Shown here one piece after another: positions 1 through 64,000 of a stretch of DNA of 64,000 bases. Origin of the DNA: Ignavibacteriales bacterium (lineage in GTDB: Bacteria; Bacteroidota; Ignavibacteria; Ignavibacteriales; Melioribacteraceae); NCBI GenBank assembly GCA_021740915.1, contig JAIOYW010000020.1:1-64000 (forward strand), given 5' to 3'. The notes under the pieces were generated by a model that was not told the DNA's origin, did no database searches, and was given only the letters and a program-made list of their open reading frames with translations. The position numbers were made by a program, and so were the translations under genes. Each line of letters begins with the position of its first letter. The first letter of the stretch is position 1.

Positions 1-233
1 AATTTGCATTGCCTGTAAGCGCGGTTGTTACGGTAAGGGTGTTTAATGCAATAGGCGAAGAAGTAGCCGTGCTGGGGAACAGGGAATATTCCCAGGGAAT
101 ACATGAAGAAGTATTCGGAGCAGAGTCCGTTTCGGGTTCACTTACAAGCGGGGTATATTTTTACACAATTGACGCCAAAGGCAGCGACGGCTCGACATTC
201 AGGTCGGTAAATAAAATGATGCTTCTGAAGTAA
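1..233 (+). CDS. C-terminal end of a T9SS-secreted protein (5' truncated by window)
   Basis: The frame is open from the window edge and ends at 233, so only the last 76 residues or so are visible. They match a type IX secretion type A sorting domain: a VRVFNAIGEEVAVL strand, a loop rich in G and S, then GVYFYTIDAKGSDG and a terminal KMMLLK. The same ending occurs in the subtilisin at 22659-26579 (GVYFYTVSYRGNDG ... KMILLK). In this family the domain directs export through the outer membrane and is usually removed or anchored. The cargo function cannot be told from this fragment. Confidence 0.85.
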   Translation, partial: FALPVSAVVTVRVFNAIGEEVAVLGNREYSQGIHEEVFGAESVSGSLTSGVYFYTIDAKGSDGSTFRSVNKMMLLK

Positions 234-261
234 TACCTGCCTCCTAACATAATTTACCCCC

Positions 262-298
262 AACGGGCTGCTCAGAAACGGGCAGCCCGTTCTGTTTT
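262..298 (+). terminator. Rho-independent terminator after T9SS cargo gene
   Basis: A perfect 10-bp stem (AACGGGCTGC at 262-271 with GCAGCCCGTT at 282-291) and a 10-nt loop are followed by a short T-rich run. It lies 29 nt after the stop at 233. A decayed look-alike occurs at 1846-1895. Confidence 0.85.
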
Positions 299-399
299 AA
301 ATGAAGGCGTTGAAATGTTACAAATAGATTTGTTTATATGTTACATGTTGATTAAATTTTACTTTACCTAACTATTATTACAATCAAATAGAGACCTTT

Positions 400-1560
400 G
401 TGTTACATAACAAAAATCATGATGCCGTATTTAAACATTTCGATTTGCAAATATTCAGCCCGGATAGTGGGTCTGATCTGACAGTTTTGATGATTAAACT
501 GGATTATCTGAGAAAAAAGAGGTGGATCGGCGCCACTCACCCGGCAATATTTTCCCAATTAAAACTTATTTTCAGTATGCTCGACAGTATAGGATCAGCC
601 CGGCTTGAAGGTAACCATACGACTATCGGGGAGTATGTTGAAATAAAGCTAAAAAATAAAAAAAGTAATGACGAAAAAATTATTGAGATCAGAAATTATG
701 AAGAAGCGATCGGGTTTATTGAGAAAAACGTAAAAAATAAAGAAATTAACAGGAATTTTTTAGGTGAGATTCATAAAATAATTGTAAAAAACTTAAACAG
801 GGAAGGAAGTAAATCCCCCGGGGAGTATAGAAAAAGTAATTTGTTGATAAATGGCTCCAATCATAGACCCCCTGATTATATTAAAGTTACAGAGTATATG
901 AACGAGCTTATAGGTTTCATTAATAAAAAAACACCGAGAAAATACGATTTATTAAAAACAGCTATTGTACACCATCGCTTTGTATGGATTCACCCTTTTG
1001 ATAATGGAAACAGCAGAACAGTAAGATTATTGACATATGCTATGCTTTTAAAGCTTGGCGCCAAGGAAGATGCTGGAAGAATATGGAATCCAACCGCAAT
1101 TTTTTGTGATGACAGAAAGAGTTACTATGAAGCATTATCATGGGCAGATGAGGGTACAGAGGAGGGAATTCTTAAATGGGGGGAATATTTTCTTAGTGGT
1201 TTAAAAAAAGAAATTGAAAAAATTGACAGAATGCTGGATTATGAATATTTATCAAAGACTATACTAACAGGCACTGTTGATTTAGCGCGGAAAAGAAAAT
1301 CAATTACAAATTTTCATAAAAAATTATTACTGATTGCTATTGATAAGCCAATATTTATGTCATCGGATGTTGAAAAACTCTATCCAGGGAAAAATCATTC
1401 CTATAGAGGAATTGCGCTGATCGGTCTTCGAAAAGAAAAATTAATAACAACCTTGAATAATAAAACAAAAAAATACATTATTCGATTATCCAATAATCAT
1501 TTGTTAAGGAGTTTAATTGAAGTTTTGAGTGAAAATGGCTTTATCCCATTCAAAGAATAA
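400..1560 (+). CDS. Fic family protein (AMPylase-like), class II with inhibitory helix
   Basis: The 386-residue protein starts at a GTG; the first internal ATG is at 490. Fic enzymes transfer AMP or another nucleotide onto target proteins. An inhibitory-helix signature, SARLEGN ([S/T]xxxE[G/N]), sits near residue 65, N-terminal to the Fic core. The core motif is HPFDNGNSRTVR with the catalytic His at residue 198. The canonical form is HxFx[D/E]GNGRxxR, so here the second Gly of the anion-binding loop is Ser and the acidic residue is Asn, while the two Arg remain. The C-terminal 110 residues resemble a winged-helix region. No antitoxin partner is adjacent. Fic fold is confident; activity is uncertain because of the loop change. 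Confidence 0.9.
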   Translation: MLHNKNHDAVFKHFDLQIFSPDSGSDLTVLMIKLDYLRKKRWIGATHPAIFSQLKLIFSMLDSIGSARLEGNHTTIGEYVEIKLKNKKSNDEKIIEIRNYEEAIGFIEKNVKNKEINRNFLGEIHKIIVKNLNREGSKSPGEYRKSNLLINGSNHRPPDYIKVTEYMNELIGFINKKTPRKYDLLKTAIVHHRFVWIHPFDNGNSRTVRLLTYAMLLKLGAKEDAGRIWNPTAIFCDDRKSYYEALSWADEGTEEGILKWGEYFLSGLKKEIEKIDRMLDYEYLSKTILTGTVDLARKRKSITNFHKKLLLIAIDKPIFMSSDVEKLYPGKNHSYRGIALIGLRKEKLITTLNNKTKKYIIRLSNNHLLRSLIEVLSENGFIPFKE

Positions 1561-2108
1561 TAATTAACTGTAGATATATTCGACTCCAACTCTAACATTA
1601 CTTCCTCCCGTTATTTAGTATCTGTAGCTGGCTTGCAGGCGCAAATCTCCGGCTTGGAATAAAAATCCCGTGTGAGACAGGCGAGATGAATGAATTCGAC
1701 CTCATCCCGTAAAATAAACATCCGGTTAAGCTGATAAATTGTAATTTTAATTGCATTACAAGAAAAGGAATTTTTGCACATAAAATACAATTGGTTCAGA
1801 ACATTCAGATTGGTGAACAAAAAGCAGCGTTGAAATCTTAATACAATTCACCCCACTGGCTGCTCAATCGGGCAGAAGGTCCTGTTGCTAAAATAAAAAC
1901 ACAATGCAGCAGCAACCATAAATTATAACGATTTTTAATTGTATCAGTGCGATATATTTGCATATGATGAATATTTAGTTTATATTTGGAATCGTTAGGC
2001 AGTAGATTCAGAAATAGATGTAAGTAGTAATCTCCATTCAACACTTCCACCCAGTTTTTAGAGTTCTGTCACAACAATCAATTAATTTAATTTATAGGAG
2101 CATCTGTA
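1561..2108. other. Intergenic region without a convincing gene
   Basis: The short open frames here have no ribosome binding site and no recognisable protein pattern. A stretch at 1846-1895 resembles the terminator at 262-298 in order (CCCC, CTGGCTGCTCA, GGGCAG, CCTGTTG) but has lost pairing in the outer stem, so it looks like a decayed copy. The last 60 bases are the leader of the cold-shock gene. Confidence 0.5.
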
Positions 2109-2321
2109 ATGTCAGAGCGCAAACAAGGATCTGTTAAATGGTTTAACAGTGTAAAAGGATTTGGTTTTATTACTCAAACAGACGGCGAAGATGTATTCGT
2201 ACACTTCAAATCAATAGTCGGTGACGGCTATAAATCTTTGGAAGAAAACGATAAAGTAGAATTTACCGTAACAAACGGTGCAAAGGGTCTTCAGGCTTCA
2301 GAAGTCAGAAAAATATCCTAA
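2109..2321 (+). CDS. Cold-shock protein, CspA family
   Basis: This 70-residue single cold-shock domain is a nucleic-acid chaperone that binds single-stranded RNA and DNA. Both RNA-binding motifs are intact: KGFGFI (RNP1-like) and VFVHF (RNP2-like), after the typical GSVKWFN start. The ATG is preceded by TAGGAGCATCTGTA, a good ribosome binding site. It is a single-gene unit with its own terminator. The gene is conserved enough that function is clear, but which csp paralogue it represents cannot be decided. Confidence 0.97.
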
Positions 2322-2335
2322 ATATAAAATTCACG

Positions 2336-2376
2336 AAAAGCCGCCAGACTTAATTGTATGGCGGCTTTTTTTTTTG
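2336..2376 (+). terminator. Rho-independent terminator of the cold-shock gene
   Basis: An 11-bp stem (AAAAGCCGCCA with TGGCGGCTTTT) around a 12-nt loop runs into eleven T residues, 14 nt after the stop codon. Confidence 0.93.
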
Positions 2377-2674
2377 CCCGGAATTTCTGCGTAAATGTTT
2401 TTTATATCATTTCCGGAATATAAATTACCTCCGGGGCCATCGCTCTGCCAATGCTCACCACTAAAATAGATTTTTGCTTATCACTCAGAAATGAATTCCG
2501 GGTAAAGTTTTAGTAACCAATTAAAATCATGCCCTGAAATAATAAAAGTGTATTCCCTGGCGTTATATCCCTACCCTGACTTCCAAGGCAAAAACGGCTA
2601 AAGTGTTGTAATACAATAGGATAGATTTCGCCATAGGCACTACAGATTTTTGTAAGATGATATTTGAGTGGGAT

Positions 2675-2930
2675 TTATTTTATTTCGAAGGGCATGTTGT
2701 CTATCTTTTCACCCATGATCTGATATATTTTTCAGATGTGTTTAGTCACTGAAGAAAGCACACCATACCTTTTACCGGTCTTCTGGTCTAAGAGGATACT
2801 GCACCGAACATGGTGCAGTTCATTCTTTATTACTTCCGGTGAGAGCTTTTCATATTGTGTTTTTAAGGGTGTGTGAAATTTTAACGCAGCATCAATTCCC
2901 GGCAATTTCGCCTTTTCAAGTGCGCCAGAC
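2675..2930 (-). pseudogene. Decayed C-terminus of a DDE-type transposase
   Basis: Reading the minus strand from about 2930 downwards gives a continuous protein-like stretch ending ...YEKLSPEVIKNELHHV, LLDQKTGKRYGVLS, then an in-frame TGA at 2732-2734, then KIYQIMGEKIDNMPFEIK and a stop at 2675. The pattern (dipped K-T-G-K-R-Y-G, then K-I-Y-Q-I-M-G) is like the C-terminal ends of IS transposases of Bacteroidota-type genomes. Upstream, the reading continues only after frame changes. No start and no clear terminal repeats were found. The family assignment is open; that this is a dead gene is well supported. Confidence 0.55.
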
Positions 2931-3275
2931 TTTTTTTAATCGATAGTCTTTGTCAATCGCCCTTCGAAATTGAGTAAATGATCATAAGCAGACGAAATCT
3001 ACCCCTAATATCATTTTAGATTATAACCTCTGGTTTTACTTGCAAATTTCTTTTCCAGCGCCGGGGTCCAAATTAAAAAGATAGACATCACCGTGAAGCG
3101 ATTTAAAAACAATACCCGGACAACTCTTTCCCTGCATATATCCATTCTTCTTGTAGTTTTAATTAACAGTTATAATTTTTTTATATATCCGGCTTCCAAT
3201 TCATTTGCGGTAAACTAATTTAAGTATTTCGCCTTTCCTTCTGAAGTATTAAACTGAATGATAATAAACATGAAG

Positions 3276-3292
3276 TTGGCCAAGAATTTGCA
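3276..3292 (+). promoter_or_regulatory. Possible sigma-54 promoter of the 3361 operon
   Basis: TTGGC ... TTTGCA with GG at 3278-3279 and GC at 3290-3291, exactly 10 nt apart as sigma-54 (-24/-12) requires. The middle departs from the TGGCACG consensus. It lies about 70 nt before the response regulator start, giving a leader of about 58 nt. If real, the operon would be autoregulated. Confidence 0.5.
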
Positions 3293-3360
3293 AAAGCAAT
3301 TTAAACATAGAAACACCCAAGTCGTTTTGAGTAAGAATTCACATTGTATATATTAATATT

Positions 3361-4710
3361 ATGAATAAGGGAAATATTTTAATAATTGACGATGAAGCAG
3401 AAATTAGAAACCTGCTTTGCAAACTGTTACAGCTTGAAAGCTATTTAACACATACTGCTGAAACCATTAATAGTGGTCTAAAAATATTATCTGAAGAAGA
3501 AATTCAAGTACTAATTTTGGATGTTCGTCTTAAAGACATTAGTAGTATAGATTTCCTTCCCGAAATAAAGACTATATCCCCTTTAACAGAAGTTATATTG
3601 CTTACTGCTTACGGTAAAATTTCCGATGGAGTAAACTCAATTAAACTTGGTGCATTCGACTACATTACAAAAGGTGATGATGACGATAAAGTTATTCCGA
3701 CTGTTGAAAAAGCTCTTGAAAAAAATCGATTGGCTACACAGTTCTTGCGTTTACAAAAAAAATTTTCTAAACAATACAGTTTTGATAACATCAAAGGTGA
3801 TTCACCTATCATAAAAAGGGCGATTTCGCTTGCTCAAAGACTGACATCATCAGATACCACCGTTTTATTGAAAGGTGAAACCGGAACGGGTAAAGAAATT
3901 TTCGCTCAGTCAATACACTACAACAGCAATAGGGCTGACAAACAATTTATAGCAATTAATTGTAGCGCAATCCCGAATGAAATTTTAGAATCCGAATTAT
4001 TCGGATACAAAAAAGGAGCATTTACGGGTGCAAATTCATCTAAAAAAGGATTATTTGAGGAAGCTCACGAAGGGACTCTATTTTTAGACGAAATAAGTGA
4101 GATGACTTTTAGTCTTCAAGCAAAACTTTTACGCGTACTTGAAAATAAATCATTCATCAAACTCGGAGACTCCAAAGAAACTAAAATCAATGTAAGAATT
4201 ATTGCCGCAACTAATGTTAATATTGAGAAAGCAATTGAAGAAGGTTCTTTCCGTAAAGATTTATACTACCGTATCAGTACCTTTATAATAGAACTACCTT
4301 CTTTGCGTGAGCGGGAAGAAGATATTCCAATTCTAACAGATTTTTTTATCAATTATTACTCGATAAAACTAAATAAACCAATACTTAAAATCGAACCGGA
4401 TTTTTTTAATAGACTTCGAAAATACAAATTTCCTGGAAATATCCGTGAGTTGAAAAATATTTGCGAACGCGTAGTAATTCTATCAGATAGGGGAGCTATT
4501 CTTACCGATTACCTGCCCCAAGAATTTTTTAACAAATCATTTGATTTTATCTCCGATAGTAATGACTTTTCAATTTCATCTATTGAGAAACAACAGATTA
4601 AAAAAGTACTTTTAATGACGGACAACAATAAAAATAAAGCCGCAGAATTGCTCGGTATCGGTTTAACAACTCTTTACCGAAAAATTGAACAATATAATAT
4701 TGATATATAA
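3361..4710 (+). CDS. Sigma-54-dependent response regulator (NtrC/AtoC family)
   Basis: A 449-residue transcriptional activator with three domains in the usual order. Receiver, 1-120: acidic pocket D10/D11, phosphorylated D54, T82 and K104. AAA+ ATPase, about 135-370: Walker A GETGTGKE, the sigma-54 contact loop GAFTGA, and Walker B TLFLDE. Fis-type helix-turn-helix at the C-terminus: NKNKAAELLGIGLTTLYRKI. It starts at an ATG and ends 2 nt before the histidine kinase, so the two form one operon. Intact phosphorylation and GAFTGA motifs mean it should activate sigma-54 promoters; the best local target is 6666-6681, ahead of the potassium uptake genes. Confidence 0.97.
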   Translation: MNKGNILIIDDEAEIRNLLCKLLQLESYLTHTAETINSGLKILSEEEIQVLILDVRLKDISSIDFLPEIKTISPLTEVILLTAYGKISDGVNSIKLGAFDYITKGDDDDKVIPTVEKALEKNRLATQFLRLQKKFSKQYSFDNIKGDSPIIKRAISLAQRLTSSDTTVLLKGETGTGKEIFAQSIHYNSNRADKQFIAINCSAIPNEILESELFGYKKGAFTGANSSKKGLFEEAHEGTLFLDEISEMTFSLQAKLLRVLENKSFIKLGDSKETKINVRIIAATNVNIEKAIEEGSFRKDLYYRISTFIIELPSLREREEDIPILTDFFINYYSIKLNKPILKIEPDFFNRLRKYKFPGNIRELKNICERVVILSDRGAILTDYLPQEFFNKSFDFISDSNDFSISSIEKQQIKKVLLMTDNNKNKAAELLGIGLTTLYRKIEQYNIDI

Positions 4711-4712
4711 AG

Positions 4713-6590
4713 ATGCTTAATCTTAAATCAAAAATATATGCCGGACTGGCTATACTGATTTTGGTGATTGTGATTATTGCTTCTGCTAGCATTTATAATC
4801 TGAAAATCCTTTCGGCAGATTCCTCTGCAATCATACAAGATAATTATCACACTATTGACTACTCTTTTTTAATGCTTGCCAGACTTGACAATATTAATAA
4901 TAAACTTATTAAACTTTCACAAAATGATTCCAATTATACATTTCAAAATCAGAATCTAAGAATCGATATTAAGAAACATCTGGAAAGTTTTAATGCCTTA
5001 CTAAAACTGGAAGAAAATAACATTACAGAATCAGGTGAAGCAGAACTAGTTGACATACTTGCGAAAAATTTCGACCATGTTAAAGAGAATATTATTAAAG
5101 CAGTAGAAAATGATTCCGGTTATATGACACCCACCATAGTAAACTCTATTAGTGCCTCAAGAAGCACTATTCATGAAATCTACAAATTAAATATGCAAAG
5201 TATAATTCATAAAAACGACATAGCTGAACAGACTTCCTTAAATACAATTACATATATGCTGATAATATCATCGTTCAGTTTAATTATTATTTTGTTTTAT
5301 GTCATGCGTTTTCCCAATTATATAGTGGCGCCCATCAGAGAATTAACTGATAAAATCAGAGCTGTTTCTTCAAAACGATATGATCAAAAAATTACCATAA
5401 GATCAAGTGATGAAATAGGAGTTTTAACAAACTCTTTTAATCAAATGGCGGAAAGATTAAAAGAATATGAAGAACAGCATTTGGATCAACTATTGCTTGA
5501 AAAGAAAAGAATTGATAGTCTAGTGTATGGACTTAATGACGGGGTGATTTTATTAGATGAAAAACAAAATATAATTTTAATTAATACGACAGCAGAGCGT
5601 ATTATCTCGCTTGGAAGCGCTGAAATAGTTAATAAAAATATTTTATTGTTTTGCTCACAATCGAAAATAATGCAATTGATATGTTCTATAGTTTTTTCTG
5701 ATAAAACTAAATTTAATGAGAATTTTGAATCCTTGGATTTTTTTGACCACAAATCCAAGGAATATTATAATATCGATACTATAGAAATTAAGGATGATAA
5801 TAAAAATATAAACGGGGTTAGAATAAAAGGTCTTGTTATAATTTTAAGAAATGTTACACCGTTTAAAGAAAGAGATATTGCCAAAACAAATATGCTCGCA
5901 ACAGTTTCACACGAATTAAAAACCCCGATATCATCAATAAATCTCAGTCTTAAATTATTATCAAATACCCGCATTGGAGATTTGAATAGTGAACAGAAAA
6001 AACTAATTGAATCAATTTCGCAACAGAACAAAAAACTACTTAGGGTTGTTAATGAAATTCTGGATTTCTCGCAGGCAGAAACAGGTAGAATAAATCTCAT
6101 TATTGAAACTGTTGATCCGAGGCAAGTTGTTGACCTCGCTACTTCTGCACTAATGATGCTTATTTCAGAAAAAGAAATTAATCTTAAACTCGACATAATG
6201 GATAATCCGCCATTAATTAAAGCTGATCTTGAAAAATCCGTTTGGATACTTGTGAACATTCTCAATAATGCAATCCGTTATTCTTCTTTACAAGGTAAAA
6301 TAGTTTTAAGTCTGAAAACGGATGGGGGTTTCGTCAGATTTTCAGTGCTCGATTATGGACCCGGAATATCCGAAGCTGATCAAGAAATTATATTTCGAAA
6401 ATTTATAAAGGATAAAACCGGGTATTTTAAAGGAACTGGACTTGGTTTGGCTATCGCAAAAGAGTTTGTAGAATCACAAGGCGGCAAAATATGGGTTGAT
6501 AGCCTGATTGCAAACGGTAGTCAATTCCATTTTATTCTGCCAATCGCACAACATCAAAATTTCCATTCTGAAACCACTTTGTCAAAATGA
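4713..6590 (+). CDS. Membrane sensor histidine kinase, partner of the 3361 regulator
   Basis: A 625-residue kinase. Residues 7-28 and 178-198 are membrane helices around an extracytoplasmic sensor of about 150 residues. HAMP linker follows (about 199-255), then a PAS-like domain (270-385), the HisKA helix with SHELKTP and phosphorylated H400, and the HATPase domain with N-box NILNNAIRYS, DYGPGI and GTGLGLAI. Its ATG is 2 nt after the regulator stop. The sensor domain is a helical bundle of the chemoreceptor type by appearance; the signal is unknown, but the gene order points to potassium or osmotic status. The stop codon lies within the candidate enhancer at 6578-6594. Confidence 0.95.
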   Translation: MLNLKSKIYAGLAILILVIVIIASASIYNLKILSADSSAIIQDNYHTIDYSFLMLARLDNINNKLIKLSQNDSNYTFQNQNLRIDIKKHLESFNALLKLEENNITESGEAELVDILAKNFDHVKENIIKAVENDSGYMTPTIVNSISASRSTIHEIYKLNMQSIIHKNDIAEQTSLNTITYMLIISSFSLIIILFYVMRFPNYIVAPIRELTDKIRAVSSKRYDQKITIRSSDEIGVLTNSFNQMAERLKEYEEQHLDQLLLEKKRIDSLVYGLNDGVILLDEKQNIILINTTAERIISLGSAEIVNKNILLFCSQSKIMQLICSIVFSDKTKFNENFESLDFFDHKSKEYYNIDTIEIKDDNKNINGVRIKGLVIILRNVTPFKERDIAKTNMLATVSHELKTPISSINLSLKLLSNTRIGDLNSEQKKLIESISQQNKKLLRVVNEILDFSQAETGRINLIIETVDPRQVVDLATSALMMLISEKEINLKLDIMDNPPLIKADLEKSVWILVNILNNAIRYSSLQGKIVLSLKTDGGFVRFSVLDYGPGISEADQEIIFRKFIKDKTGYFKGTGLGLAIAKEFVESQGGKIWVDSLIANGSQFHFILPIAQHQNFHSETTLSK

Positions 6591-6594
6591 CAAA
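6578..6594 (+). promoter_or_regulatory. Candidate enhancer (activator binding palindrome) for the potassium operon
   Basis: TTTGTCA-AAA-TGACAAA is a perfect inverted repeat with 7-bp arms. A second TGACAAA half-site is at 6632-6638, next to an ACAG...CTGT pair. These lie about 30-90 bases upstream of the -24 element, a usual distance for an NtrC-type activator. Binding by the 3361 product is inferred. Confidence 0.55.
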
Positions 6595-6665
6595 ATTAGT
6601 ATTCCATTCTTCTCAAAAACACAGTATTAACTGACAAATTCTGTTGATATTATAACCAACTGTTA

Positions 6666-6681
6666 TGGCACGCGGTTTGCA
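6666..6681 (+). promoter_or_regulatory. Sigma-54 promoter (-24/-12)
   Basis: TGGCACGCGGTTTGCA matches the sigma-54 consensus TGGCACGNNNNTTGCW at every fixed position, with GG at 6667-6668 and GC at 6679-6680. It directly follows a sigma-54 activator/kinase pair and faces the potassium uptake genes. Transcription would start near 6692, one base before the ATG of the small ORF at 6693. Confidence 0.9.
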
Positions 6682-6692
6682 TATTTAGAACC

Positions 6693-6806
6693 ATGTTTGA
6701 GATTCTTAAAGTTGGGTTTGCAATTCTTCTAATGATATATCTTTCGGCAATAGCAATAATTTTAGGAGTATTTATTGTCTTATTCTTACTCTCAATGGTA
6801 ATATAA
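6693..6806 (+). CDS. Small hydrophobic peptide (37 residues) upstream of KtrB-like gene
   Basis: ATG at 6693 opens a 37-codon frame: MFEILKVGFAILLM, then a hydrophobic helix rich in I, L and V, ending LLSMVI. Its TAA (6804-6806) abuts the ATG of the transporter gene at 6807 with no gap. One membrane helix fills almost the whole peptide, as in KdpF of the Kdp potassium pump, but no sequence identity is claimed. The expected sigma-54 start point is near 6692, so a message would be leaderless at this ATG; translation might instead begin at the ATG at 6732. Coding status rests on position and composition. Confidence 0.55.
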   Translation: MFEILKVGFAILLMIYLSAIAIILGVFIVLFLLSMVI

Positions 6807-8150
6807 ATGCACAAAATTATAAATAGGTTATTTACCCCTGTACAGTTAATTCAAGTAGGATTTGTGTTGCTAATTCTTCTAGGCACTTTCTTGCTAATGC
6901 TCCCAATATCAACTTCCTCTAATGAATCTCAGTCTTTTATTGATGCACTTTTTACATCGACTTCTGCAGTTTCAACAACCGGATTAATTGTTGTTGATAC
7001 CGGCTCTTATTATTCATTATTCGGTGAAACCGTTATCCTAATTTTAATCCAAATCGGTGGATTGGGATATATGATTTTGTTTGTGCTTATAACTCTTTTA
7101 CTACGAAACAAACTTTCAATCACCGGTAAGAAATATTTAAGAGAATCGATATCACGCTTATCGAATATTGATCTTATTAGGTTCGTAAAATTGACTATTA
7201 TGTTCACGATTTCATTTGAGGCATTAGGCACCGTTTTATATACCGTTGTATTCATAAATCATTTTGATACTTCAGATGTAATATTTATTTCTCTTTTCCA
7301 CTCTGTATCAGCATTCTGTACAGCCGGGTTTTCACTCTTTCCTAACAGCCTTTCCGACTACGGGATAAATTGGTTAATTAATTTAAACACTTTCGTTTTA
7401 GTAATCGGCGGCTCAATCGGTTTTTTTGTCATTTATGATATTTCTCATTACTTAAAAAGATTTTTTAAACGGGAACCTATAAAAAGGTTTTCTCTACAAA
7501 CCAAAATTGTGTTAACCACATCATTAATTTTATACGCGGTAGGTGCAGTGTTACTGTTTTTTTTCGAAAATGATAAATTCACAAATAATTTTTTTGATAA
7601 AATACTTTATAGTGCCTTCCAGTCAATCACTGCTTCAACAACAGTCGGTTTTAATACGGTTGATATTGGACTGCTTACGAATGCAAGTCTATTTGTGATT
7701 ATCGTTCTGATGTTTATAGGCGGTTCTCCGGGAAGTACAGCCGGGGGTATAAAGACAACTAATCTTGTTGTCTTCTCAAAATTTGCTATTGCTGCTTTAC
7801 GAGAAAGGAAATATGTTGCTGTATTCAAACGAACAATTAATTCCACATTATTTCAAAAAGCCGTAGCTCAAATATTTATCGCAGTTATTTCTATTCTCTT
7901 TTTTACATTGATTCTTACTGTTAGTGAACAAATCGATTTTATAAAAATACTTTTTGAATCAGTTTCTGCTTTCGGAACTATCGGTTTATCTACCGGAATA
8001 ACTTCTAATCTTTCATCAATTGGTAAAATATCAATTATTGCATTAATGCTGATCGGCAGAATCGGGCCCCTTGTTATCGGTCTTTCTGTGATTCCGAAAA
8101 TTCAAAATAATAATTACATTTATCCAGAGGAAGAAATACTAATATCATAG
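6807..8150 (+). CDS. Potassium uptake channel subunit, KtrB/TrkH family
   Basis: A 447-residue integral membrane protein of the Trk/Ktr/HKT superfamily. The four selectivity-loop repeats are visible: STTGLIV near 52, SAFCTAGFSLFP near 170, STTVGFNTVDIG near 277 and SAFGTIGLSTG near 390, each between hydrophobic segments, with the conserved Gly of each filter present. Length fits KtrB (about 440) better than TrkH (about 480). It is translated straight after the 37-residue peptide and is followed 14 nt later by the RCK subunit. Expression is probably sigma-54 dependent. Confidence 0.95.
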   Translation: MHKIINRLFTPVQLIQVGFVLLILLGTFLLMLPISTSSNESQSFIDALFTSTSAVSTTGLIVVDTGSYYSLFGETVILILIQIGGLGYMILFVLITLLLRNKLSITGKKYLRESISRLSNIDLIRFVKLTIMFTISFEALGTVLYTVVFINHFDTSDVIFISLFHSVSAFCTAGFSLFPNSLSDYGINWLINLNTFVLVIGGSIGFFVIYDISHYLKRFFKREPIKRFSLQTKIVLTTSLILYAVGAVLLFFFENDKFTNNFFDKILYSAFQSITASTTVGFNTVDIGLLTNASLFVIIVLMFIGGSPGSTAGGIKTTNLVVFSKFAIAALRERKYVAVFKRTINSTLFQKAVAQIFIAVISILFFTLILTVSEQIDFIKILFESVSAFGTIGLSTGITSNLSSIGKISIIALMLIGRIGPLVIGLSVIPKIQNNNYIYPEEEILIS

Positions 8151-8164
8151 CGAAGGGAAATAAC

Positions 8165-8824
8165 TTGAAAAATTTTGTTGTAATAGGTCTGGGAAACTTT
8201 GGTTTTCACATTGCAAAAAATCTTGCAGGAAAAGGTAAACACGTTTTAGCAATAGACTCAGACCCAACCCAAATTGAGAAAATTAAAAATATTGTAAGTG
8301 ATTCTGTTATTGGGGATGTAAAAAACAAACTGTTTCTTATTGAGTTTATCGACGATACTATAGACGCCGCTATTATTAGTACCGGTGATAAAATGTTTGA
8401 CAGTATCTTAGCAGTCCATCATTTAAAAGTAATTGGTGTAAAAAATATATATGTTAAAGCAATTGATGAAACTCACGCTCAACTGTTAAAATATATGGGA
8501 GCATCTGAGATTATCTTCCCAGAAAAGGATATTGCAGAGTGGTGGGCAAATAGACTTGCAGAGCCCAATCTGATAGAGCACCTGCCACTTTCTGAAGACT
8601 ATTCTATTGTCGAGTATGCTTGTCCTGATAAGTTTGCCGGCAACACACTAAAACAACTGCAATTGCGTTCAAAGTATAAAATATTGCTAATCGCCATTAA
8701 GGATATTTTAAACAACGACTTTGTACTAATGCCTGATGCTGATTATGTTTTTAAACCAGATACAATACTTATTTTTATGGGTAAAACAGCGGACATAAAT
8801 AAGATGAAGGTTGAGGTAAAATAG
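8165..8824 (+). CDS. Potassium uptake regulatory subunit, KtrA/TrkA-N (RCK) family
   Basis: A 219-residue cytoplasmic protein that would form the nucleotide-gated ring under the KtrB-like channel. The N-terminal Rossmann fold has VVIGLGNFGFHIA (GxGxxG) and the acidic strand end AIDSD; the C-terminal 75 residues fit an RCK_C domain. It starts at TTG (8165), preceded by GAAGGG, with no better ATG nearby. One RCK module is the KtrA size; TrkA carries two. Confidence 0.94.
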   Translation: MKNFVVIGLGNFGFHIAKNLAGKGKHVLAIDSDPTQIEKIKNIVSDSVIGDVKNKLFLIEFIDDTIDAAIISTGDKMFDSILAVHHLKVIGVKNIYVKAIDETHAQLLKYMGASEIIFPEKDIAEWWANRLAEPNLIEHLPLSEDYSIVEYACPDKFAGNTLKQLQLRSKYKILLIAIKDILNNDFVLMPDADYVFKPDTILIFMGKTADINKMKVEVK

Positions 8825-8928
8825 TAGATAATATTGCTGAGTGTATTGATAAACCTTACTGGCTTGCATATCCTAAGGGGCTGACGACTATGCGGAAAGA
8901 TAAGTCAGCAATGTCTGCGATATCCCGG

Positions 8929-10194
8929 CTATCTGAAAATATTGCCCAGCGAGGCAATAAATTCGGGGACACCGATATAGAAATAGAAAACCACGGCAAT
9001 GATCATTAAAGCGGATGAAAAATAGGAACTCCGGGAGTCTTGTGAAATATACTTAACACTTCCGGTTAATAGCAGAACCCCGATGCCGAAAAAAGCAACA
9101 ATAAGCGATCCAAAGACAGCATAAACTTTCTGAATGAGAATAAATTTGAAAAACAATCCGGCAATCGGAATAAATGCGATGAATAACAGATAATACCTGT
9201 AAGGTAGTGAACCGGTGAGTTTTCCTCCTGAAATGCGTCCCTTTTTAAGGAAAAGATTATAAAAATCCGCAAAAATATAGGGGACCGACTGCCAGACACC
9301 AAGCAGACTGCTGAAAACCGCAGCCCAGGCGCCGATAAGAAAAAGCATTGATCCGGCCGGACCGGAAACACGGGTGAGCTCTCCGGCAAGGCGGACAAGT
9401 AAAGTGGCGCTTCCGCTTTCCGGAATTTTCATTCCTGAGGCAATTATTATCATACAAATACTGAAAAGTGCGGTCATAAAATATCCGGTAAGCAGATCAA
9501 ATCTTGTTATCCGAATAAACGAAGTGTTATCTCTTCCTTCTTCCCGTATCCAGTAGCCGTATGAAAGAATTGTGAGAGTGCCGCCAACCCCTCCGATTAT
9601 TGCAAGTGTCCACACAGATCCCTGATTTATGCCGGCTGTATCAATCTTCTGAGGTATAACCGGAACCAGCATTCCTTTAAGAATACCAGCGATCTCAGGT
9701 CCCGAAAGAACGGCGTTATAAATTGTAGAAGCAAACATAAGAACGATCAAAGACGCCATGATCTTTTCGAATAGTGCAAATCCTCCCCGCCGCACAATAA
9801 GATATCCTGCGATGCTGTGGAGTATTCCAAAAACGATTTTGCCGGTTTCGGCGCTTCTGAAAACAGGCAGAAGAGCATGGGCGGCGATTCCTGTGGCGCT
9901 CATCATTGCAGCGCCGACGACAAGAGTCCAGGTCAGTAAATAAATAAGGAAAACGATTTGCACAGCTTTACCAAAATGCAGCGAAGCCCCTTCGAGAAAA
10001 GTATTGCCGGTTGCGAGCTGATAACGCGCCATCCCTTCGGTTATAAAGTATTTGAAAAATGCTCCAAAAATAACTGCCCAGAGAACAGATGTCCCAAGAA
10101 TACTGCCGGCAAAGGCGCTCGATGCAAGATCTCCGGCACCAACACCGGTTGCTGCAACAAGAAGTCCGGGAATAATTATTTTAAGAGATTTCAT
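8929..10194 (-). CDS. Nramp-family transporter with a non-canonical metal site
   Basis: A 421-residue membrane protein with about eleven hydrophobic helices. The first begins IIPGLLVAATGVGAGDL, which aligns with the Nramp first helix, where the metal-binding motif is DPGN; here it reads GVGAGD. The sixth-helix Met-Pro-His motif is also absent (GTLTILSYGYWIREEG occupies the region). Such members are usually annotated as Nramp divalent metal transporters, but without the Asp-Asn-Met ligands manganese or iron transport is not assured. The gene follows a small acidic protein by 23 nt, probably in one operon. Confidence 0.78.
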   Translation of the reverse strand: MKSLKIIIPGLLVAATGVGAGDLASSAFAGSILGTSVLWAVIFGAFFKYFITEGMARYQLATGNTFLEGASLHFGKAVQIVFLIYLLTWTLVVGAAMMSATGIAAHALLPVFRSAETGKIVFGILHSIAGYLIVRRGGFALFEKIMASLIVLMFASTIYNAVLSGPEIAGILKGMLVPVIPQKIDTAGINQGSVWTLAIIGGVGGTLTILSYGYWIREEGRDNTSFIRITRFDLLTGYFMTALFSICMIIIASGMKIPESGSATLLVRLAGELTRVSGPAGSMLFLIGAWAAVFSSLLGVWQSVPYIFADFYNLFLKKGRISGGKLTGSLPYRYYLLFIAFIPIAGLFFKFILIQKVYAVFGSLIVAFFGIGVLLLTGSVKYISQDSRSSYFSSALMIIAVVFYFYIGVPEFIASLGNIFR

Positions 10195-10217
10195 AATTCA
10201 GAAAGGGCGCCGAATAA

Positions 10218-10472
10218 TTATAGATTATCGCCGAAAAGTTCGGATACCGTGTCCTCAATCCGTTTTCTGATCAGGTCCATTAATGCGATAGCAGTTTCTT
10301 TGTCATAATCTGCCAATATTTCTTTGAGGATATCGTATTCTGCATTTTTAAATTCTTTATCGTAAATGAAAGCGCTGAAATTTTCCATACTATTCAAAGC
10401 AGAAAGATCAAAATTTGCCAGTTTTGTTCTTAAAGTATCAACCAGCAGGTCAATCTTATCATAAATGGACAC
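10218..10472 (-). CDS. Small acidic protein of unknown function (84 residues)
   Basis: An ATG-started frame with AAGGAGC at a good distance upstream. The protein is helical and acidic (MSIYDKIDLLVDTLRTKLAN ... ISELFGDNL type ending), with no cysteines, signal peptide or membrane segment. I do not recognise the family. It ends 23 nt before the Nramp-like gene and is probably co-transcribed with it. Confidence 0.7.
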   Translation of the reverse strand: MSIYDKIDLLVDTLRTKLANFDLSALNSMENFSAFIYDKEFKNAEYDILKEILADYDKETAIALMDLIRKRIEDTVSELFGDNL

Positions 10473-10496
10473 AATTAGCTCCTTACTTTAGGATAA

Positions 10497-10523
10497 AAAA
10501 ATACCCCTTGGCAGGGGTATTTT
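10497..10523 (-). terminator. Rho-independent terminator after the thioredoxin gene
   Basis: On the minus strand, AAAATACCCC and GGGGTATTTT pair over a 6-nt loop (TGCCAA) and run into seven T residues. It lies about 80 nt after the stop at 10606 and separates that gene from the 10472 gene. The stem also has a T-rich side on the plus strand. Confidence 0.85.
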
Positions 10524-10605
10524 GAAAAACTTTTTCCCCGATTGCAGCGTGACCAGTCTAATAAATGCTGACCAAATATACTAAAGGGGGATAAGAAAAT
10601 AAAAG

Positions 10606-11085
10606 TTACATCGGCTGATTGAAAAACTTTTTCAGATGCGCCACATAAGCATTAGCGCCGCCTGCCTGATATCCGGTTTTGCCTACAACTTTTCCGGTCC
10701 TGTCTAGCAGAAGGATAGTTGGGAAACCCTGAACTCCATAACGGCGGGCGAGATACATATTATAAGCTTTTATAGCTTCAGTCTGAGGGATAGTGCGTGG
10801 GAAATCCAACTTTACAAGAACCAGATTCTTCTGTGCATATTTCCCAAATTCATCCTTCGAGAAAACTTCATTAGTAAGTCTGATACACCACTGACACCAG
10901 TCTGAACCAGTAAAATTTACAAGAATGTTTTTATTCTCTTTTGTAGCAGTTTTAATAGCCTGTTCAAGGTTAGTCTCCCATTTTAGACTATCAGTTGCCG
11001 GGCTTTCGCTGCCGGGTTGATAAGCAATAACTGCAGCACCAAGTAACAATATAGCGCCAAATATCAGATATTTATTAAATTTCAT
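10606..11085 (-). CDS. Exported thioredoxin-fold protein with CxxC
   Basis: A 159-residue protein. Residues 1-22 form an export signal or anchor (KFNKYLIFGAILLLGAAVIA), followed by a short linker and a thioredoxin-like domain (thioredoxin_7 type). The active site is SDWCQWC in place of WCGPC, and a cis-Pro is present in GVQGFPTILLL. It should act in disulfide exchange in the periplasm. It appears to be a single-gene unit with a terminator at 10497-10523. The partner is unknown. Confidence 0.88.
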   Translation of the reverse strand: MKFNKYLIFGAILLLGAAVIAYQPGSESPATDSLKWETNLEQAIKTATKENKNILVNFTGSDWCQWCIRLTNEVFSKDEFGKYAQKNLVLVKLDFPRTIPQTEAIKAYNMYLARRYGVQGFPTILLLDRTGKVVGKTGYQAGGANAYVAHLKKFFNQPM

Positions 11086-11140
11086 GTTTTCTCCGGTTAA
11101 AATCCGTTAGATGCAAAAATATATTTCAGGATTCAGCAAA

Positions 11141-12364
11141 TTAAGCAAAAACTTTCTTAATTCTTTCAATGGCTTCCTCGATTACTGGAACCTTTGTGGC
11201 TGAGAATGAAAACCGTATATAATCCGCAAAATGATTCCCAAAGCTTGAACCATAAACTGTCGCAATTCCGGCTTCCATAAGTTTGTTATAAATATAAAGC
11301 TCCCGCGCGGTTCCCGATAGCTTTTCAGGAATAAGTTTTGTGAAAGAAGGAAAAAGATAGAAACCGCCATGCGGATAATCAAACTCGATACCCGGTATCT
11401 GTTTAAGACCGATGCAAAGAGCGTTCCTGCGTTGGGTAAATTCCTTCATCATCGAATCAACCGATCTTGTGCTTTCCTCGATATTGGAAAGAGCCTCTGC
11501 GGCTGCATACTGAAGAAAAGTTGTTACCCCGGCAGTCTGAGTGTAATCACCCAGTCTGAAAAGTCTGGAAATACTTTGATTTCTGGTGACTACGTATCCC
11601 AGCCGCCATCCGGTCATAGAGTAAGTTTTTGAAAGAGTGAAAGCACTGATTATGTTTTCATAATCAAGTGAAATCGGGCTGAAATGATCTCTGCCGTCAT
11701 AAGTAATATATTCATATGATTCATCTGAAATCAGGAATACATCATTTTCTTTGCAAAGTTCAACAATCCGGTTTACTTCTTCTTTTGTGAATAACTTCCC
11801 GGAGGGATTCTGCGGTGTATTAAGATAGAAAAACGCAGCATCTTTTAATTCTTTCCGGATAAGCTCATAATCAACACTGAAATCGGAATTAAGCGGAACC
11901 TGAACAAAATTTGTGCTGCAATATGGCCCGAAATTTTCGAGAATAACACTCCAGCAGGGGGCAAATCCAACACCTTTCTGACCCTCAAACAACTTGAAAG
12001 CAAGCTCAAGCGCTTCCTGTCCGCCGTATGTTGCGATAATATTTTCCCGGCTCAGATTTCCGGCTTTATTAAAATGGCTTAGTTTCTTTAATATGGCATC
12101 TTTATAAACATCTTCGCCGCCGGACTTGGGATATTTTGTGTAACCAGCATCCATAGCTTGTTTTGCTGCTTCCCTGATAAAAGCCGGAGTGGGAAGATCT
12201 ATTTCACCGCGCTGAAAAAGGACAAAATCCTTCCCGGTTCTCGCTTTAAATTCCGGAGATAATGTTTTTACTTTCTCGCTTATGCTTACTATTGGCGACA
12301 TACGGAGGTTTTGCAACGATTCACTGAATTTATAAGGCAATGTATTTTCCTTAGATTTGTTCAA
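11141..12364 (-). CDS. PLP-dependent class I/II aminotransferase (aspartate aminotransferase-like)
   Basis: A 407-residue fold-type I enzyme. The PLP lysine is in SKTYSMTGWRLGYVV near residue 242; the substrate carboxylate Arg is near the C-terminus (YIRFSFSA). NTPQNPSGKLF and the SDESYEYI strand match the aspartate/aromatic aminotransferase group. The longest frame begins at TTG (12364); the first ATG is at 12301 (MSPIVSIS), which would cut the N-terminal arm, and neither has a strong ribosome site, so the start is uncertain. Substrate is not determined. Confidence 0.9.
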   Translation of the reverse strand: MNKSKENTLPYKFSESLQNLRMSPIVSISEKVKTLSPEFKARTGKDFVLFQRGEIDLPTPAFIREAAKQAMDAGYTKYPKSGGEDVYKDAILKKLSHFNKAGNLSRENIIATYGGQEALELAFKLFEGQKGVGFAPCWSVILENFGPYCSTNFVQVPLNSDFSVDYELIRKELKDAAFFYLNTPQNPSGKLFTKEEVNRIVELCKENDVFLISDESYEYITYDGRDHFSPISLDYENIISAFTLSKTYSMTGWRLGYVVTRNQSISRLFRLGDYTQTAGVTTFLQYAAAEALSNIEESTRSVDSMMKEFTQRRNALCIGLKQIPGIEFDYPHGGFYLFPSFTKLIPEKLSGTARELYIYNKLMEAGIATVYGSSFGNHFADYIRFSFSATKVPVIEEAIERIKKVFA

Positions 12365-12435
12365 ATTACATTGCTAAATTAGTAAACCAAACAGCTTTTA
12401 CAATAATTTTACACAAAAATAATATCAGCGTAAAA

Positions 12436-13821
12436 TCAATTGCGCAGGAAAACGTAATAATCATAAGGATTCAGGGAAATTGTGCCAGCGAATGTGGAAA
12501 TTTCGCCCGTCTGTAAATTAGTCCACGATTCTGAAGCTAATTCCCCGGGAATATTCACAGAAATCGTCCGGTTTCTCACATTGGTTATTAATAAAACCTG
12601 CTGTGTTTCGAAAATTTTTTCTAAAATAACACAATCAGCGTTATAATAATTTCTGGTGCTGCCTTTTCTGAATGCCGGGTAATTTTTGTAAACAGAAAAA
12701 ATATCGATTGTCTTTTCCCTAATACCGGCAGGATCAGACCAGTCAATAGGGTCGCGGTCGAAAAATGATGTTTTATCAGTTGAACCGGCTTCCTGTCCAC
12801 TATAGATCATAGCAGCCCCGCCATGAAATACGGTTACAGCAAGCGCTGCCATTGCTCCATCATAACCTCCGAATAATTCTACCGGAGCTGCATCCCACGC
12901 AGTCTCATCGTGGTTAGTTGTAAAACGGAGCCGGTGTTTTCCTGAAGGCAGGTAGTTATATTCATTCAGGTGCGTTTGATAAAGCGTGTAAGCAGGGGAA
13001 TTATTTCGGAAAACATTTTTAAGGGAAGAATAATAATCCCAGCCATAGATAAGATCGAAACCGGCGCCGTAATGATCAAGCCGGCTGCCTTCAGCAAGCA
13101 GTACCAGATATCTGCCGCTGATATTTCTGAGGGTATCAATTGCTTGTGACCAGAAATCAAGAGGGACCATATCGGCGGCATCGCAGCGGAAACCATCGAT
13201 ATTGGCGGCAAGCACCCAATATTTCATGGCTTTGATCATAGCCTGGCGCATTTGTGGATTATCGTAATTTAAGTCTGCAACGTCCAGCCAGTTTGTTCCG
13301 GCAGGATGAATAATATTCCCTGTCCCGTCTTTTGTGTACCAGTCTGAATATTTAATCCATTCATTGTCCCAGGATGTGTGGTTGGCAACCCAGTCAATTA
13401 TTACTGCAATATTTTTTGAATGTGCAGTTTCCACGAGCAGTCTGAGATCATCGAGTGAGCCAAATTCAGGATTTACCTTTTTATAATCTTTTACGGAATA
13501 AGGCGACCCCAACTGACCGACTGAATTTTTAACTCCAACCGGGTGAATCGGCATCAGCCAGATAACATTTACGCCAAGTTCGGAAATTTCATCGATTCTT
13601 GTTGTGATAGAGGATATATTCCCTTCACTGCTGAATGCTCTAAGATTGATTTCATATAAAATAATATCTTCCGGTGCCGGGATATGTTGAAATGGGGTTC
13701 CGTACTGCGGCGGATCAGCAATATCGCCGGGAAGTAAAGCCGTTGCAACAGGGTTGTTTTCCTTATTGCAGGAAATTACAAACAATAATAAAACTATTAT
13801 CAAACGTCTTTTCATCGTCAC
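12436..13821 (-). CDS. GH13 alpha-amylase family lipoprotein
   Basis: A 461-residue glycoside hydrolase. The N-terminus is a lipoprotein signal with lipobox VISC (Cys18), so the enzyme is probably membrane-anchored outside the cytoplasm. The four GH13 motifs are present: DWVANHTS, GFRCDAADM (nucleophile Asp), LLAEGS (acid/base Glu) and FTTNHDETAW (transition-state Asp). A beta-sandwich tail of about 80 residues ends the protein. It should cleave alpha-1,4-linked glucans; exact specificity is not readable. Start could be ATG 13821 or ATG 13815. Confidence 0.93.
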   Translation of the reverse strand: MTMKRRLIIVLLLFVISCNKENNPVATALLPGDIADPPQYGTPFQHIPAPEDIILYEINLRAFSSEGNISSITTRIDEISELGVNVIWLMPIHPVGVKNSVGQLGSPYSVKDYKKVNPEFGSLDDLRLLVETAHSKNIAVIIDWVANHTSWDNEWIKYSDWYTKDGTGNIIHPAGTNWLDVADLNYDNPQMRQAMIKAMKYWVLAANIDGFRCDAADMVPLDFWSQAIDTLRNISGRYLVLLAEGSRLDHYGAGFDLIYGWDYYSSLKNVFRNNSPAYTLYQTHLNEYNYLPSGKHRLRFTTNHDETAWDAAPVELFGGYDGAMAALAVTVFHGGAAMIYSGQEAGSTDKTSFFDRDPIDWSDPAGIREKTIDIFSVYKNYPAFRKGSTRNYYNADCVILEKIFETQQVLLITNVRNRTISVNIPGELASESWTNLQTGEISTFAGTISLNPYDYYVFLRN

Positions 13822-13927
13822 TTTCCATCAGTAAATATCGGGTTTCAATATAATAAATTTATTTTTAGCTTATGTTTGGAGAAAAGACTGAATCAATTAA
13901 TAACTTACACTAAGCAAATCTGGAATT

Positions 13928-14122
13928 ATGACCCCGGCAAAATGTAAATACTGCAAAGCGGAAATAGCATGGATTGAAAAAGAGGATGGAAAGAAAATCA
14001 GTGTGGAATACAGCAGTTTATCGGCTTTGGAGCGATTCAGTCTGAGTGTGAGATATGAAAAAGGTAAACACAAACCACATTACCTTAATTGTCCTGCTTT
14101 CAGAGACAGGCTCAGAACTTAA
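13928..14122 (+). CDS. Small zinc-ribbon-like protein (64 residues)
   Basis: ATG after CTGGAATT. The sequence has CKYCKAEIAWIE near the start and HYLNCPAF near the end, a CxxC ... HxxxC arrangement that could bind one zinc. It stands alone between the amylase gene and the RtcB-like gene, which face away and towards it. Function unknown; coding status is supported by the spaced Cys pattern. Confidence 0.7.
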   Translation: MTPAKCKYCKAEIAWIEKEDGKKISVEYSSLSALERFSLSVRYEKGKHKPHYLNCPAFRDRLRT

Positions 14123-14137
14123 TATAGATCGCGGAAT

Positions 14138-15364
14138 TTAATCTCCATCGTCAGCTTTATCGCCCATAATTACAATCCGGGGTTTCATCTCTGCAACAAT
14201 ATCTGTCAGGATCCCCGACTGTAATTTCATTACCCTCTGAATATCTTTATATACCTGATAAGTTTCATCTTTTTTAACGCCGGAAACAAGTATGTCATGT
14301 TCCTGTAAAAACGTGCGATATTCATTTTCGTTGTGCACTTTAAATGCCTGTGTCCTGGATAACTTCCGCCCAGCACCGTGACTGGAGCTGTTGAGGCTTC
14401 CCGGATTTCCGAGTCCCTCCACAAGAAAAGAAGATGTTCCCATGCTGCCGGGGATTATTCCTATATCTCCCCTGGCGGCAGGTGTGGCACCTTTGCGGTG
14501 AATTATTTTCCCGCCCTCCTTCCAGGCAAAATTGTGATGATTTTCATACCGGATCAAACCAGATATACCGCTTTGCTTCAGGAAATAATCGTGAATAAGA
14601 TGATGGTTTGCCCTTGCATATTTGCCCATCAGTTCCATAGCGAGCCAGTATTCCAATCCAGCTTCAGAATCAGCCGGAAGCCATTCATATCCTGAAGCTA
14701 TGTTTTTGAAATGTTTCCGGACAAATTCTTTCGCCAGTTGTGAGTAATAAGTTGCAACCTGATGACCGGGATGTCTGCTTCCGCTATGTGTAATTATGGC
14801 AGCAAACTCAGTTCCTGTTTTAAGCGGCAGCCAGGCTGTTTCTTTTCTGACTATTCCCGTAACGGCATCGAAAAAATGATTACCCCCGCCGCTGGTACCC
14901 AATTGCTCATGTGCTTTTGGAAAAAGTGATTTCAGGAGAGGAATTTCATGCCAGAGTTTTTCGGAAAGCACACCGTGATCACGTTTTTTATTATCACTGA
15001 AATGTGCTCCGACCCCAAAACATGAGACAGATTTCATATCAGAAGCAATCTGATTTCGGTTTTTAATTAACTCATCCGGTCCAATATCGAGAATAGTCAT
15101 TGTCATCCGGCATGCAATATCAAATCCGACAAAGTGAGGTGAAACGGCGTTCTCCAATGCGATCACACCACCGATAGGCAGAGCATAACCAACGTGGGCG
15201 TCCGGCAGCACGGCAGCTTTTACGGCAACAGGGATCGAAGCGGCGGTTTCAATTTGCCGGACAACCTCCAGGTCATAATCTATACCGGGTTCTCCAAAAT
15301 ACTGAACGGGTGCGCTCGCGGAAGATTTTTCGTTTAGGATCATTTTAGATCTTTTTCGACTCAC
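14138..15364 (-). CDS. RtcB-family RNA ligase, divergent clade
   Basis: A 408-residue protein of the RtcB family, which joins 2',3'-cyclic phosphate or 3'-phosphate RNA ends to 5'-OH ends using GTP and manganese. Seen motifs: LPDAHVGYALPIGGV, GGGNHFFD, HSGSRHPGHQV, and SSHGAGRKLSR containing the histidine expected to be guanylylated. The usual GVDIGCGM metal motif is GFDIACRM, with the Asp and Cys kept. The gene starts at GTG 15364 or ATG 15343. A mutated metal motif and short length place it outside the tRNA-splicing type; a repair role is possible but not shown. Confidence 0.92.
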   Translation of the reverse strand: MSRKRSKMILNEKSSASAPVQYFGEPGIDYDLEVVRQIETAASIPVAVKAAVLPDAHVGYALPIGGVIALENAVSPHFVGFDIACRMTMTILDIGPDELIKNRNQIASDMKSVSCFGVGAHFSDNKKRDHGVLSEKLWHEIPLLKSLFPKAHEQLGTSGGGNHFFDAVTGIVRKETAWLPLKTGTEFAAIITHSGSRHPGHQVATYYSQLAKEFVRKHFKNIASGYEWLPADSEAGLEYWLAMELMGKYARANHHLIHDYFLKQSGISGLIRYENHHNFAWKEGGKIIHRKGATPAARGDIGIIPGSMGTSSFLVEGLGNPGSLNSSSHGAGRKLSRTQAFKVHNENEYRTFLQEHDILVSGVKKDETYQVYKDIQRVMKLQSGILTDIVAEMKPRIVIMGDKADDGD

Positions 15365-15520
15365 GTGTTTTCAGGGTATATTGCTAAAAATCCCACACAA
15401 AAAAGGACTTAAAATTAATCCGTTGTGCAGGGCTGTGCAAAAATCTAATCGTTACAGTTCTGAATTGCGGAAAAAAACAAACACCTGCTATTTTGCCATA
15501 CGTTATAAATGTTAAAGAAA

Positions 15521-16720
15521 TTACTTCAGGAATTCAGAAAGAGCATCTTTATTTGCAACAAAGAATAGCATCTTTAGTTTAACGAAATCCTCGTGATAAA
15601 ATAAATATCCGTGGTTGGAGCCGTTAAATGAATGGGAACCTGAGTCCTTGATAAGATACCAGTCGTCACCGCTTTTCTCTTGATAACCAACGAGGTGGAT
15701 TAGATGATCGTCAGTTGTTGAGCCATTAACAAAACGAAGGTGCCTTGCATATTCATCAATGTATTCCGAGGGAATGTCATATGTCGGGATCATTGCAACT
15801 TCAGCATATCCGTCAATCCCGCTTTCTGAAACGTCGCCATCGAGGCAGACAGTATAACCATTTCTGACTGCTGACTTTAGCGCCATAATAAAGCTATCGA
15901 GGGTAATGTTGTAAAAATCCTTTTCACGTGCCCAGTTATCAGGTACGTCGAGCAGTACATTCTCATTATAAGGCTGATCGAACTGAGAACTAATAAAAAG
16001 ATAATTTTTCGTGTCAATCCGGAGATATTCGGTTAAAAACGTCTGAGGGCTGTATTTTTTGCCTTCATAAACAAACTCTGCGGGCGGAGGTGTCATGTAA
16101 TTATCCATTATTGATCTTACTGTTGCAATAATAAACTCTCCATTCCACTCATCGCGACTTCTTACTCCATCAAGATATCGGCTGATCTCTTCTGCCATTT
16201 TTTCATGATCATAGAATGGGCAGGACTCAAGCCGTCCTTCGTATGCTGATCGGGGGACCATCCCGTGCTTTTCAAGGATTCTGAAATAAGCCGGCGACAG
16301 TGAACCCTCTGCTACCCTCGATTCTCCTCTTTCTTTAATAAATCTGCGCACTTTTTCAATGTATTCCCAGTAAACAGCATATATTTCGCTCAATTTCACT
16401 TCATTACCGGTCAGTCTTTTTACCTCTGATTCAAGATAAGATGTAGTAGCAAATGCCCAGCAGGTTCCGGTTCTTCCCTGAGTTACAGGATTATTATGCC
16501 AATATTGTGTAAATTCATCCGCGGATTTGGGCAGGTCGAGTCCTTCGAACATCATTTTGAAAGTTTTTCCGGAGGTATTATCCTCTTTACCATCCAGTTC
16601 TTTAACGATTTTATCGTAGAAATCATTTTTCCTTTCGATAATATGTGCTTTACTTCGCGGCTGCTGTGCGAAGTTGATTGTCTGAAATAAAAGAATCAGT
16701 AAGAGTAATTTCCTGGTCAT
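15521..16720 (-). CDS. Secreted C1 (papain/bleomycin-hydrolase type) peptidase
   Basis: A 399-residue protein with an N-terminal signal peptide (TRKLLLLILLFQTINFAQQ). Catalytic motifs: QGRTGTCWAFATTSYLESE with oxyanion Gln and nucleophile Cys, and DDHLIHLVGYQ with the catalytic His. The third residue, normally Asn in NSWG, is Asp here (LIKDSGSHSF). The overall plan is that of the bleomycin hydrolase/PepC branch, but exported. Loss of the Asn may lower or change activity. It is a single-gene unit. Confidence 0.88.
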   Translation of the reverse strand: MTRKLLLLILLFQTINFAQQPRSKAHIIERKNDFYDKIVKELDGKEDNTSGKTFKMMFEGLDLPKSADEFTQYWHNNPVTQGRTGTCWAFATTSYLESEVKRLTGNEVKLSEIYAVYWEYIEKVRRFIKERGESRVAEGSLSPAYFRILEKHGMVPRSAYEGRLESCPFYDHEKMAEEISRYLDGVRSRDEWNGEFIIATVRSIMDNYMTPPPAEFVYEGKKYSPQTFLTEYLRIDTKNYLFISSQFDQPYNENVLLDVPDNWAREKDFYNITLDSFIMALKSAVRNGYTVCLDGDVSESGIDGYAEVAMIPTYDIPSEYIDEYARHLRFVNGSTTDDHLIHLVGYQEKSGDDWYLIKDSGSHSFNGSNHGYLFYHEDFVKLKMLFFVANKDALSEFLK

Positions 16721-16962
16721 AGATTTTCCGTTTCAAAGAATTGTTAATCAATAAAATAATATATTTTTGATATAATGGCCATCATAAATAATGGAAACAA
16801 TCAGTAAAAAGTATATTAATGCTTCGATAAATTAATTCAATTTGTTGTTTTTCCGATTTCCCGGCTTCAGAGACATTAAATAATTTGCTATTTTCATAAA
16901 AATAATTGTACTGGTTTGTACAGGCGAAGTTTGTGATCACAAGAATTTAAATCAAATATTTT

Positions 16963-17532
16963 ATGAAGATTAATATGAAACCAATTTTTTTCTCGGATCA
17001 AAATGAATTCCGGAACTGGTTAGAAAAGAACCATCAGAAAGAAAGTGAACTGTTTGTAGGCTTTTATAAAATCGCTTCAGGAAAACCTTCAATGACCTGG
17101 TCTCAATCTGTGGATCAGGCGCTATGTTTTGGTTGGATAGATGGAATTAGAAAATCGATTGATAGTGAAAGTTACTGTATTCGTTTCACTCCCCGAAGAG
17201 CCGGCAGCACCTGGAGCCTGATTAATATTAAAAAAGTTGAGGAACTCAAAAAATCTGGACTAATGACACCAGAAGGAATAAAGGCTTTCAAATTAAAAGA
17301 CGAGAAAAAATCCCAAATTTATTCTTACGAAAAAGATACTTTCCGGCTTGGAATAAGCTACGAAAAACAATTTAAGGAAAACAAGTCTGCATGGGACTTT
17401 TTCATGAAACAATCTCCTTCGTATAAAAAAAATGTTATTTATTGGATAATGAGTGCAAAGCAGGAAAAAACCAGAGAATCCAGACTTGAAAAACTAATAG
17501 CTCAAAGTGCACAACAGAAAAAATTAACTTAA
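16963..17532 (+). CDS. YdeI/OmpD-associated family protein
   Basis: A 189-residue cytoplasmic protein. It matches the family by ESELFVGFYK, TWSQSVDQALCFGWIDGIRKSID, RFTPRRAGSTWS and a C-terminal MSAKQEKTRESRLEKLI. Despite the family name, no molecular function is established; many members are found beside stress genes. Start is ATG 16963 or ATG 16975. No operon partner is seen. Confidence 0.88.
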   Translation: MKINMKPIFFSDQNEFRNWLEKNHQKESELFVGFYKIASGKPSMTWSQSVDQALCFGWIDGIRKSIDSESYCIRFTPRRAGSTWSLINIKKVEELKKSGLMTPEGIKAFKLKDEKKSQIYSYEKDTFRLGISYEKQFKENKSAWDFFMKQSPSYKKNVIYWIMSAKQEKTRESRLEKLIAQSAQQKKLT

Positions 17533-17658
17533 GCAGATTGGCTAAAGAAAAGGTGATTATTTCAAGTTAACGAACTTATCGAAGATTTTAATTCTCAGAT
17601 TCAACAGACAATCAGAACTGTTAATTTATTCTATGCAAAATTCCTCTCACTCTCCATT

Positions 17659-18969
17659 TCATAGAATGCCTGTTGCTATATCAGGAAAAAAGAATACAAA
17701 CATTAATACGAATAGCTGAATGATCACGAATGGAATTATTCCACGATAAATACTGGATGTTGAAATTTCAGGAGGAGCAACGCCTTTCAGATAGAAGAGC
17801 GAGAATCCAAAGGGTGGTGTGAGAAATGAGGTCTGTAAGTTCAGAGCGATCAAAATGCCTGCCCATATCGGATCAATACCAAGATGTTTGAATAATGGGG
17901 CAACGACAGGAACAATAATAAACGTAATTTCAAAAAAATCGATAAAAAATCCTGCAATAAATACTATAACCATTACGATCATTAGAAATAAATCGGGACT
18001 AAGTTCGGATCCGGAGATCATTGAGGCAAGGTAAACATCTCCGCCCATGCCTCGGAAAACAAGTCCAAAAGCGGATGCACCGACAAGTATTATAAAAGCC
18101 ATACTGGTAAGTGTCGTGGTTCTTAGCATCACTTCTTTTAACGTAATCAGGCTTAATTTTCTTTGGATTACAGTAAGGATTGTCGCGCCGGCAGCTCCAA
18201 TGGCAGCAGCTTCAGTAGGAGAGGCAATACCGGCAAAAATACTGCCCAGCACTGCGAGAATGAGTAAGAATGGAACTAGAAAAGCAACAATTATTTTGCG
18301 GGCTTTTTCTTTCCCCCCGAATTTGCGAAGTTCCGCTTCCGGCATCGGCGGGGCATATCCCTTGCGGAAGCCGCTGATAAGTGTAATATAAATGAGATAA
18401 CAAAGAACCAAAATAAAACCGGGAACTACTGCGGCAAGGAATAGATCACCAACGGATACATTCAGAACGCTTCCCAGCAGGACAAGAACAACGCTCGGAG
18501 GTATTATCTGTCCAAGAGTTCCGGCGGCTGCAATTATTCCTGTGGAAAAATCGGGATTGTAATTGCGTTTCAACATCACAGGCAGACTGAGTACGCCCAT
18601 TGTCACGACGGTTGCACCCACAATTCCCGTGGCTGCTGCAAGCATTGTTCCAACAACAAGAACCGATATTGCCAATCCGCCACGTAACTTTCCAAAAAGC
18701 AAAGCCATAGTTTCAAGTAATTCTTCCGCCAGTCCTGACTTCTCAAACATTACCCCCATAAAAATAAATAATGGTACCGCAAGCAGAATATAATTATTCA
18801 TTATCCCCCATATTCTTAGCGGGAGAAGGTTGAAAAAATCGAGACCGAAAGTCAAGTAACCAAAGATCAAAGAGACACCGCCTAACGTAAATGCAACCGG
18901 AAATCCTGCCAGAAGCAGTACAAGAAGTGTCAGGAAGAATATTAGAGGCAGACTATCAAAACCGCTCAT
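17659..18969 (-). CDS. TRAP transporter large permease (DctM family)
   Basis: A 436-residue membrane protein with about twelve helices, the ion-coupled channel of a TRAP uptake system. Typical pieces: LAGFPVAFTLGG near the start, FIFMGVMFEKSGLAEELL, AATGIVGATVVTMGVLSLPVML, GTLGQIIPPSVVLVLLG and FFIDFFEITFIIVPVVAPL. Its start overlaps the small permease stop by 4 nt (ATGA). No periplasmic DctP-type binding protein lies nearby, so the substrate is unknown. Confidence 0.95.
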   Translation of the reverse strand: MSGFDSLPLIFFLTLLVLLLAGFPVAFTLGGVSLIFGYLTFGLDFFNLLPLRIWGIMNNYILLAVPLFIFMGVMFEKSGLAEELLETMALLFGKLRGGLAISVLVVGTMLAAATGIVGATVVTMGVLSLPVMLKRNYNPDFSTGIIAAAGTLGQIIPPSVVLVLLGSVLNVSVGDLFLAAVVPGFILVLCYLIYITLISGFRKGYAPPMPEAELRKFGGKEKARKIIVAFLVPFLLILAVLGSIFAGIASPTEAAAIGAAGATILTVIQRKLSLITLKEVMLRTTTLTSMAFIILVGASAFGLVFRGMGGDVYLASMISGSELSPDLFLMIVMVIVFIAGFFIDFFEITFIIVPVVAPLFKHLGIDPIWAGILIALNLQTSFLTPPFGFSLFYLKGVAPPEISTSSIYRGIIPFVIIQLFVLMFVFFFPDIATGIL

Positions 18970-19472
18970 TTATCCTCCGGTTTCATTATGTTGATGAGCG
19001 ATGTCAAAAACATTGAAATTCCCTGGATAAGTAGCAGCAAAAAAGAGAGGGGCAGCACTGACTTAATTATGTATCGGGCTGGTAATCCTCCGGGGTCAGG
19101 CGATATTTCACCGAAAAGCCATGAATTATATACGAATCTGTAAGAAGTATAGATCACCAGAAGGCAAAATGGAATTAGAAATACTACTGTGCCAATAAGA
19201 TTGATCCAGGCTTTTTTTCTATTATTAAGCAGGGAATAGATAACGTCAACTCTGACATGGTCATCTACCCGCAGTGTATAGGTGGCACCCAGTAGGAAAA
19301 GTGCAGCAAAAATATGCCATTCAAGTTCCTGTACAGCGACACTCGATGCATTGAAGATATATCGGGAAACAACATCACCGGTTACAATTAGAACTAAAAT
19401 AAAAGACAGCCAGGAAATTGCTTTCCCAAAGAAAGCATTAAAATTATTAATGATCTCAGCAATTTTTTTCAT
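18966..19472 (-). CDS. TRAP transporter small permease (DctQ family)
   Basis: A 168-residue protein with four membrane helices; FILVLIVTGDVVSRYIFN, EWHIFAALFLLGATYTLR and VRVDVIYSLL fit DctQ. A longer frame begins at 19526 but would overlap the upstream gene by 38 nt; ATG 19472 (MKKIAEIIN) follows CCGGGCAACGAA and gives the normal family length, so I chose it. It works with the large permease encoded next. Confidence 0.9.
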   Translation of the reverse strand: MKKIAEIINNFNAFFGKAISWLSFILVLIVTGDVVSRYIFNASSVAVQELEWHIFAALFLLGATYTLRVDDHVRVDVIYSLLNNRKKAWINLIGTVVFLIPFCLLVIYTSYRFVYNSWLFGEISPDPGGLPARYIIKSVLPLSFLLLLIQGISMFLTSLINIMKPEDK

Positions 19473-19488
19473 TTCGTTGCCCGGCTTT

Positions 19489-20997
19489 TTATTCGGTTTG
19501 AATAAAGTTAATTGGTTCAGATTCATTGTTCAATCTGTCCATCGAACTAATTATATAAATGAATTTATCATTCACAAAATCTTCACCAGTGAATGTAATA
19601 GAAAGGGTGCTTTTACCTAAAATTTTTATGATATTAGCCGGGTTGCTGAAATCGGGTTTATCATCCCGGTCAAACCGGTAGATTATATATTTAGCAGGGC
19701 TATCTCCATCGGAAGCTACTCCGGGATTTTTCCATCCCAGCCTGAGAGAATCGTTTTTAAGCACAGCCGTACACTCTGCTGGCGGCAGGGGCGGGAGGTT
19801 ATCCAGATATTTCATTGGCGGAGTAAAAGCCGGAAAATTATACCAGTCGTTCTGCATTGAATCAGCAAGTCCCAAGAAATTGTTAAAGATAGATTTAGCA
19901 CTAAAAAACACTTCGCCGGAGACGTTTTCAGTGTTTCGGTTCAACCGGACCTGGTCACCTGTTTCACCTGCTCTGCCTTTGTATCTTGCCGAAGTAAAAC
20001 GCGATGAATAAATTCCTATATACAAATGAAGCCCATCATTTATGGAGGCCCACCAGGGAAGGAGTTTTGCGTAGGCTGCCCGGGCATGATCCATTTCCCA
20101 GTAAATCTGTGGATTAAGGTAATCAACTGATTTGTCCTTTATCCAGGTCAGCGGGTCGCAATAAAGTGTTGAGTAAGAATTGAGTCCATCAGTCCCTGCA
20201 TACTTATTCTCAACTATTCCAAAAGGAGAAATCCCAAATTTAACGTGTTTTTTTACAGACTTAATCGCGTATTGAACTTCGCGCACCATCTGATTAATAT
20301 TATCCCTTCGCCAGTCATTAATATCCGTAAATCCGCGGTTAAACTTGACAAACGTAAGTGAATCCTCATTGGAAACGAGCGGTTCATATGGATAGAAATA
20401 GTCATCAAAATGGATTCCGTCTATGTCATATCTCGTGACGATATCCATAGTTACATTTCTTATAAAATCTCTCACTCCGGGGTGACCCGGATCGAGCATC
20501 TTATAGTTATTGAAACTCAGCAGCCATTCTGGATGCTGGTTTGAAACATGTTGTGCTGAGTATTCGTAGAGATCAATAATCCGGACTGCTCTGTACGGGT
20601 TCAGCCAGGCATGAAGCTCCATTCCTCTATTGTGTGCTTCGTCAATTATAAATGAAAGCGGATCAAAAAACGGCTCCGGAGCTCGTCCCTGTTCGCCGGT
20701 CAGCCAATATGACCAGGGCTCGAAATTCGATTGATAAAGTGCATCGCATTCGGTCCTGACCTGGAAAAGAACAGCATTAATTCCGGCTGCTTCAAGTTGA
20801 TCAAGAATTCGGACTAAATCTGAGATGTTTTGTCCGGATGATAAGTCGTTTGATATTGGCCAGTCAATATTAGCAACTGAGGCAAGCCAGGCTCCCCTGA
20901 ACAAAAATTTCGGCTGAGCAGATGTGTCTCCCGGATTACTAAAAAACATAAGTACTGCAAAGAGTAAAAAGAGCCGGGCAATTCTTCTTAATGGCAT
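19489..20997 (-). CDS. Exported family-10-like glycosyl hydrolase (GHL10/DUF187)
   Basis: A 502-residue protein with an N-terminal signal peptide (FLLFAVLMFFSNPGDTSA). The core matches YngK-type GHL10 proteins: FRGAWLASVANIDWP, INAVLFQVRTECDALY, LHAWLNPYRA and DGIHFDDYFYPY. About 100 C-terminal residues look like an FN3-type beta sandwich. It ends 16 nt before the TRAP small permease, so the three genes may be one operon; that would suggest uptake of a product of this enzyme, which is inference only. Confidence 0.92.
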   Translation of the reverse strand: MPLRRIARLFLLFAVLMFFSNPGDTSAQPKFLFRGAWLASVANIDWPISNDLSSGQNISDLVRILDQLEAAGINAVLFQVRTECDALYQSNFEPWSYWLTGEQGRAPEPFFDPLSFIIDEAHNRGMELHAWLNPYRAVRIIDLYEYSAQHVSNQHPEWLLSFNNYKMLDPGHPGVRDFIRNVTMDIVTRYDIDGIHFDDYFYPYEPLVSNEDSLTFVKFNRGFTDINDWRRDNINQMVREVQYAIKSVKKHVKFGISPFGIVENKYAGTDGLNSYSTLYCDPLTWIKDKSVDYLNPQIYWEMDHARAAYAKLLPWWASINDGLHLYIGIYSSRFTSARYKGRAGETGDQVRLNRNTENVSGEVFFSAKSIFNNFLGLADSMQNDWYNFPAFTPPMKYLDNLPPLPPAECTAVLKNDSLRLGWKNPGVASDGDSPAKYIIYRFDRDDKPDFSNPANIIKILGKSTLSITFTGEDFVNDKFIYIISSMDRLNNESEPINFIQTE

Positions 20998-21246
20998 ATG
21001 ACGACCTGTTTAATATTTTTTCATGAATTTATTAAAATAGTTAAAATTGAAATTATTTAATTCTGCTTTGTATTTATAGCTGTTCAATTGAATACATTTA
21101 TACAAAGAAAGTCAAAATTAATTGAATGTGGTGCAGATCAAAGACTACAGGCGAAAAGTGCCGTTTCTTTTATTAGAGAATGAGAATAATTATATTTATA
21201 GGCTTGATGTAAGATAAAACCTTAGCTTTGATTGGAGCAGAATTTA

Positions 21247-22623
21247 ATGGCGAATAGAATATTAATTGTTGATGATGAGAAAGCAATAAGAGAACCCCTC
21301 GCAATGATCCTCGGGGAAGAGAAGTATGAAACTGACACTGCCGCCGACGGTGAAGAAGCGTTAAATAAAATCCGTGAAAATGATTATGATGTTGTTCTGT
21401 CAGATATTAAAATGCCAAGGATAGACGGTATTCAATTACTTGCAGAAACTTCGAAGCTCTCCCCGAACACTTTTTTTATTATTATGACAGCATACGCATC
21501 TGTTGAAACAGCGATTGAGGCATTGAGACAGGGAGCCTATGATTATTTGATCAAGCCTGTTGAGTTCGATGATCTGCTTATCAGAATGAAAAGGCTGTTT
21601 GAATACCGCAAAATGTACAATGAAAATAAATTGCTAAGGCGGAAAGTCTCTGAGGATTTTTCTTTTGACAAGATTATCGGTCAGAGTGAACCAATGCAGC
21701 GGGTTTTCCGTGTCATTAAAAAAGTAGCTGAAACCAACAGCAATGTACTGATTTCGGGGAAGAGTGGAACCGGAAAAGAGCTCGTTGCCAAAGCAATTCA
21801 TTATAATAGCAAGAGAAAAGATAAAATATTTCTTCCGGTTAACTGTGGAGCAATATCCGAAAATCTAATAGAAAGTGAATTGTTCGGACATAAAAGGGGA
21901 TCATTTACCGGTGCAACCGAAGAAAAAATGGGACTCTTTAAGGTTGCTGAAGGCGGAACTCTTTTTCTGGATGAAATTGGCGAGCTTCCCCTTAATCTTC
22001 AGGTTAAACTTCTCAGAGCGCTCGAAGATAAGCAGTTTCTTCCCGTTGGTGCGACAAAAACTGTTACCGCAGATGCCCGCATAATCGCCGCAACAAATCA
22101 GAATCTTTTCGAGAAAGCTAAGAACGGTGAATTCCGCGAAGATCTTTATTATCGGCTGAATGTTGTTGAAATCAAACTCCCCTCATTAAATGAAAGAAAA
22201 GAAGATATTCCTTTACTCGTCAACCATTTTATCGAAAAGTATTGTAAGGAGATGGGAAAGAAAATTCTCGGTGTTGAAAACGATACTATGAAAGCACTAA
22301 TGGGTCATGACTGGCGCGGTGGTGTGAGAGAACTCGAAAATGTTATTGAACGGGCAATTATTTTTACTGCGGGCGATACAATTACAATGGATGACTTGTC
22401 CGAGAATATCAGGGGTAATTCAATACAATACGGTTTCCCGGATTCGCTTAAAGAAGCCGTTAGAAATTTTGAACGGGATCATATACTGAAAACAATTAAA
22501 AAATTTGGAATGAATAAGGATGAAGCAGCAAAAGCGTTAGATATAGGGCTTTCATCGCTTTACAGAAAAATGGATGAACTCGGTATTCCTACAAAATCCC
22601 CCAAAGAACATGAAATGATGTAA
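21247..22623 (+). CDS. Orphan sigma-54-dependent response regulator (NtrC family)
   Basis: A 458-residue activator. Receiver: D9/D10, phosphorylated D53, T81, K103. AAA+: Walker A GKSGTGKE, contact loop GSFTGA (Ser replaces the usual Ala), Walker [12 protein letters not shown]. Fis-type DNA-binding end: [25 protein letters not shown] at 21232 extends the frame by five codons, but GGAGCAG sits between it and ATG 21247, so the ATG is the start. There is no kinase beside it. It lies 35 nt before the secreted subtilisin gene; co-transcription is possible. Confidence 0.96.
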
Positions 22624-22658
22624 AACGTAAATTTTATTATTAATTAACCGGCAGTAAA

Positions 22659-25600
22659 ATGAAAAAAACATTTTTAATAATGCTTCTGGCTGTGTTCACG
22701 GCAGCCTCATTTGCACAGAACTCAGCAAAAATATCGGACCGCTTGTCGCAAAAAATAAATAATGGTGAAAAAGAAATTCTTGTCTGGGTATATCTTACAG
22801 ATAAAGGCAGCGGGATTGAAAAATATTTTAATGCTCCGGAAAAAGTTGTTACGAAAAGATCACTGGAGAGAAGAGCTAAAAGAAGTTCAATTGAAAGCCT
22901 GATAGATTTCGATGATCTTCCGGTAAATCAGACATACGTTAAAACGCTTGTTCAGCAGGGTGTAAAGATAAAGCAGCAAAGCAGATGGTTTAATGCCGTT
23001 AGCGCATTTCTCTCTCCTGCTCAGATAGAGACAATTGAAAAATTATCCTTTGTGAAGAAAATTGATATTGTGAACAGGATATCTTCATCGAGGAGATTTT
23101 CTGAAACTTCTACTGACGCAGAATTCTCAGAACAAATTTCCGATAAAGGAATTTTTTCATATAATTATGGTGCATCTCTCACACAAATGCAGCAGATCAA
23201 TGTTCCGGCAGTTCATGACCTGGGCATTTATGGGCAGGGCGTTCTTGTATGTGTTCTTGATGCCGGATTTAACAGGTTGACCCATGAGTCATTTTCAAAT
23301 ATGAATATTCTCGACAAGTGGGATTTTGTCAATAACGATCCCGATGTTGGTGATGGTTCTGATATGGGCGAGGGATCGCACGGAACGCAGACTCTTTCTA
23401 CAATCGGCGGATTCAAAGAAGGGCAGTTAATCGGCCCTGCTTTCGGCGCCGATTATATTCTTGCAAAAACAGAAAACACTGACAGTGAAACACCGGTTGA
23501 AGAGGATAACTGGGTTGCCGGTATTGAATGGGCAGACAGTCTCGGGGCTGACGTTTCATCAACTTCCCTTGGTTATATTGGTTTTGATTCGCCATATGTC
23601 GGTTATACCTGGCAGGATATGGACGGAAACACAGCCGTAATTACGATTGCAGCAGACCTTGCGGTTAAAAGGGGAATTGTTGTTGTTAATTCAGCCGGAA
23701 ACGAAGGATATGATGCCACTCACAATACACTCGGCGCACCCTCAGATGGAGACAGCGTAATAGCAGTCGGAGCAGTAACATCTTCAGGAACAAGATCATC
23801 TTTCAGCTCTGTCGGGAATACAGTGGATGGCAGGATCAAGCCCGATGTTATGGCTATGGGTTCATCGGTTACAGTTGCCAGTCCATACAGCAATACAGGT
23901 TATACATCATCAAGCGGCACATCATTCAGCTGTCCGCTCGCTGCGGGTGTTGCAGCGCTCATAGTTTCTTTTAATCCTGCACTCACACCAATGCAGGTCC
24001 GGGATATTATGCGTTCAACTGCTTCAAATGCAGCCACACCCAACAGGGAGTATGGCTGGGGTATTCTGAACGCTTATGAAGCGATACTCATTTCAGGATC
24101 ACCGGACAATGTTCCGCCGGATCCTGTCAATGATCTGTCTGTTCTTAATATTACTTCAAATTCTCTTACTATGCAATGGACTGCCCCGATGGATTCATCT
24201 GTCGGCGGGATAAAACAGTATGACATAAGAAAATCCACCACACCAATCAACACATTGAATGATTTTAACAATGCTGATCAGGTTGTCTTCTCAGGCATTC
24301 CGGCAGAGCCTGGTTCATCTGAATCCATACTTATTGAGGGACTCGAATTTTCAACCACCTATTATTTTGCACTCAGGGCAGCCGATTTCTGGGAAAACTG
24401 GTCGGATCTGTCGAATCTTGCATCCAGTACGAGCCTTGCCGCACCTGTATTGGCAGTCGATCCTGAAAGCATAAGTCTTAATCTTAATCCGGGCGTTTCT
24501 GACAGCAGAACAATTACACTGACAAATAATGCAGGGTCTCCATCTACCCTCGACTATAACGTTGCACTTACGAACAACACTTTCCCGGGCGGAGAGAAAA
24601 TAGCTCTTAAGCTAAATTCCGCCGGACAGATAAAATTAGATTCGGGTGACAAAGAAGAAGATGGTGTTCTTTTCGGGTCAGGATTAAAAGGTTATGGCGG
24701 ACCCGATATTTTTGGTTACGAGTGGATTGACAGTGATGAACCTGACGGTCCGCAATATGTCTGGGAAGATATCGCTGCAACAGGAACTCTGGCTACTGAC
24801 TGGACACCTACAGGATCATTTAATGCCAAGGACGAAGGCTATGCGGGTCCTTTTGCAATTGGATTCAGTTTTAAGTTTTACGGAGTGGAATATCAGAATG
24901 TTTACGCCAGTTCAAACGGATTTATTTCACTTATTAATCCAGGCGGCAATAGTTTTACAAATAGTCCGATTCCTTATGCAGATGATCCGAATGCATTCAT
25001 TTCTCCGATCTGGGATGATCTCGATGGCAGCAGTACCGGTACAGTCCATTACAAACAGGATGGATCACGGTTTATTATCCAGTACACTGACTGGGGTGAA
25101 TACTCAGCATCCGGTAAATTTACTTATCAGGTAGTTCTATACTCAAGCGGCAAAATATTGGTTTATTACAAACAACTCACCGGCGATCTGGTTTCTTCCA
25201 CTGTCGGTATTGAGAACCATAATGGAAGTGACGGACTTCAGGTTGCTTACGGGGCTTCGTATCTTAAAAATAATCTCGCGGTAAAATATTCATCAGAACC
25301 CGACTGGCTTACAACAGGAGCCCTCAGCGGAACAATAACAACAGGGAACAGCGCCAATCTCGAACTGAATTTCAATACTGAAGATTTGCCCCTCGGCGTT
25401 TATACAATGGATGTTGAAATAAGCTCGAATGATCCCGTGAATCCGCTAAAAGTTGTTCCGGTGACAATGCTTATTGGAGAAGGGGGACTCGTTACTGCAT
25501 CGGGGGTTATGCAGGATGGCTGGAATCTTGTTTCCGTACCGGTAAATACGCAGAATATGGCTGCCGCTGATATATTTGATGAAGCAGTATCACAGGTATT

Positions 25601-26579
25601 CGGGTATGATGACGGCTATTATATGGCAGAGATGTTATCAAATGGAACAGGATATTGGGTCAAATACTCCGGCAACCACGATATTTCTCTGACAGGCACA
25701 CAGCCCGGAGGCTCGGTTGCTGTTCAGGCTGGATGGAATATGATTGGCGGGTATGATACTGATGTCCCGGTCTCTTCTATCGTAAGCTCACCTGCAGGAA
25801 TTGTCGTATCTGAATATTTTGGTTTCAATTCAGGATACGCAGTTGCAAATGCTCTGACAGCCTGGCATGGGTATTGGGTGAAAGTTTCTCAGGCTGGCGC
25901 TCTCTCTTTCAGTGCACCAAAGAATTCCGGAAAAAACACTGCCAATAAGTATGACGGCATGAGTAAAATCTCGGTCAGCAGCTTAGAAGGAGGAAACGGA
26001 GTGCTTTATATCAGCCGTCAGGCGGTTGCAGAAGCAAACTTTGAAATGCCTCCTAAATTTGCAGACGATGTTTTTGATGTACGGTTCGAAGACGGAACAT
26101 TTGCTGCTGAAAGATCAGGTCTTCCGATTGAGATTTTGATATCCGGAAAACCAGGGGTGATTAAAATCAGCGTTGATGAAAATGATCTGGTTCCATACAT
26201 TTTATCGAATGGGAAACTGACTCCTGCATTAGGGAGCGATGGTGTTTATACTATTAATAAATCAGCGGGCGACAGGATTTTTCTTAATGAAAAAATGATT
26301 CCTGATAATTTCGAAGTTGCACAGAATTATCCGAATCCGTTTAACCCCTCGACAAATATCGGAGTAAGTCTTCCAGAGCAGGGAACAATTGAATTAAGAA
26401 TCTTTGATGCGATTGGTCAGCAAGTTGAAATGAATACTTATGCGCTTGATGCCGGCAAGCATCAATTGAATTGGAATGCTTCAGCCTTCGGCGCCGGAGT
26501 GTATTTCTATACGGTTTCATACCGTGGGAATGACGGCAGCACAGGAATGCAGTCCAGGAAGATGATTCTTCTCAAATAA
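22659..26579 (+). CDS. Secreted subtilisin-like S8 protease with FN3 and T9SS sorting domain
   Basis: A 1306-residue multidomain protein. Signal peptide 1-19 (ends AASFA), inhibitor-like pro-region about 25-140, peptidase S8 domain about 170-475 with Asp in VCVLDAGFN (about 201), His in GSHGTQ (about 240) and Ser in GTSFSCPLAAG (about 421). FN3 domain about 485-590, beta-sandwich and repeat regions about 600-1140 that include two related segments (DGWNLVSVP and AGWNMIGGY), then a T9SS type A domain from about 1227 (NYPNPFNPSTNIGVSLPEQG) to the end KMILLK. It should be exported across both membranes and probably attached to or released from the cell surface. Confidence 0.96.
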   Translation: MKKTFLIMLLAVFTAASFAQNSAKISDRLSQKINNGEKEILVWVYLTDKGSGIEKYFNAPEKVVTKRSLERRAKRSSIESLIDFDDLPVNQTYVKTLVQQGVKIKQQSRWFNAVSAFLSPAQIETIEKLSFVKKIDIVNRISSSRRFSETSTDAEFSEQISDKGIFSYNYGASLTQMQQINVPAVHDLGIYGQGVLVCVLDAGFNRLTHESFSNMNILDKWDFVNNDPDVGDGSDMGEGSHGTQTLSTIGGFKEGQLIGPAFGADYILAKTENTDSETPVEEDNWVAGIEWADSLGADVSSTSLGYIGFDSPYVGYTWQDMDGNTAVITIAADLAVKRGIVVVNSAGNEGYDATHNTLGAPSDGDSVIAVGAVTSSGTRSSFSSVGNTVDGRIKPDVMAMGSSVTVASPYSNTGYTSSSGTSFSCPLAAGVAALIVSFNPALTPMQVRDIMRSTASNAATPNREYGWGILNAYEAILISGSPDNVPPDPVNDLSVLNITSNSLTMQWTAPMDSSVGGIKQYDIRKSTTPINTLNDFNNADQVVFSGIPAEPGSSESILIEGLEFSTTYYFALRAADFWENWSDLSNLASSTSLAAPVLAVDPESISLNLNPGVSDSRTITLTNNAGSPSTLDYNVALTNNTFPGGEKIALKLNSAGQIKLDSGDKEEDGVLFGSGLKGYGGPDIFGYEWIDSDEPDGPQYVWEDIAATGTLATDWTPTGSFNAKDEGYAGPFAIGFSFKFYGVEYQNVYASSNGFISLINPGGNSFTNSPIPYADDPNAFISPIWDDLDGSSTGTVHYKQDGSRFIIQYTDWGEYSASGKFTYQVVLYSSGKILVYYKQLTGDLVSSTVGIENHNGSDGLQVAYGASYLKNNLAVKYSSEPDWLTTGALSGTITTGNSANLELNFNTEDLPLGVYTMDVEISSNDPVNPLKVVPVTMLIGEGGLVTASGVMQDGWNLVSVPVNTQNMAAADIFDEAVSQVFGYDDGYYMAEMLSNGTGYWVKYSGNHDISLTGTQPGGSVAVQAGWNMIGGYDTDVPVSSIVSSPAGIVVSEYFGFNSGYAVANALTAWHGYWVKVSQAGALSFSAPKNSGKNTANKYDGMSKISVSSLEGGNGVLYISRQAVAEANFEMPPKFADDVFDVRFEDGTFAAERSGLPIEILISGKPGVIKISVDENDLVPYILSNGKLTPALGSDGVYTINKSAGDRIFLNEKMIPDNFEVAQNYPNPFNPSTNIGVSLPEQGTIELRIFDAIGQQVEMNTYALDAGKHQLNWNASAFGAGVYFYTVSYRGNDGSTGMQSRKMILLK

Positions 26580-26602
26580 ATTTTCGGCCCTAAATTTCTG
26601 AT

Positions 26603-26638
26603 TAGAAGGCTGTCTCAAAAGGGCAGCCTTCATTTTAT
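26603..26638 (+). terminator. Rho-independent terminator of the subtilisin gene
   Basis: GAAGGCTG (26605-26612) pairs with CAGCCTTC (26624-26631) over an 11-nt loop, followed by ATTTTATCTTTT. It begins 24 nt after the stop. Confidence 0.87.
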
Positions 26639-26762
26639 CTTTTCGATGGAAATAAAGCCAAAAAACCACAAATAATAAATCAACCGAGTTGTGAAATGAT
26701 AATTTTCAAATACTCTTCGTGTTCCCCGGTAATAAAATTACAAAGAGTAAGCTGAAAAAATC

Positions 26763-28928
26763 CTACTTCATTATCTTTGTGTCCGGAGTGCCGAGTTCCT
26801 TCAGCAGTTCTGTCCCATCTCCGATATTCCCGACCACCCAAAGTACATAGCGGATATCAACCCCGATAGAGCGGCTGTAAGAATCATCCCATGCAAAATC
26901 GTTTATTGTAGCTTCGAATGCCCTGTCAAAATTCACACCGACAAGTTTGCCTTCAGAATTCAGAACGGGCGATCCGGAGTTTCCACCGGAAGTGTCAGTA
27001 TTATAAAGCATTGCAACAGGTATCCTGGGATTTTTATCATCAGCTAAGTATTGCTGATAGGTAGCTTTAACATTATCCGGAAGATAATAATCACCCGCCT
27101 GATGACTCTTTTCAAGTACTCCCGCAAGAGTGGTCAGCGGTTTATACTCCATTGCATCGGCAGGAGAATAGCCTTTGATCTCACCGTAAGTAAGCCGCAT
27201 TGTTCTGTTTGCATCAGGAATAAATCCTCTTTTATCCCAGAGCATCTTCACTTCTGTAAGGTCAGCATATAGTTTATTGAGTGTCCCTTCAAATTCTTCG
27301 TTTTTATGTGCAATCCCGCTTTTCTTTTCTGAAAGTGCAGTGAAAAAGTCGGCGATCTCTTTTGGGCAGGAAGCTAACGATTCCTGGTCGCTCATCAGAA
27401 CCTCAAGGCTGTCTTTATCAAGGGAGATAAGGAAATTAAAAACTATGCCGGCAGACTCAGAGGCGGAATATTTCCCGTTTTGAGTTATTATTTCTTTAAT
27501 TCCCGGAGTTTCTGCCCCTTCTGTGAACATATAATCCATGAATTTTCTTAGTGTTAAGGTATCCTTCTCCTTGAAATCGCCCGAAATCCTGCTCCTTGTA
27601 CGAATGAGGTTTTCTTCTTTATAGGCTGATATTCGTTTATCATCCTCTTTAAGGAGTTCCTGATTCATTTCATAAACAGCGGAAAAGGATGTTACCTCAG
27701 AACAAATCCGCGCCATAACCTGAAACCAAAGATCAGCCGCTGACTGTGAAGTATATTCCTCATAAGCTTTAGTAAGAGATGGGAACAGCATTCCATATTT
27801 TTCCTTCAGATCAGAATCGGAGTTGATGAAATTCTGTAATTCACGTTCTTCCTTAACTTTGGAGCTTATGAGGTCCAGTTTACGGATTCCCTTTAATTTT
27901 CCCCTGTAATTTTTTTCTCTGTTTGCAAGACTTTTAATAGTGGAAGCGTACTTCAGTCTGAGTGCATCAGATTCCTTACTGAGTTCTTCCATGTAATCTA
28001 TTGCATAAGCATAATGTTTCTGGATCAACGGTAATTCATATTCATTCTGATATCTCAGGAAGAATGATGGGCGGTGTCTGAATGTGCGGGCAGGATAACC
28101 CATTATAAAAACAAGATCATTCTCGGAAACACCTGTCGGATCAATTTCGAGAAATCTTTTGGGCCTGAAAGGAACATTTGTCGAATCGTATTTTTCAGAA
28201 GTGCCATCTTCCGATACATAAGCTCTTAAAAATGTAAAATCACCTGTGTGGCGTGGCCATACCCAGTTATCGGACTCTCCGCCGAATTCCCCGATGCTTC
28301 TCGGAGGGGCATAAACTATACGGATATCCTTGAGGGTTTTATAGACAAAGAGCACGTATGAACTTCCCGGGATCATTTCGGCGACAGATGCAGTGACTGA
28401 TGCGGATTCATTTGTGTTTTCCTTCTCGATTTCTTTCAAAACCCGGCTGAGTTTTTTCTTGCGGTCTGCTCCTGAGAGTCCTGTAATTGCCTCAAGGACT
28501 CTGACAGAAACATCACTGTATGATTCAATAATACTGGCAGTTATTCCTGCTGCGGGAATTTCCCCCTCACGGCTTTTGGAAGAAAACCCGTTTTCGAGGT
28601 AATTATTCTCAAGCGAACTTGCATCTGCAATGGCTCTGAATGCGCAGTGGTGGTTGGTAATAATGAGTCCTTCTCCTGATACAAAAGAACCGCTGCATCC
28701 GCTTAAATTAACCATTGCATCAACGAGGCTGATACTCCCGGGATTATATATATCCTCCGGTGAAATCCGGAATCCGGCTTTTTTAAAGTCGATTTTATTC
28801 AATTCGCTGAGCGGGTACATTCCCTCTTCCGGGGATGCGGGCAGAAAGCCGGAAAAAACAATAAAAATAAAAGCGAGTGAAAAGAGTTTGATATATTTTC
28901 TGGTTATTGAAATTGAACTAATTTGCAT
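26763..28928 (-). CDS. S46 family dipeptidyl-peptidase (DPP7/DPP11-like)
   Basis: A 721-residue exported serine exopeptidase that removes dipeptides in the periplasm. Signal peptide: KLFSLAFIFIVFSGFLPASPEE. Catalytic His in TNHHCAFRAI, Asp in SDNWVWPRHTGDF, Ser in SGGNSGSPVLN. Just after the Ser block the sequence is VGVNFDRAFEA; in the family an Arg at this place (rather than Gly) is linked to preference for acidic residues, so a DPP11-like specificity is possible. A TTG at 28958 would add ten codons, but ATG 28928 follows GAGAGAATA and is preferred. It should feed amino-acid catabolism along with the secreted protease. Confidence 0.95.
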   Translation of the reverse strand: MQISSISITRKYIKLFSLAFIFIVFSGFLPASPEEGMYPLSELNKIDFKKAGFRISPEDIYNPGSISLVDAMVNLSGCSGSFVSGEGLIITNHHCAFRAIADASSLENNYLENGFSSKSREGEIPAAGITASIIESYSDVSVRVLEAITGLSGADRKKKLSRVLKEIEKENTNESASVTASVAEMIPGSSYVLFVYKTLKDIRIVYAPPRSIGEFGGESDNWVWPRHTGDFTFLRAYVSEDGTSEKYDSTNVPFRPKRFLEIDPTGVSENDLVFIMGYPARTFRHRPSFFLRYQNEYELPLIQKHYAYAIDYMEELSKESDALRLKYASTIKSLANREKNYRGKLKGIRKLDLISSKVKEERELQNFINSDSDLKEKYGMLFPSLTKAYEEYTSQSAADLWFQVMARICSEVTSFSAVYEMNQELLKEDDKRISAYKEENLIRTRSRISGDFKEKDTLTLRKFMDYMFTEGAETPGIKEIITQNGKYSASESAGIVFNFLISLDKDSLEVLMSDQESLASCPKEIADFFTALSEKKSGIAHKNEEFEGTLNKLYADLTEVKMLWDKRGFIPDANRTMRLTYGEIKGYSPADAMEYKPLTTLAGVLEKSHQAGDYYLPDNVKATYQQYLADDKNPRIPVAMLYNTDTSGGNSGSPVLNSEGKLVGVNFDRAFEATINDFAWDDSYSRSIGVDIRYVLWVVGNIGDGTELLKELGTPDTKIMK

Positions 28929-29017
28929 TATTCTCTCATTTATCTGATTAAAGTGCAAATATATGAAGTTTGTAAATAATTAGAGCAGGCTTTTAAATTG
29001 AAAATCAGGCGGAAAAA

Positions 29018-30487
29018 TTGGCGGATTTTATAATTATTGGCGCAGGTTATGGCGGACTGGCATCAGGTGCGCTCCTTGCGAATTCGGGATTTGAAGTGCA
29101 GGTTCTCGAGTCGCATGTTTATCCCGGCGGCTGCGCTTCATATTTCAAAAGGAAAGAATTCCTTTTTGATGTCGGAGCAACAACTTTAAGCGGTGTGAAA
29201 GCAGATCAGCCCCTCAGTATGCTTTTTGACGAATTAAATCTGAAACCTGATTTAATTAGAATTGACCCGGGAATGATAATCAGAATGGATGGAAAAGAAC
29301 TGCGGCGATTTTCAGATCAGGAAGCATGGACAAACGAAACTGAGCAGATATTTAAGATCGATGGCATTGGAAAGTTTTGGGATAAAGTTTATAAGACTGA
29401 TTCAATTGTGTGGGAATTGCTGAAAGAAAACAAATTACTTCCGCCCGCCAATCTTCGGGAGCTTGTAACTTTGATCAAACCAGTAAACCTTAAGGGTATC
29501 CGGATTTTACCGGGATTATTCAAATCGTTCGGGAGTGTTCTTTCTTCAATGCAATTAAAAACCACGCAAAAATTTCATCGATTTATTGATGAGCTGCTTC
29601 TGATAACGGCACAAAACACAGCGTTAAAAACACCCTGGACTTTAGGCGCAATGGGACTTGCGTATCCCGCTGAAACTTATTATCCGTCCGGAGGAATGTT
29701 CAGACCCGCCAAATTGCTTGAAGAGAAGATTCTGTCATCCGGAGGAGCAGTCCGTTATAAAGAAAAAGTGGTTTCAGTTGAACAACACAAAGATTATTAC
29801 TTTGTAAAGACAGCCAAAGGAAACCGTTACAAGGCAAAGGGAATTATCTCAAATATCCCGGTTTGGAATATGTCCGCTATTACTGATGGAGCAATTTCAA
29901 ATTATTTTGAAAAAATCGCGGGGCGTACAGGCGCTGCATGGGGAGCGGTCACTTTGAATTTTGCGATTGAAAGCGCGAAAGAGTTGGAATCTTTATACTA
30001 CCAGATTCACACAAAAGAAAAAGTGCCGCACTGTCATTCGCAGTCATTTTTTGTTTCATTTTCAGCCGCTGCAGACAGACTTAAAGCCCCCGTTGGCTGG
30101 AGAAGTGTAACGATTTCCCTGCACAGTGAAGCCGCGCAGTGGTTCGGACTAAGTAAACCGGAATATGAGCGCAGAAAAAGTCAGATAAAAGATGCGATTC
30201 TCAAGGAATTCCGGGCGGCATTTCCTGAGTTTGATGGATGCAGAATCGAGCATGTCCTTCCCGGTACGCCGGTTACTTTTCAGTTTTATACGCAGAGGCA
30301 TATCGGTTTTGTCGGAGGCATTCCTCATTCCATTGAAAACAGTCTTCTGAAATTCCCGCCCAACAAAACACCGTTTAATAATTTCTACATGGCAGGCGAT
30401 ACAGTTTTCCCGGGACAGGGAACTCCCGCTGTTGTCCTTGGGGCTATAATGGTGTGGCGGAGGGTGATGGGAGAAAAAGGCTTTTAA
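29018..30487 (+). CDS. FAD-dependent carotenoid isomerase/desaturase-like oxidoreductase (CrtISO/CrtI superfamily)
   Basis: A 489-residue flavoprotein. The N-terminal dinucleotide fold is IIIGAGYGGLASGALLA, followed by VLESHVYPGGCASYF; the C-terminal FAD contact is AGDTVFPGQGTPAVVLGAI, the FPGQG form typical of the CrtISO/CrtH branch. It starts at TTG 29018 after GGCGGAAAAA. It is 25 kb from the main carotenoid operon (55876-63417) and may supply its cis-trans isomerisation step, or act on a different terpenoid. Specific reaction is not determined. Confidence 0.85.
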   Translation: MADFIIIGAGYGGLASGALLANSGFEVQVLESHVYPGGCASYFKRKEFLFDVGATTLSGVKADQPLSMLFDELNLKPDLIRIDPGMIIRMDGKELRRFSDQEAWTNETEQIFKIDGIGKFWDKVYKTDSIVWELLKENKLLPPANLRELVTLIKPVNLKGIRILPGLFKSFGSVLSSMQLKTTQKFHRFIDELLLITAQNTALKTPWTLGAMGLAYPAETYYPSGGMFRPAKLLEEKILSSGGAVRYKEKVVSVEQHKDYYFVKTAKGNRYKAKGIISNIPVWNMSAITDGAISNYFEKIAGRTGAAWGAVTLNFAIESAKELESLYYQIHTKEKVPHCHSQSFFVSFSAAADRLKAPVGWRSVTISLHSEAAQWFGLSKPEYERRKSQIKDAILKEFRAAFPEFDGCRIEHVLPGTPVTFQFYTQRHIGFVGGIPHSIENSLLKFPPNKTPFNNFYMAGDTVFPGQGTPAVVLGAIMVWRRVMGEKGF

Positions 30488-30639
30488 GAATATTCCCCGA
30501 ATTGGTTTAATAGCTTTTTGATTTGAATAACATTAGATAAGTTTAGCGGAGGAAAAAAAGAAAAAAGTAATCAGATATTCTCGTGGGACTTTAGGGACAA
30601 AGACAACGCGGTCCGTCGTGTTCCCAAAGTTCAAAAAAA

Positions 30640-30975
30640 AGTGGAAATATCACTGTATGCTTCCCGGGCTGTTCATCCGCAAGAATTCTAACGGCTTATA
30701 AATATTATAATAATCACGTAATATTTATAATTGTATTTTCCGGGAGCATAATGTAACGGCACTTTTTACCCCTTTCCTGCCTTATATGTATCCTCATTGC
30801 CGCCGAATCAATATCCATTATGGTGAGATTTATAAATTCATTCAGCTTAATCCTGCTGAATATATTAGTATAAAAATTGCCTTGTGCCTGATGTTTTCAA
30901 TAAATTCAAGAAAGAGTTTGACCGAGGAAAGATAGTTTTCTATCGTTTGTTCTGAGTAGTTTTCAACTTGTAACA
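30640..30975 (-). pseudogene. Decayed XerD-like tyrosine recombinase
   Basis: Read on the minus strand in shifting frames: an N-terminal core-binding piece (NYSEQTIENYLSSVKLFLEF), then HKAIFILIYSAGLS, a frame change, LNEFINLTIMDIDSAAM and RQERGKKCRYIMLPE, a stop, then LRDYYNIYKPLEFL in another frame. This order (YSxxTIxxYLxxxxxF, LxYSAGLRxxE, GKxxKxRxxxLP, LRxYYKxYKP) follows the integrase family close to IS91-associated XerD proteins. Most of the middle and the catalytic C-terminus are missing. It cannot be functional. Confidence 0.75.
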
Positions 30976-31050
30976 TCCGATCAAAGCTTAACAAAATTTA
31001 TTGCTTTATCAAAAATATTAGTGTATTTTACGTAATATATACAAATAAAT

Positions 31051-31099
31051 ATAACTTATATTCCTGCTATATACAATTGGGTATAGCGGGATGTTACCG
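31051..31099 (+). other. Compact attC-like site at the left edge of the cassette region
   Basis: ATAAC at 31051, then CCTGCTATATAC pairing imperfectly with GTATAGCGGG (31081-31090) around AATTGG, ending in GTTACCG (31093-31099). The bases after it (CAATACTAAAAAACGAC) resemble those after site D (GCATTTTAAAACGAC). It would mark the start of a Zorya-bearing cassette. Confidence 0.5.
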
Positions 31100-31186
31100 C
31101 CAATACTAAAAAACGACGACAGTGCAATATGATGAGACAACAAAACCATGCAACGAAAGTGAAAATTTTGAATCAATATATTTAAT

Positions 31187-32605
31187 ATGGCTACATACAC
31201 AATTGTAATTTACAGTCTAATAATTGGCTGGACACTTTTCTCAATTTATTATATCTATCGAGTTTGGGCTCAGAAGAAAGTAATTAATTATGTATATGAA
31301 TCAATTCCGACTGTTTTCACTACACTTGGAGTATTAGGAACATTTGTAGGTATTTATTTCGGACTACAACATTTTGATGTAGATAAAATTACAGAAAGTA
31401 TTCCGCCACTATTGGAAGGTATGAAAACAGCTTTTTCCACTTCAATTTGGGGTATTGTACTTTCTTTAATATTTGGCAAAGCCTCTCAAATTATCCTGCA
31501 TGGTGTTGAACAAAAATCACCACCCAAACCTACTGATGAACTTGCCGCTCTGCAAGAAATAACATTATTACTAAAAGAAGGAAATAAAAAATCAAATGAT
31601 AATTTGCTATTACTTAACAAATCCCTTATTGGCGAAACAGATGATAGTATCTCTACTCAAATAATAAAGCTTAGAAATCAATTTACTGAATTTGATAATA
31701 AACAAGATTTTCAAAATAAAACTTTAGAGAAAGTTCAATTAGCACTTGGTGGTGATGGAGAAACAAGTTTGTTGACACAAATACAGAAGTTAAGAGCCGA
31801 GCAAAATGAATATTCAAAAGACAACAAGAAAAACATTGATTGGATTATTGAATCAATGAACAAAAATAATGAACTTATACGGCAGAAATTTGATGAGTTT
31901 TCCGAACTTTTAGCTAAAAACAATACAGAAGCATTGGTCGAAGTAATGAAAGATGCTACTGAACAGTTTAATGCTCAGATGTCTGCATTAATTGAAAAAT
32001 TAGTTCAAGAAAACTTCAAAGAGCTAAATAATAGCGTACAGCGAATGAATCAGTGGCAACTTGAAAATAAGGAGATGATTATTTCGCTGACAAATCAATT
32101 TAAAGAAGTTTCTAATGAATTTGCAATTTCGTCAGTTGCTATTAAAGAGATTACGGAAAACACAACAAAGCTTACAAATGAAAACAGTCATTTAACTAAA
32201 CTAATTGAAGAACTTCAAAAAGTTCTTATTGATGACACTAAATTTCAAGAAATTGTTGGAAAACTTGCAACAACTATAGATACACTACAAGAAAATACAG
32301 AAGCATTTGACGAGACAACAGAAAAGTTGAATACATGGGTTAAAAACCAAATGAATTTTAGCGATAGCGTTGCCAAATTACTTACAAGGTTAGAAAATAT
32401 TGATAAAATCAAAGACATAAACGAAGTATTTTGGGAAAACACTAAAAAACAACTTAATGAAGGTGTAGGTGTGATTGAAAAAGCGAGCAAAAGACTTTCA
32501 AATGACCTTGAAAATATCAACTCTGAATTTTATGAAAGATTAAATGATACTCTTCAAAATCTTGACACTCTGATTCAGAGAATTATTGCCAACTATAAAA
32601 AATAA
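31187..32605 (+). CDS. zorA: ZorA-like MotA/ExbB-type channel protein with long coiled tail
   Basis: A 472-residue protein. Residues 5-25, 40-61 and 83-104 are membrane helices; TLGVLGTFVGIYFGL and GMKTAFSTSIWGIVLSLI carry the MotA/TolQ/ExbB proton-channel pattern. Residues 110-472 are a long, charged helical tail, as in the ZorA intracellular tail. ZorA and ZorB form an ion-driven membrane motor in Zorya anti-phage systems. There are no flagellar or Tol genes around, and zorB and an HNH nuclease gene follow at 5 and 1 nt spacing, which rules strongly for Zorya. The start is ATG 31187, after a poor ribosome site. Confidence 0.88.
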   Translation: MATYTIVIYSLIIGWTLFSIYYIYRVWAQKKVINYVYESIPTVFTTLGVLGTFVGIYFGLQHFDVDKITESIPPLLEGMKTAFSTSIWGIVLSLIFGKASQIILHGVEQKSPPKPTDELAALQEITLLLKEGNKKSNDNLLLLNKSLIGETDDSISTQIIKLRNQFTEFDNKQDFQNKTLEKVQLALGGDGETSLLTQIQKLRAEQNEYSKDNKKNIDWIIESMNKNNELIRQKFDEFSELLAKNNTEALVEVMKDATEQFNAQMSALIEKLVQENFKELNNSVQRMNQWQLENKEMIISLTNQFKEVSNEFAISSVAIKEITENTTKLTNENSHLTKLIEELQKVLIDDTKFQEIVGKLATTIDTLQENTEAFDETTEKLNTWVKNQMNFSDSVAKLLTRLENIDKIKDINEVFWENTKKQLNEGVGVIEKASKRLSNDLENINSEFYERLNDTLQNLDTLIQRIIANYKK

Positions 32606-32610
32606 AAAAT

Positions 32611-33348
32611 ATGGCATTGGCTAAAGGTAAAGGCAGTAGTAATGAAAGTAATTGGATTTCATTCTCAGATATAATGACTGGGTTAATGGTTATATTTATG
32701 TTTATTGCCATTTCATATATTGTAGAAGTTCAAAAAAAACAAAAAGAAAGAGATATTATATTTGAAGAATTTAAGGCGACTAAAGAGCAATTATATGCAG
32801 AATTAGAAAATGAATTTAAAGATGATTTCAAAGAATGGCAGGTTGAATTAGACAAAGACTTATCAATAAAATTCACTAATCCCGAAGTACTTTTTGAATC
32901 AGGTCAAACGAATATTCGACCCTATTTTGCACAGATATTGACTGAATTTTTCCCACGATATTTTACAATTCTTATGCAAGAGAAATACAAAAATAAAATT
33001 GCAGAAATTAGAATTGAAGGGCATACTGATACAGTTGCTGCATTAATATTTGACAACGACCCTTATATTGGAAATATCATGCTATCCCAATTAAGGTCAG
33101 CTCAAGTTTTAAAATATTTCAGAAACATGGACTATTATAAAAATTTAAGTTCAAAAGATGAACAGCGTTTACAATTTTGGATAACCGCAAATGGTTTGTC
33201 ATTTGGGCGGACATTAGATGATAACAAACAATTAACTGCATTAACAGGTAAGAAGGCAAACAATAATTATTCTCGCAGAGTTGAATTTAGAATAATTACA
33301 ACAAGTGAAACACTTATAGAGCAAGTCCTAAAAGAAATTTCAAAATAA
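32611..33348 (+). CDS. zorB: ZorB-like MotB/OmpA-domain stator protein
   Basis: A 245-residue protein. A single membrane helix (about 18-40) begins WISFSDIMTGLMVIFMF, with Asp20 at the place of the MotB proton-carrying Asp. Residues 85-235 are an OmpA/MotB peptidoglycan-binding domain: IRIEGHTDT, LSQLRSAQVLKYF and SRRVEFRI. It pairs with the ZorA-like protein encoded 5 nt upstream. In Zorya, ZorA5B2 complexes sense cell-envelope changes at phage entry and drive rotation; that role is inferred from the family. Confidence 0.9.
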   Translation: MALAKGKGSSNESNWISFSDIMTGLMVIFMFIAISYIVEVQKKQKERDIIFEEFKATKEQLYAELENEFKDDFKEWQVELDKDLSIKFTNPEVLFESGQTNIRPYFAQILTEFFPRYFTILMQEKYKNKIAEIRIEGHTDTVAALIFDNDPYIGNIMLSQLRSAQVLKYFRNMDYYKNLSSKDEQRLQFWITANGLSFGRTLDDNKQLTALTGKKANNNYSRRVEFRIITTSETLIEQVLKEISK

Positions 33349-33349
33349 T

Positions 33350-34168
33350 ATGTTATATCAATTTGAAATATTAGACAAAAAGCTTGATGAATGGGGATTC
33401 CCAATCATAAATGGCAATAGTGGATTTCAATCAATTAGGACAGACTTTAAAAAAGCGTATAAAGCTGGTAAGATAGAGTTTCGAGAAGATGGTATATATT
33501 TAATTCACGACGGTCAAGAATGGAAAGGTTATATATATATGCCTACTTATCGGGTTGAAAAGTATGGACAGGTTTCACGATTTCATTTGAAAAGGTGTTC
33601 GGTCATTGATGATTTTATCACAAGCGGTATGTTTAATACTTATTATCATTGGTCTAATAACGCACACAATGATATAATTGATAGGGATACAAAAAAAGTT
33701 CATAAGGAACAAACTCTTCAACTTTGTAGTAAATGTCGTGAAGAACTTTTTGATGATATTGTAGATACCGAAGATTTTTTTAACACCCTTGCATCAGACG
33801 ATTCTAATGATTCAGATATTGAGATTGATATTTTTGGATATGCCCGAGAATGGCAAAAGATAAGTAAAAATTACAGAGCTAAACAAGATTTTAAATGCGA
33901 ATCATGCTCTATTCAGATTACAAACCCAGTAGATAGAAGATATTTACATACTCACCATAAAAACGGCGATAAAACTAATAACAAAGAATCAAATTTAGAA
34001 TGTTTATGCATTCTCTGTCATTCTTATAAGGATATTAGGCACGAAGAATATTTTGATAAAAAAAGAATGTTAAAAGAAATCAGTGCATTTGTAAAATCAT
34101 ATCGAACTGATTTGGCGAAAATTAATAATCCATATCTTAAAAGGTATGACAATGAACAAATTAAATAA
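33350..34168 (+). CDS. HNH endonuclease, ZorE-like effector
   Basis: A 272-residue cytoplasmic protein, ATG one base after the zorB stop. The C-terminal third holds the HNH fold: CESC (183-186), LHTHHKNGD with H200/H202/H203, then NLECLCILCH (C220, C223). A second Cys set, KRCS (C83) and LCSKCREEL (C126/C129), suggests a zinc-binding N-terminal module. Type II Zorya consists of ZorA, ZorB and the HNH protein ZorE, so the gene order matches. Equivalence to ZorE is by position and domain, not by sequence comparison. Confidence 0.82.
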   Translation: MLYQFEILDKKLDEWGFPIINGNSGFQSIRTDFKKAYKAGKIEFREDGIYLIHDGQEWKGYIYMPTYRVEKYGQVSRFHLKRCSVIDDFITSGMFNTYYHWSNNAHNDIIDRDTKKVHKEQTLQLCSKCREELFDDIVDTEDFFNTLASDDSNDSDIEIDIFGYAREWQKISKNYRAKQDFKCESCSIQITNPVDRRYLHTHHKNGDKTNNKESNLECLCILCHSYKDIRHEEYFDKKRMLKEISAFVKSYRTDLAKINNPYLKRYDNEQIK

Positions 34169-34178
34169 AGCACATGGC

Positions 34179-34308
34179 GGTAACAACGGGTATAAAACAT
34201 TTGGCGGTCGGTGGTTTATCAAGCGTTTCAGCTCGTATCAAAAGTAGTTGTAACTTGATAGGAAATCGCTTCGAAATGCCAAACGTTTCATACACGCAAC
34301 CGTTGTAA
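34179..34308 (+). other. attC-like site A
   Basis: Begins GGTAAC ten bases after the HNH stop and ends GTTGTAA. Outer arms CAACGG (34184) and CCGTTG (34300) pair exactly; TATAAAAC (34191) pairs with GTTTCATA (34285) with one mismatch; TTTGGC pairs with GCCAAA (34278). The middle is unpaired. The left end is almost the same as site C. Confidence 0.7.
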
Positions 34309-34327
34309 TCCATTTTAAACCAAGACA

Positions 34328-34849
34328 ATGAATAATACAATTGACAAACTTAAAAGAATAAAAGTAGATGCCTTGTATGGCAAGAAAAAACACTTTAACG
34401 CTGCCGTCAGAATTGAAAAAACACATTTACGAATTGGGGTTCCTCTTATAATTATTAATGTAGTGACAGGTTCTCTACTTTTTTCCGTTCTGACTGACAA
34501 CACAACAAATTGGGTAAAATATATTCCTTTGGTTTTGGCATTTATTGCTGCCCTGTTAAGTGGATTTCAAACCTATTTCAACCTACCCAAAAAAGTAGAG
34601 GGTCACAGAAGAGTTGGAAATAAGCACCTTTCAGTTATGAAAAAATGTGACAGATTACAGGGGTACATCGCAGATAACCTAATAACTAACAATGATTTGG
34701 TTCTTAGAATTGAAGAATTAGCTACCGAAATTGAAGAAATAAATAAAGAGGCTGAGTCATATCCGACTTCAAAAAAGGATTATGAACTAGCAAAAAAAGG
34801 AATCGAAACCGGAGAAGAAACTTACACTTCAACAGAATTAGAAATTTGA
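34328..34849 (+). CDS. SLATT-domain 2TM effector protein
   Basis: A 173-residue protein with two membrane helices (about 36-56 and 62-84), a short basic N-terminal helix and a C-terminal helical region (EIATEIEEINKEAE-type, strongly charged). This is the plan of SLATT proteins, which are predicted pore-forming effectors paired with SMODS nucleotidyltransferases or SLOG proteins. The nucleotidyltransferase gene follows 1 nt later. It would be triggered by a cyclic nucleotide and depolarise the membrane; this is family-based inference. Confidence 0.85.
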   Translation: MNNTIDKLKRIKVDALYGKKKHFNAAVRIEKTHLRIGVPLIIINVVTGSLLFSVLTDNTTNWVKYIPLVLAFIAALLSGFQTYFNLPKKVEGHRRVGNKHLSVMKKCDRLQGYIADNLITNNDLVLRIEELATEIEEINKEAESYPTSKKDYELAKKGIETGEETYTSTELEI

Positions 34850-34850
34850 T

Positions 34851-35645
34851 ATGGCAAGTTCAATCGATACATATTTGAGAGATTTATCATACTCTTTTTA
34901 TCTAAAAAAAGATTCAACAGAGATTTCAAAAATAAATACATCAAAAACAAACTTGTTAGCAAACCTCGACAAAGAACTTGGAATTCTAATAAAACGAAGA
35001 TTTGTTTTTGGTTCTTATGACAGAGACACAATTTTGCCAAGGTCAATCGATAGCAAATCTGATATTGATATCATGGTTGTTTTTAATCATACAGACTATG
35101 AAAGAACACCTGAAACTTACAGAGCTTGGTTAATAAATTTTGGAGACAAATACTACAAAAACAGATACGGCTCAGAAGTAGTCCGCTCTTTTCCAACAGT
35201 AACAATTAGACTCGGAAATATTCACTTCGACCTTGTTCCTGCAAAAGAAGAAAGTATCTATCCCTATATTCCGGGTGCTTATGGATGGCAATCAACAGAC
35301 CCAAATGATGTAAAGACAAAACTTACAGAAGCGAACACAAAATATAATCAAGTAGTAAGACCAATAATACGTTTACTAAAAGCTTGGAATTGTACTCATG
35401 GCTACCCATTTGATTCTTATCAACTTGAATTAGAAATAACTCAAATGAATTTTCACGGAGATAATGTTCAGAGCGGATTTTTCTGGGCAGTGAGACACTT
35501 GTCAACTAGTTGGAGTGACCCACAAACAAAAACAGACAAAATCAATAGTTTAAGATATAATATTGATAAAGTAGCAGAATCATTAGAAGCCTATGATGTT
35601 ACTGCTGCAAAAAGGTGGTTACATAGAGTTCTTCCATATGGATAA
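34851..35645 (+). CDS. SMODS-type nucleotidyltransferase (CD-NTase)
   Basis: A 264-residue enzyme of the cGAS/DncV-like family. The active site is FVFGSYDRDT (Gly54-Ser55) followed by SKSDIDIMVVF with metal ligands D71 and D73, and a third acidic residue D127 in NIHFDLVP. The rest fits the OAS1-like helical part. It should make a cyclic oligonucleotide on phage infection and activate the SLATT protein encoded 1 nt upstream. No Cap2/Cap3 or HORMA genes are present, so this is a two-gene CBASS-like unit. Confidence 0.9.
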   Translation: MASSIDTYLRDLSYSFYLKKDSTEISKINTSKTNLLANLDKELGILIKRRFVFGSYDRDTILPRSIDSKSDIDIMVVFNHTDYERTPETYRAWLINFGDKYYKNRYGSEVVRSFPTVTIRLGNIHFDLVPAKEESIYPYIPGAYGWQSTDPNDVKTKLTEANTKYNQVVRPIIRLLKAWNCTHGYPFDSYQLELEITQMNFHGDNVQSGFFWAVRHLSTSWSDPQTKTDKINSLRYNIDKVAESLEAYDVTAAKRWLHRVLPYG

Positions 35646-35656
35646 AAGAAAAAAAC

Positions 35657-35792
35657 GGCATACAACACAGTACATATTGCAGGGCGGGGTTTGGTGGTAC
35701 GCCAACCGCGGATTCTCGTTTCGCAGTTCCGTGTCCTTCGAACAGGAACGCTCTCCAAAATCCGCCCCGACAACATGTACCAACCGTTAGCA
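35657..35792 (+). other. attC-like site B
   Basis: Starts GGCATACAAC 12 bases after the nucleotidyltransferase stop and ends GTTAGCA (35786-35792). GTACAT (35670) pairs with ATGTAC (35775) and GGGCGG (35682) with CCGCCC (35762); the next gene starts 45 bases later. Confidence 0.7.
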
Positions 35793-35836
35793 ACCATTTT
35801 AAAACCGACAGCGAGCCAATTGCCAATTGAAAGATA

Positions 35837-37672
35837 ATGGAAAGAGTCATACCTTCATGGGATATATTGAATAGCTTAAAACAACCATTAACCAATGGAG
35901 AAAGGGCTTTGATTGAATTTTTAGATGACCATTTAACCAAAGACCGTAATTTCAATGGTGATGATTTGACAAAATATAATGGATGGTTGATTTTTGTTCA
36001 ACCTTTTTTAAATGGTTGTCGTCCTGATGTAGTTATCGTAAATCCTTTTGTCGGGATTCAGATTATTGAAGTCAAGGACTGGGATTTAAATAACTATTGG
36101 TTTGAGAAAAAAGATAGTGGAAAATTTGAGTTTTGTGTTCATGATAGGAATGGCTCATATCTAATAAAGTCACCAGTTCATCAAGTTGAATATTATAAAG
36201 AAAAGCTTTCTGGTCAATTGATTCCGCAACTGGGCGAAGCTATTGATTCAGACCAAAGAAAATTTGGATTAATAAGAACTTCAGTATATTTCCATAAAGC
36301 AAGAACTGAAACAGCCCAAGAATTATTTAAACGACAAGTTCCTAACTTTGATTATTTCCCCATATTCGGTTATGATTTATTATCAAGTACAAATATTCGA
36401 AAAATTGTGCCTGATAGCTATTTGACTAAAAGTTATTACTGGAATTCAGATTGGAATAAAGAAGTTCTATTTTGGTTAAATCCACCTTTTCATTCTATAG
36501 AACAAACGGTTCGACTGACTTTGAATAAATATCAAAAGTTATTTGCTGAACCTAAAACTGGACATTACAGAGTAAGAGGAGTTGCTGGCAGTGGAAAGAC
36601 ACAAGTTTTGGCATATCGTGCTGGAGAATTAGCTTCAAAAGGATTTAGAGTGCTTATTTTATCTTTTAATATTACTCTTTGGCATTATATAAGAGATATG
36701 GTTCAAAGAAGCCCTTTTGAATTTGAATGGAATAGATTTACATTTAACCATTTCCATGGTTTTTGCAAAGATATACTTAATGAATTTGGTGAAAAATGGC
36801 CGAGCGAATATGGTGATGATGAAAGTATTTTTAGGGAAGTTGTTCCCTCAAAAGTAATTTCAGTTCTTTCAAAAGGTGATTATGAAAAATATGATGCTGT
36901 TCTGATAGATGAGGGTCAAGATTACTATTTTGAATGGTATAATATGCTTTGTAAATTTCTTACAAACAGAGATGAAGTAGTTGTCGTTTGCGATAAAAAA
37001 CAAAATATTTACGGTCGAGCAATGGAATGGCTTGATAAAAGGCGTGCCGGTGTCGAAAAATTTGGAGATTGGATTGAGCTAAAGACCGTAGTTAGGATGC
37101 CTGAAGGAGTTGCTAACATGACTAAACGATTTAGTGAGAAATTTGAGTTGAGTCAAGATGTAAGAGTTGAAAATATTGAAAGACCTGATTTATTTAATCA
37201 ATATATTGAGCATACTGTTTGGGAAAATATAGATGAAAATGATTGGCTTTCAAAAGTTAATGAAGCGTTTGAATTAATAAAAAGTAATGGGACTTCCAAA
37301 CATGGCTCTGATACTGTTATTTTGTTACCTGACAAAAATTATGGCTTTGAATGTGTTAAATTCTTTGAAACACAAAAGAATATAAAAGTAAATCACGTTT
37401 TTGAAGATGATTCTGAAAAAAGGTATCATCGGCACAAAAAAGCATTTTGGATGGGCGATGGTCGTCTTAAAATATCTACAATCCATAGTTTTAAAGGATG
37501 GGAGGTATTAAATGTGATTATTTATATTCCTGAATCATTTTGGGGCGGATTGGAATTAAATGATAGAAAAGTTTATACGGCAATGACAAGAACTCGACAA
37601 AATTTGATAGTTTTAAATTCTAATAAAAGATATTGGGATTTTGGAGAAGAATTACCAAAAAGATGGAAATAA
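35837..37672 (+). CDS. NERD nuclease-domain / superfamily 1 helicase fusion
   Basis: A 611-residue protein. Residues 15-135 are a NERD-type nuclease domain: E22 in NGERALIEFL, D64 in RPDVVIVN and E78-x-K80 in IIEVKDW, the restriction-endonuclease-like ligand set. Residues 230-605 are a UvrD-like helicase: GVAGSGKTQV (Walker A), LIDEGQDYYFEW (Walker B), VVCDKKQNIYG, STIHSFKGWEV and YTAMTRTRQNLIV. The gene is alone in its cassette between sites B and C. A role in defence or DNA repair is suggested by the company it keeps; no target is known. Confidence 0.92.
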   Translation: MERVIPSWDILNSLKQPLTNGERALIEFLDDHLTKDRNFNGDDLTKYNGWLIFVQPFLNGCRPDVVIVNPFVGIQIIEVKDWDLNNYWFEKKDSGKFEFCVHDRNGSYLIKSPVHQVEYYKEKLSGQLIPQLGEAIDSDQRKFGLIRTSVYFHKARTETAQELFKRQVPNFDYFPIFGYDLLSSTNIRKIVPDSYLTKSYYWNSDWNKEVLFWLNPPFHSIEQTVRLTLNKYQKLFAEPKTGHYRVRGVAGSGKTQVLAYRAGELASKGFRVLILSFNITLWHYIRDMVQRSPFEFEWNRFTFNHFHGFCKDILNEFGEKWPSEYGDDESIFREVVPSKVISVLSKGDYEKYDAVLIDEGQDYYFEWYNMLCKFLTNRDEVVVVCDKKQNIYGRAMEWLDKRRAGVEKFGDWIELKTVVRMPEGVANMTKRFSEKFELSQDVRVENIERPDLFNQYIEHTVWENIDENDWLSKVNEAFELIKSNGTSKHGSDTVILLPDKNYGFECVKFFETQKNIKVNHVFEDDSEKRYHRHKKAFWMGDGRLKISTIHSFKGWEVLNVIIYIPESFWGGLELNDRKVYTAMTRTRQNLIVLNSNKRYWDFGEELPKRWK

Positions 37673-37680
37673 AAAAGGTT

Positions 37681-37808
37681 GCTAACAACGGGTATAAAAC
37701 ATTGGGGTTTAGTCAGTTATAATGTATTTGCGCCCGTTTCGTGTTTCTTCTCGTGGGATACAGACGCGCCTCGCAATCCCCAGCGTTTCATACCGCCAGC
37801 CGTTATCG
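37681..37808 (+). other. attC-like site C
   Basis: Starts GCTAACAACGG eight bases after the helicase stop and ends GTTATCG (37802-37808). TATAAAAC (37693) pairs with GTTTCATA (37785); ACAACGGG pairs imperfectly with the CCGTTA end. Its first 24 bases nearly repeat those of site A. Confidence 0.72.
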
Positions 37809-37981
37809 TTCATTATAAAAGAACGCATTTGGCAAACTATAAACCAGATTCAATATGGTTCGTATCTTAATATGAGCAAAAAAAAAAAAGATACATAACT
37901 AAAGAGAATTCGGTTAAATTATTTGAATCAACAAAGATTAGAGTTCATTGGAATAATGAACAAAAAAGATGGTAATTCTCA
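37807..37981 (+). pseudogene. Broken 5' fragment of a Bro-N-like gene, copy 1
   Basis: Starts at the end of site C. After an ATGAGC and twelve A residues, one frame reads ITKENSVKLFESTKIRVHWN, NNEQKRW, then TAA and FS. This resembles the start of Bro-N/antirepressor-type proteins (xVxLFExxKIRxxWxxExxxWYFS), with the expected Tyr codon changed to a stop and the start out of frame. It ends abruptly at 37981. A copy lies at 41323-41494. Confidence 0.6.
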
Positions 37982-38034
37982 TATATTGCACCCCAAAATA
38001 GTGAGAGAGGTATAAGGTGGAGAGTAAATGATTG

Positions 38035-38081
38035 ATTCAGAGGCACGAAGTGGAGCGAAGCGGAACGTAGTGCCTCTGAAT
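38035..38081. repeat. Perfect 12-bp hairpin with 23-nt loop
   Basis: ATTCAGAGGCAC (38035-38046) and GTGCCTCTGAAT (38070-38081). The loop is GAAGTGGAGCGAAGCGGAAC followed by GTA. There is no T run, so it is not a normal terminator; it resembles the mobile palindromes that RAYT proteins handle. Confidence 0.55.
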
Positions 38082-38222
38082 CTGGCGAAAAATTTTTGCG
38101 GCATTTTACTATTTTTCTAACACTATTTTTAGGAGAACCTAATGCCATTTAAGACAAACAAAACAGCGGAAGACAGGGCTGGGTTAAGAAATGAAGAATG
38201 AAATTATTGAAGGTTTGGTCAA

Positions 38223-38807
38223 ATGACATTATACAAGAGCAAATACCGCATTGAATCAGCGAGATTAAAAAATTGGGATTATTCTTCAGCAGGATCATAT
38301 TTTGTCACCATCTGCACCAAAAGCCGTGAACATTATTTTGGAAATATTTGTGATGGCAAAATGGTGTTATCAGAAATCGGTAAAATTGCTAATGAATACT
38401 GGGCAAAAATACCGAACCATTTTCAATTTGTGGTTTTGGGTAAATTGATTATCATGCCAAATCACGTTCACGGTATTATATCCATTGTTTCCCCTGCCAC
38501 CGCCGGGTCCCCTGTATTCGTCGGTTCCCCTGTAGAGACGCCCAAATTGGGCGTCTCTACGGATATAAATACGGATATAAATACAAATACGGATAAGAAT
38601 TGGAAATCCGGCAACCTGGGGGTTATTATTAATCAATACAAACGCGCGTGTACCATCAACATTAGAAAAATATTACCTGATTTTTCATGGCAGGCACGAT
38701 TCCATGATCATATAATCCGCAACAATGATGAATTACACAGAATAGAAAAATACATTATAGAAAACCCTGTTAATTGGTTGACAGATGATTTACATAGCAA
38801 AAATTAG
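38223..38807 (+). CDS. RAYT-type REP-associated tyrosine transposase (Y1/HUH)
   Basis: A 194-residue single-strand transposase of the IS200/IS605-related RAYT group. The HUH motif is in IIMPNHVHGI; the start GSYFVTICTKSREHYFG and the tyrosine region VIINQYKRACT are typical. Residues 95-125 are a low-complexity insert (STDINTDINTNTDKN-type) that includes the translated palindrome at 38532-38560. RAYTs mobilise REP palindromes and are usually single-copy housekeeping genes. It precedes the RhuM gene by 11 nt. Confidence 0.93.
   Translation: MTLYKSKYRIESARLKNWDYSSAGSYFVTICTKSREHYFGNICDGKMVLSEIGKIANEYWAKIPNHFQFVVLGKLIIMPNHVHGIISIVSPATAGSPVFVGSPVETPKLGVSTDINTDINTNTDKNWKSGNLGVIINQYKRACTINIRKILPDFSWQARFHDHIIRNNDELHRIEKYIIENPVNWLTDDLHSKN
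38532..38560. repeat. Perfect 29-bp palindrome inside the RAYT gene (REP-like)
   Basis: Two 14-bp arms, GTAGAGACGCCCAA and its exact complement, around one A. It lies in frame in a variable part of the RAYT coding sequence, followed by two tandem copies of GGATATAAATAC. Confidence 0.9.
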
Positions 38808-38818
38808 GGGGATTCAGA

Positions 38819-39850
38819 ATGGAAAATAACAATCAATCCTCCTTCATTCTATTCAAAACCGAAGACGAAAAAATATCGGTCGATGTTCGCTTTGAAGATG
38901 AAACCGTTTGGCTTTCACAGGAACAGATGGCACAGCTTTTTGGAAAAGGCCGAACAACTATTACCGGACATATTCAAAATATATTTAAAGAGGGCGAGTT
39001 AAACGAGGATGTGGTATGTCGGAATTTCCGACTAACCACTCAGCATGGCGCCATTGAGGGCAAAACGCAGGAAGTTTCCGTAAAGTTATACAATCTCGAT
39101 GTCATTATTTCTGTCGGGTACCGCGTAAAATCCCATAGAGGTACTCAATTCCGCATCTGGGCTACCAAACGGCTCAATGAATATATTCGCAAAGGTTTTA
39201 CCATGGACGACGAACGCCTGAAAAATCTGGGAGGCGGCGGTTACTGGAAAGAGCTGCTGCAAAGAATCCGCGACATTCGGGCATCCGAGAAGGTTTTTTA
39301 TCGTCAGGTACTTGATATTTATTCAACCAGTATTGACTATGATCCTAAAGCAGATGTTTCCATTGCATTTTTCAAAAAAGTGCAAAATAAAATTCATTAT
39401 GCCGTTCACGGACAAACAGCCGCAGAAGTCATTTTTACCCGTGCCGATGCAGAAAAAGAGTTTATGGGCTTAATGACTTTTCCGGGCAATCTTCCATACC
39501 TGAAAGATGTGGTGGTAGCAAAAAATTACCTGAACGAGAAGGAGCTTCGTTCACTTGGGCAATTAGTATCCGGGTATCTGGATTTTGCCGAAAGACAGGC
39601 AGAACGGGAACAGGCGATGACCATGAAAGACTGGGCAGAGCATTTAGATAAAATCCTGACCATGAGCGGTGAGAAATTACTACAGGGGGCGGGCTCTATA
39701 AGTCACGATACTGCCATAGAAAAAGCCACGACAGAGTATAAAAAGTATCAGCAAAAGACACTCAGTGAGGCTGAAAAAAATTATCTCGATAGTTTGAAAT
39801 CATTGGAAAACCAAAGCAAGCTTCTCAACAAAATGGATGAAAAACCATGA
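38819..39850 (+). CDS. RhuM family protein
   Basis: A 343-residue protein matching the RhuM (virulence RhuM) family along its full length: DETVWLSQEQMAQLFGKGRTTIT with a helix-turn-helix, YNLDVIISVGYRVKSHRGTQFRIWAT, LKNLGGGGYWKELLQRIRDIR and the central FFKKVQNKIHYAVHGQTAAEVI. Members occur in phage-defence and mobile islands and look like DNA-binding proteins; the biochemical function is not known. It starts 11 nt after the RAYT gene. Confidence 0.93.
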   Translation: MENNNQSSFILFKTEDEKISVDVRFEDETVWLSQEQMAQLFGKGRTTITGHIQNIFKEGELNEDVVCRNFRLTTQHGAIEGKTQEVSVKLYNLDVIISVGYRVKSHRGTQFRIWATKRLNEYIRKGFTMDDERLKNLGGGGYWKELLQRIRDIRASEKVFYRQVLDIYSTSIDYDPKADVSIAFFKKVQNKIHYAVHGQTAAEVIFTRADAEKEFMGLMTFPGNLPYLKDVVVAKNYLNEKELRSLGQLVSGYLDFAERQAEREQAMTMKDWAEHLDKILTMSGEKLLQGAGSISHDTAIEKATTEYKKYQQKTLSEAEKNYLDSLKSLENQSKLLNKMDEKP

Positions 39851-39875
39851 TAATCAGAAGACCGCCTCAGCACGT

Positions 39876-39894
39876 CACTTCGGCAAGCTCAGTG
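39876..39894. repeat. REP-like word after the RhuM gene
   Basis: CACTTCGGCAAGCTCAGTG, with inner GAGCTTGCC-type pairing, closely resembles a palindromic word repeated in many bacterial genomes (CACTTCGACAAGCTCAGTG). It lies 26 nt after the RhuM stop, near the RAYT gene. Confidence 0.5.
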
Positions 39895-39994
39895 CAACGC
39901 CTGTGCTCCGTCGGAAGAGGCGATGCGCTGAGCAATATCGCAGCGGGCGGGGTTAAGAAATGAAGACTAAAACCGAAGAGGCGCTCTGCCCATC

Positions 39995-40088
39995 GCACAA
40001 CAGCGGCTATATGGTTCCGCTTCGCTTCACCCAAATTTTTGCTCCACTGCGTTCCGCAAAAACTTCATATAGCCGCGGAACGTTATGC
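39995..40088 (+). other. attC-like site D
   Basis: Starts GCACAAC and ends GTTATGC (40082-40088). GCGGCTATATG (40003-40013) and CATATAGCCGC (40066-40076) pair perfectly over 11 bp. The next gene begins 26 nt downstream. Confidence 0.75.
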
Positions 40089-40113
40089 GGCATTTTAAAA
40101 CGACATCGTAAAA

Positions 40114-40752
40114 ATGAAAATTAGACCAGAAGAATTAACAGAAAACGGTTATGTTCTGATTGACAAGTTAGGACATAAAGAACTTGTGCCATTCATACGG
40201 ACCTATATGAAAAAGCGAACAAAATATTCTTTGTTTTATTACATCAGCAATTTTATTGCTTTTGGACTAGTGGGATACTTTTTTGTTCAAGGTTACCAAT
40301 TACCAAATTATAGTCTTGGTGACCGTTTTACTCATTTTTCATATGGACTGGCAATTGCATTTGCCTTGCTCCCATTACACGAATACATTCACGTTTTAGC
40401 ATACAAATCACAAGGTGCGACAAATACTTCGTATGACGCTAACCTGAAAAAATTCTATTTTATGGCATTGGCAGACAAGTTTGTGGCAAATAAAAAAGAA
40501 TTTCAGGTAGTTGCATTAGCTCCATTTACAGTTATCACAACTATTCTAATTATTTTGCTATTTATCGTTAATATCAATTGGACTTTGACTATTTCGAGTG
40601 TTTTGCTTGCGCATACAGCAATGTGTTCAGGAGACTTTGGACTTTTAAGTTTCTTTGAATTCCATAAAGACAAAGAACCCGTAATGTATGATGATGTAGA
40701 AAACAAAGTATCATTTTTTTATATAAAGACCTATCTTAGTGATATAAACTAA
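40114..40752 (+). CDS. DUF3267 family integral-membrane zincin-like protein
   Basis: A 212-residue membrane protein with about four helices. The zinc site is LLPLHEYIHVLAYK (HExxH), in a membrane helix; an acidic residue in SGDFGLLSFF of the last helix is the likely third ligand. This is the plan of DUF3267 putative site-2-type metalloproteases. A membrane protease that cuts a regulator is the usual guess; the substrate is unknown. The next gene follows 16 nt later in the same cassette. Confidence 0.85.
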   Translation: MKIRPEELTENGYVLIDKLGHKELVPFIRTYMKKRTKYSLFYYISNFIAFGLVGYFFVQGYQLPNYSLGDRFTHFSYGLAIAFALLPLHEYIHVLAYKSQGATNTSYDANLKKFYFMALADKFVANKKEFQVVALAPFTVITTILIILLFIVNINWTLTISSVLLAHTAMCSGDFGLLSFFEFHKDKEPVMYDDVENKVSFFYIKTYLSDIN

Positions 40753-40768
40753 TAACTGCTTAATAATC

Positions 40769-41200
40769 ATGAAACCCTCAAAGAGTATAATTTATTGGTT
40801 TGCGCTGTTTGTATTTTGCTTTATTGCCTATCAACAGATAATAGACTACATCAGACCAAATTACACTGGCAACAATTTGACTATAAAGTATTTGCTTGGA
40901 ATTGCACCGAATTTTTTTCCTGCAATTGGAATTCCTGCCTTATTTGTGATTCTAATTCCGCAATTGAAACGAACTAATAAGTGGTTAAACAAAAACAAAC
41001 ACCTAACAACAAATATAATTTCACTAACAGGACTTATATCGTGGGAGTTTATTCAATCTGCTTCAAATAAATTACACTTTGACTGGAACGATATTCTATG
41101 GACAATTATAGGTGCTTTAGTTTTTCAACTAATATGGACTATTACTCCAGAAGATTACAAAGAAAAGCATGAAGGAACATTAAGAAAAACGACCGCATAA
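40769..41200 (+). CDS. Small VanZ-like membrane protein (143 residues)
   Basis: Four hydrophobic segments (about 8-24, 43-64, 83-98, 110-126). The end SWEFIQSASNKLHFDWNDIL and WTIIGALVF resemble the E...Q...FDxxDxxxNxxG pattern of VanZ-type proteins. The stop TAA is inside the first box (GCATAAC) of attC-like site E, exactly as in integron cassettes. Function unknown. Confidence 0.75.
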   Translation: MKPSKSIIYWFALFVFCFIAYQQIIDYIRPNYTGNNLTIKYLLGIAPNFFPAIGIPALFVILIPQLKRTNKWLNKNKHLTTNIISLTGLISWEFIQSASNKLHFDWNDILWTIIGALVFQLIWTITPEDYKEKHEGTLRKTTA

Positions 41201-41324
41201 CAAAGGCTATATGCAATAAGGGTTTCAGTGGCAATTCAAGCGTTCTGCCCCGCATAAAATTTCGTGTCGGTGGAGAGGAAACAGCTTCGCAATTCCCTGC
41301 AGCGCATACCGCCGACCGTTAGCG
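41195..41324 (+). other. attC-like site E
   Basis: Starts GCATAAC overlapping the stop of the preceding gene and ends GTTAGCG (41318-41324). AAGGCTATATGC pairs imperfectly with GCGCATACCGCC; AAGGG pairs with CCCT (41294). It is followed at once by the second Bro-N-like fragment. Confidence 0.7.
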
Positions 41325-41536
41325 TTCATTATAAAAGAACGCATTTGGCAAACTATAAACCAGATTCAATATGGTTTGTATCTTAATATGAGCAAAAAAA
41401 AAGATACATAACTAAAGAGAATTCGGTTAAATTATTTGAATCAACAAAGATTAGAGTTCATTGGAATAATGAACAAAAAAGATGGTAATTCTCAATTAAT
41501 TCAGAATTTTAGCTTAAACCATAAAACGAAAATGCT
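41201..41536. other. 335 bases between VanZ-like and GNAT genes
   Basis: Entirely site E (to 41324) and the broken Bro-N-like fragment copy 2 (41323-41494), then a short leader for the GNAT gene. Confidence 0.6.
41323..41494 (+). pseudogene. Broken 5' fragment of a Bro-N-like gene, copy 2
   Basis: Identical to copy 1 (37807-37981) except for one C/T change (GGTTTGTATC) and nine instead of twelve A residues after ATGAGC. The same frame ends at the same TAA after EQKRW. Similarity ends with TTCTCA in both copies. Confidence 0.6.
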
Positions 41537-42331
41537 ATGAACGATGATATTCAAATTATTGACCTTACACCAGAAAACATTGCTGATTATGGTGTTTGCG
41601 GGTACAAAGATGCAGGGAAGCACAAAGAACTGAGAAATAAAATTGCATGGTTTAATAATTATTATGCCAAAGGACTAAAGATTAAAGCATTAATCTCGAA
41701 AAAAGGGGGTTATCAGGGAATGATTGAATACATTCCCGGAAAGTTTGCACACCGTCCGGTTAATGCAGAAGGCTACATGTTTATACATTGTATCTTTGTT
41801 GGTTTTAATAAAGAGTTCAAGGGAAAAGGTTATGCATCTGCTTTAATTGACGAATGTATAAAAGATACAAAAATGCAGAAAATGCAGGGCGTAGCGGTAG
41901 TAACAAGAAAGGGATCTTTTATGGCCAATAATGAGATTTTCCTTAAAAAAGGATTCGAAATTGCAGATAAAGCAAAACCAGACTTTGACTTACTGGCTAT
42001 TAAGTTTGACAAGGCATCAACGCCTCCGGGTTTTAAGCCGGATATACTCGATAACTTAAATGATTATAAAACCGGACTTACTATAATACGATCTCCTCAA
42101 TGTCCATATACTGAGAAAAACGTAAATGCTATTATAGAATCAGCAGAAAAGAAATTTAAATTAAAAACCAGCCTGATTGACTTAAAAGATTCGGAACAAG
42201 CCCAAAAAGTTCCATGTGCATTCGGAACATTTTGTATTATTTATAATGGTGAAATTATCAGTTATCATCCGATAAGTAATACACGTTTTGAAAATATATT
42301 GACTAAAATGGGTTCAATCAATAAAGACTGA
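41537..42331 (+). CDS. GNAT acetyltransferase fused to a YoaP-like thioredoxin-type domain
   Basis: A 264-residue protein. Residues 1-155 are a GNAT fold: acetyl-CoA loop KEFKGKGYASALIDECI and the VAVVTRKGSFMANNEIFLKKGFE strand. Residues 180-260 resemble YoaP: IIRSPQCPYTEKN followed by VPCAFGTFCIIYNGEIISYHPIS. Target is unknown; such fusions are widespread in soil and aquatic bacteria. The ATG follows ACGAAAATGCT, a weak site. Confidence 0.88.
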   Translation: MNDDIQIIDLTPENIADYGVCGYKDAGKHKELRNKIAWFNNYYAKGLKIKALISKKGGYQGMIEYIPGKFAHRPVNAEGYMFIHCIFVGFNKEFKGKGYASALIDECIKDTKMQKMQGVAVVTRKGSFMANNEIFLKKGFEIADKAKPDFDLLAIKFDKASTPPGFKPDILDNLNDYKTGLTIIRSPQCPYTEKNVNAIIESAEKKFKLKTSLIDLKDSEQAQKVPCAFGTFCIIYNGEIISYHPISNTRFENILTKMGSINKD

Positions 42332-42344
42332 GCTCAGGAGATTG

Positions 42345-42500
42345 AACAAAAAAGCACGAACACGCAACATGCGGGAGAAAAATTGCCGGGATTGTTGTTT
42401 ATTCATAGGTAGTAACCCGCTTCACTTATTTTGTAGCCTGAGAGGAAATCGCTTCGAAACCTGCCCGCCGGCAGACTGGTAACAACCATAACGCGGTGAG
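42345..42500 (+). other. Degenerate attC-like site F
   Basis: Contains CACGCAACATGCGGG, and GAGGAAATCGCTTCGAAA, a word also in site A (AGGAAATCGCTTCGAAA at 34260). The end box is poor (TAACGCGG). Long-range pairing is not clean, so this may be a rearranged site. Confidence 0.4.
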
Positions 42501-42641
42501 GCTATGAAGGCAACGGAAATACAGGGTAGACTGAATTTTCCACCCAACATTCAACCCTCAGTCCACCTGACTAAGTTTGGACTATGGAACCTGTCCAAAC
42601 TAATTTTGCATATCATTTCGTTAATTATTAAGGAAAATGAT

Positions 42642-43025
42642 ATGAAATTGAAAAAATCAAATTCGGGAATTATGTTAGGCTTAATAATTTTAGTCGGATT
42701 TCTGCCATTGGCATTTACATTTTCTCAGAAAGGGACACAACTACTACTTGAAACATCTTTTAAGTATGTGGTTTGGTGTGGACAGGCAATTATTTTGCTT
42801 ACGCTGCTTTTGAAAAAACAAGATATTAGTAAAAATCAATTAATTGGATTGTCAATTCTTTTTGTGCTTGTCCCATTTTCGTTTACTTTCAATAAAAACG
42901 GGTTTGGCTTTTTAATTTTGAACAAATACACAAGTTCAATCCTTTCGTGGGCAATGGCATGTATAATGCTTGTTAAACTATTTTTCGCACAGCAATTGAA
43001 AGAAAACACAAGTGATTCAAATTGA
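42642..43025 (+). CDS. Four-helix membrane protein with an internal repeat (127 residues)
   Basis: The frame extends upstream to 42504 but ATG 42642 follows AAGGAAAATGAT, a clear ribosome site. The protein has two similar halves: LVGFLPLAFTFSQKG... and FVLVPFSFTFNKNG..., each a helix, an FTFxxxG turn and a second helix. The next gene product begins with one more such unit. I do not recognise the family. It overlaps or abuts the LuxR-type gene and probably acts with it. Confidence 0.7.
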   Translation: MKLKKSNSGIMLGLIILVGFLPLAFTFSQKGTQLLLETSFKYVVWCGQAIILLTLLLKKQDISKNQLIGLSILFVLVPFSFTFNKNGFGFLILNKYTSSILSWAMACIMLVKLFFAQQLKENTSDSN

Positions 43026-43026
43026 G

Positions 43027-43464
43027 ATGACAGCGAAACGCAAACAAGAATTACTAATAGCTTTGAGCATTTTATTGACATTATGCTCGATTGGATTTTC
43101 ATTTGAAGGAACAAATTTCATTTGGTTTTGGCAGAAATATCCAATCATTCCAATACTGTTTTTATTATTTGCGTTTTTCGCGGTTCGGTATTGGCTAAAA
43201 CTTGAAATAGAAAAGCAGCGATATCAAATTCTTTCCGAATATAAAAGAAATTCTGAAGAAAAAGTACAAGCAGATTTCAAATACTTACTTTCGACAAGAG
43301 AAATTGAAGTATTAGAATTGATAAATAGTGGTTTAAGCAATAAAGAAATTGCCGCTAAACTATTTATTTCATTATCTACTGTAAAGACACACATTAATAA
43401 CATTTACAAAATATTGGAAGTTAAAAACAGACGAGAAGCAATCGAAAAAATAAATGGTAAATAA
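43027..43464 (+). CDS. Membrane-anchored LuxR-type regulator
   Basis: A 145-residue protein: one or two membrane helices (about 8-52, with LLTLCSIGFSFEGTN, related to the preceding protein), a short coiled linker, and a C-terminal LuxR/GerE helix-turn-helix: LSTREIEVLELINSGLSNKE and VKTHINNIYKILEVKNRREA. ATG 43027 lies one base after the preceding stop; a GTG at 43012 could extend it. A DNA-binding domain attached to the membrane suggests it senses an envelope event through the preceding protein. Confidence 0.85.
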   Translation: MTAKRKQELLIALSILLTLCSIGFSFEGTNFIWFWQKYPIIPILFLLFAFFAVRYWLKLEIEKQRYQILSEYKRNSEEKVQADFKYLLSTREIEVLELINSGLSNKEIAAKLFISLSTVKTHINNIYKILEVKNRREAIEKINGK

Positions 43465-43530
43465 AAAGTCCGGACTGCCGGCAAGGGGTGGTTAAAATGC
43501 AGGTATCCAGTGGATTAGGAAACGTTATCG
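43465..43530 (+). other. Possible degenerate attC-like site G
   Basis: Between the LuxR-type gene and the DUF1801 gene, ending GTTATCG (43524-43530), the same end box as site C. I cannot see good paired arms. Confidence 0.3.
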
Positions 43531-43621
43531 TTTTTTCGTAGCTTGGCAGAGCGGGACAATGAGCTGTTTCAATCTCCCGCACTTTAACAATCTCCAAATG
43601 TTGTATTGCAAAAAAAAGAAA

Positions 43622-44029
43622 ATGAAATCAGATAGTGTAAAAACCTGGATTCACGGAATTAAACCTGAACACAGCTTAATGGCTCAGAGAGTGGACGATT
43701 TAATAAAAGAATTGATACCGGACATTCAGTTTACTACAAAATGGCATAAACCCTCACAACCACTTGGAGTACCTTTCTACGGACTTATTGACAAAGGCTG
43801 GATGATTGCAATGTGGTCGTTTAAGAATGAATTTGCAGTTGGTTTTATAGCGGGAACCCTTTTAGACCCTGAACCACCAGTAACTAGAATGTCAGGACCC
43901 TGGAATCGAAATTCTGATTTCAAAGCAAGAAGAATTGATATCAAAAACGAATCTGAATTTGATGAAAAATTAATTCGTTGTTGGATCGAGCAAGCCGCAA
44001 AACTTCCGGGATGGTCAAAAATTGAATAA
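43622..44029 (+). CDS. DUF1801 (YdhG-like) protein
   Basis: A 135-residue protein. VKTWIHGIKPEHSLMAQRVDDLIKEL, TTKWHKPSQPLGVPFYG and GWMIAMWSFKNEFAVGF fit the DUF1801 fold. ATG 43622 (MKSDSVKTW) is preferred; an upstream ATG at 43559 adds 21 residues that look like translated spacer. Function is not known. Confidence 0.82.
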   Translation: MKSDSVKTWIHGIKPEHSLMAQRVDDLIKELIPDIQFTTKWHKPSQPLGVPFYGLIDKGWMIAMWSFKNEFAVGFIAGTLLDPEPPVTRMSGPWNRNSDFKARRIDIKNESEFDEKLIRCWIEQAAKLPGWSKIE

Positions 44030-44032
44030 AAA

Positions 44033-44288
44033 CACGTTACAATAATGGTTATAAGTAATTGCCCGTTCACGCCGTTGCAGAAAATCATCACATATTTTAC
44101 CTGCAAAGCCGAGCGCTAACCGCACGCAACTAAGCATAGCAATGTTCGTATGGAAATTTCTTTGAATTGCGGATTTATGGGCCGCTGACACAACAATCAG
44201 GTATGTGTTATTAATTATGTTGAACACTGAATAGTAAAGTGGAGATTTATAGTCCGCGTTGTGCATTATTTATTAGATATCGTTAATG
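44033..44288 (+). other. Possible attC-like site H and spacer
   Basis: Starts CGTTACAATAATGG just after the DUF1801 stop, and ends GTTAATG (44282-44288), 28 nt before the RecQ start. Several short complementary words are present, but no clean stem was found by eye. Confidence 0.35.
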
Positions 44289-44315
44289 TAATTTCTCAAC
44301 TTAGATTGAGCTAAA

Positions 44316-46331
44316 ATGACACGGCAAGAAGCGGAACAGCTATTACAAAATACTTTTAAGCTCTCTCATTTTTATGATGAACAATGGGCTGCCATTGATA
44401 AGTTATTAAAAGGCGAGCAGGTTCTTCTGATTGAGAAAACCGGTTTCGGCAAATCGTTGTGCTTCCAGTTTCCCGCAGTGTTGCACAAAGGCATGACGGT
44501 AATTTTCTCACCATTAATTGCGTTAATGCGTGATCAGGTAAAAAAACTGAACTTATTGGGAATTGCCGCCAACTGTGTTAATAGCGAGCAAACGCCTGAG
44601 GAAAATACTCAGATAATTAAGGATGCAATATCCGGGGAAATTAAAATTCTTTATATAGCCCCTGAAAGGCAGGAAAATTCTGAGTGGGTGGAAGCAACCC
44701 GGCGGATGAATCTTTCAATGGTTGTGGTTGATGAAGCTCATTGTATTTCAGTTTGGGGGCATGATTTCAGGCCAGCTTTCAGACGCATTATTAATCTTGT
44801 TAATTTGCTGCCGAAAGGGCTTCCGGTACTTGCAACAACTGCAACTGCCACAAAAAGGGTGGAGGCTGATATTGCCGCACAGATGGGAGGAAATTTAACT
44901 ACAATCAGGGGTAACCTGATGAGGGATAATTTCAGGCTGCTCGTAATAAAAGTTAATTCGGATGATGAAAAACTGATATGGTTAGGTCAAAATCTTGGAA
45001 ATATTCCGGGAACCGGCATACTATATACAGGGACAAGAGTTAATACGGAGATATATTCCAAATGGTTTGAGTATCTAAATATATCCTCGGCAAGTTATAA
45101 TGCGGGATTAGATCCTGAATCGAGAATTGCTGTTGAAAATGGTTTGATGGAGAATCGTTGGAAATGTGTGATTTCTACAAATGCACTGGGGATGGGAATT
45201 GACAAACCCGACATTCGTTTTATAATACATACCCAAATACCGCAATCGCCTATCCATTATTATCAGGAAATCGGAAGAGCCGGCAAGGATGGTCAGCCGG
45301 CATATATAATCCTTTTTTTTTATGGAGAAGATAAAAAGCTGCCCGAAGCTTTTATTGAGGGCGGAAGACCTGCAATCCCAAAGTATGAAAAAGTTATCAC
45401 GGCAATAAAAAATGAAATGCTCGGCGAACGTGAACTGATGAAGCGGACTAATTTGAAGCAGACTCAAATAAGAGTAATAAAAGCCGATCTTATTGAACAA
45501 AAAATTATTCGTGAGGTAACAGTTGGGAAAAGCAAAAAGTTTGAATATATTCCAGGTGCACCGCAGTTAAATACTAAAACTTTTGAGGAATTGCGTGCAA
45601 GCAAAACCCGTGATTTGGATAAAATGCTTGAATATGTTGAAACAACTCAATCACGCATGAAATACCTTTGCGATTATCTGGGTGATTCGTCAATACACGA
45701 TTTTACTAATTGTGATAATACAGGGCTGAAAAAAAGAACAGTTTCAGTCAATGAAGAATGGACTAAGAAACTGCAGGATTTTCGTGAGGATTATTTTCCG
45801 GAACTTGATGTTGAGACAAAGGGAGCGAATTTAGTAATTGGGATAGCTGCTTCATATTATGGTGTTTCAAATGTAGGCGGCGCTTTGCATCGCAGCAAGT
45901 ATGAAAACGCCGGTGATTTTCCCGATTTTCTTTTAAGATTAGCGCTAAAAGCATATCGCAAAAAATTTGGCCAGGAAAAATTTGATCTTATCCTCTATGT
46001 TCCACCAACAAAGTCGGGTGACCTTGTTAAAAATTTTGCTGTGAAAGTATCGGAAGTCCTAAAATTCCCGATCTCTCATAATTTAATTAAGCATAGAACA
46101 ACGAGTGAACAGAAAGTTTTTGAAAACTCTTATCTGAAATCCGACAATGTAAAAGATGCTTTTGAGCTTAAAACACCGGATGAAGTGAGAGGGAAAACCA
46201 TTTTATTAATTGATGATATTTTCGACAGCGGCTCGACAATTAAAGAAATTGGAAGATATTTAAGTAATTTAGGGGCTGTTAAGATAGCGCCCTTAGTAAT
46301 AGCAAGAACAGTCGGAGGAGATTTAGTCTGA
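44316..46331 (+). CDS. RecQ-like DNA helicase fused to a phosphoribosyltransferase domain
   Basis: A 671-residue protein. Residues 1-345 are a RecQ-type SF2 helicase: GFGKSLCFQFPA (motif I), VVVDEAHCISVWGHDFRP (II), LATTATAT (III), STNALGMGIDKPDIRF (V) and HYYQEIGRAGKDG (VI). After a linker with a winged-helix-like part, residues 500-671 hold a PRTase fold: ILYVPPTKSGD and the PRPP loop ILLIDDIFDSGSTIKEI, as in ComF. HRDC is absent. It is coupled to the DprA-like gene by a CTGA overlap. Together they resemble DNA-uptake proteins reused in a defence-like pair; this is inference. Confidence 0.93.
   Translation: MTRQEAEQLLQNTFKLSHFYDEQWAAIDKLLKGEQVLLIEKTGFGKSLCFQFPAVLHKGMTVIFSPLIALMRDQVKKLNLLGIAANCVNSEQTPEENTQIIKDAISGEIKILYIAPERQENSEWVEATRRMNLSMVVVDEAHCISVWGHDFRPAFRRIINLVNLLPKGLPVLATTATATKRVEADIAAQMGGNLTTIRGNLMRDNFRLLVIKVNSDDEKLIWLGQNLGNIPGTGILYTGTRVNTEIYSKWFEYLNISSASYNAGLDPESRIAVENGLMENRWKCVISTNALGMGIDKPDIRFIIHTQIPQSPIHYYQEIGRAGKDGQPAYIILFFYGEDKKLPEAFIEGGRPAIPKYEKVITAIKNEMLGERELMKRTNLKQTQIRVIKADLIEQKIIREVTVGKSKKFEYIPGAPQLNTKTFEELRASKTRDLDKMLEYVETTQSRMKYLCDYLGDSSIHDFTNCDNTGLKKRTVSVNEEWTKKLQDFREDYFPELDVETKGANLVIGIAASYYGVSNVGGALHRSKYENAGDFPDFLLRLALKAYRKKFGQEKFDLILYVPPTKSGDLVKNFAVKVSEVLKFPISHNLIKHRTTSEQKVFENSYLKSDNVKDAFELKTPDEVRGKTILLIDDIFDSGSTIKEIGRYLSNLGAVKIAPLVIARTVGGDLV
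46314..46331 (+). promoter_or_regulatory. Ribosome site GGAGGAG deciding a CTG start
   Basis: GGAGGAG at 46314-46320 is followed after 7 nt by CTG (46328-46330), which overlaps the RecQ stop TGA (46329-46331). The spacing is ideal for the CTG and too long for the TTG at 46358. Confidence 0.7.
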
Positions 46332-47467
46332 ACAAAGAAGCTGCATATTGGATAGCATTGGCACATTTGCCAAGATGGGGTTACCTAAAAATTAACAACC
46401 TGATCATAAAATTTTACCATGAGAAAAAACTTTCAATAGAGGATTTTTTCCAATTATCCGAAGATGAATGGCAAACCGAATTTGATCTTGGATATAAGGA
46501 AACAGAGGATTTAAAGAAGGCAAAATCCGAATTGGTCAACAATGCTTTTTTAGCTGAAACGTTGATAAATGAAGGATATGAGATAATCCCGATAACTTCA
46601 CCCGAATATTCAAAAACCCTCAAAGCAAATCTTAAAGCAGCACACGCACCGGCTTTATTATATGTCAAAGGCAACAAACAAATAATGCAGGAAAAATCTA
46701 TTGCAATTGTCGGCTCTCGTTCTGCCTCTGAAATAGCATTAGCATTTACCGATAATATCGCCATGTTAGCGAGCAGGGAGCATAAAGTAGTTGTAAGCGG
46801 TTTTGCAAAAGGAGTTGACAAACAAGCATTAGATTCGGCAATTAATTACAAAGGACAGAGTATAATTGTGCTTCCTCAGGGAATAATGACCTTTGGTTCA
46901 GGTTTTAAACTTTATTACAGGCAAATTGTTGATGGTGATGTTTTAGTCCTGAGTACTTTTTTCCCAAAAGCTCCATGGAAAGCAGAATTAGCGATGGCAA
47001 GAAATCCAATCATATACGGTCTTGCTGATGAAATATGTGTTGCAGAATCGTCTGAAAAAGGGGGAACCTGGTCCGGAGTTGTTGACGGATTAAGAAAAAA
47101 AAGAATAATATATGTTCGAAAACCAGAAACATCTGAAAGAAATGCTAATGATTTATTGATACAAAAAGGCGCCATACCGGTTAATTTCGATGGCAAGCCT
47201 GAGAGCGGTCATTATCCGTTAACATCGGCGAACAGCGCGATATTTGTCCGCGAAAATGAAGAAAATAACCAAAAACGAATCTTGGATTTGCTTAAGAATG
47301 GAGAATATTCGGCAAAAGAAATTATTCAAAAATTAGACTTAAATTGGTCAGAAAAACAACTCAGAGTTTTTTTAGAAAATCAAAAAGATGTTGAATGTAT
47401 GAGCGGCAAACCTTTGCGATTTACTCTGAAAGATTCAACAATAAAGCAGAAATCATTATTTGATTAA
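46328..47467 (+). CDS. DprA/Smf-like DNA-processing protein, probable CTG start
   Basis: A 379-residue protein with an N-terminal helical part and a Rossmann-like DprA core: IAIVGSRSASEIAL, VSGFAKGVDKQALDSAI, IIVLPQGI and WSGVVDGLRKKRIIYVRKP. The C-terminus resembles a winged helix. The usual DprA N-terminus is recovered only from CTG 46328 (NKEAAYWIALAHLPRWG); TTG 46358 would remove it. DprA loads RecA on single-stranded DNA in transformation; the pairing with a RecQ-PRTase fusion suggests another role. Confidence 0.85.
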   Translation: MNKEAAYWIALAHLPRWGYLKINNLIIKFYHEKKLSIEDFFQLSEDEWQTEFDLGYKETEDLKKAKSELVNNAFLAETLINEGYEIIPITSPEYSKTLKANLKAAHAPALLYVKGNKQIMQEKSIAIVGSRSASEIALAFTDNIAMLASREHKVVVSGFAKGVDKQALDSAINYKGQSIIVLPQGIMTFGSGFKLYYRQIVDGDVLVLSTFFPKAPWKAELAMARNPIIYGLADEICVAESSEKGGTWSGVVDGLRKKRIIYVRKPETSERNANDLLIQKGAIPVNFDGKPESGHYPLTSANSAIFVRENEENNQKRILDLLKNGEYSAKEIIQKLDLNWSEKQLRVFLENQKDVECMSGKPLRFTLKDSTIKQKSLFD

Positions 47468-47516
47468 TTACAGCCGATTATAGGAGCATTTTTGTTGCTG
47501 CCGGAACACTCCTCAG

Positions 47517-48143
47517 TCATGCCTTCCTTACTCTGCCAAAGAGATACAGCATTTCCGCCCCGATCTGCTTCGCTCTTTCGGTGTATTTTACAGACTCAAG
47601 GCTGGTCCCGTCATACGCTTTAGGGTCTTCATAACGGACAGGGAAGCGGGCTTCCGCTCCGAAAACGACCGGACAGTTTTCGTCTGCATCCGAACAGGTC
47701 ATAACAGCTGTAAAGTTTTTCTGCGGATTGAACGGGTCGGAATATTTTTTTGAAAAACACTTTAGTGGATTTTTTTCTGCTGAGTAAAAAACTTCATAAA
47801 CCGGATTATCTGTGTAGTCAGTTTTTTTAATCCTGAAACCAAGTCCGCCCAATGCTTCAACAGCCCGCGGATTAAATGCCGTTGCCTCAGTTCCGCCGGA
47901 AAAACAATTTACACCTTCAATACCGTAATATTCTGCAGAAGTCTGCGCCCAGATTTGAGCAATATGGCTTCTGCGTGAATTATGTGTGCATATAAAAATA
48001 AAATTCAACTCACTTTTCTTGCTGAGTAAGCTGCTGATATAATCAGCGAATTCTTTAAGCAGGTTTTTTCTTTCAGGCGGAATTTCGCCGAATGAAGAAC
48101 TCAACTGCTGAATTGTTATTTCGAGATCATTGTATAAAGGCAT
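47517..48143 (-). CDS. arsC: Arsenate reductase, thioredoxin-coupled (LMW phosphatase fold)
   Basis: A 208-residue cytoplasmic enzyme reducing As(V) to As(III). The phosphatase-type loop is C52-THNSR-R58 (Cx5R), and the redox pair is C150-SDADEN-C157, with the same spacing as in S. aureus ArsC (C82/C89). An N-terminal extension of about 45 residues is unusual. It is the last gene of a minus-strand arsenic operon and follows CcdA by 18 nt. Three thioredoxin-fold proteins upstream could serve it. Confidence 0.93.
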   Translation of the reverse strand: MPLYNDLEITIQQLSSSFGEIPPERKNLLKEFADYISSLLSKKSELNFIFICTHNSRRSHIAQIWAQTSAEYYGIEGVNCFSGGTEATAFNPRAVEALGGLGFRIKKTDYTDNPVYEVFYSAEKNPLKCFSKKYSDPFNPQKNFTAVMTCSDADENCPVVFGAEARFPVRYEDPKAYDGTSLESVKYTERAKQIGAEMLYLFGRVRKA

Positions 48144-48161
48144 TTAATTATCCTCTCCAAA

Positions 48162-48863
48162 TTAAATAGTTGTAAAGATCAGGTATATCCCGCCGAGAAT
48201 AACCAGTATTCCGCATATTCTTTTTGTCCATAAAATTGTTCGTGATCCCTCACTCCAGTCCAAATATTTCTGAAGCTTTCCGGTAAGTGTTCCGGCTCCG
48301 ACAATCACAGAACAATGACCGATGCCGAAAGCGAAAAGAAAAATCACGGAGAGCAGAAAATCCGACTGAGCAGTTTGAAAAACAATTCCAAGTACCGGCG
48401 CCATATAGGCGAACGTGCAAGGTCCTAGAGCAATTCCAAACAACAATCCTAAAATCAGAGCGGCGGCAAGTCCACTGGTTTTAGTCTTATGAATCCCGAT
48501 TGTGTCCCACTCAAGTTTAATTATATCGAGCAGATATAACCCGACAACAAAGAAAATTCCAGCCACAAAATAGTTCCCATAGATTCCGACATCTCCCATC
48601 AATCTTCCGAGAGATGCAGTAATTAATCCAATTATCGCGATTGTGACTAATATTCCCACCGAAAAAATCATAGAAATACTGAATGTTCTGCTGACAGAGA
48701 TTTTCCCCTGTGAACTGATAAACCCCACGATCAGAGGAATGCTTGAAAGATGACAAGGAGAGAGTAAAACCGATAATACTCCCCAGAAAAAAGATGCAGG
48801 CAGAGCAATCCACAGAGTCCCGTTCAAGGCTTCATATAATGCTGTAAATAGATTCTCGAACAT
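48162..48863 (-). CDS. CcdA-like transmembrane electron carrier
   Basis: A 233-residue membrane protein of the CcdA/DsbD-beta family with six helices. The two redox Cys are in LSPCHLSSIPL and LGPCTFAYMAPVLG. It moves reducing power from cytoplasmic thioredoxin to exported thioredoxins. It is encoded 2 nt after the exported thioredoxin, so it probably feeds that protein. Confidence 0.93.
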   Translation of the reverse strand: MFENLFTALYEALNGTLWIALPASFFWGVLSVLLSPCHLSSIPLIVGFISSQGKISVSRTFSISMIFSVGILVTIAIIGLITASLGRLMGDVGIYGNYFVAGIFFVVGLYLLDIIKLEWDTIGIHKTKTSGLAAALILGLLFGIALGPCTFAYMAPVLGIVFQTAQSDFLLSVIFLFAFGIGHCSVIVGAGTLTGKLQKYLDWSEGSRTILWTKRICGILVILGGIYLIFTTI

Positions 48864-48865
48864 TG

Positions 48866-49267
48866 TCAGCCTTTTTTTGTGAGAGGAAGCAGTCCTTTCT
48901 GCTGCAAGATTTTATCAATTTCAGCTTCCGGATAAAATCCCTGATGCCTGTGGAATTCCTTCCCGTTGCCATCAAGAAAAACCTGTGTGGGAATCAGATT
49001 TATCTGATATTTCTGGGCATAATGTTTTTGTTCGGGTTTCCACACATCATAAAAAACAACTTTAACCTGATCGCCGTATTTCTTTTCGATCGCTTCCATA
49101 ACCGGCTGCATCTGTTTACATGGGATGCAGTTTACTGAACCGAGTTCGATGAAAGTGACCAAGGGATTCTTTGAGCCAGCGACCTGATCAGATTGGTCAG
49201 TCTTCTGCGCCTGAAAAGGAGTGCAGAGAATCAGAAAAAAAACTGCTGCAAAAAGTGGCACTCTCAT
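48866..49267 (-). CDS. Exported thioredoxin
   Basis: A 133-residue protein with a signal peptide (VPLFAAVFFLILCTPFQA) and a thioredoxin fold with VNCIPCKQMQPVM (CIPC) and the cis-Pro in INLIPTQVFL. It should be kept reduced by the CcdA-like protein encoded next. Confidence 0.93.
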   Translation of the reverse strand: MRVPLFAAVFFLILCTPFQAQKTDQSDQVAGSKNPLVTFIELGSVNCIPCKQMQPVMEAIEKKYGDQVKVVFYDVWKPEQKHYAQKYQINLIPTQVFLDGNGKEFHRHQGFYPEAEIDKILQQKGLLPLTKKG

Positions 49268-49270
49268 TTT

Positions 49271-49510
49271 TCAGCCCTCATTAAGCCATTGAAGTATCTG
49301 TTCGTCTTTGGGAATGATCCCGTAACTTTTAACCTTTTCATTGACAACAAGTCCGGGTGTCATCATAATTCCGTACTTCATAATGTCATTGATCTCCGTG
49401 ACTTTCTCAACGGTGGCATTAATATTATTACTTGCGATCACTTCCCTCACCTTTGATTCAAGAGCCATACATTTTTTGCATCCGGTTCCAAGAATTTTTA
49501 CTGCTGCCAT
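49271..49510 (-). CDS. Small thioredoxin-like redox disulfide protein (TM0996/MTH895 type)
   Basis: A 79-residue single thioredoxin fold with GTGCKKCMALE (CKKC) and MTPGLVVNEKV. ATG 49510 follows AAGGTGATGAAA at a good distance; GTG 49519 and ATG 49516 are possible. Members often accompany DUF318 permeases in arsenic or redox operons, as here. Confidence 0.9.
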   Translation of the reverse strand: MAAVKILGTGCKKCMALESKVREVIASNNINATVEKVTEINDIMKYGIMMTPGLVVNEKVKSYGIIPKDEQILQWLNEG

Positions 49511-49584
49511 TTTCATCACCTTAATTTATTATCTTACCAAAAATTAAACTCTGCAATTTTTATACTTTCTGATCCCAAAATATT

Positions 49585-50136
49585 TTATTCCCAGAAATAC
49601 ATTTGGGCTTCAAGAGAATTTGGGAAATTTGATTTGATATCTGACAGGGTTTGCTTCATCAACGTATTATCCTTTGTCATTATGTAGCGTGCTTTTTCTA
49701 TCTGAACCAGAAGACGCGGATAAAGCGCAGAATCAGTCAGATCATTCAGACCTTGCTCTGTATTACGGATCACCTCATCATATTTGCCCGCAGGCATTAT
49801 TGTTTCGGCTATTCCGATTCGGAGCATTGCCCGGAAATCCAATGCAGGCAGATAGCCGTTAAAATGGAAAAACGATCTGCCGTTATGATCGAGAAAGTAA
49901 ACAGAGGGAGTCCAGTAAGCGCCAAGTTCTTTCCGTTCCTGTCTGTTTCTTATCAGATCAAGTTTAAGCAGAATAAACCAATCGAGCATCTCCTTTTTGA
50001 GATTTTCGTCGATATACGTTGTGCTGTTCAGTTTTTTGCAGCCTCCGCAGCCATCCATCTCAAATTGCAGCAGAATAGGTTTATGTTCCTGCAGCGATGC
50101 ATTTTTTGCATCATCTAAGTTATTTAGCCAAATCAT
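49585..50136 (-). CDS. Cytoplasmic thioredoxin-fold protein (CGGC)
   Basis: A 183-residue protein without a signal peptide. It has an active-site-like MDGCGGCKKLN, and the fold continues with WTPSVYFLDHNGR, then a helical tail of about 70 residues. It resembles thioredoxin_7/DUF255-type proteins. It is the first thioredoxin gene after acr3 (77 nt). Substrate unknown; ArsC is a candidate. Confidence 0.85.
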   Translation of the reverse strand: MIWLNNLDDAKNASLQEHKPILLQFEMDGCGGCKKLNSTTYIDENLKKEMLDWFILLKLDLIRNRQERKELGAYWTPSVYFLDHNGRSFFHFNGYLPALDFRAMLRIGIAETIMPAGKYDEVIRNTEQGLNDLTDSALYPRLLVQIEKARYIMTKDNTLMKQTLSDIKSNFPNSLEAQMYFWE

Positions 50137-50213
50137 ATTTTTTTCTCCGGATTATTTTCATTTCAAATATTTATGATAATTTAATTAATATCTGTCTTTT
50201 TATTCGGAATCTG

Positions 50214-51299
50214 CTAAGGGCACACATCCGGAGATTTAACACTTCCTTCTTCAACTTCCCCCTTAAAATATTTTTTCTGAAACCGTAGTGAAACGTTAAC
50301 CAGTCCGATAAGCACAGGCACTTCAACAAGCGGGCCTATGACGGCTGCAAATGCCTCTCCGCTGTTTATGCCGAAAACTGCAATGGCAACAGCAATTGCG
50401 AGTTCAAAATTATTACTTGCAGCAGTGAATGAGAGTGTTGCCGTTTTGGAATAGTCAGCCCCGACTTTTTTCCCCAGGTAAAATGAAACGAGAAACATAA
50501 TGATAAAATATATGACCAGGGGTATTGCAATTCTTACAACATCAAGCGGGATTCTGACAATATACTCTCCCTTGAGTGAAAACATTACAAATATGGTGAA
50601 TAGCAGAGCTATTAAGGTTACCGGACTGATTTTCGGGATAAATTTCGACCCATACCATTCTTTCCCTTTTGCTCTGAGCAATACAAATCTGGTGACCATT
50701 CCGCCGAAGAAAGGGATTCCTAAATATATCAGCACACTTTCAGCTACCTGACCGATTGTAATATCAACGGCAAAACTCTGTAAACCAAACCATGCGGGTA
50801 TTACTGTCAAAAAAGCATAAGCGTAAAGCGAGAAAAACAGCACCTGGAAAATCGAGTTAAAAGCAACGAGTCCCGCAGCATACTCTGTATCTCCTTTAGC
50901 AAGTTCGTTCCACACAATAACCATTGCAATGCAGCGCGCCAGCCCGATCAATATTAAACCAGCCATGTATTCGGGATAGTCCTGAAGGAAGAGCACTGCA
51001 AGACCGAACATCAGTACAGGACCAATCAGCCAATTCTGCACAAGAGATAAACCCAGAACTTTTACATTTCTGAACACATCCGGCAGATCTTCATACTTTA
51101 CCTTTGCAAGCGGCGGATACATCATTAATATTAATCCGACAGCAATAGGGATATTTGTGGTTCCAACGCTCAATGAATTCCAGAAGCCGGCAACATTCGG
51201 GAAAAGATGTCCCGTTAACACGCCCGCGAACATGGCAAAAAATATCCATAAAGTAAGATATCTGTCCAGAAACGAAAGTTTTTTTATCAGTGAATTCAT
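50214..51299 (-). CDS. acr3: Arsenite efflux transporter, ACR3 family
   Basis: A 361-residue membrane protein with ten helices. The conserved Cys and surroundings are in [31 protein letters not shown] and [22 protein letters not shown] are further family blocks. It extrudes As(III) produced by ArsC using the proton gradient. It lies in the operon between the permease and thioredoxin genes. Confidence 0.96.
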
Positions 51300-51419
51300 C
51301 TAAATCCCTTCTTCAAAAATTGTTTTGAATAAAAAGCTTTTCGGGGTCACAGCGGAATATTAACTGGAATCAGAATGTCCCGGAAGTTAGCCCAACCAAA
51401 AATATGTCCTGTCAGATTC

Positions 51420-52721
51420 TTATATGGCGCCATATATAAACCCGCTCAGGGTTGACATCATTATTACAAGAGCGACATAAACGAGCGTTTTTTGTGTGCC
51501 AAGTACTCCCCTTATCACAAGCATATTTGGAAGTGAGAGTGCAGGACCTGCAAGTAAAAGTGCCAGTGCCGGTCCTTTACCCATGCCGCCTTTAATCAAA
51601 CCTTGCAGAATCGGTATTTCAGTCAGCGTGGCGAAATACATAAAAGCACCCGTAACCGAAGCGAAAAAATTAGAGAAAAATGAATTTCCACCGACCAATG
51701 TGTTAATCCACTCCTTCGGAATAATACCCCCATCACCCTCCACCGTGCCCAGCAGAAAACCGGCTGCCAGAACACCAGCTCCCAGCAGCGGCATTATCTG
51801 TTTTGCAAAACCCCAGCTCTCGCCGAGCCATTGGTTTGGTTCTCCTTCGGATAATGTCAGGGCTAATGTTGTGGCTATTATCGCAACAATAAATGGGAGC
51901 ATAGGCATATCGTAAAAAAAGAGCGATGTAATAACAACTGCGGCAGTTCCAGACAGTGCAAACAACTTTTTAACTTTCACAATGAATATCATGGATATTG
52001 CAAAGCCCGCCCCGAAAATCGATGTAATAAACCATTTGTTTGCATAAACTGAATACCAGAAACCTTCAGTGCTGTCTGACGGCTTTCCCCAGTTGACAAA
52101 TAACAGAATTGCAACAAGGATAAAAAAGTGCAGGGTAGTCTGCCAGATTGGTCTTGTCTCCTCTATCTCAGGTAATGCAATCTGAGTATCCGATCTTTCT
52201 TTTTCCTCTTTCCGGTAAATAAATGACATTATAAGACCGATAACAATGCTGAAAGTAACAGCGCCGATAACTCGTGCAATACCAAGTTCAATGCCAAGAA
52301 TTCGTGCGGTCAGGATAATCGCCAGAATATTAATTGCGGGGCCTGAGTAAAGGAAAGCAATTGCGGGTCCTAATCCAGCGCCTCTTTTATGAATACTTGA
52401 GAAAAGCGGAAGAACCGTGCAGGAGCAAACGGCTAAAATTGAACCTGAAACAGAAGCGACTAAATAGGCAGCCCACTTTTTAGCTTTCGCTCCAAAGTAT
52501 TTAATAACCGCAGCCTGACTAATAAAAACCGATATAACACCGGCAATAAAAAATGCCGGAACCAGGCATAAAATGACGTGTTCCTGAGCATACCATTTCG
52601 CAAGTGCGAATGCATCAATTATTGCATCCCGGAATGTTATATTTTCAACGGGCATAAAGTATGCAAAAAGAAAAAATAAAATTATCCACAAAAATGACTT
52701 ATACTGATCTTTCCATTCCAT
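51420..52721 (-). CDS. DUF318/ArsP-like permease
   Basis: A 433-residue membrane protein, eight or more helices, in two related halves: SGSILAVCSCTVLPLFSSIHKRGAGLGPA and the second half with ALALLLAGPALSLPNMLVI. The CSCTVLP Cys pair is typical. Some members export methylated trivalent arsenic (ArsP); others have unknown cargo. The arsenic operon makes an arsenical likely. Confidence 0.9.
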   Translation of the reverse strand: MEWKDQYKSFLWIILFFLFAYFMPVENITFRDAIIDAFALAKWYAQEHVILCLVPAFFIAGVISVFISQAAVIKYFGAKAKKWAAYLVASVSGSILAVCSCTVLPLFSSIHKRGAGLGPAIAFLYSGPAINILAIILTARILGIELGIARVIGAVTFSIVIGLIMSFIYRKEEKERSDTQIALPEIEETRPIWQTTLHFFILVAILLFVNWGKPSDSTEGFWYSVYANKWFITSIFGAGFAISMIFIVKVKKLFALSGTAAVVITSLFFYDMPMLPFIVAIIATTLALTLSEGEPNQWLGESWGFAKQIMPLLGAGVLAAGFLLGTVEGDGGIIPKEWINTLVGGNSFFSNFFASVTGAFMYFATLTEIPILQGLIKGGMGKGPALALLLAGPALSLPNMLVIRGVLGTQKTLVYVALVIMMSTLSGFIYGAI

Positions 52722-52750
52722 ATTAATTCGCCTGCAACCGAATTATTCGT

Positions 52751-53098
52751 TTATTTAATGCTGCATATTTCATTTCGGTCCAGAGATTTTATTCGTTCTT
52801 TGTCGAGGATTATCATATCTTCATCGCCTATCCAGAAATCAAGTGAAGTTAAAATCCCTGTGACACGCAGATCCTCAGGCTGTGGATTGATAAAATAATT
52901 GACCCATTTCCCGTCTTTCGATTCAATCACAAAACCGCTTTCTTTGAGTATTTTCAGATGTTCCGACACGGTGGAATTGGCTAATTGCAGTAATTCGCGG
53001 ATCTCACAAACGCATAATGGTTTGGTCTGAAGTGCTTTCAGTATCCTGAGTCTGTTTTTATCAGCCAGCGCCTTAAAAATATTTGTATTTTCTTTCAT
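52751..53098 (-). CDS. arsR: ArsR-family metalloid-responsive repressor
   Basis: A 115-residue winged-helix repressor. Residues in LCVCEIRELL form the CVC arsenic-binding motif on the DNA-contact helix, and a further Cys is near the end (NEICSIK). It is the first gene of the arsenic operon; the 10-bp inverted repeat just upstream of its start (53103-53130) is the probable operator. Arsenite binding would release it. Confidence 0.95.
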   Translation of the reverse strand: MKENTNIFKALADKNRLRILKALQTKPLCVCEIRELLQLANSTVSEHLKILKESGFVIESKDGKWVNYFINPQPEDLRVTGILTSLDFWIGDEDMIILDKERIKSLDRNEICSIK

Positions 53099-53102
53099 GA
53101 AA

Positions 53103-53130
53103 TTATATTTCGTTTATTACCGAAATATAA
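53103..53130. promoter_or_regulatory. ArsR operator, perfect inverted repeat
   Basis: TTATATTTCG (53103-53112) and CGAAATATAA (53121-53130), 8 nt apart, five bases before the arsR start codon on the minus strand. The position suits autorepression. Confidence 0.85.
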
Positions 53131-55650
<2,520 letters not shown>

Positions 55651-55673
55651 ATTTTCCTTTAGTGTAATTACTG

Positions 55674-55705
55674 AATCCCGCTCATAACAGAGCGGGATTT
55701 TGTTA
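55674..55705 (+). terminator. Rho-independent terminator of icd
   Basis: AATCCCGCTC (55674-55683) pairs perfectly with GAGCGGGATT (55690-55699) over a 6-nt loop, followed by TTTGTTAT. Confidence 0.93.
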
Positions 55706-55875
55706 TCATTATTAGAGGCATGTCCAATGGGAAACCACTCAAACTTAGAGAGTTCTCTCCCGTATTTTTTGTCTTCCTATTTATCTCAGAACATATCTTT
55801 CAGCATTGATATACAGTTTAATCGGAACTATTATCACATTAATTGAGTTTTTAACATATATTTATCAGTGAGAAT

Positions 55876-57354
55876 ATGAAAAAAGTTACGATTATCGGTT
55901 CCGGGCTTGGAGGTTTAGCGACAGCGATGCGTCTTGCTCATAAGGGGCATGATGTTACAATTCTGGAGAAACACCAGACGCCGGGTGGAAGACTGAATGT
56001 CATTTATAAAGATGGATTTAAGTTCGATCTTGGTCCCTCCTTTATGAGCATGACTTATGAACTTGATGAATTATTTAATTCAATCGGGAGAAAAAATCCG
56101 GTTGAACTTGTCGAATTAGATCCCCTTTATCAGGTGTTTTTTGAAGGCAAAGAAAAACCACGCCTGATATATAAGAATCTTACAAAACTGGAAGAGGAAT
56201 TCAGGGATATTGAGCCTGATCTTGCAGCAAAGGTGGACCGCTACCTAACACGAGCAGGCCAGTTTTTCCATGATACTGAGGATAAAGTTGTTAAATCGAA
56301 TTTTGACAGTTATCTTGGCTACATTCTCAAACTCACCAGGGTTCCGTTAAAACATCTGCCATATCTCTTCAAAACGATGTGGAGTGAAGTAAACAAAACT
56401 TTTACTTCGGAAGAGGTTAAAGTTATTTTTTCACTTGTGGCATTTTTTCTTGGTTCCACACCGTTTCAAACTCCTGCCATATATTCACTGCTCAATTATA
56501 CCGAAATGAGGCATAACGGTTACTGGAAAGTAAGCGGAGGTATGTACACTCTTGTCGAGGAAATAATAAAAATCCTTGCTGAGATGGGAGTGAAAATTTA
56601 TTACAATACCGAGATCAAGGGGTTTAATAAAATAAACGGCAGATTGGATTCGGTTGTTGACCAGAATGGTAAACTCTGGAGATCCGATATATTTATATCG
56701 AATTCGGATGCCGCCGCTTTCAGGGGGCAGGTACTCGGAAGAAAGAAATTCAGGGAGGAAAAACTCGACAAAATGCACTGGACCCTTGCACCTTTCACAA
56801 TATATCTTGGTGTTAAAGGCAGCATTGATAAACTTATGCATCATAATTATTTTCTCGGCAGCAATTTTAAAGGTTATGCCGAGACTATTTTTACGACTTC
56901 AATCAGTCCCCAGAAACCATATTATTATGTAAATGTTCTTTCAAAATCAGAGAAAACAGTAGCTCCCGAAGGTCATGAGAATATGTTTATTCTTTGTCCG
57001 GTTCCTGATCTGAGGTTTAAACCTGACTGGAGTGACAGAGAAGAACTTGCTCAGAATATTATTGATGACCTGTCTGCACGAGTCGGTTTTGACATTTCAT
57101 CGAATATTGTATCAAAAACCATTCTGGATCCTAATGACTGGGCTGAGTCGCTGAATCTTTACAAAGGCTCCGGCTTAGGTCTCGCTCATGATATTGACCA
57201 GGTTGGCGCTTTCAGACCGAAAAATAAGGATGAAGAATTTTCGAATTTATATTATGTCGGAGCCTCGACTACACCGGGCACCGGGCTGCCAATGGTTATA
57301 ATAAGTTCACGATTAGTATCAGAGAGGATCGGTAATGAGCTTGCAGATGTATAA
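55876..57354 (+). CDS. crtI: Phytoene desaturase, CrtI family
   Basis: A 492-residue FAD enzyme that converts phytoene to lycopene by successive desaturations. FAD motifs: VTIIGSGLGGLATAMRLA, LEKHQTPGGRLN, and the C-terminal YYVGASTTPGTGLPMVIIS. It is the first gene of an eight-gene operon and its stop overlaps the crtB start by 20 nt, so the two are translationally coupled. The start is ATG 55876, after GAGAATATG. Confidence 0.93.
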   Translation: MKKVTIIGSGLGGLATAMRLAHKGHDVTILEKHQTPGGRLNVIYKDGFKFDLGPSFMSMTYELDELFNSIGRKNPVELVELDPLYQVFFEGKEKPRLIYKNLTKLEEEFRDIEPDLAAKVDRYLTRAGQFFHDTEDKVVKSNFDSYLGYILKLTRVPLKHLPYLFKTMWSEVNKTFTSEEVKVIFSLVAFFLGSTPFQTPAIYSLLNYTEMRHNGYWKVSGGMYTLVEEIIKILAEMGVKIYYNTEIKGFNKINGRLDSVVDQNGKLWRSDIFISNSDAAAFRGQVLGRKKFREEKLDKMHWTLAPFTIYLGVKGSIDKLMHHNYFLGSNFKGYAETIFTTSISPQKPYYYVNVLSKSEKTVAPEGHENMFILCPVPDLRFKPDWSDREELAQNIIDDLSARVGFDISSNIVSKTILDPNDWAESLNLYKGSGLGLAHDIDQVGAFRPKNKDEEFSNLYYVGASTTPGTGLPMVIISSRLVSERIGNELADV

Positions 57355-58180
57355 TCAGATTAGCGCTAAATTAAGCAAAAAACTAACAAAGAATTACAGT
57401 ACGTCTTTCAGTCTTGGGATAAGTGCATTTTCCAAAGAATTACGAGAACCTGTCTATTCCATTTATGCTTATGTCAGGATTGCAGATGAAATAGTTGATA
57501 CATTTCATGGTTATGATAAACGTGCACTTCTCGAGAAATTCAGAAAGGACACAATTGAAGCCATTAATCAGGGGATTTCGACGAATCCGGTTCTTCAGGC
57601 TTTTCAGCATGTTGTTAACCGCTATAATATCGAGTGGGAATTAATAGATGCTTTTCTTAAAAGTATGGAGATGGATCTCACTGAAAATTCATATAGCAGA
57701 AGTGATTATGATAATTATATTTATGGTTCTGCGGAAGTTGTCGGGCTGATGTGCCTCAGAGTATTTGTAAACGGTGAAGAGAAGATGTACCGGGACCTGG
57801 AATATTCCGCAAAAATGCTCGGCTCGGCATTTCAAAAAGTTAATTTTCTTCGTGATATCAAAAGTGATCTTGAAGAACGCGGAAGGATTTATCTTCCGAA
57901 TGTGCACAGCAGCTTTATGATAGATGATCATCACAAAAAAATCCTTGAAGCCGAGGTTCAGAAAGAATTCGATCAGGCATTGGAAGGCATTAAAAAACTT
58001 CCGGCAGGAGCTAAATTAGGTGTGTATTCAGCATACCTGTATTATATATTCCTTTTCAGGAAAATAAAATCCCTCGGAGTTGAAAAATTAATAAAGCGTA
58101 GGGTCAGAATTTCAAACGGAAAAAAGCTTCTTTTACTCCTTAAGGGTATAATAGAAGTGAAATTATTAAAGGTTACGTAA
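57335..58180 (+). CDS. crtB: Phytoene synthase
   Basis: A 281-residue squalene/phytoene synthase family protein that joins two geranylgeranyl diphosphates. The magnesium-binding motifs are RIADEIVDTF and KVNFLRDIKSD; SYFVNG-type GSAEVVGLMCLRVF is also present. GAGAGGATCGGTA precedes ATG 57335; a second ATG at 57347 is possible. Next gene begins 1 nt after the stop. Confidence 0.95.
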   Translation: MSLQMYNQISAKLSKKLTKNYSTSFSLGISAFSKELREPVYSIYAYVRIADEIVDTFHGYDKRALLEKFRKDTIEAINQGISTNPVLQAFQHVVNRYNIEWELIDAFLKSMEMDLTENSYSRSDYDNYIYGSAEVVGLMCLRVFVNGEEKMYRDLEYSAKMLGSAFQKVNFLRDIKSDLEERGRIYLPNVHSSFMIDDHHKKILEAEVQKEFDQALEGIKKLPAGAKLGVYSAYLYYIFLFRKIKSLGVEKLIKRRVRISNGKKLLLLLKGIIEVKLLKVT

Positions 58181-58181
58181 G

Positions 58182-58883
58182 ATGAGTGAGTATCTGCTCA
58201 TTAATATTCTGACAATAATATTTCCTTTAGCGCTTAGTTTTGAAAGCAAAATCAGGTTTTATAAAAAAGCCGCGAGATTTTCGGCTGCATTTTTAACAAC
58301 CGGGCTTTTATATATTGTCTGGGATTATTTGGCAACTAAAAGAGGAGACTGGTCATTCAATGATCAGTTTATTCTTGGATATAAATTATTTTTCCTGCCG
58401 ATCGAAGAGATTCTGTTTTTTGTCACTATTCCATATGCGGCGCTGTTTCTTTATGAGACGATGAAATTGTATCTTAAAGATAACCGGATAAGAATAGAGC
58501 CGATATGGTTTTTATATATTGGGATTCTGTTAATCGGCGGAGGAATTGTTTTTAATTCTCAATATTACACTTCGACAGTCCTCATATTTTCCGGGCTCTT
58601 TTTAACGATAGCCTATAATATTATGCCTGAACTGCTGCGTTCTTCCTTGTACTGGAAATTTATCACATTCAGTTTTATTCCCTTCATCCTGGTTAATTAT
58701 TTTCTCACATCACTCCCGGTAGTATTATATAACCCGGATTCTATCTGGGGACCCCGGTTCATTACTATTCCTCTCGAGGATTTTTTCTATTCTTTTTCGA
58801 TGCTGTCTTTGTACTTATTGGTATATATCTATAGCGGGGAGAGATGGCGGCAAAAAAAATCGCCGTTATCGGGGCAGGATTAG
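58182..58883 (+). CDS. Lycopene cyclase, fused CrtYc-CrtYd type
   Basis: A 233-residue membrane protein with seven or so helices and two related modules: PIEEILFFVTIPYAALFLYE (first) and ITIPLEDFFYSFSMLSLYLL (second). This is the heterodimeric-type cyclase fused into one chain, as known from Bacteroidota and archaea; it closes beta rings. It overlaps the next gene by 40 nt in another frame. Confidence 0.9.
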   Translation: MSEYLLINILTIIFPLALSFESKIRFYKKAARFSAAFLTTGLLYIVWDYLATKRGDWSFNDQFILGYKLFFLPIEEILFFVTIPYAALFLYETMKLYLKDNRIRIEPIWFLYIGILLIGGGIVFNSQYYTSTVLIFSGLFLTIAYNIMPELLRSSLYWKFITFSFIPFILVNYFLTSLPVVLYNPDSIWGPRFITIPLEDFFYSFSMLSLYLLVYIYSGERWRQKKSPLSGQD

Positions 58884-60349
58884 GCGGCTTAGCGGCTGCT
58901 GCGCGTCTCGCGTCTTCCGGTCACGATGTTACGATTTATGAGAGCGCTTCAAAACCCGGCGGCAAAGCTTCTGAAATCCGTTCGGATAATTTCCGTTTTG
59001 ATGCTGGTCCATCACTTCTTACAATGCCTTTTGTTCTTGAAGAACTCTTCGATTCGTGTGATGAAAACATAAACGATTATCTCCGGCTGAGCAAATTGGA
59101 GGTAATATGCCGCTATATTTTTCCTGACGGGGAGGTAATTAATGCATTTTCCGATCCCCGAAAATTTGCCGCCGAAATTGAAGAAAAGACCGGAACTCCC
59201 TCAAAGGATGTAATAAAATATCTTCAATACTCAGGCAAAATTTATGATCTGACCGCTGATCTTTTTCTGAATAAAAGTTTTTCGGAATTTTCGACTCTTA
59301 TTAGCCGCTCATCTCTTAAAACGCTTTTAAGTATTCATAAGATCGACCCATTCCGAACGATGCACAAAGCAAACAGTTCTTTTTTTAAGTCAGAAAGAAT
59401 AGTTCAACTATTTGACCGATATGCCACTTATAACGGTTCCAATCCATTTCGAGCGCCTGCAACTCTGAATATTATCCAGCACGTTGAATATAACCTCGGG
59501 GCTTATCTGCCTGAAGGAGGCATTCATTCAATCACATCAGCGCTGCACCGCCTCTGTGAAAAAAAAGGGGTTGAATTCCGCTTCAGTTCTTATGTGGAAG
59601 AGATAATTCACAGCAGGAAAAGAGTCGAGGGAATAAGGTTCAAAGATGCCGGCGGAGAAATAAGTTCTGCCCGATACGATATTATTATTTCAAATGCTGA
59701 TGTGAATAAAACCTATTCCGGGCTGCTTGGAGATGAAGTTTCCCGGTTCGCAAAACGATACAGGAAACTTGAGCCATCATCCTCTGCGATGGTTTTTTAT
59801 TGGGGAATAAATACCGTCCATCGTGATCTTGAAACTCATAATATCCTTTTTTCGGAAGACTACCGAAAAGAGTTTGATGAAATATTTGATAAAAAAATCT
59901 GTCCTGTTGACCCCACAGTGTATATTTACATTTCATCAAAGATGAATCAATCTGATGCGCCGGAAGGGCATCAGAACTGGTTTACAATGATTAATGCACC
60001 CTACGATGCAGGTCAGGATTGGGATCAGGAACTTTCACGGGTGAGGTCGGCAATTATCCGGAAAGTAAAAAAGCTCCTTAATATTGACCTGAATGACCAT
60101 ATTGTTTTTGAAAAAATATTAACTCCTCCGGAAATTGAAAAAATGACCGGCAGCAGATTTGGCAGCCTTTATGGAATATCATCGAATAATCCGATGGCTG
60201 CATTTCTCCGTCAGCCCAACCGCTCTGAAAAATATAAAGGGCTTTACTTTGTCGGGGGCAGCGCACATCCGGGAGGAGGGATCCCGCTTGTGCTTCTTTC
60301 GGGGAAAATAGCTTCAGAACTGATAGAAAAATACGGGGACAGCGAATGA
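58844..60349 (+). CDS. crtD: CrtD-like carotenoid 3,4-desaturase (CrtI superfamily)
   Basis: A 501-residue FAD enzyme. FAD motifs: KKIAVIGAGLGGLAAAARLA, YESASKPGGKASE, and YFVGGSAHPGGGIPLVLLSG; the HPGGGIP form is typical of 1-hydroxycarotenoid 3,4-desaturases. It starts inside the cyclase gene (40-nt overlap) and ends with an ATGA overlap with the next gene. A general C40 desaturase activity is the alternative. Confidence 0.88.
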   Translation: MAAKKIAVIGAGLGGLAAAARLASSGHDVTIYESASKPGGKASEIRSDNFRFDAGPSLLTMPFVLEELFDSCDENINDYLRLSKLEVICRYIFPDGEVINAFSDPRKFAAEIEEKTGTPSKDVIKYLQYSGKIYDLTADLFLNKSFSEFSTLISRSSLKTLLSIHKIDPFRTMHKANSSFFKSERIVQLFDRYATYNGSNPFRAPATLNIIQHVEYNLGAYLPEGGIHSITSALHRLCEKKGVEFRFSSYVEEIIHSRKRVEGIRFKDAGGEISSARYDIIISNADVNKTYSGLLGDEVSRFAKRYRKLEPSSSAMVFYWGINTVHRDLETHNILFSEDYRKEFDEIFDKKICPVDPTVYIYISSKMNQSDAPEGHQNWFTMINAPYDAGQDWDQELSRVRSAIIRKVKKLLNIDLNDHIVFEKILTPPEIEKMTGSRFGSLYGISSNNPMAAFLRQPNRSEKYKGLYFVGGSAHPGGGIPLVLLSGKIASELIEKYGDSE

Positions 60350-60999
60350 TAAAAGCCGATCACAAACAAAGCGCAAGACTGCTTTTTAATTTTTATATTG
60401 ACCCGCAGTTCCGGAAATACTTCTCGAAATTTACCGTTATCGGAAGCCTTCCTGAGGGTTATAAAAACGCCCCCCTTGTTATTACTCCAAACCATATAAG
60501 CTGGTGGGATGGTTTTTTTATTGATCGGCTTAATCGTGAGATTTTCGGAAAGAAATTTTATATACTGATGCTTGAAGAGCAGTTAAAGAAATACAATTTC
60601 TTTAAAAAACTTGGCGCTTTCTCGATAGTTCAGGGAAACGGACGATCAACTTTAGAGACTAAAAGATATATTGATAATATCCTGAAAGATCCGGAGACTA
60701 TGCTCGTTATTTATCCGCAGGGTGAGATTGAACTCCAGGATAAACGCCCGCTCGATCTGAAACCCGGAATAAGCCTTTTGCTCAGGGACGCTCCTGATGA
60801 GACCATTATTCTTCCTGCCGGATTCAGGATTGAATACGCAGAGCAGAAACTGCCGGGCATATTTGCGCGTTTTGGTGAAAAAAGAGTTAAAGCTGATATT
60901 GTAAATGATCTTGAAAAATATTTCGCTGAATTTGTTTCCAATCTGGATATGTTAGCCGGGCAGCATAAAGACAGGAAAAGCGTTTACGATGTATTCTGA
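60346..60999 (+). CDS. PlsC-type acyltransferase, CruD-like candidate
   Basis: A 217-residue 1-acyl-glycerol-phosphate acyltransferase fold: acceptor site ITPNHISWWDGFF (NHxxxxD), then LVIYPQGEIELQ. In a carotenoid operon, beside a glycosyltransferase, it probably acylates the sugar of a carotenoid glycoside, as CruD does in green sulfur bacteria. This role is from context; a lipid acyltransferase is possible. Confidence 0.85.
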   Translation: MIKADHKQSARLLFNFYIDPQFRKYFSKFTVIGSLPEGYKNAPLVITPNHISWWDGFFIDRLNREIFGKKFYILMLEEQLKKYNFFKKLGAFSIVQGNGRSTLETKRYIDNILKDPETMLVIYPQGEIELQDKRPLDLKPGISLLLRDAPDETIILPAGFRIEYAEQKLPGIFARFGEKRVKADIVNDLEKYFAEFVSNLDMLAGQHKDRKSVYDVF

Positions 61000-62113
61000 T
61001 TTGCCGGTTCTTGTTCTAAAAATTGCAATATTTTCCGGATTGATAATAACATCCCTTGTAATACTGTATAATTATTTTACGGCTCCGGTAATTGGCAAGA
61101 ATAGGGGGCAAAACAGGAATGACGAGTTTATCTCAATTCTGATACCGGCAAGGAACGAGGAACATAATATCCCGAAACTTCTGCAATCACTTGTTTCCCA
61201 ATCGCACACAAATTTTGAAATTATTGTGCTTGACGATCACTCTGAAGATAATACAGCCGGGATCGTTCAGGAATTCGCAGCAGGTAATTCAAAGATAAAA
61301 CTGGTCAGCGGGAAGGAATTGCCTTCAGGCTGGCTTGGGAAAAACTGGGCTTGTAATCAACTGGCAGAATATGCCGGGGCGAATATTCTGATCTTCATTG
61401 ATTCTGATGTGGTTCTCTCACCAAATGCTATACAAAATGCTCTGAATATGTTAAAAGAGAATGACCTTGGGATGCTTTCTTCTTTTCCAACACAGATCAT
61501 TCCTTCAATCGGTTCGTATTTGGTAACTCCGCTGATGAACTGGCTCCTGCTTACTTTTCTGCCGCTGAGGCAGGTTTTTGCATCAAAGCGCGGATCGCTT
61601 GTTGCCGCAAACGGACAATTTATTGTTTTTACAAAAGAAGCCTACGAAACGATCGGCGGACATGTTTCTGTTGCTGATAATGTTGTTGAAGATATGGAAC
61701 TTGCACGGCTGATAAAAACTTCCGGTCTCAGGATCATGACTGCATTGGGAGGCTCTGAGATCAGGTGCAGAATGTACAGTACTTTCAGTGAAGCCGCTGA
61801 CGGCTTCGCCAAGAATTTCTATCCCGGATTTAAAGTCCCGGTCCCGTTTTTTTTAATAATGATACTTGCCTTCATTTTTATGTATCTTATTCCGTTTGTG
61901 CTCATGTTTTTTTATCCCGTATTTTTAATCGCAGCGGCGCTTATCTTTTTTCAAAGACTTTTACTTTCTGATCTCAGCCTCCAGAATAAACTACTAAACC
62001 TGCTGCTTCATCCGGCGCAGATGACCGTCATGACTTTTGTGGCTTACAGATCAGTTATTTTTTCAATAAGGAAAAAAACAGTATGGAAAGGCAGAAACTT
62101 ACACAGGATTTAA
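60989..62113 (+). CDS. GT2 glycosyltransferase with membrane anchors, CruC-like candidate
   Basis: A 374-residue protein: one N-terminal helix (about 7-28), a GT2 domain with ISILIPARNEEHNIP, VLDDHSEDNTA, IFIDSDVVL (DxD) and VVEDMELARLIKTSG, and three helices at the C-terminus. It overlaps the acyltransferase by 11 nt and CruF by 31 nt. Similar proteins glycosylate hydroxyl carotenoids; the context supports this. Confidence 0.88.
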   Translation: MYSDLPVLVLKIAIFSGLIITSLVILYNYFTAPVIGKNRGQNRNDEFISILIPARNEEHNIPKLLQSLVSQSHTNFEIIVLDDHSEDNTAGIVQEFAAGNSKIKLVSGKELPSGWLGKNWACNQLAEYAGANILIFIDSDVVLSPNAIQNALNMLKENDLGMLSSFPTQIIPSIGSYLVTPLMNWLLLTFLPLRQVFASKRGSLVAANGQFIVFTKEAYETIGGHVSVADNVVEDMELARLIKTSGLRIMTALGGSEIRCRMYSTFSEAADGFAKNFYPGFKVPVPFFLIMILAFIFMYLIPFVLMFFYPVFLIAAALIFFQRLLLSDLSLQNKLLNLLLHPAQMTVMTFVAYRSVIFSIRKKTVWKGRNLHRI

Positions 62114-62727
62114 CGCTCACTCTTGTACTTGCTGTATTTTTTGCCGTAGGAATTACTGGGCACCTTTTCTCTTCCACGAGGGGAATAATGCTGCTGCTGA
62201 CACCTTACACATTATTTTTTGCGGCGCTTCTTTTATTAACAGTTCTTTACCGGAAAGCTGATAAGAATTTGTTCTGGTGGATCGGTTTAAGTTATTTTTC
62301 TACTTTTTTGATTGAAGTTATCGGAGTAAAAACCGGTTTTATATTCGGTGATTACTCATACGGAAAAACTCTCGGCATAAAAATTTTTGAGACGCCTCTC
62401 ATTATTGGTCTGAATTGGGTGTTTGTAATTCTTGGAGCCTCATTATCCGCAAAAAGGATATTTAGCAATAGATTCGCGGCAGCTTTTTTTACGGCATTTC
62501 TTGCCGTAATCTTCGACTTTTTATTGGAGCCTGTTGCAGTGAATCTCGATTACTGGTCATGGTCCGGCGGAATAATCCCGCTACAGAATTATGCCGCATG
62601 GTTTATTATTTCGTTTATCTATTCATACATGTTTTTCAGTTTGAAATTAACGGTTACTACAACTCTACCCGAAAATTATTTTTATATTCAGATTATATTT
62701 TTTCTCGTTTTGAATTCAGCGTTATAG
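62083..62727 (+). CDS. cruF: CruF-like carotenoid 1',2'-hydratase
   Basis: A 214-residue membrane protein of the carotenoid biosynthesis (DUF422) family with six or seven helices: EVIGVKTGFIFGDYSYGKTLG, VPLIIGLNW-type TPLIIGLNWVFV and DFLLEPVAVNLDYWSW. CruF adds water to the end psi group, giving the 1'-hydroxyl that is glycosylated. It starts within the glycosyltransferase gene. Confidence 0.9.
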   Translation: MERQKLTQDLTLTLVLAVFFAVGITGHLFSSTRGIMLLLTPYTLFFAALLLLTVLYRKADKNLFWWIGLSYFSTFLIEVIGVKTGFIFGDYSYGKTLGIKIFETPLIIGLNWVFVILGASLSAKRIFSNRFAAAFFTAFLAVIFDFLLEPVAVNLDYWSWSGGIIPLQNYAAWFIISFIYSYMFFSLKLTVTTTLPENYFYIQIIFFLVLNSAL

Positions 62728-62736
62728 GAAATTATT

Positions 62737-63417
62737 ATGGGTATTCCGATAGCTTTGCTCGTTATGGCTTTGTGGCTTATACACCTTGTGTATATCCTGA
62801 CTTCTGCCGCGGTAAACTTTTCTTCAGGGTGGTTTTATTTTCATATTGCAGCCCAAGGTTATCTTTATACAGGATTGTTTATTACCGCACATGATGCAAT
62901 GCACGGTGCTGTTGCGCCTAAAAACAAATTGGCGAACAAATTTATCGGGACAATATCCTGTTATCTTTTCGCAGGACTCTCATACAGCCGCCTTATCAAA
63001 AACCATTTCGACCATCATCGGTATCCCGGAACTGAGAAAGACCCGGATTTCAACGCAAAGTCGCAGAATATTTTTATGTGGATTGGTGCGTTTATGTATC
63101 GTTATACTACTGTTACGCAGATAATAATAATGGGAGCCGCATACAATGTTTTAAATCTGCTCCTGAAAATACCTGAAGCTAACCTTTGGTTTTTCTGGAT
63201 AATTCCCGCGTTGCTCGGAACGCTTCAGCTTTTCTTTTTCGGCACTTATATGCCCCACAGGTATCCGCATCTGGAGAATATGCAGCCCCATAATTCGCGC
63301 ACACTTCCAAAAAATCACCTGTGGGCGATGATCTCGTGCTACTTTTTCGGCTATCATTATGAGCATCACGAAAAACCCGCCGTCCCCTGGTGGCAGTTGT
63401 ATAAGACCAAAAGGTAA
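62737..63417 (+). CDS. crtW: Beta-carotene ketolase/hydroxylase-like di-iron membrane enzyme (CrtW type)
   Basis: A 226-residue membrane oxygenase of the fatty-acid-desaturase type with the three His boxes: ITAHDAMHGAV, NHFDHHRYPGTEKDPDF and FGYHYEHHEKP. Size and boxes fit CrtW 4-ketolases better than CrtZ. It starts 9 nt after CruF with AGGAAATT upstream, and is the last gene of the operon. A keto group on the beta ring is the expected product. Confidence 0.88.
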   Translation: MGIPIALLVMALWLIHLVYILTSAAVNFSSGWFYFHIAAQGYLYTGLFITAHDAMHGAVAPKNKLANKFIGTISCYLFAGLSYSRLIKNHFDHHRYPGTEKDPDFNAKSQNIFMWIGAFMYRYTTVTQIIIMGAAYNVLNLLLKIPEANLWFFWIIPALLGTLQLFFFGTYMPHRYPHLENMQPHNSRTLPKNHLWAMISCYFFGYHYEHHEKPAVPWWQLYKTKR

Positions 63418-63736
63418 AAGCGGATTTCCGCATAAAATATTCAGGAAGCGGGTACAAAATTTGTGAAAGTGTATCGGCGCTAAATTGAGCCGGTTTCAGC
63501 AATTCTTAAGAATTTGTTTTATCTGATAATTAACACAATAAAACTTTTCCCAGGTAAAGTGTTTTACAATTTTGATACGTTTGTTCTTTCTCCCTCACAA
63601 AATTTACCGGGTGAATTAACTGAATCACAGTTTATCAATCCTAATCATCCGGAAAAACAGGGGACTGCTCCAGGCGCCGGTTATCACAGATTGTTTTTCT
63701 GAATCAACCGAAGGCTGCCTCATAAAAAAACCTGTC
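63418..63736. other. Intergenic region after the carotenoid operon
   Basis: No convincing gene. AAGGCTGCCTCAT at about 63711 matches the left arm of the terminator type seen at 26605 but has no second arm. The open frame at 63514-63702 lacks a ribosome site and family features. Confidence 0.5.
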
Positions 63737-63874
63737 TTAAACTTTGTCTCTGCTTTCTAATCTTTTTAGAATTTCTATTATTTCCTTATGTCTTTTTTCC
63801 TGTTTAATTGCCAGCAGAAAAACCTGAAACGCAATAGGGACAAGTAATATTACGACAATTGATATACCGGACAT
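63737..63874 (-). CDS. Small membrane-anchored peptide (45 residues)
   Basis: ATG 63874 is preceded by GGAGGAGGAAAA, the strongest ribosome site in the window. The peptide is MSGISIVVILLVPIAFQVFL followed by LAIKQEKRHKEIIEI and LKRLESRDKV: one membrane helix and a charged amphipathic helix of the coiled-coil type. It follows the end of another small membrane gene by 34 nt. Function unknown; it is too short for most gene finders. Confidence 0.8.
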   Translation of the reverse strand: MSGISIVVILLVPIAFQVFLLAIKQEKRHKEIIEILKRLESRDKV

Positions 63875-63908
63875 TTTTCCTCCTCCGATTAATTTTATGG
63901 GAATTGAA

Positions 63909-64000
63909 TCAGCGTACTAATCCCAAAGCCAACGCTAAAAAGCCGAAAGCGCCGAAAACGAAATGTATTACTATTGATATCGTGGTGTTTTTCCTTATCT
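63909..64000 (-). CDS. C-terminal end of a small membrane protein (5' beyond window)
   Basis: On the minus strand a frame is open from the window edge to TGA at 63909-63911: RKNTTISIVIHFVFGAFGFL then ALALGLVR. It is one membrane helix. It lies 34 nt upstream of the 45-residue peptide and may be the first gene of the pair. Confidence 0.5.
   Translation of the reverse strand, partial: IRKNTTISIVIHFVFGAFGFLALALGLVR

Follow-up and report, generated by a model that had tools for sequence, protein, structure and literature searches.

Introduction

The closest described systems to the locus analysed here combine a phosphoribosyltransferase (PRTase) with a DprA-like protein. The PsyrTA pair is attributed to Sberro 2013 in PMC8790059 and PMC9122126, and the same architecture has been characterised as RqlHI in Escherichia coli, where RqlH in the absence of RqlI causes SOS induction, filamentation and loss of growth (PMC4670107). 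This genotoxicity requires the PRTase and its residue D663, the PRTase by itself being insufficient; the helicase mutants K49A and D148A likewise disturb control, and RqlI co-precipitates with RqlH only when the PRTase domain is present (PMC4670107). Related to this, E. coli is protected from the phages T7 and lambda by a DprA-PRTase pair of the ShosTA type (PMC9122126). According to a review, ShosT acts both as a PRTase and as a pyrophosphatase and upsets the purine pool, it is countered by the DNA-binding ShosA, and the trigger is Gp0.7 of T7 (PMC12593503).

The locus considered here lies in the window, i.e. the whole stretch of 64,000 nucleotides that was analysed. The original prediction regarded its helicase-PRTase fusion and DprA-like neighbour as an under-described pair acting in nucleic-acid sensing or defence. 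The first qualification does not stand, given the earlier descriptions of PsyrTA and RqlHI, and the lead resolves to a known toxin-antitoxin and defence architecture. The genes are named psyrT and psyrA below.

Gene layout and translational coupling

The features of the locus are collected in Table 1. The psyrA start codon overlaps the TGA of psyrT by four bases (CTGA, 46328-46331), as had been predicted, and the first in-frame ATG, GTG or TTG downstream of this CTG is a TTG at 46358. In the relatives L020, L037, L038, L039, L041 and L045 the homologous position of the overlap reads ATGA. Besides, the toxin ends in a conserved TVGGD, whose coding stretch doubles as the Shine-Dalgarno sequence of psyrA. 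Since relatives carry ATGA at the same site and TVGGD supplies the Shine-Dalgarno, the arrangement is conserved and not due to chance, and on these sequence grounds the translational coupling of psyrT and psyrA is judged to be real.

Table 1. Features of the psyrTA-like locus (positions of the window).
Feature	Position	Strand	Description	Basis
psyrT-like gene	44316..46331	+	671 aa, RecQ helicase with a ComF-type PRTase at the C-terminus; putative toxin	Pfam, PADLOC
RecQ helicase core	44316..45734	+	residues 1-473, with K46 (Walker A) and D139 (DEAH); zinc site degenerate, ~430-470	
PRTase domain	45756..46328	+	residues 481-671; PRPP loop DDIFDSGST	Pfam Pribosyltran, NCBIfam comF, fold matches
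Shine-Dalgarno-like GGAGGAG	46314..46320	+	within the last codons of the toxin, before the CTG start	sequence; kept in relatives
psyrA-like gene	46328..47467	+	DprA-like, C-terminal winged-helix-like region, putative antitoxin	Pfam DNA_processg_A, PADLOC; start backed by relatives

The PsyrT and PsyrA proteins

Pfam recognises DEAD (residues 22-183), Helicase_C (230-325) and Pribosyltran (610-658) in PsyrT, together with RecQ_Zn_bind at 424-468, the latter barely above the cut-off. The predicted RecQ-type helicase with a C-terminal PRTase is thus confirmed, and its PRPP loop (LLIDDIFDSGST) is intact, with the acidic residues D633, D634 and D637. The AlphaFold model of the whole toxin has a pLDDT of 88, and its residues 1-473 superimpose on a RecQ catalytic core with a Z score of 42.5 (393 residues, 2.7 A). 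When the PRTase domain is modelled alone (pLDDT 89), the top structural match is ComF from Helicobacter pylori (Z 16.2, 168 residues, 3.5 A), followed by ShosT (8zvc; Z 11.8, 168 residues, 3.4 A).

Walker A K46, DEAH D139 and the PRPP-loop residues D633, D634, S638 and T641 are invariant across 27 homologues. D637 is retained throughout those window-clade members in which the PRTase was read; its equivalent is absent from L026-L030 and L019, all of them belonging to the other clade. The counterparts of RqlH K49, D148 and D663 in PsyrT are K46, D139 and D637, respectively, as placed by motif and not by alignment with the F11 sequence. The zinc-site cysteines are mostly gone in the window clade, being retained in L022, L031 and L039.

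The product of the second gene is DprA-like, in agreement with the prediction: it matches DNA_processg_A with an E value of 4e-38, retains the family motifs GSR, SGxAxGxD and GGT, and has DprA and ShosA among its relatives of solved structure. The C-terminal winged-helix-like region of the window protein is lacking in PsyrA of L024, L025, L039 and L045.

Near-full-length matches to the PADLOC models were obtained for both proteins, PsyrT with an E value of 5.8e-258 (residues 2-669 to positions 2-688 of the 689 of the model) and PsyrA with 2.4e-77 (residues 39-379 to positions 35-394 of 398). On the other hand, PsyrT scores below the NCBIfam equivalog cut-off of the housekeeping RecQ (359 vs 640 bits) and PsyrA below that of the housekeeping DprA (99 vs 191 bits). 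These scores are far under the cut-offs and, therefore, the pair is neither the housekeeping RecQ nor the housekeeping DprA. Its membership of the PsyrTA (RqlHI-type) toxin-antitoxin family can be taken as virtually certain.

Distribution and evolution of the pair

In a sample of 395 genomes of the phylum, 34 PsyrT loci were found at an E value of 1e-150 or better, in 32 genomes. PsyrA matches at 1e-60 or better came from 26 genomes, and PsyrT is present in 24 of these. Among the 28 loci read with downstream sequence (L003-L030), PsyrT is followed by a DprA-like ORF in 25 and by a broken remnant in three. The window clade is split from the other sampled homologues in the toxin tree with supports of 99 and 100, and the antitoxin tree gives the same split; inside the clade, the distances between toxins correlate with those between antitoxins (Mantel rho 0.48, p 0.001). 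Its members come from Bacteroidota, one Cloacimonadota MAG and one Altarchaeum MAG; single outliers could be due to binning errors.

The original prediction would have been refuted by a conserved core position or by com neighbours in most relatives. The toxin is carried by 6 of the 57 genomes of the window's family, in six genera, and only three of 105 locus pairs (15 loci) share any neighbour, one gene each; the position of PsyrTA is therefore not conserved. The com genes of the window's genome lie elsewhere, as detailed below.

An intact PsyrT stands beside a broken PsyrA remnant in L012, L014 and L015, where the toxin is seemingly tolerated without its partner. Because of these loci, and because Gram-positives commonly have RqlH but no RqlI, it seems that the toxin need not be toxic in every case or that it is restrained by other means. 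RecQ and DprA have roles in DNA repair and recombination. The pair could accordingly be a non-toxic repair or recombination module whose placement in an island is incidental, the helicase unwinding damaged or stalled DNA, the PRTase handling nucleotides locally and the DprA-like protein helping to load a recombinase. The persistence of PsyrT beside broken partners, and the frequent occurrence of RqlH without RqlI, would agree with such a module. However, it is considered unlikely, since RqlH without RqlI is genotoxic via its PRTase (PMC4670107), further genes of the RecQ type and for DprA are present in the genome, and the distribution of PsyrTA is patchy and non-syntenic.

In five loci of the other clade, L026-L030 (G246, G207, G167, G258 and G270), the aspartate of the PRPP loop that corresponds to D663 of RqlH is absent and the DprA-like partners are devoid of the GSR, SGxAxGxD and GGT motifs. 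This joint loss of the toxin active site and the antitoxin pocket probably represents one evolutionary event. Two further ideas can be related to it. The first is that the PRTase modifies DNA by placing ribosyl-phosphate onto bases, PsyrA and the helicase resolving the adduct, a scheme put forward for RqlHI by Russell and Mulvey. It would be in line with RqlH being a genotoxic helicase-PRTase fusion (PMC4670107) as well as with the joint loss, but the reported target of ShosT is the purine pool (PMC12593503). We know of no PRTase that modifies DNA, which also counts against the idea. It is held to be very improbable. The second idea is that the window clade forms a subtype of PsyrTA with a function of its own: the pocket of the DprA-like protein would read or clear the nucleotide product of the PRTase, and the pair would thereby act as a product-gated immune switch and not simply as a toxin plus its inhibitor. 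It fits the losses in L026-L030, since the aspartate and the pocket motifs disappear jointly, and is nevertheless viewed as decidedly unlikely.

As a separate observation, a very large protein (~1620 aa; L045:13222-18081) is encoded directly after PsyrTA in L045, with 32% identity to the helicase region of PsyrT.

Genomic context

The window pair was expected to lie next to defence genes, and this is the case. ZorA2, ZorB2 and ZorE2 of a type II Zorya system, followed directly by a SLATT_4 effector and a SMODS cyclase (CBASS), occupy 31187-35645 of the window, 9-13 kb upstream of the pair. The interval 35837-39850 begins with a NERD-UvrD helicase (PADLOC C3a187, a candidate) and ends with a gene of the RhuM family (PADLOC PDC-S05), and between them lies a gene resembling, by eye, a REP-associated Y1 transposase, without Pfam match. 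More distant members of the family were found on an E. coli plasmid, between hsdS and hsdR of a type I restriction-modification system, and on an Acinetobacter plasmid, within BREX. When the neighbours were scanned with PADLOC, loci of the window clade had only a modest excess of defence families over other recQ-type genes and, therefore, no defence enrichment is claimed for the clade. The strong defence-island context is demonstrated for this window and not for every member of the clade.

The possible carriage of the pair by phages or plasmids was also considered. Searches with tblastn against phage records gave partial matches, mostly to the helicase part and none covering 80% of the query, and IMG/VR gave a single short fragment; carriage by phage or prophage was rejected on these results. 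Plasmid carriage of the window clade was likewise rejected, as none of the plasmid matches reached 60% identity and the plasmid-borne homologues are more distant.

Beside the island, at 47517-52721, there is what appears by eye to be an arsenic/thiol resistance cluster, with an ArsC-like phosphatase, thioredoxin-like proteins and ACR3-like and ArsP-like permeases, which may itself be mobile. Further on, the window encodes at 53422-55650 a large protein, by eye similar to monomeric isocitrate dehydrogenase, that is 71% identical to the one encoded at L081:6623-8848. The corresponding gene is directly upstream of PsyrTA in L081, ~6 kb downstream of it in the window, ~80 kb away in G035 and on another contig in G353. 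An empty site was not definable, as genomes of the family do not have the left-flank gene near the large gene found at 53422.

The pair had also been predicted to lie away from competence genes. Whereas the window is on contig C35, the ComEC of the genome is on C26, its ComF homologue on C3 and its canonical DprA on C16; two further RecQ-type helicase genes are on C24 and C8. A DNA-uptake module, equivalent to ComFA/ComFC in fused form together with DprA, might be suspected from ComF being the nearest fold to the PRTase and from the DprA family of the partner, but none of the genes at the locus was recognised as a com gene and the pair is patchy and island-associated. A competence role is extremely improbable, and it was rejected on genomic context.

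Proposed function

The defence or toxin-antitoxin reading of the original prediction is favoured by the patchy, non-syntenic distribution, by the island copy and by the near-full-length PADLOC matches. Most likely, by analogy with the described systems, the pair would be an abortive-infection toxin-antitoxin that perturbs the PRPP or purine pool. We regard it as fairly probable that the window pair is a PsyrTA toxin-antitoxin, probably acting in anti-phage abortive infection, with the PRTase restrained by PsyrA until infection. Points against this are the low identity to the other PsyrTA homologues sampled, the loci with an intact PsyrT beside a broken PsyrA, the frequency of RqlH without RqlI, the modest defence excess around other clade members, and one native PsyrTA of E. 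coli for which protection was not detectable (PMC12409345).

The sequence of events could be as follows. PsyrT would be a RecQ-family DNA translocase bearing a ComF-type PRTase, and translational coupling would ensure that production of PsyrA does not lag behind that of the toxin. In the uninfected cell, PsyrA would bind the toxin that carries the PRTase, and both PsyrA and an active helicase would be needed to hold the PRTase in check, following the precedent of E. coli RqlHI. Through the helicase, the PRTase would be coupled to the condition of the DNA. When infection alters DNA or transcription, the restraint on the PRTase would be lost. The freed PRTase may then consume PRPP or distort the purine pool, the purine effect being the one reported for ShosT, and the outcome would be DNA damage, SOS, filamentation and growth arrest, toxicity having been shown for RqlH. 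As for this mechanism, from loss of restraint to action of the PRTase on the PRPP or purine pool, we lean slightly towards its operating in the window pair. The window clade spans several phyla, including an archaeal MAG, and its conserved residues make the hypothesis of a PRTase toxin directly testable.

Comparison with known systems

The ComF/ComFA and DprA proteins of natural competence resemble the window pair in the PRTase fold, ComF being its best structural match, and in a partner of the DprA family. However, the helicase of the window is RecQ and not ComFA, it is fused and not separate, com genes were not recognised at the locus, and the canonical copies lie elsewhere in the genome.

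ShosTA (PDB 8zvb-8zvd, 9vzo), reported as an anti-phage pair, has in common with the window pair the PRTase fold and a DprA-like partner. The window toxin differs from it in having a full RecQ core. To our knowledge, ShosT is a PRTase without helicase domain. The similarity of the modelled fold suggests that the two defence families of RecQ-PRTase toxins and ShosT could share a single chemistry.

RqlH/RqlI of extraintestinal E. coli (PMC4670107) is likewise an operon of a RecQ-like helicase with a C-terminal PRTase and a DprA-like partner, and the counterparts of K49, D148 and D663, placed by motif, are present in the window toxin. Nevertheless, the window clade has a degenerate zinc site, and identity to the window toxin, measured with L096, an E. 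coli homologue carried on a plasmid, is 31.5%.

Finally, PsyrTA (PADLOC PDLC03928/PDLC03927) agrees with the window pair in the domain order of both proteins, in the toxin gene being first, in the adjacency of the genes and in matches of near full length, whereas the window pair belongs to a separate clade with ~30% (toxin) and ~25% (antitoxin) identity to the other homologues sampled. The window pair is, in summary, a new and divergent member of the already described PsyrTA/RqlHI.
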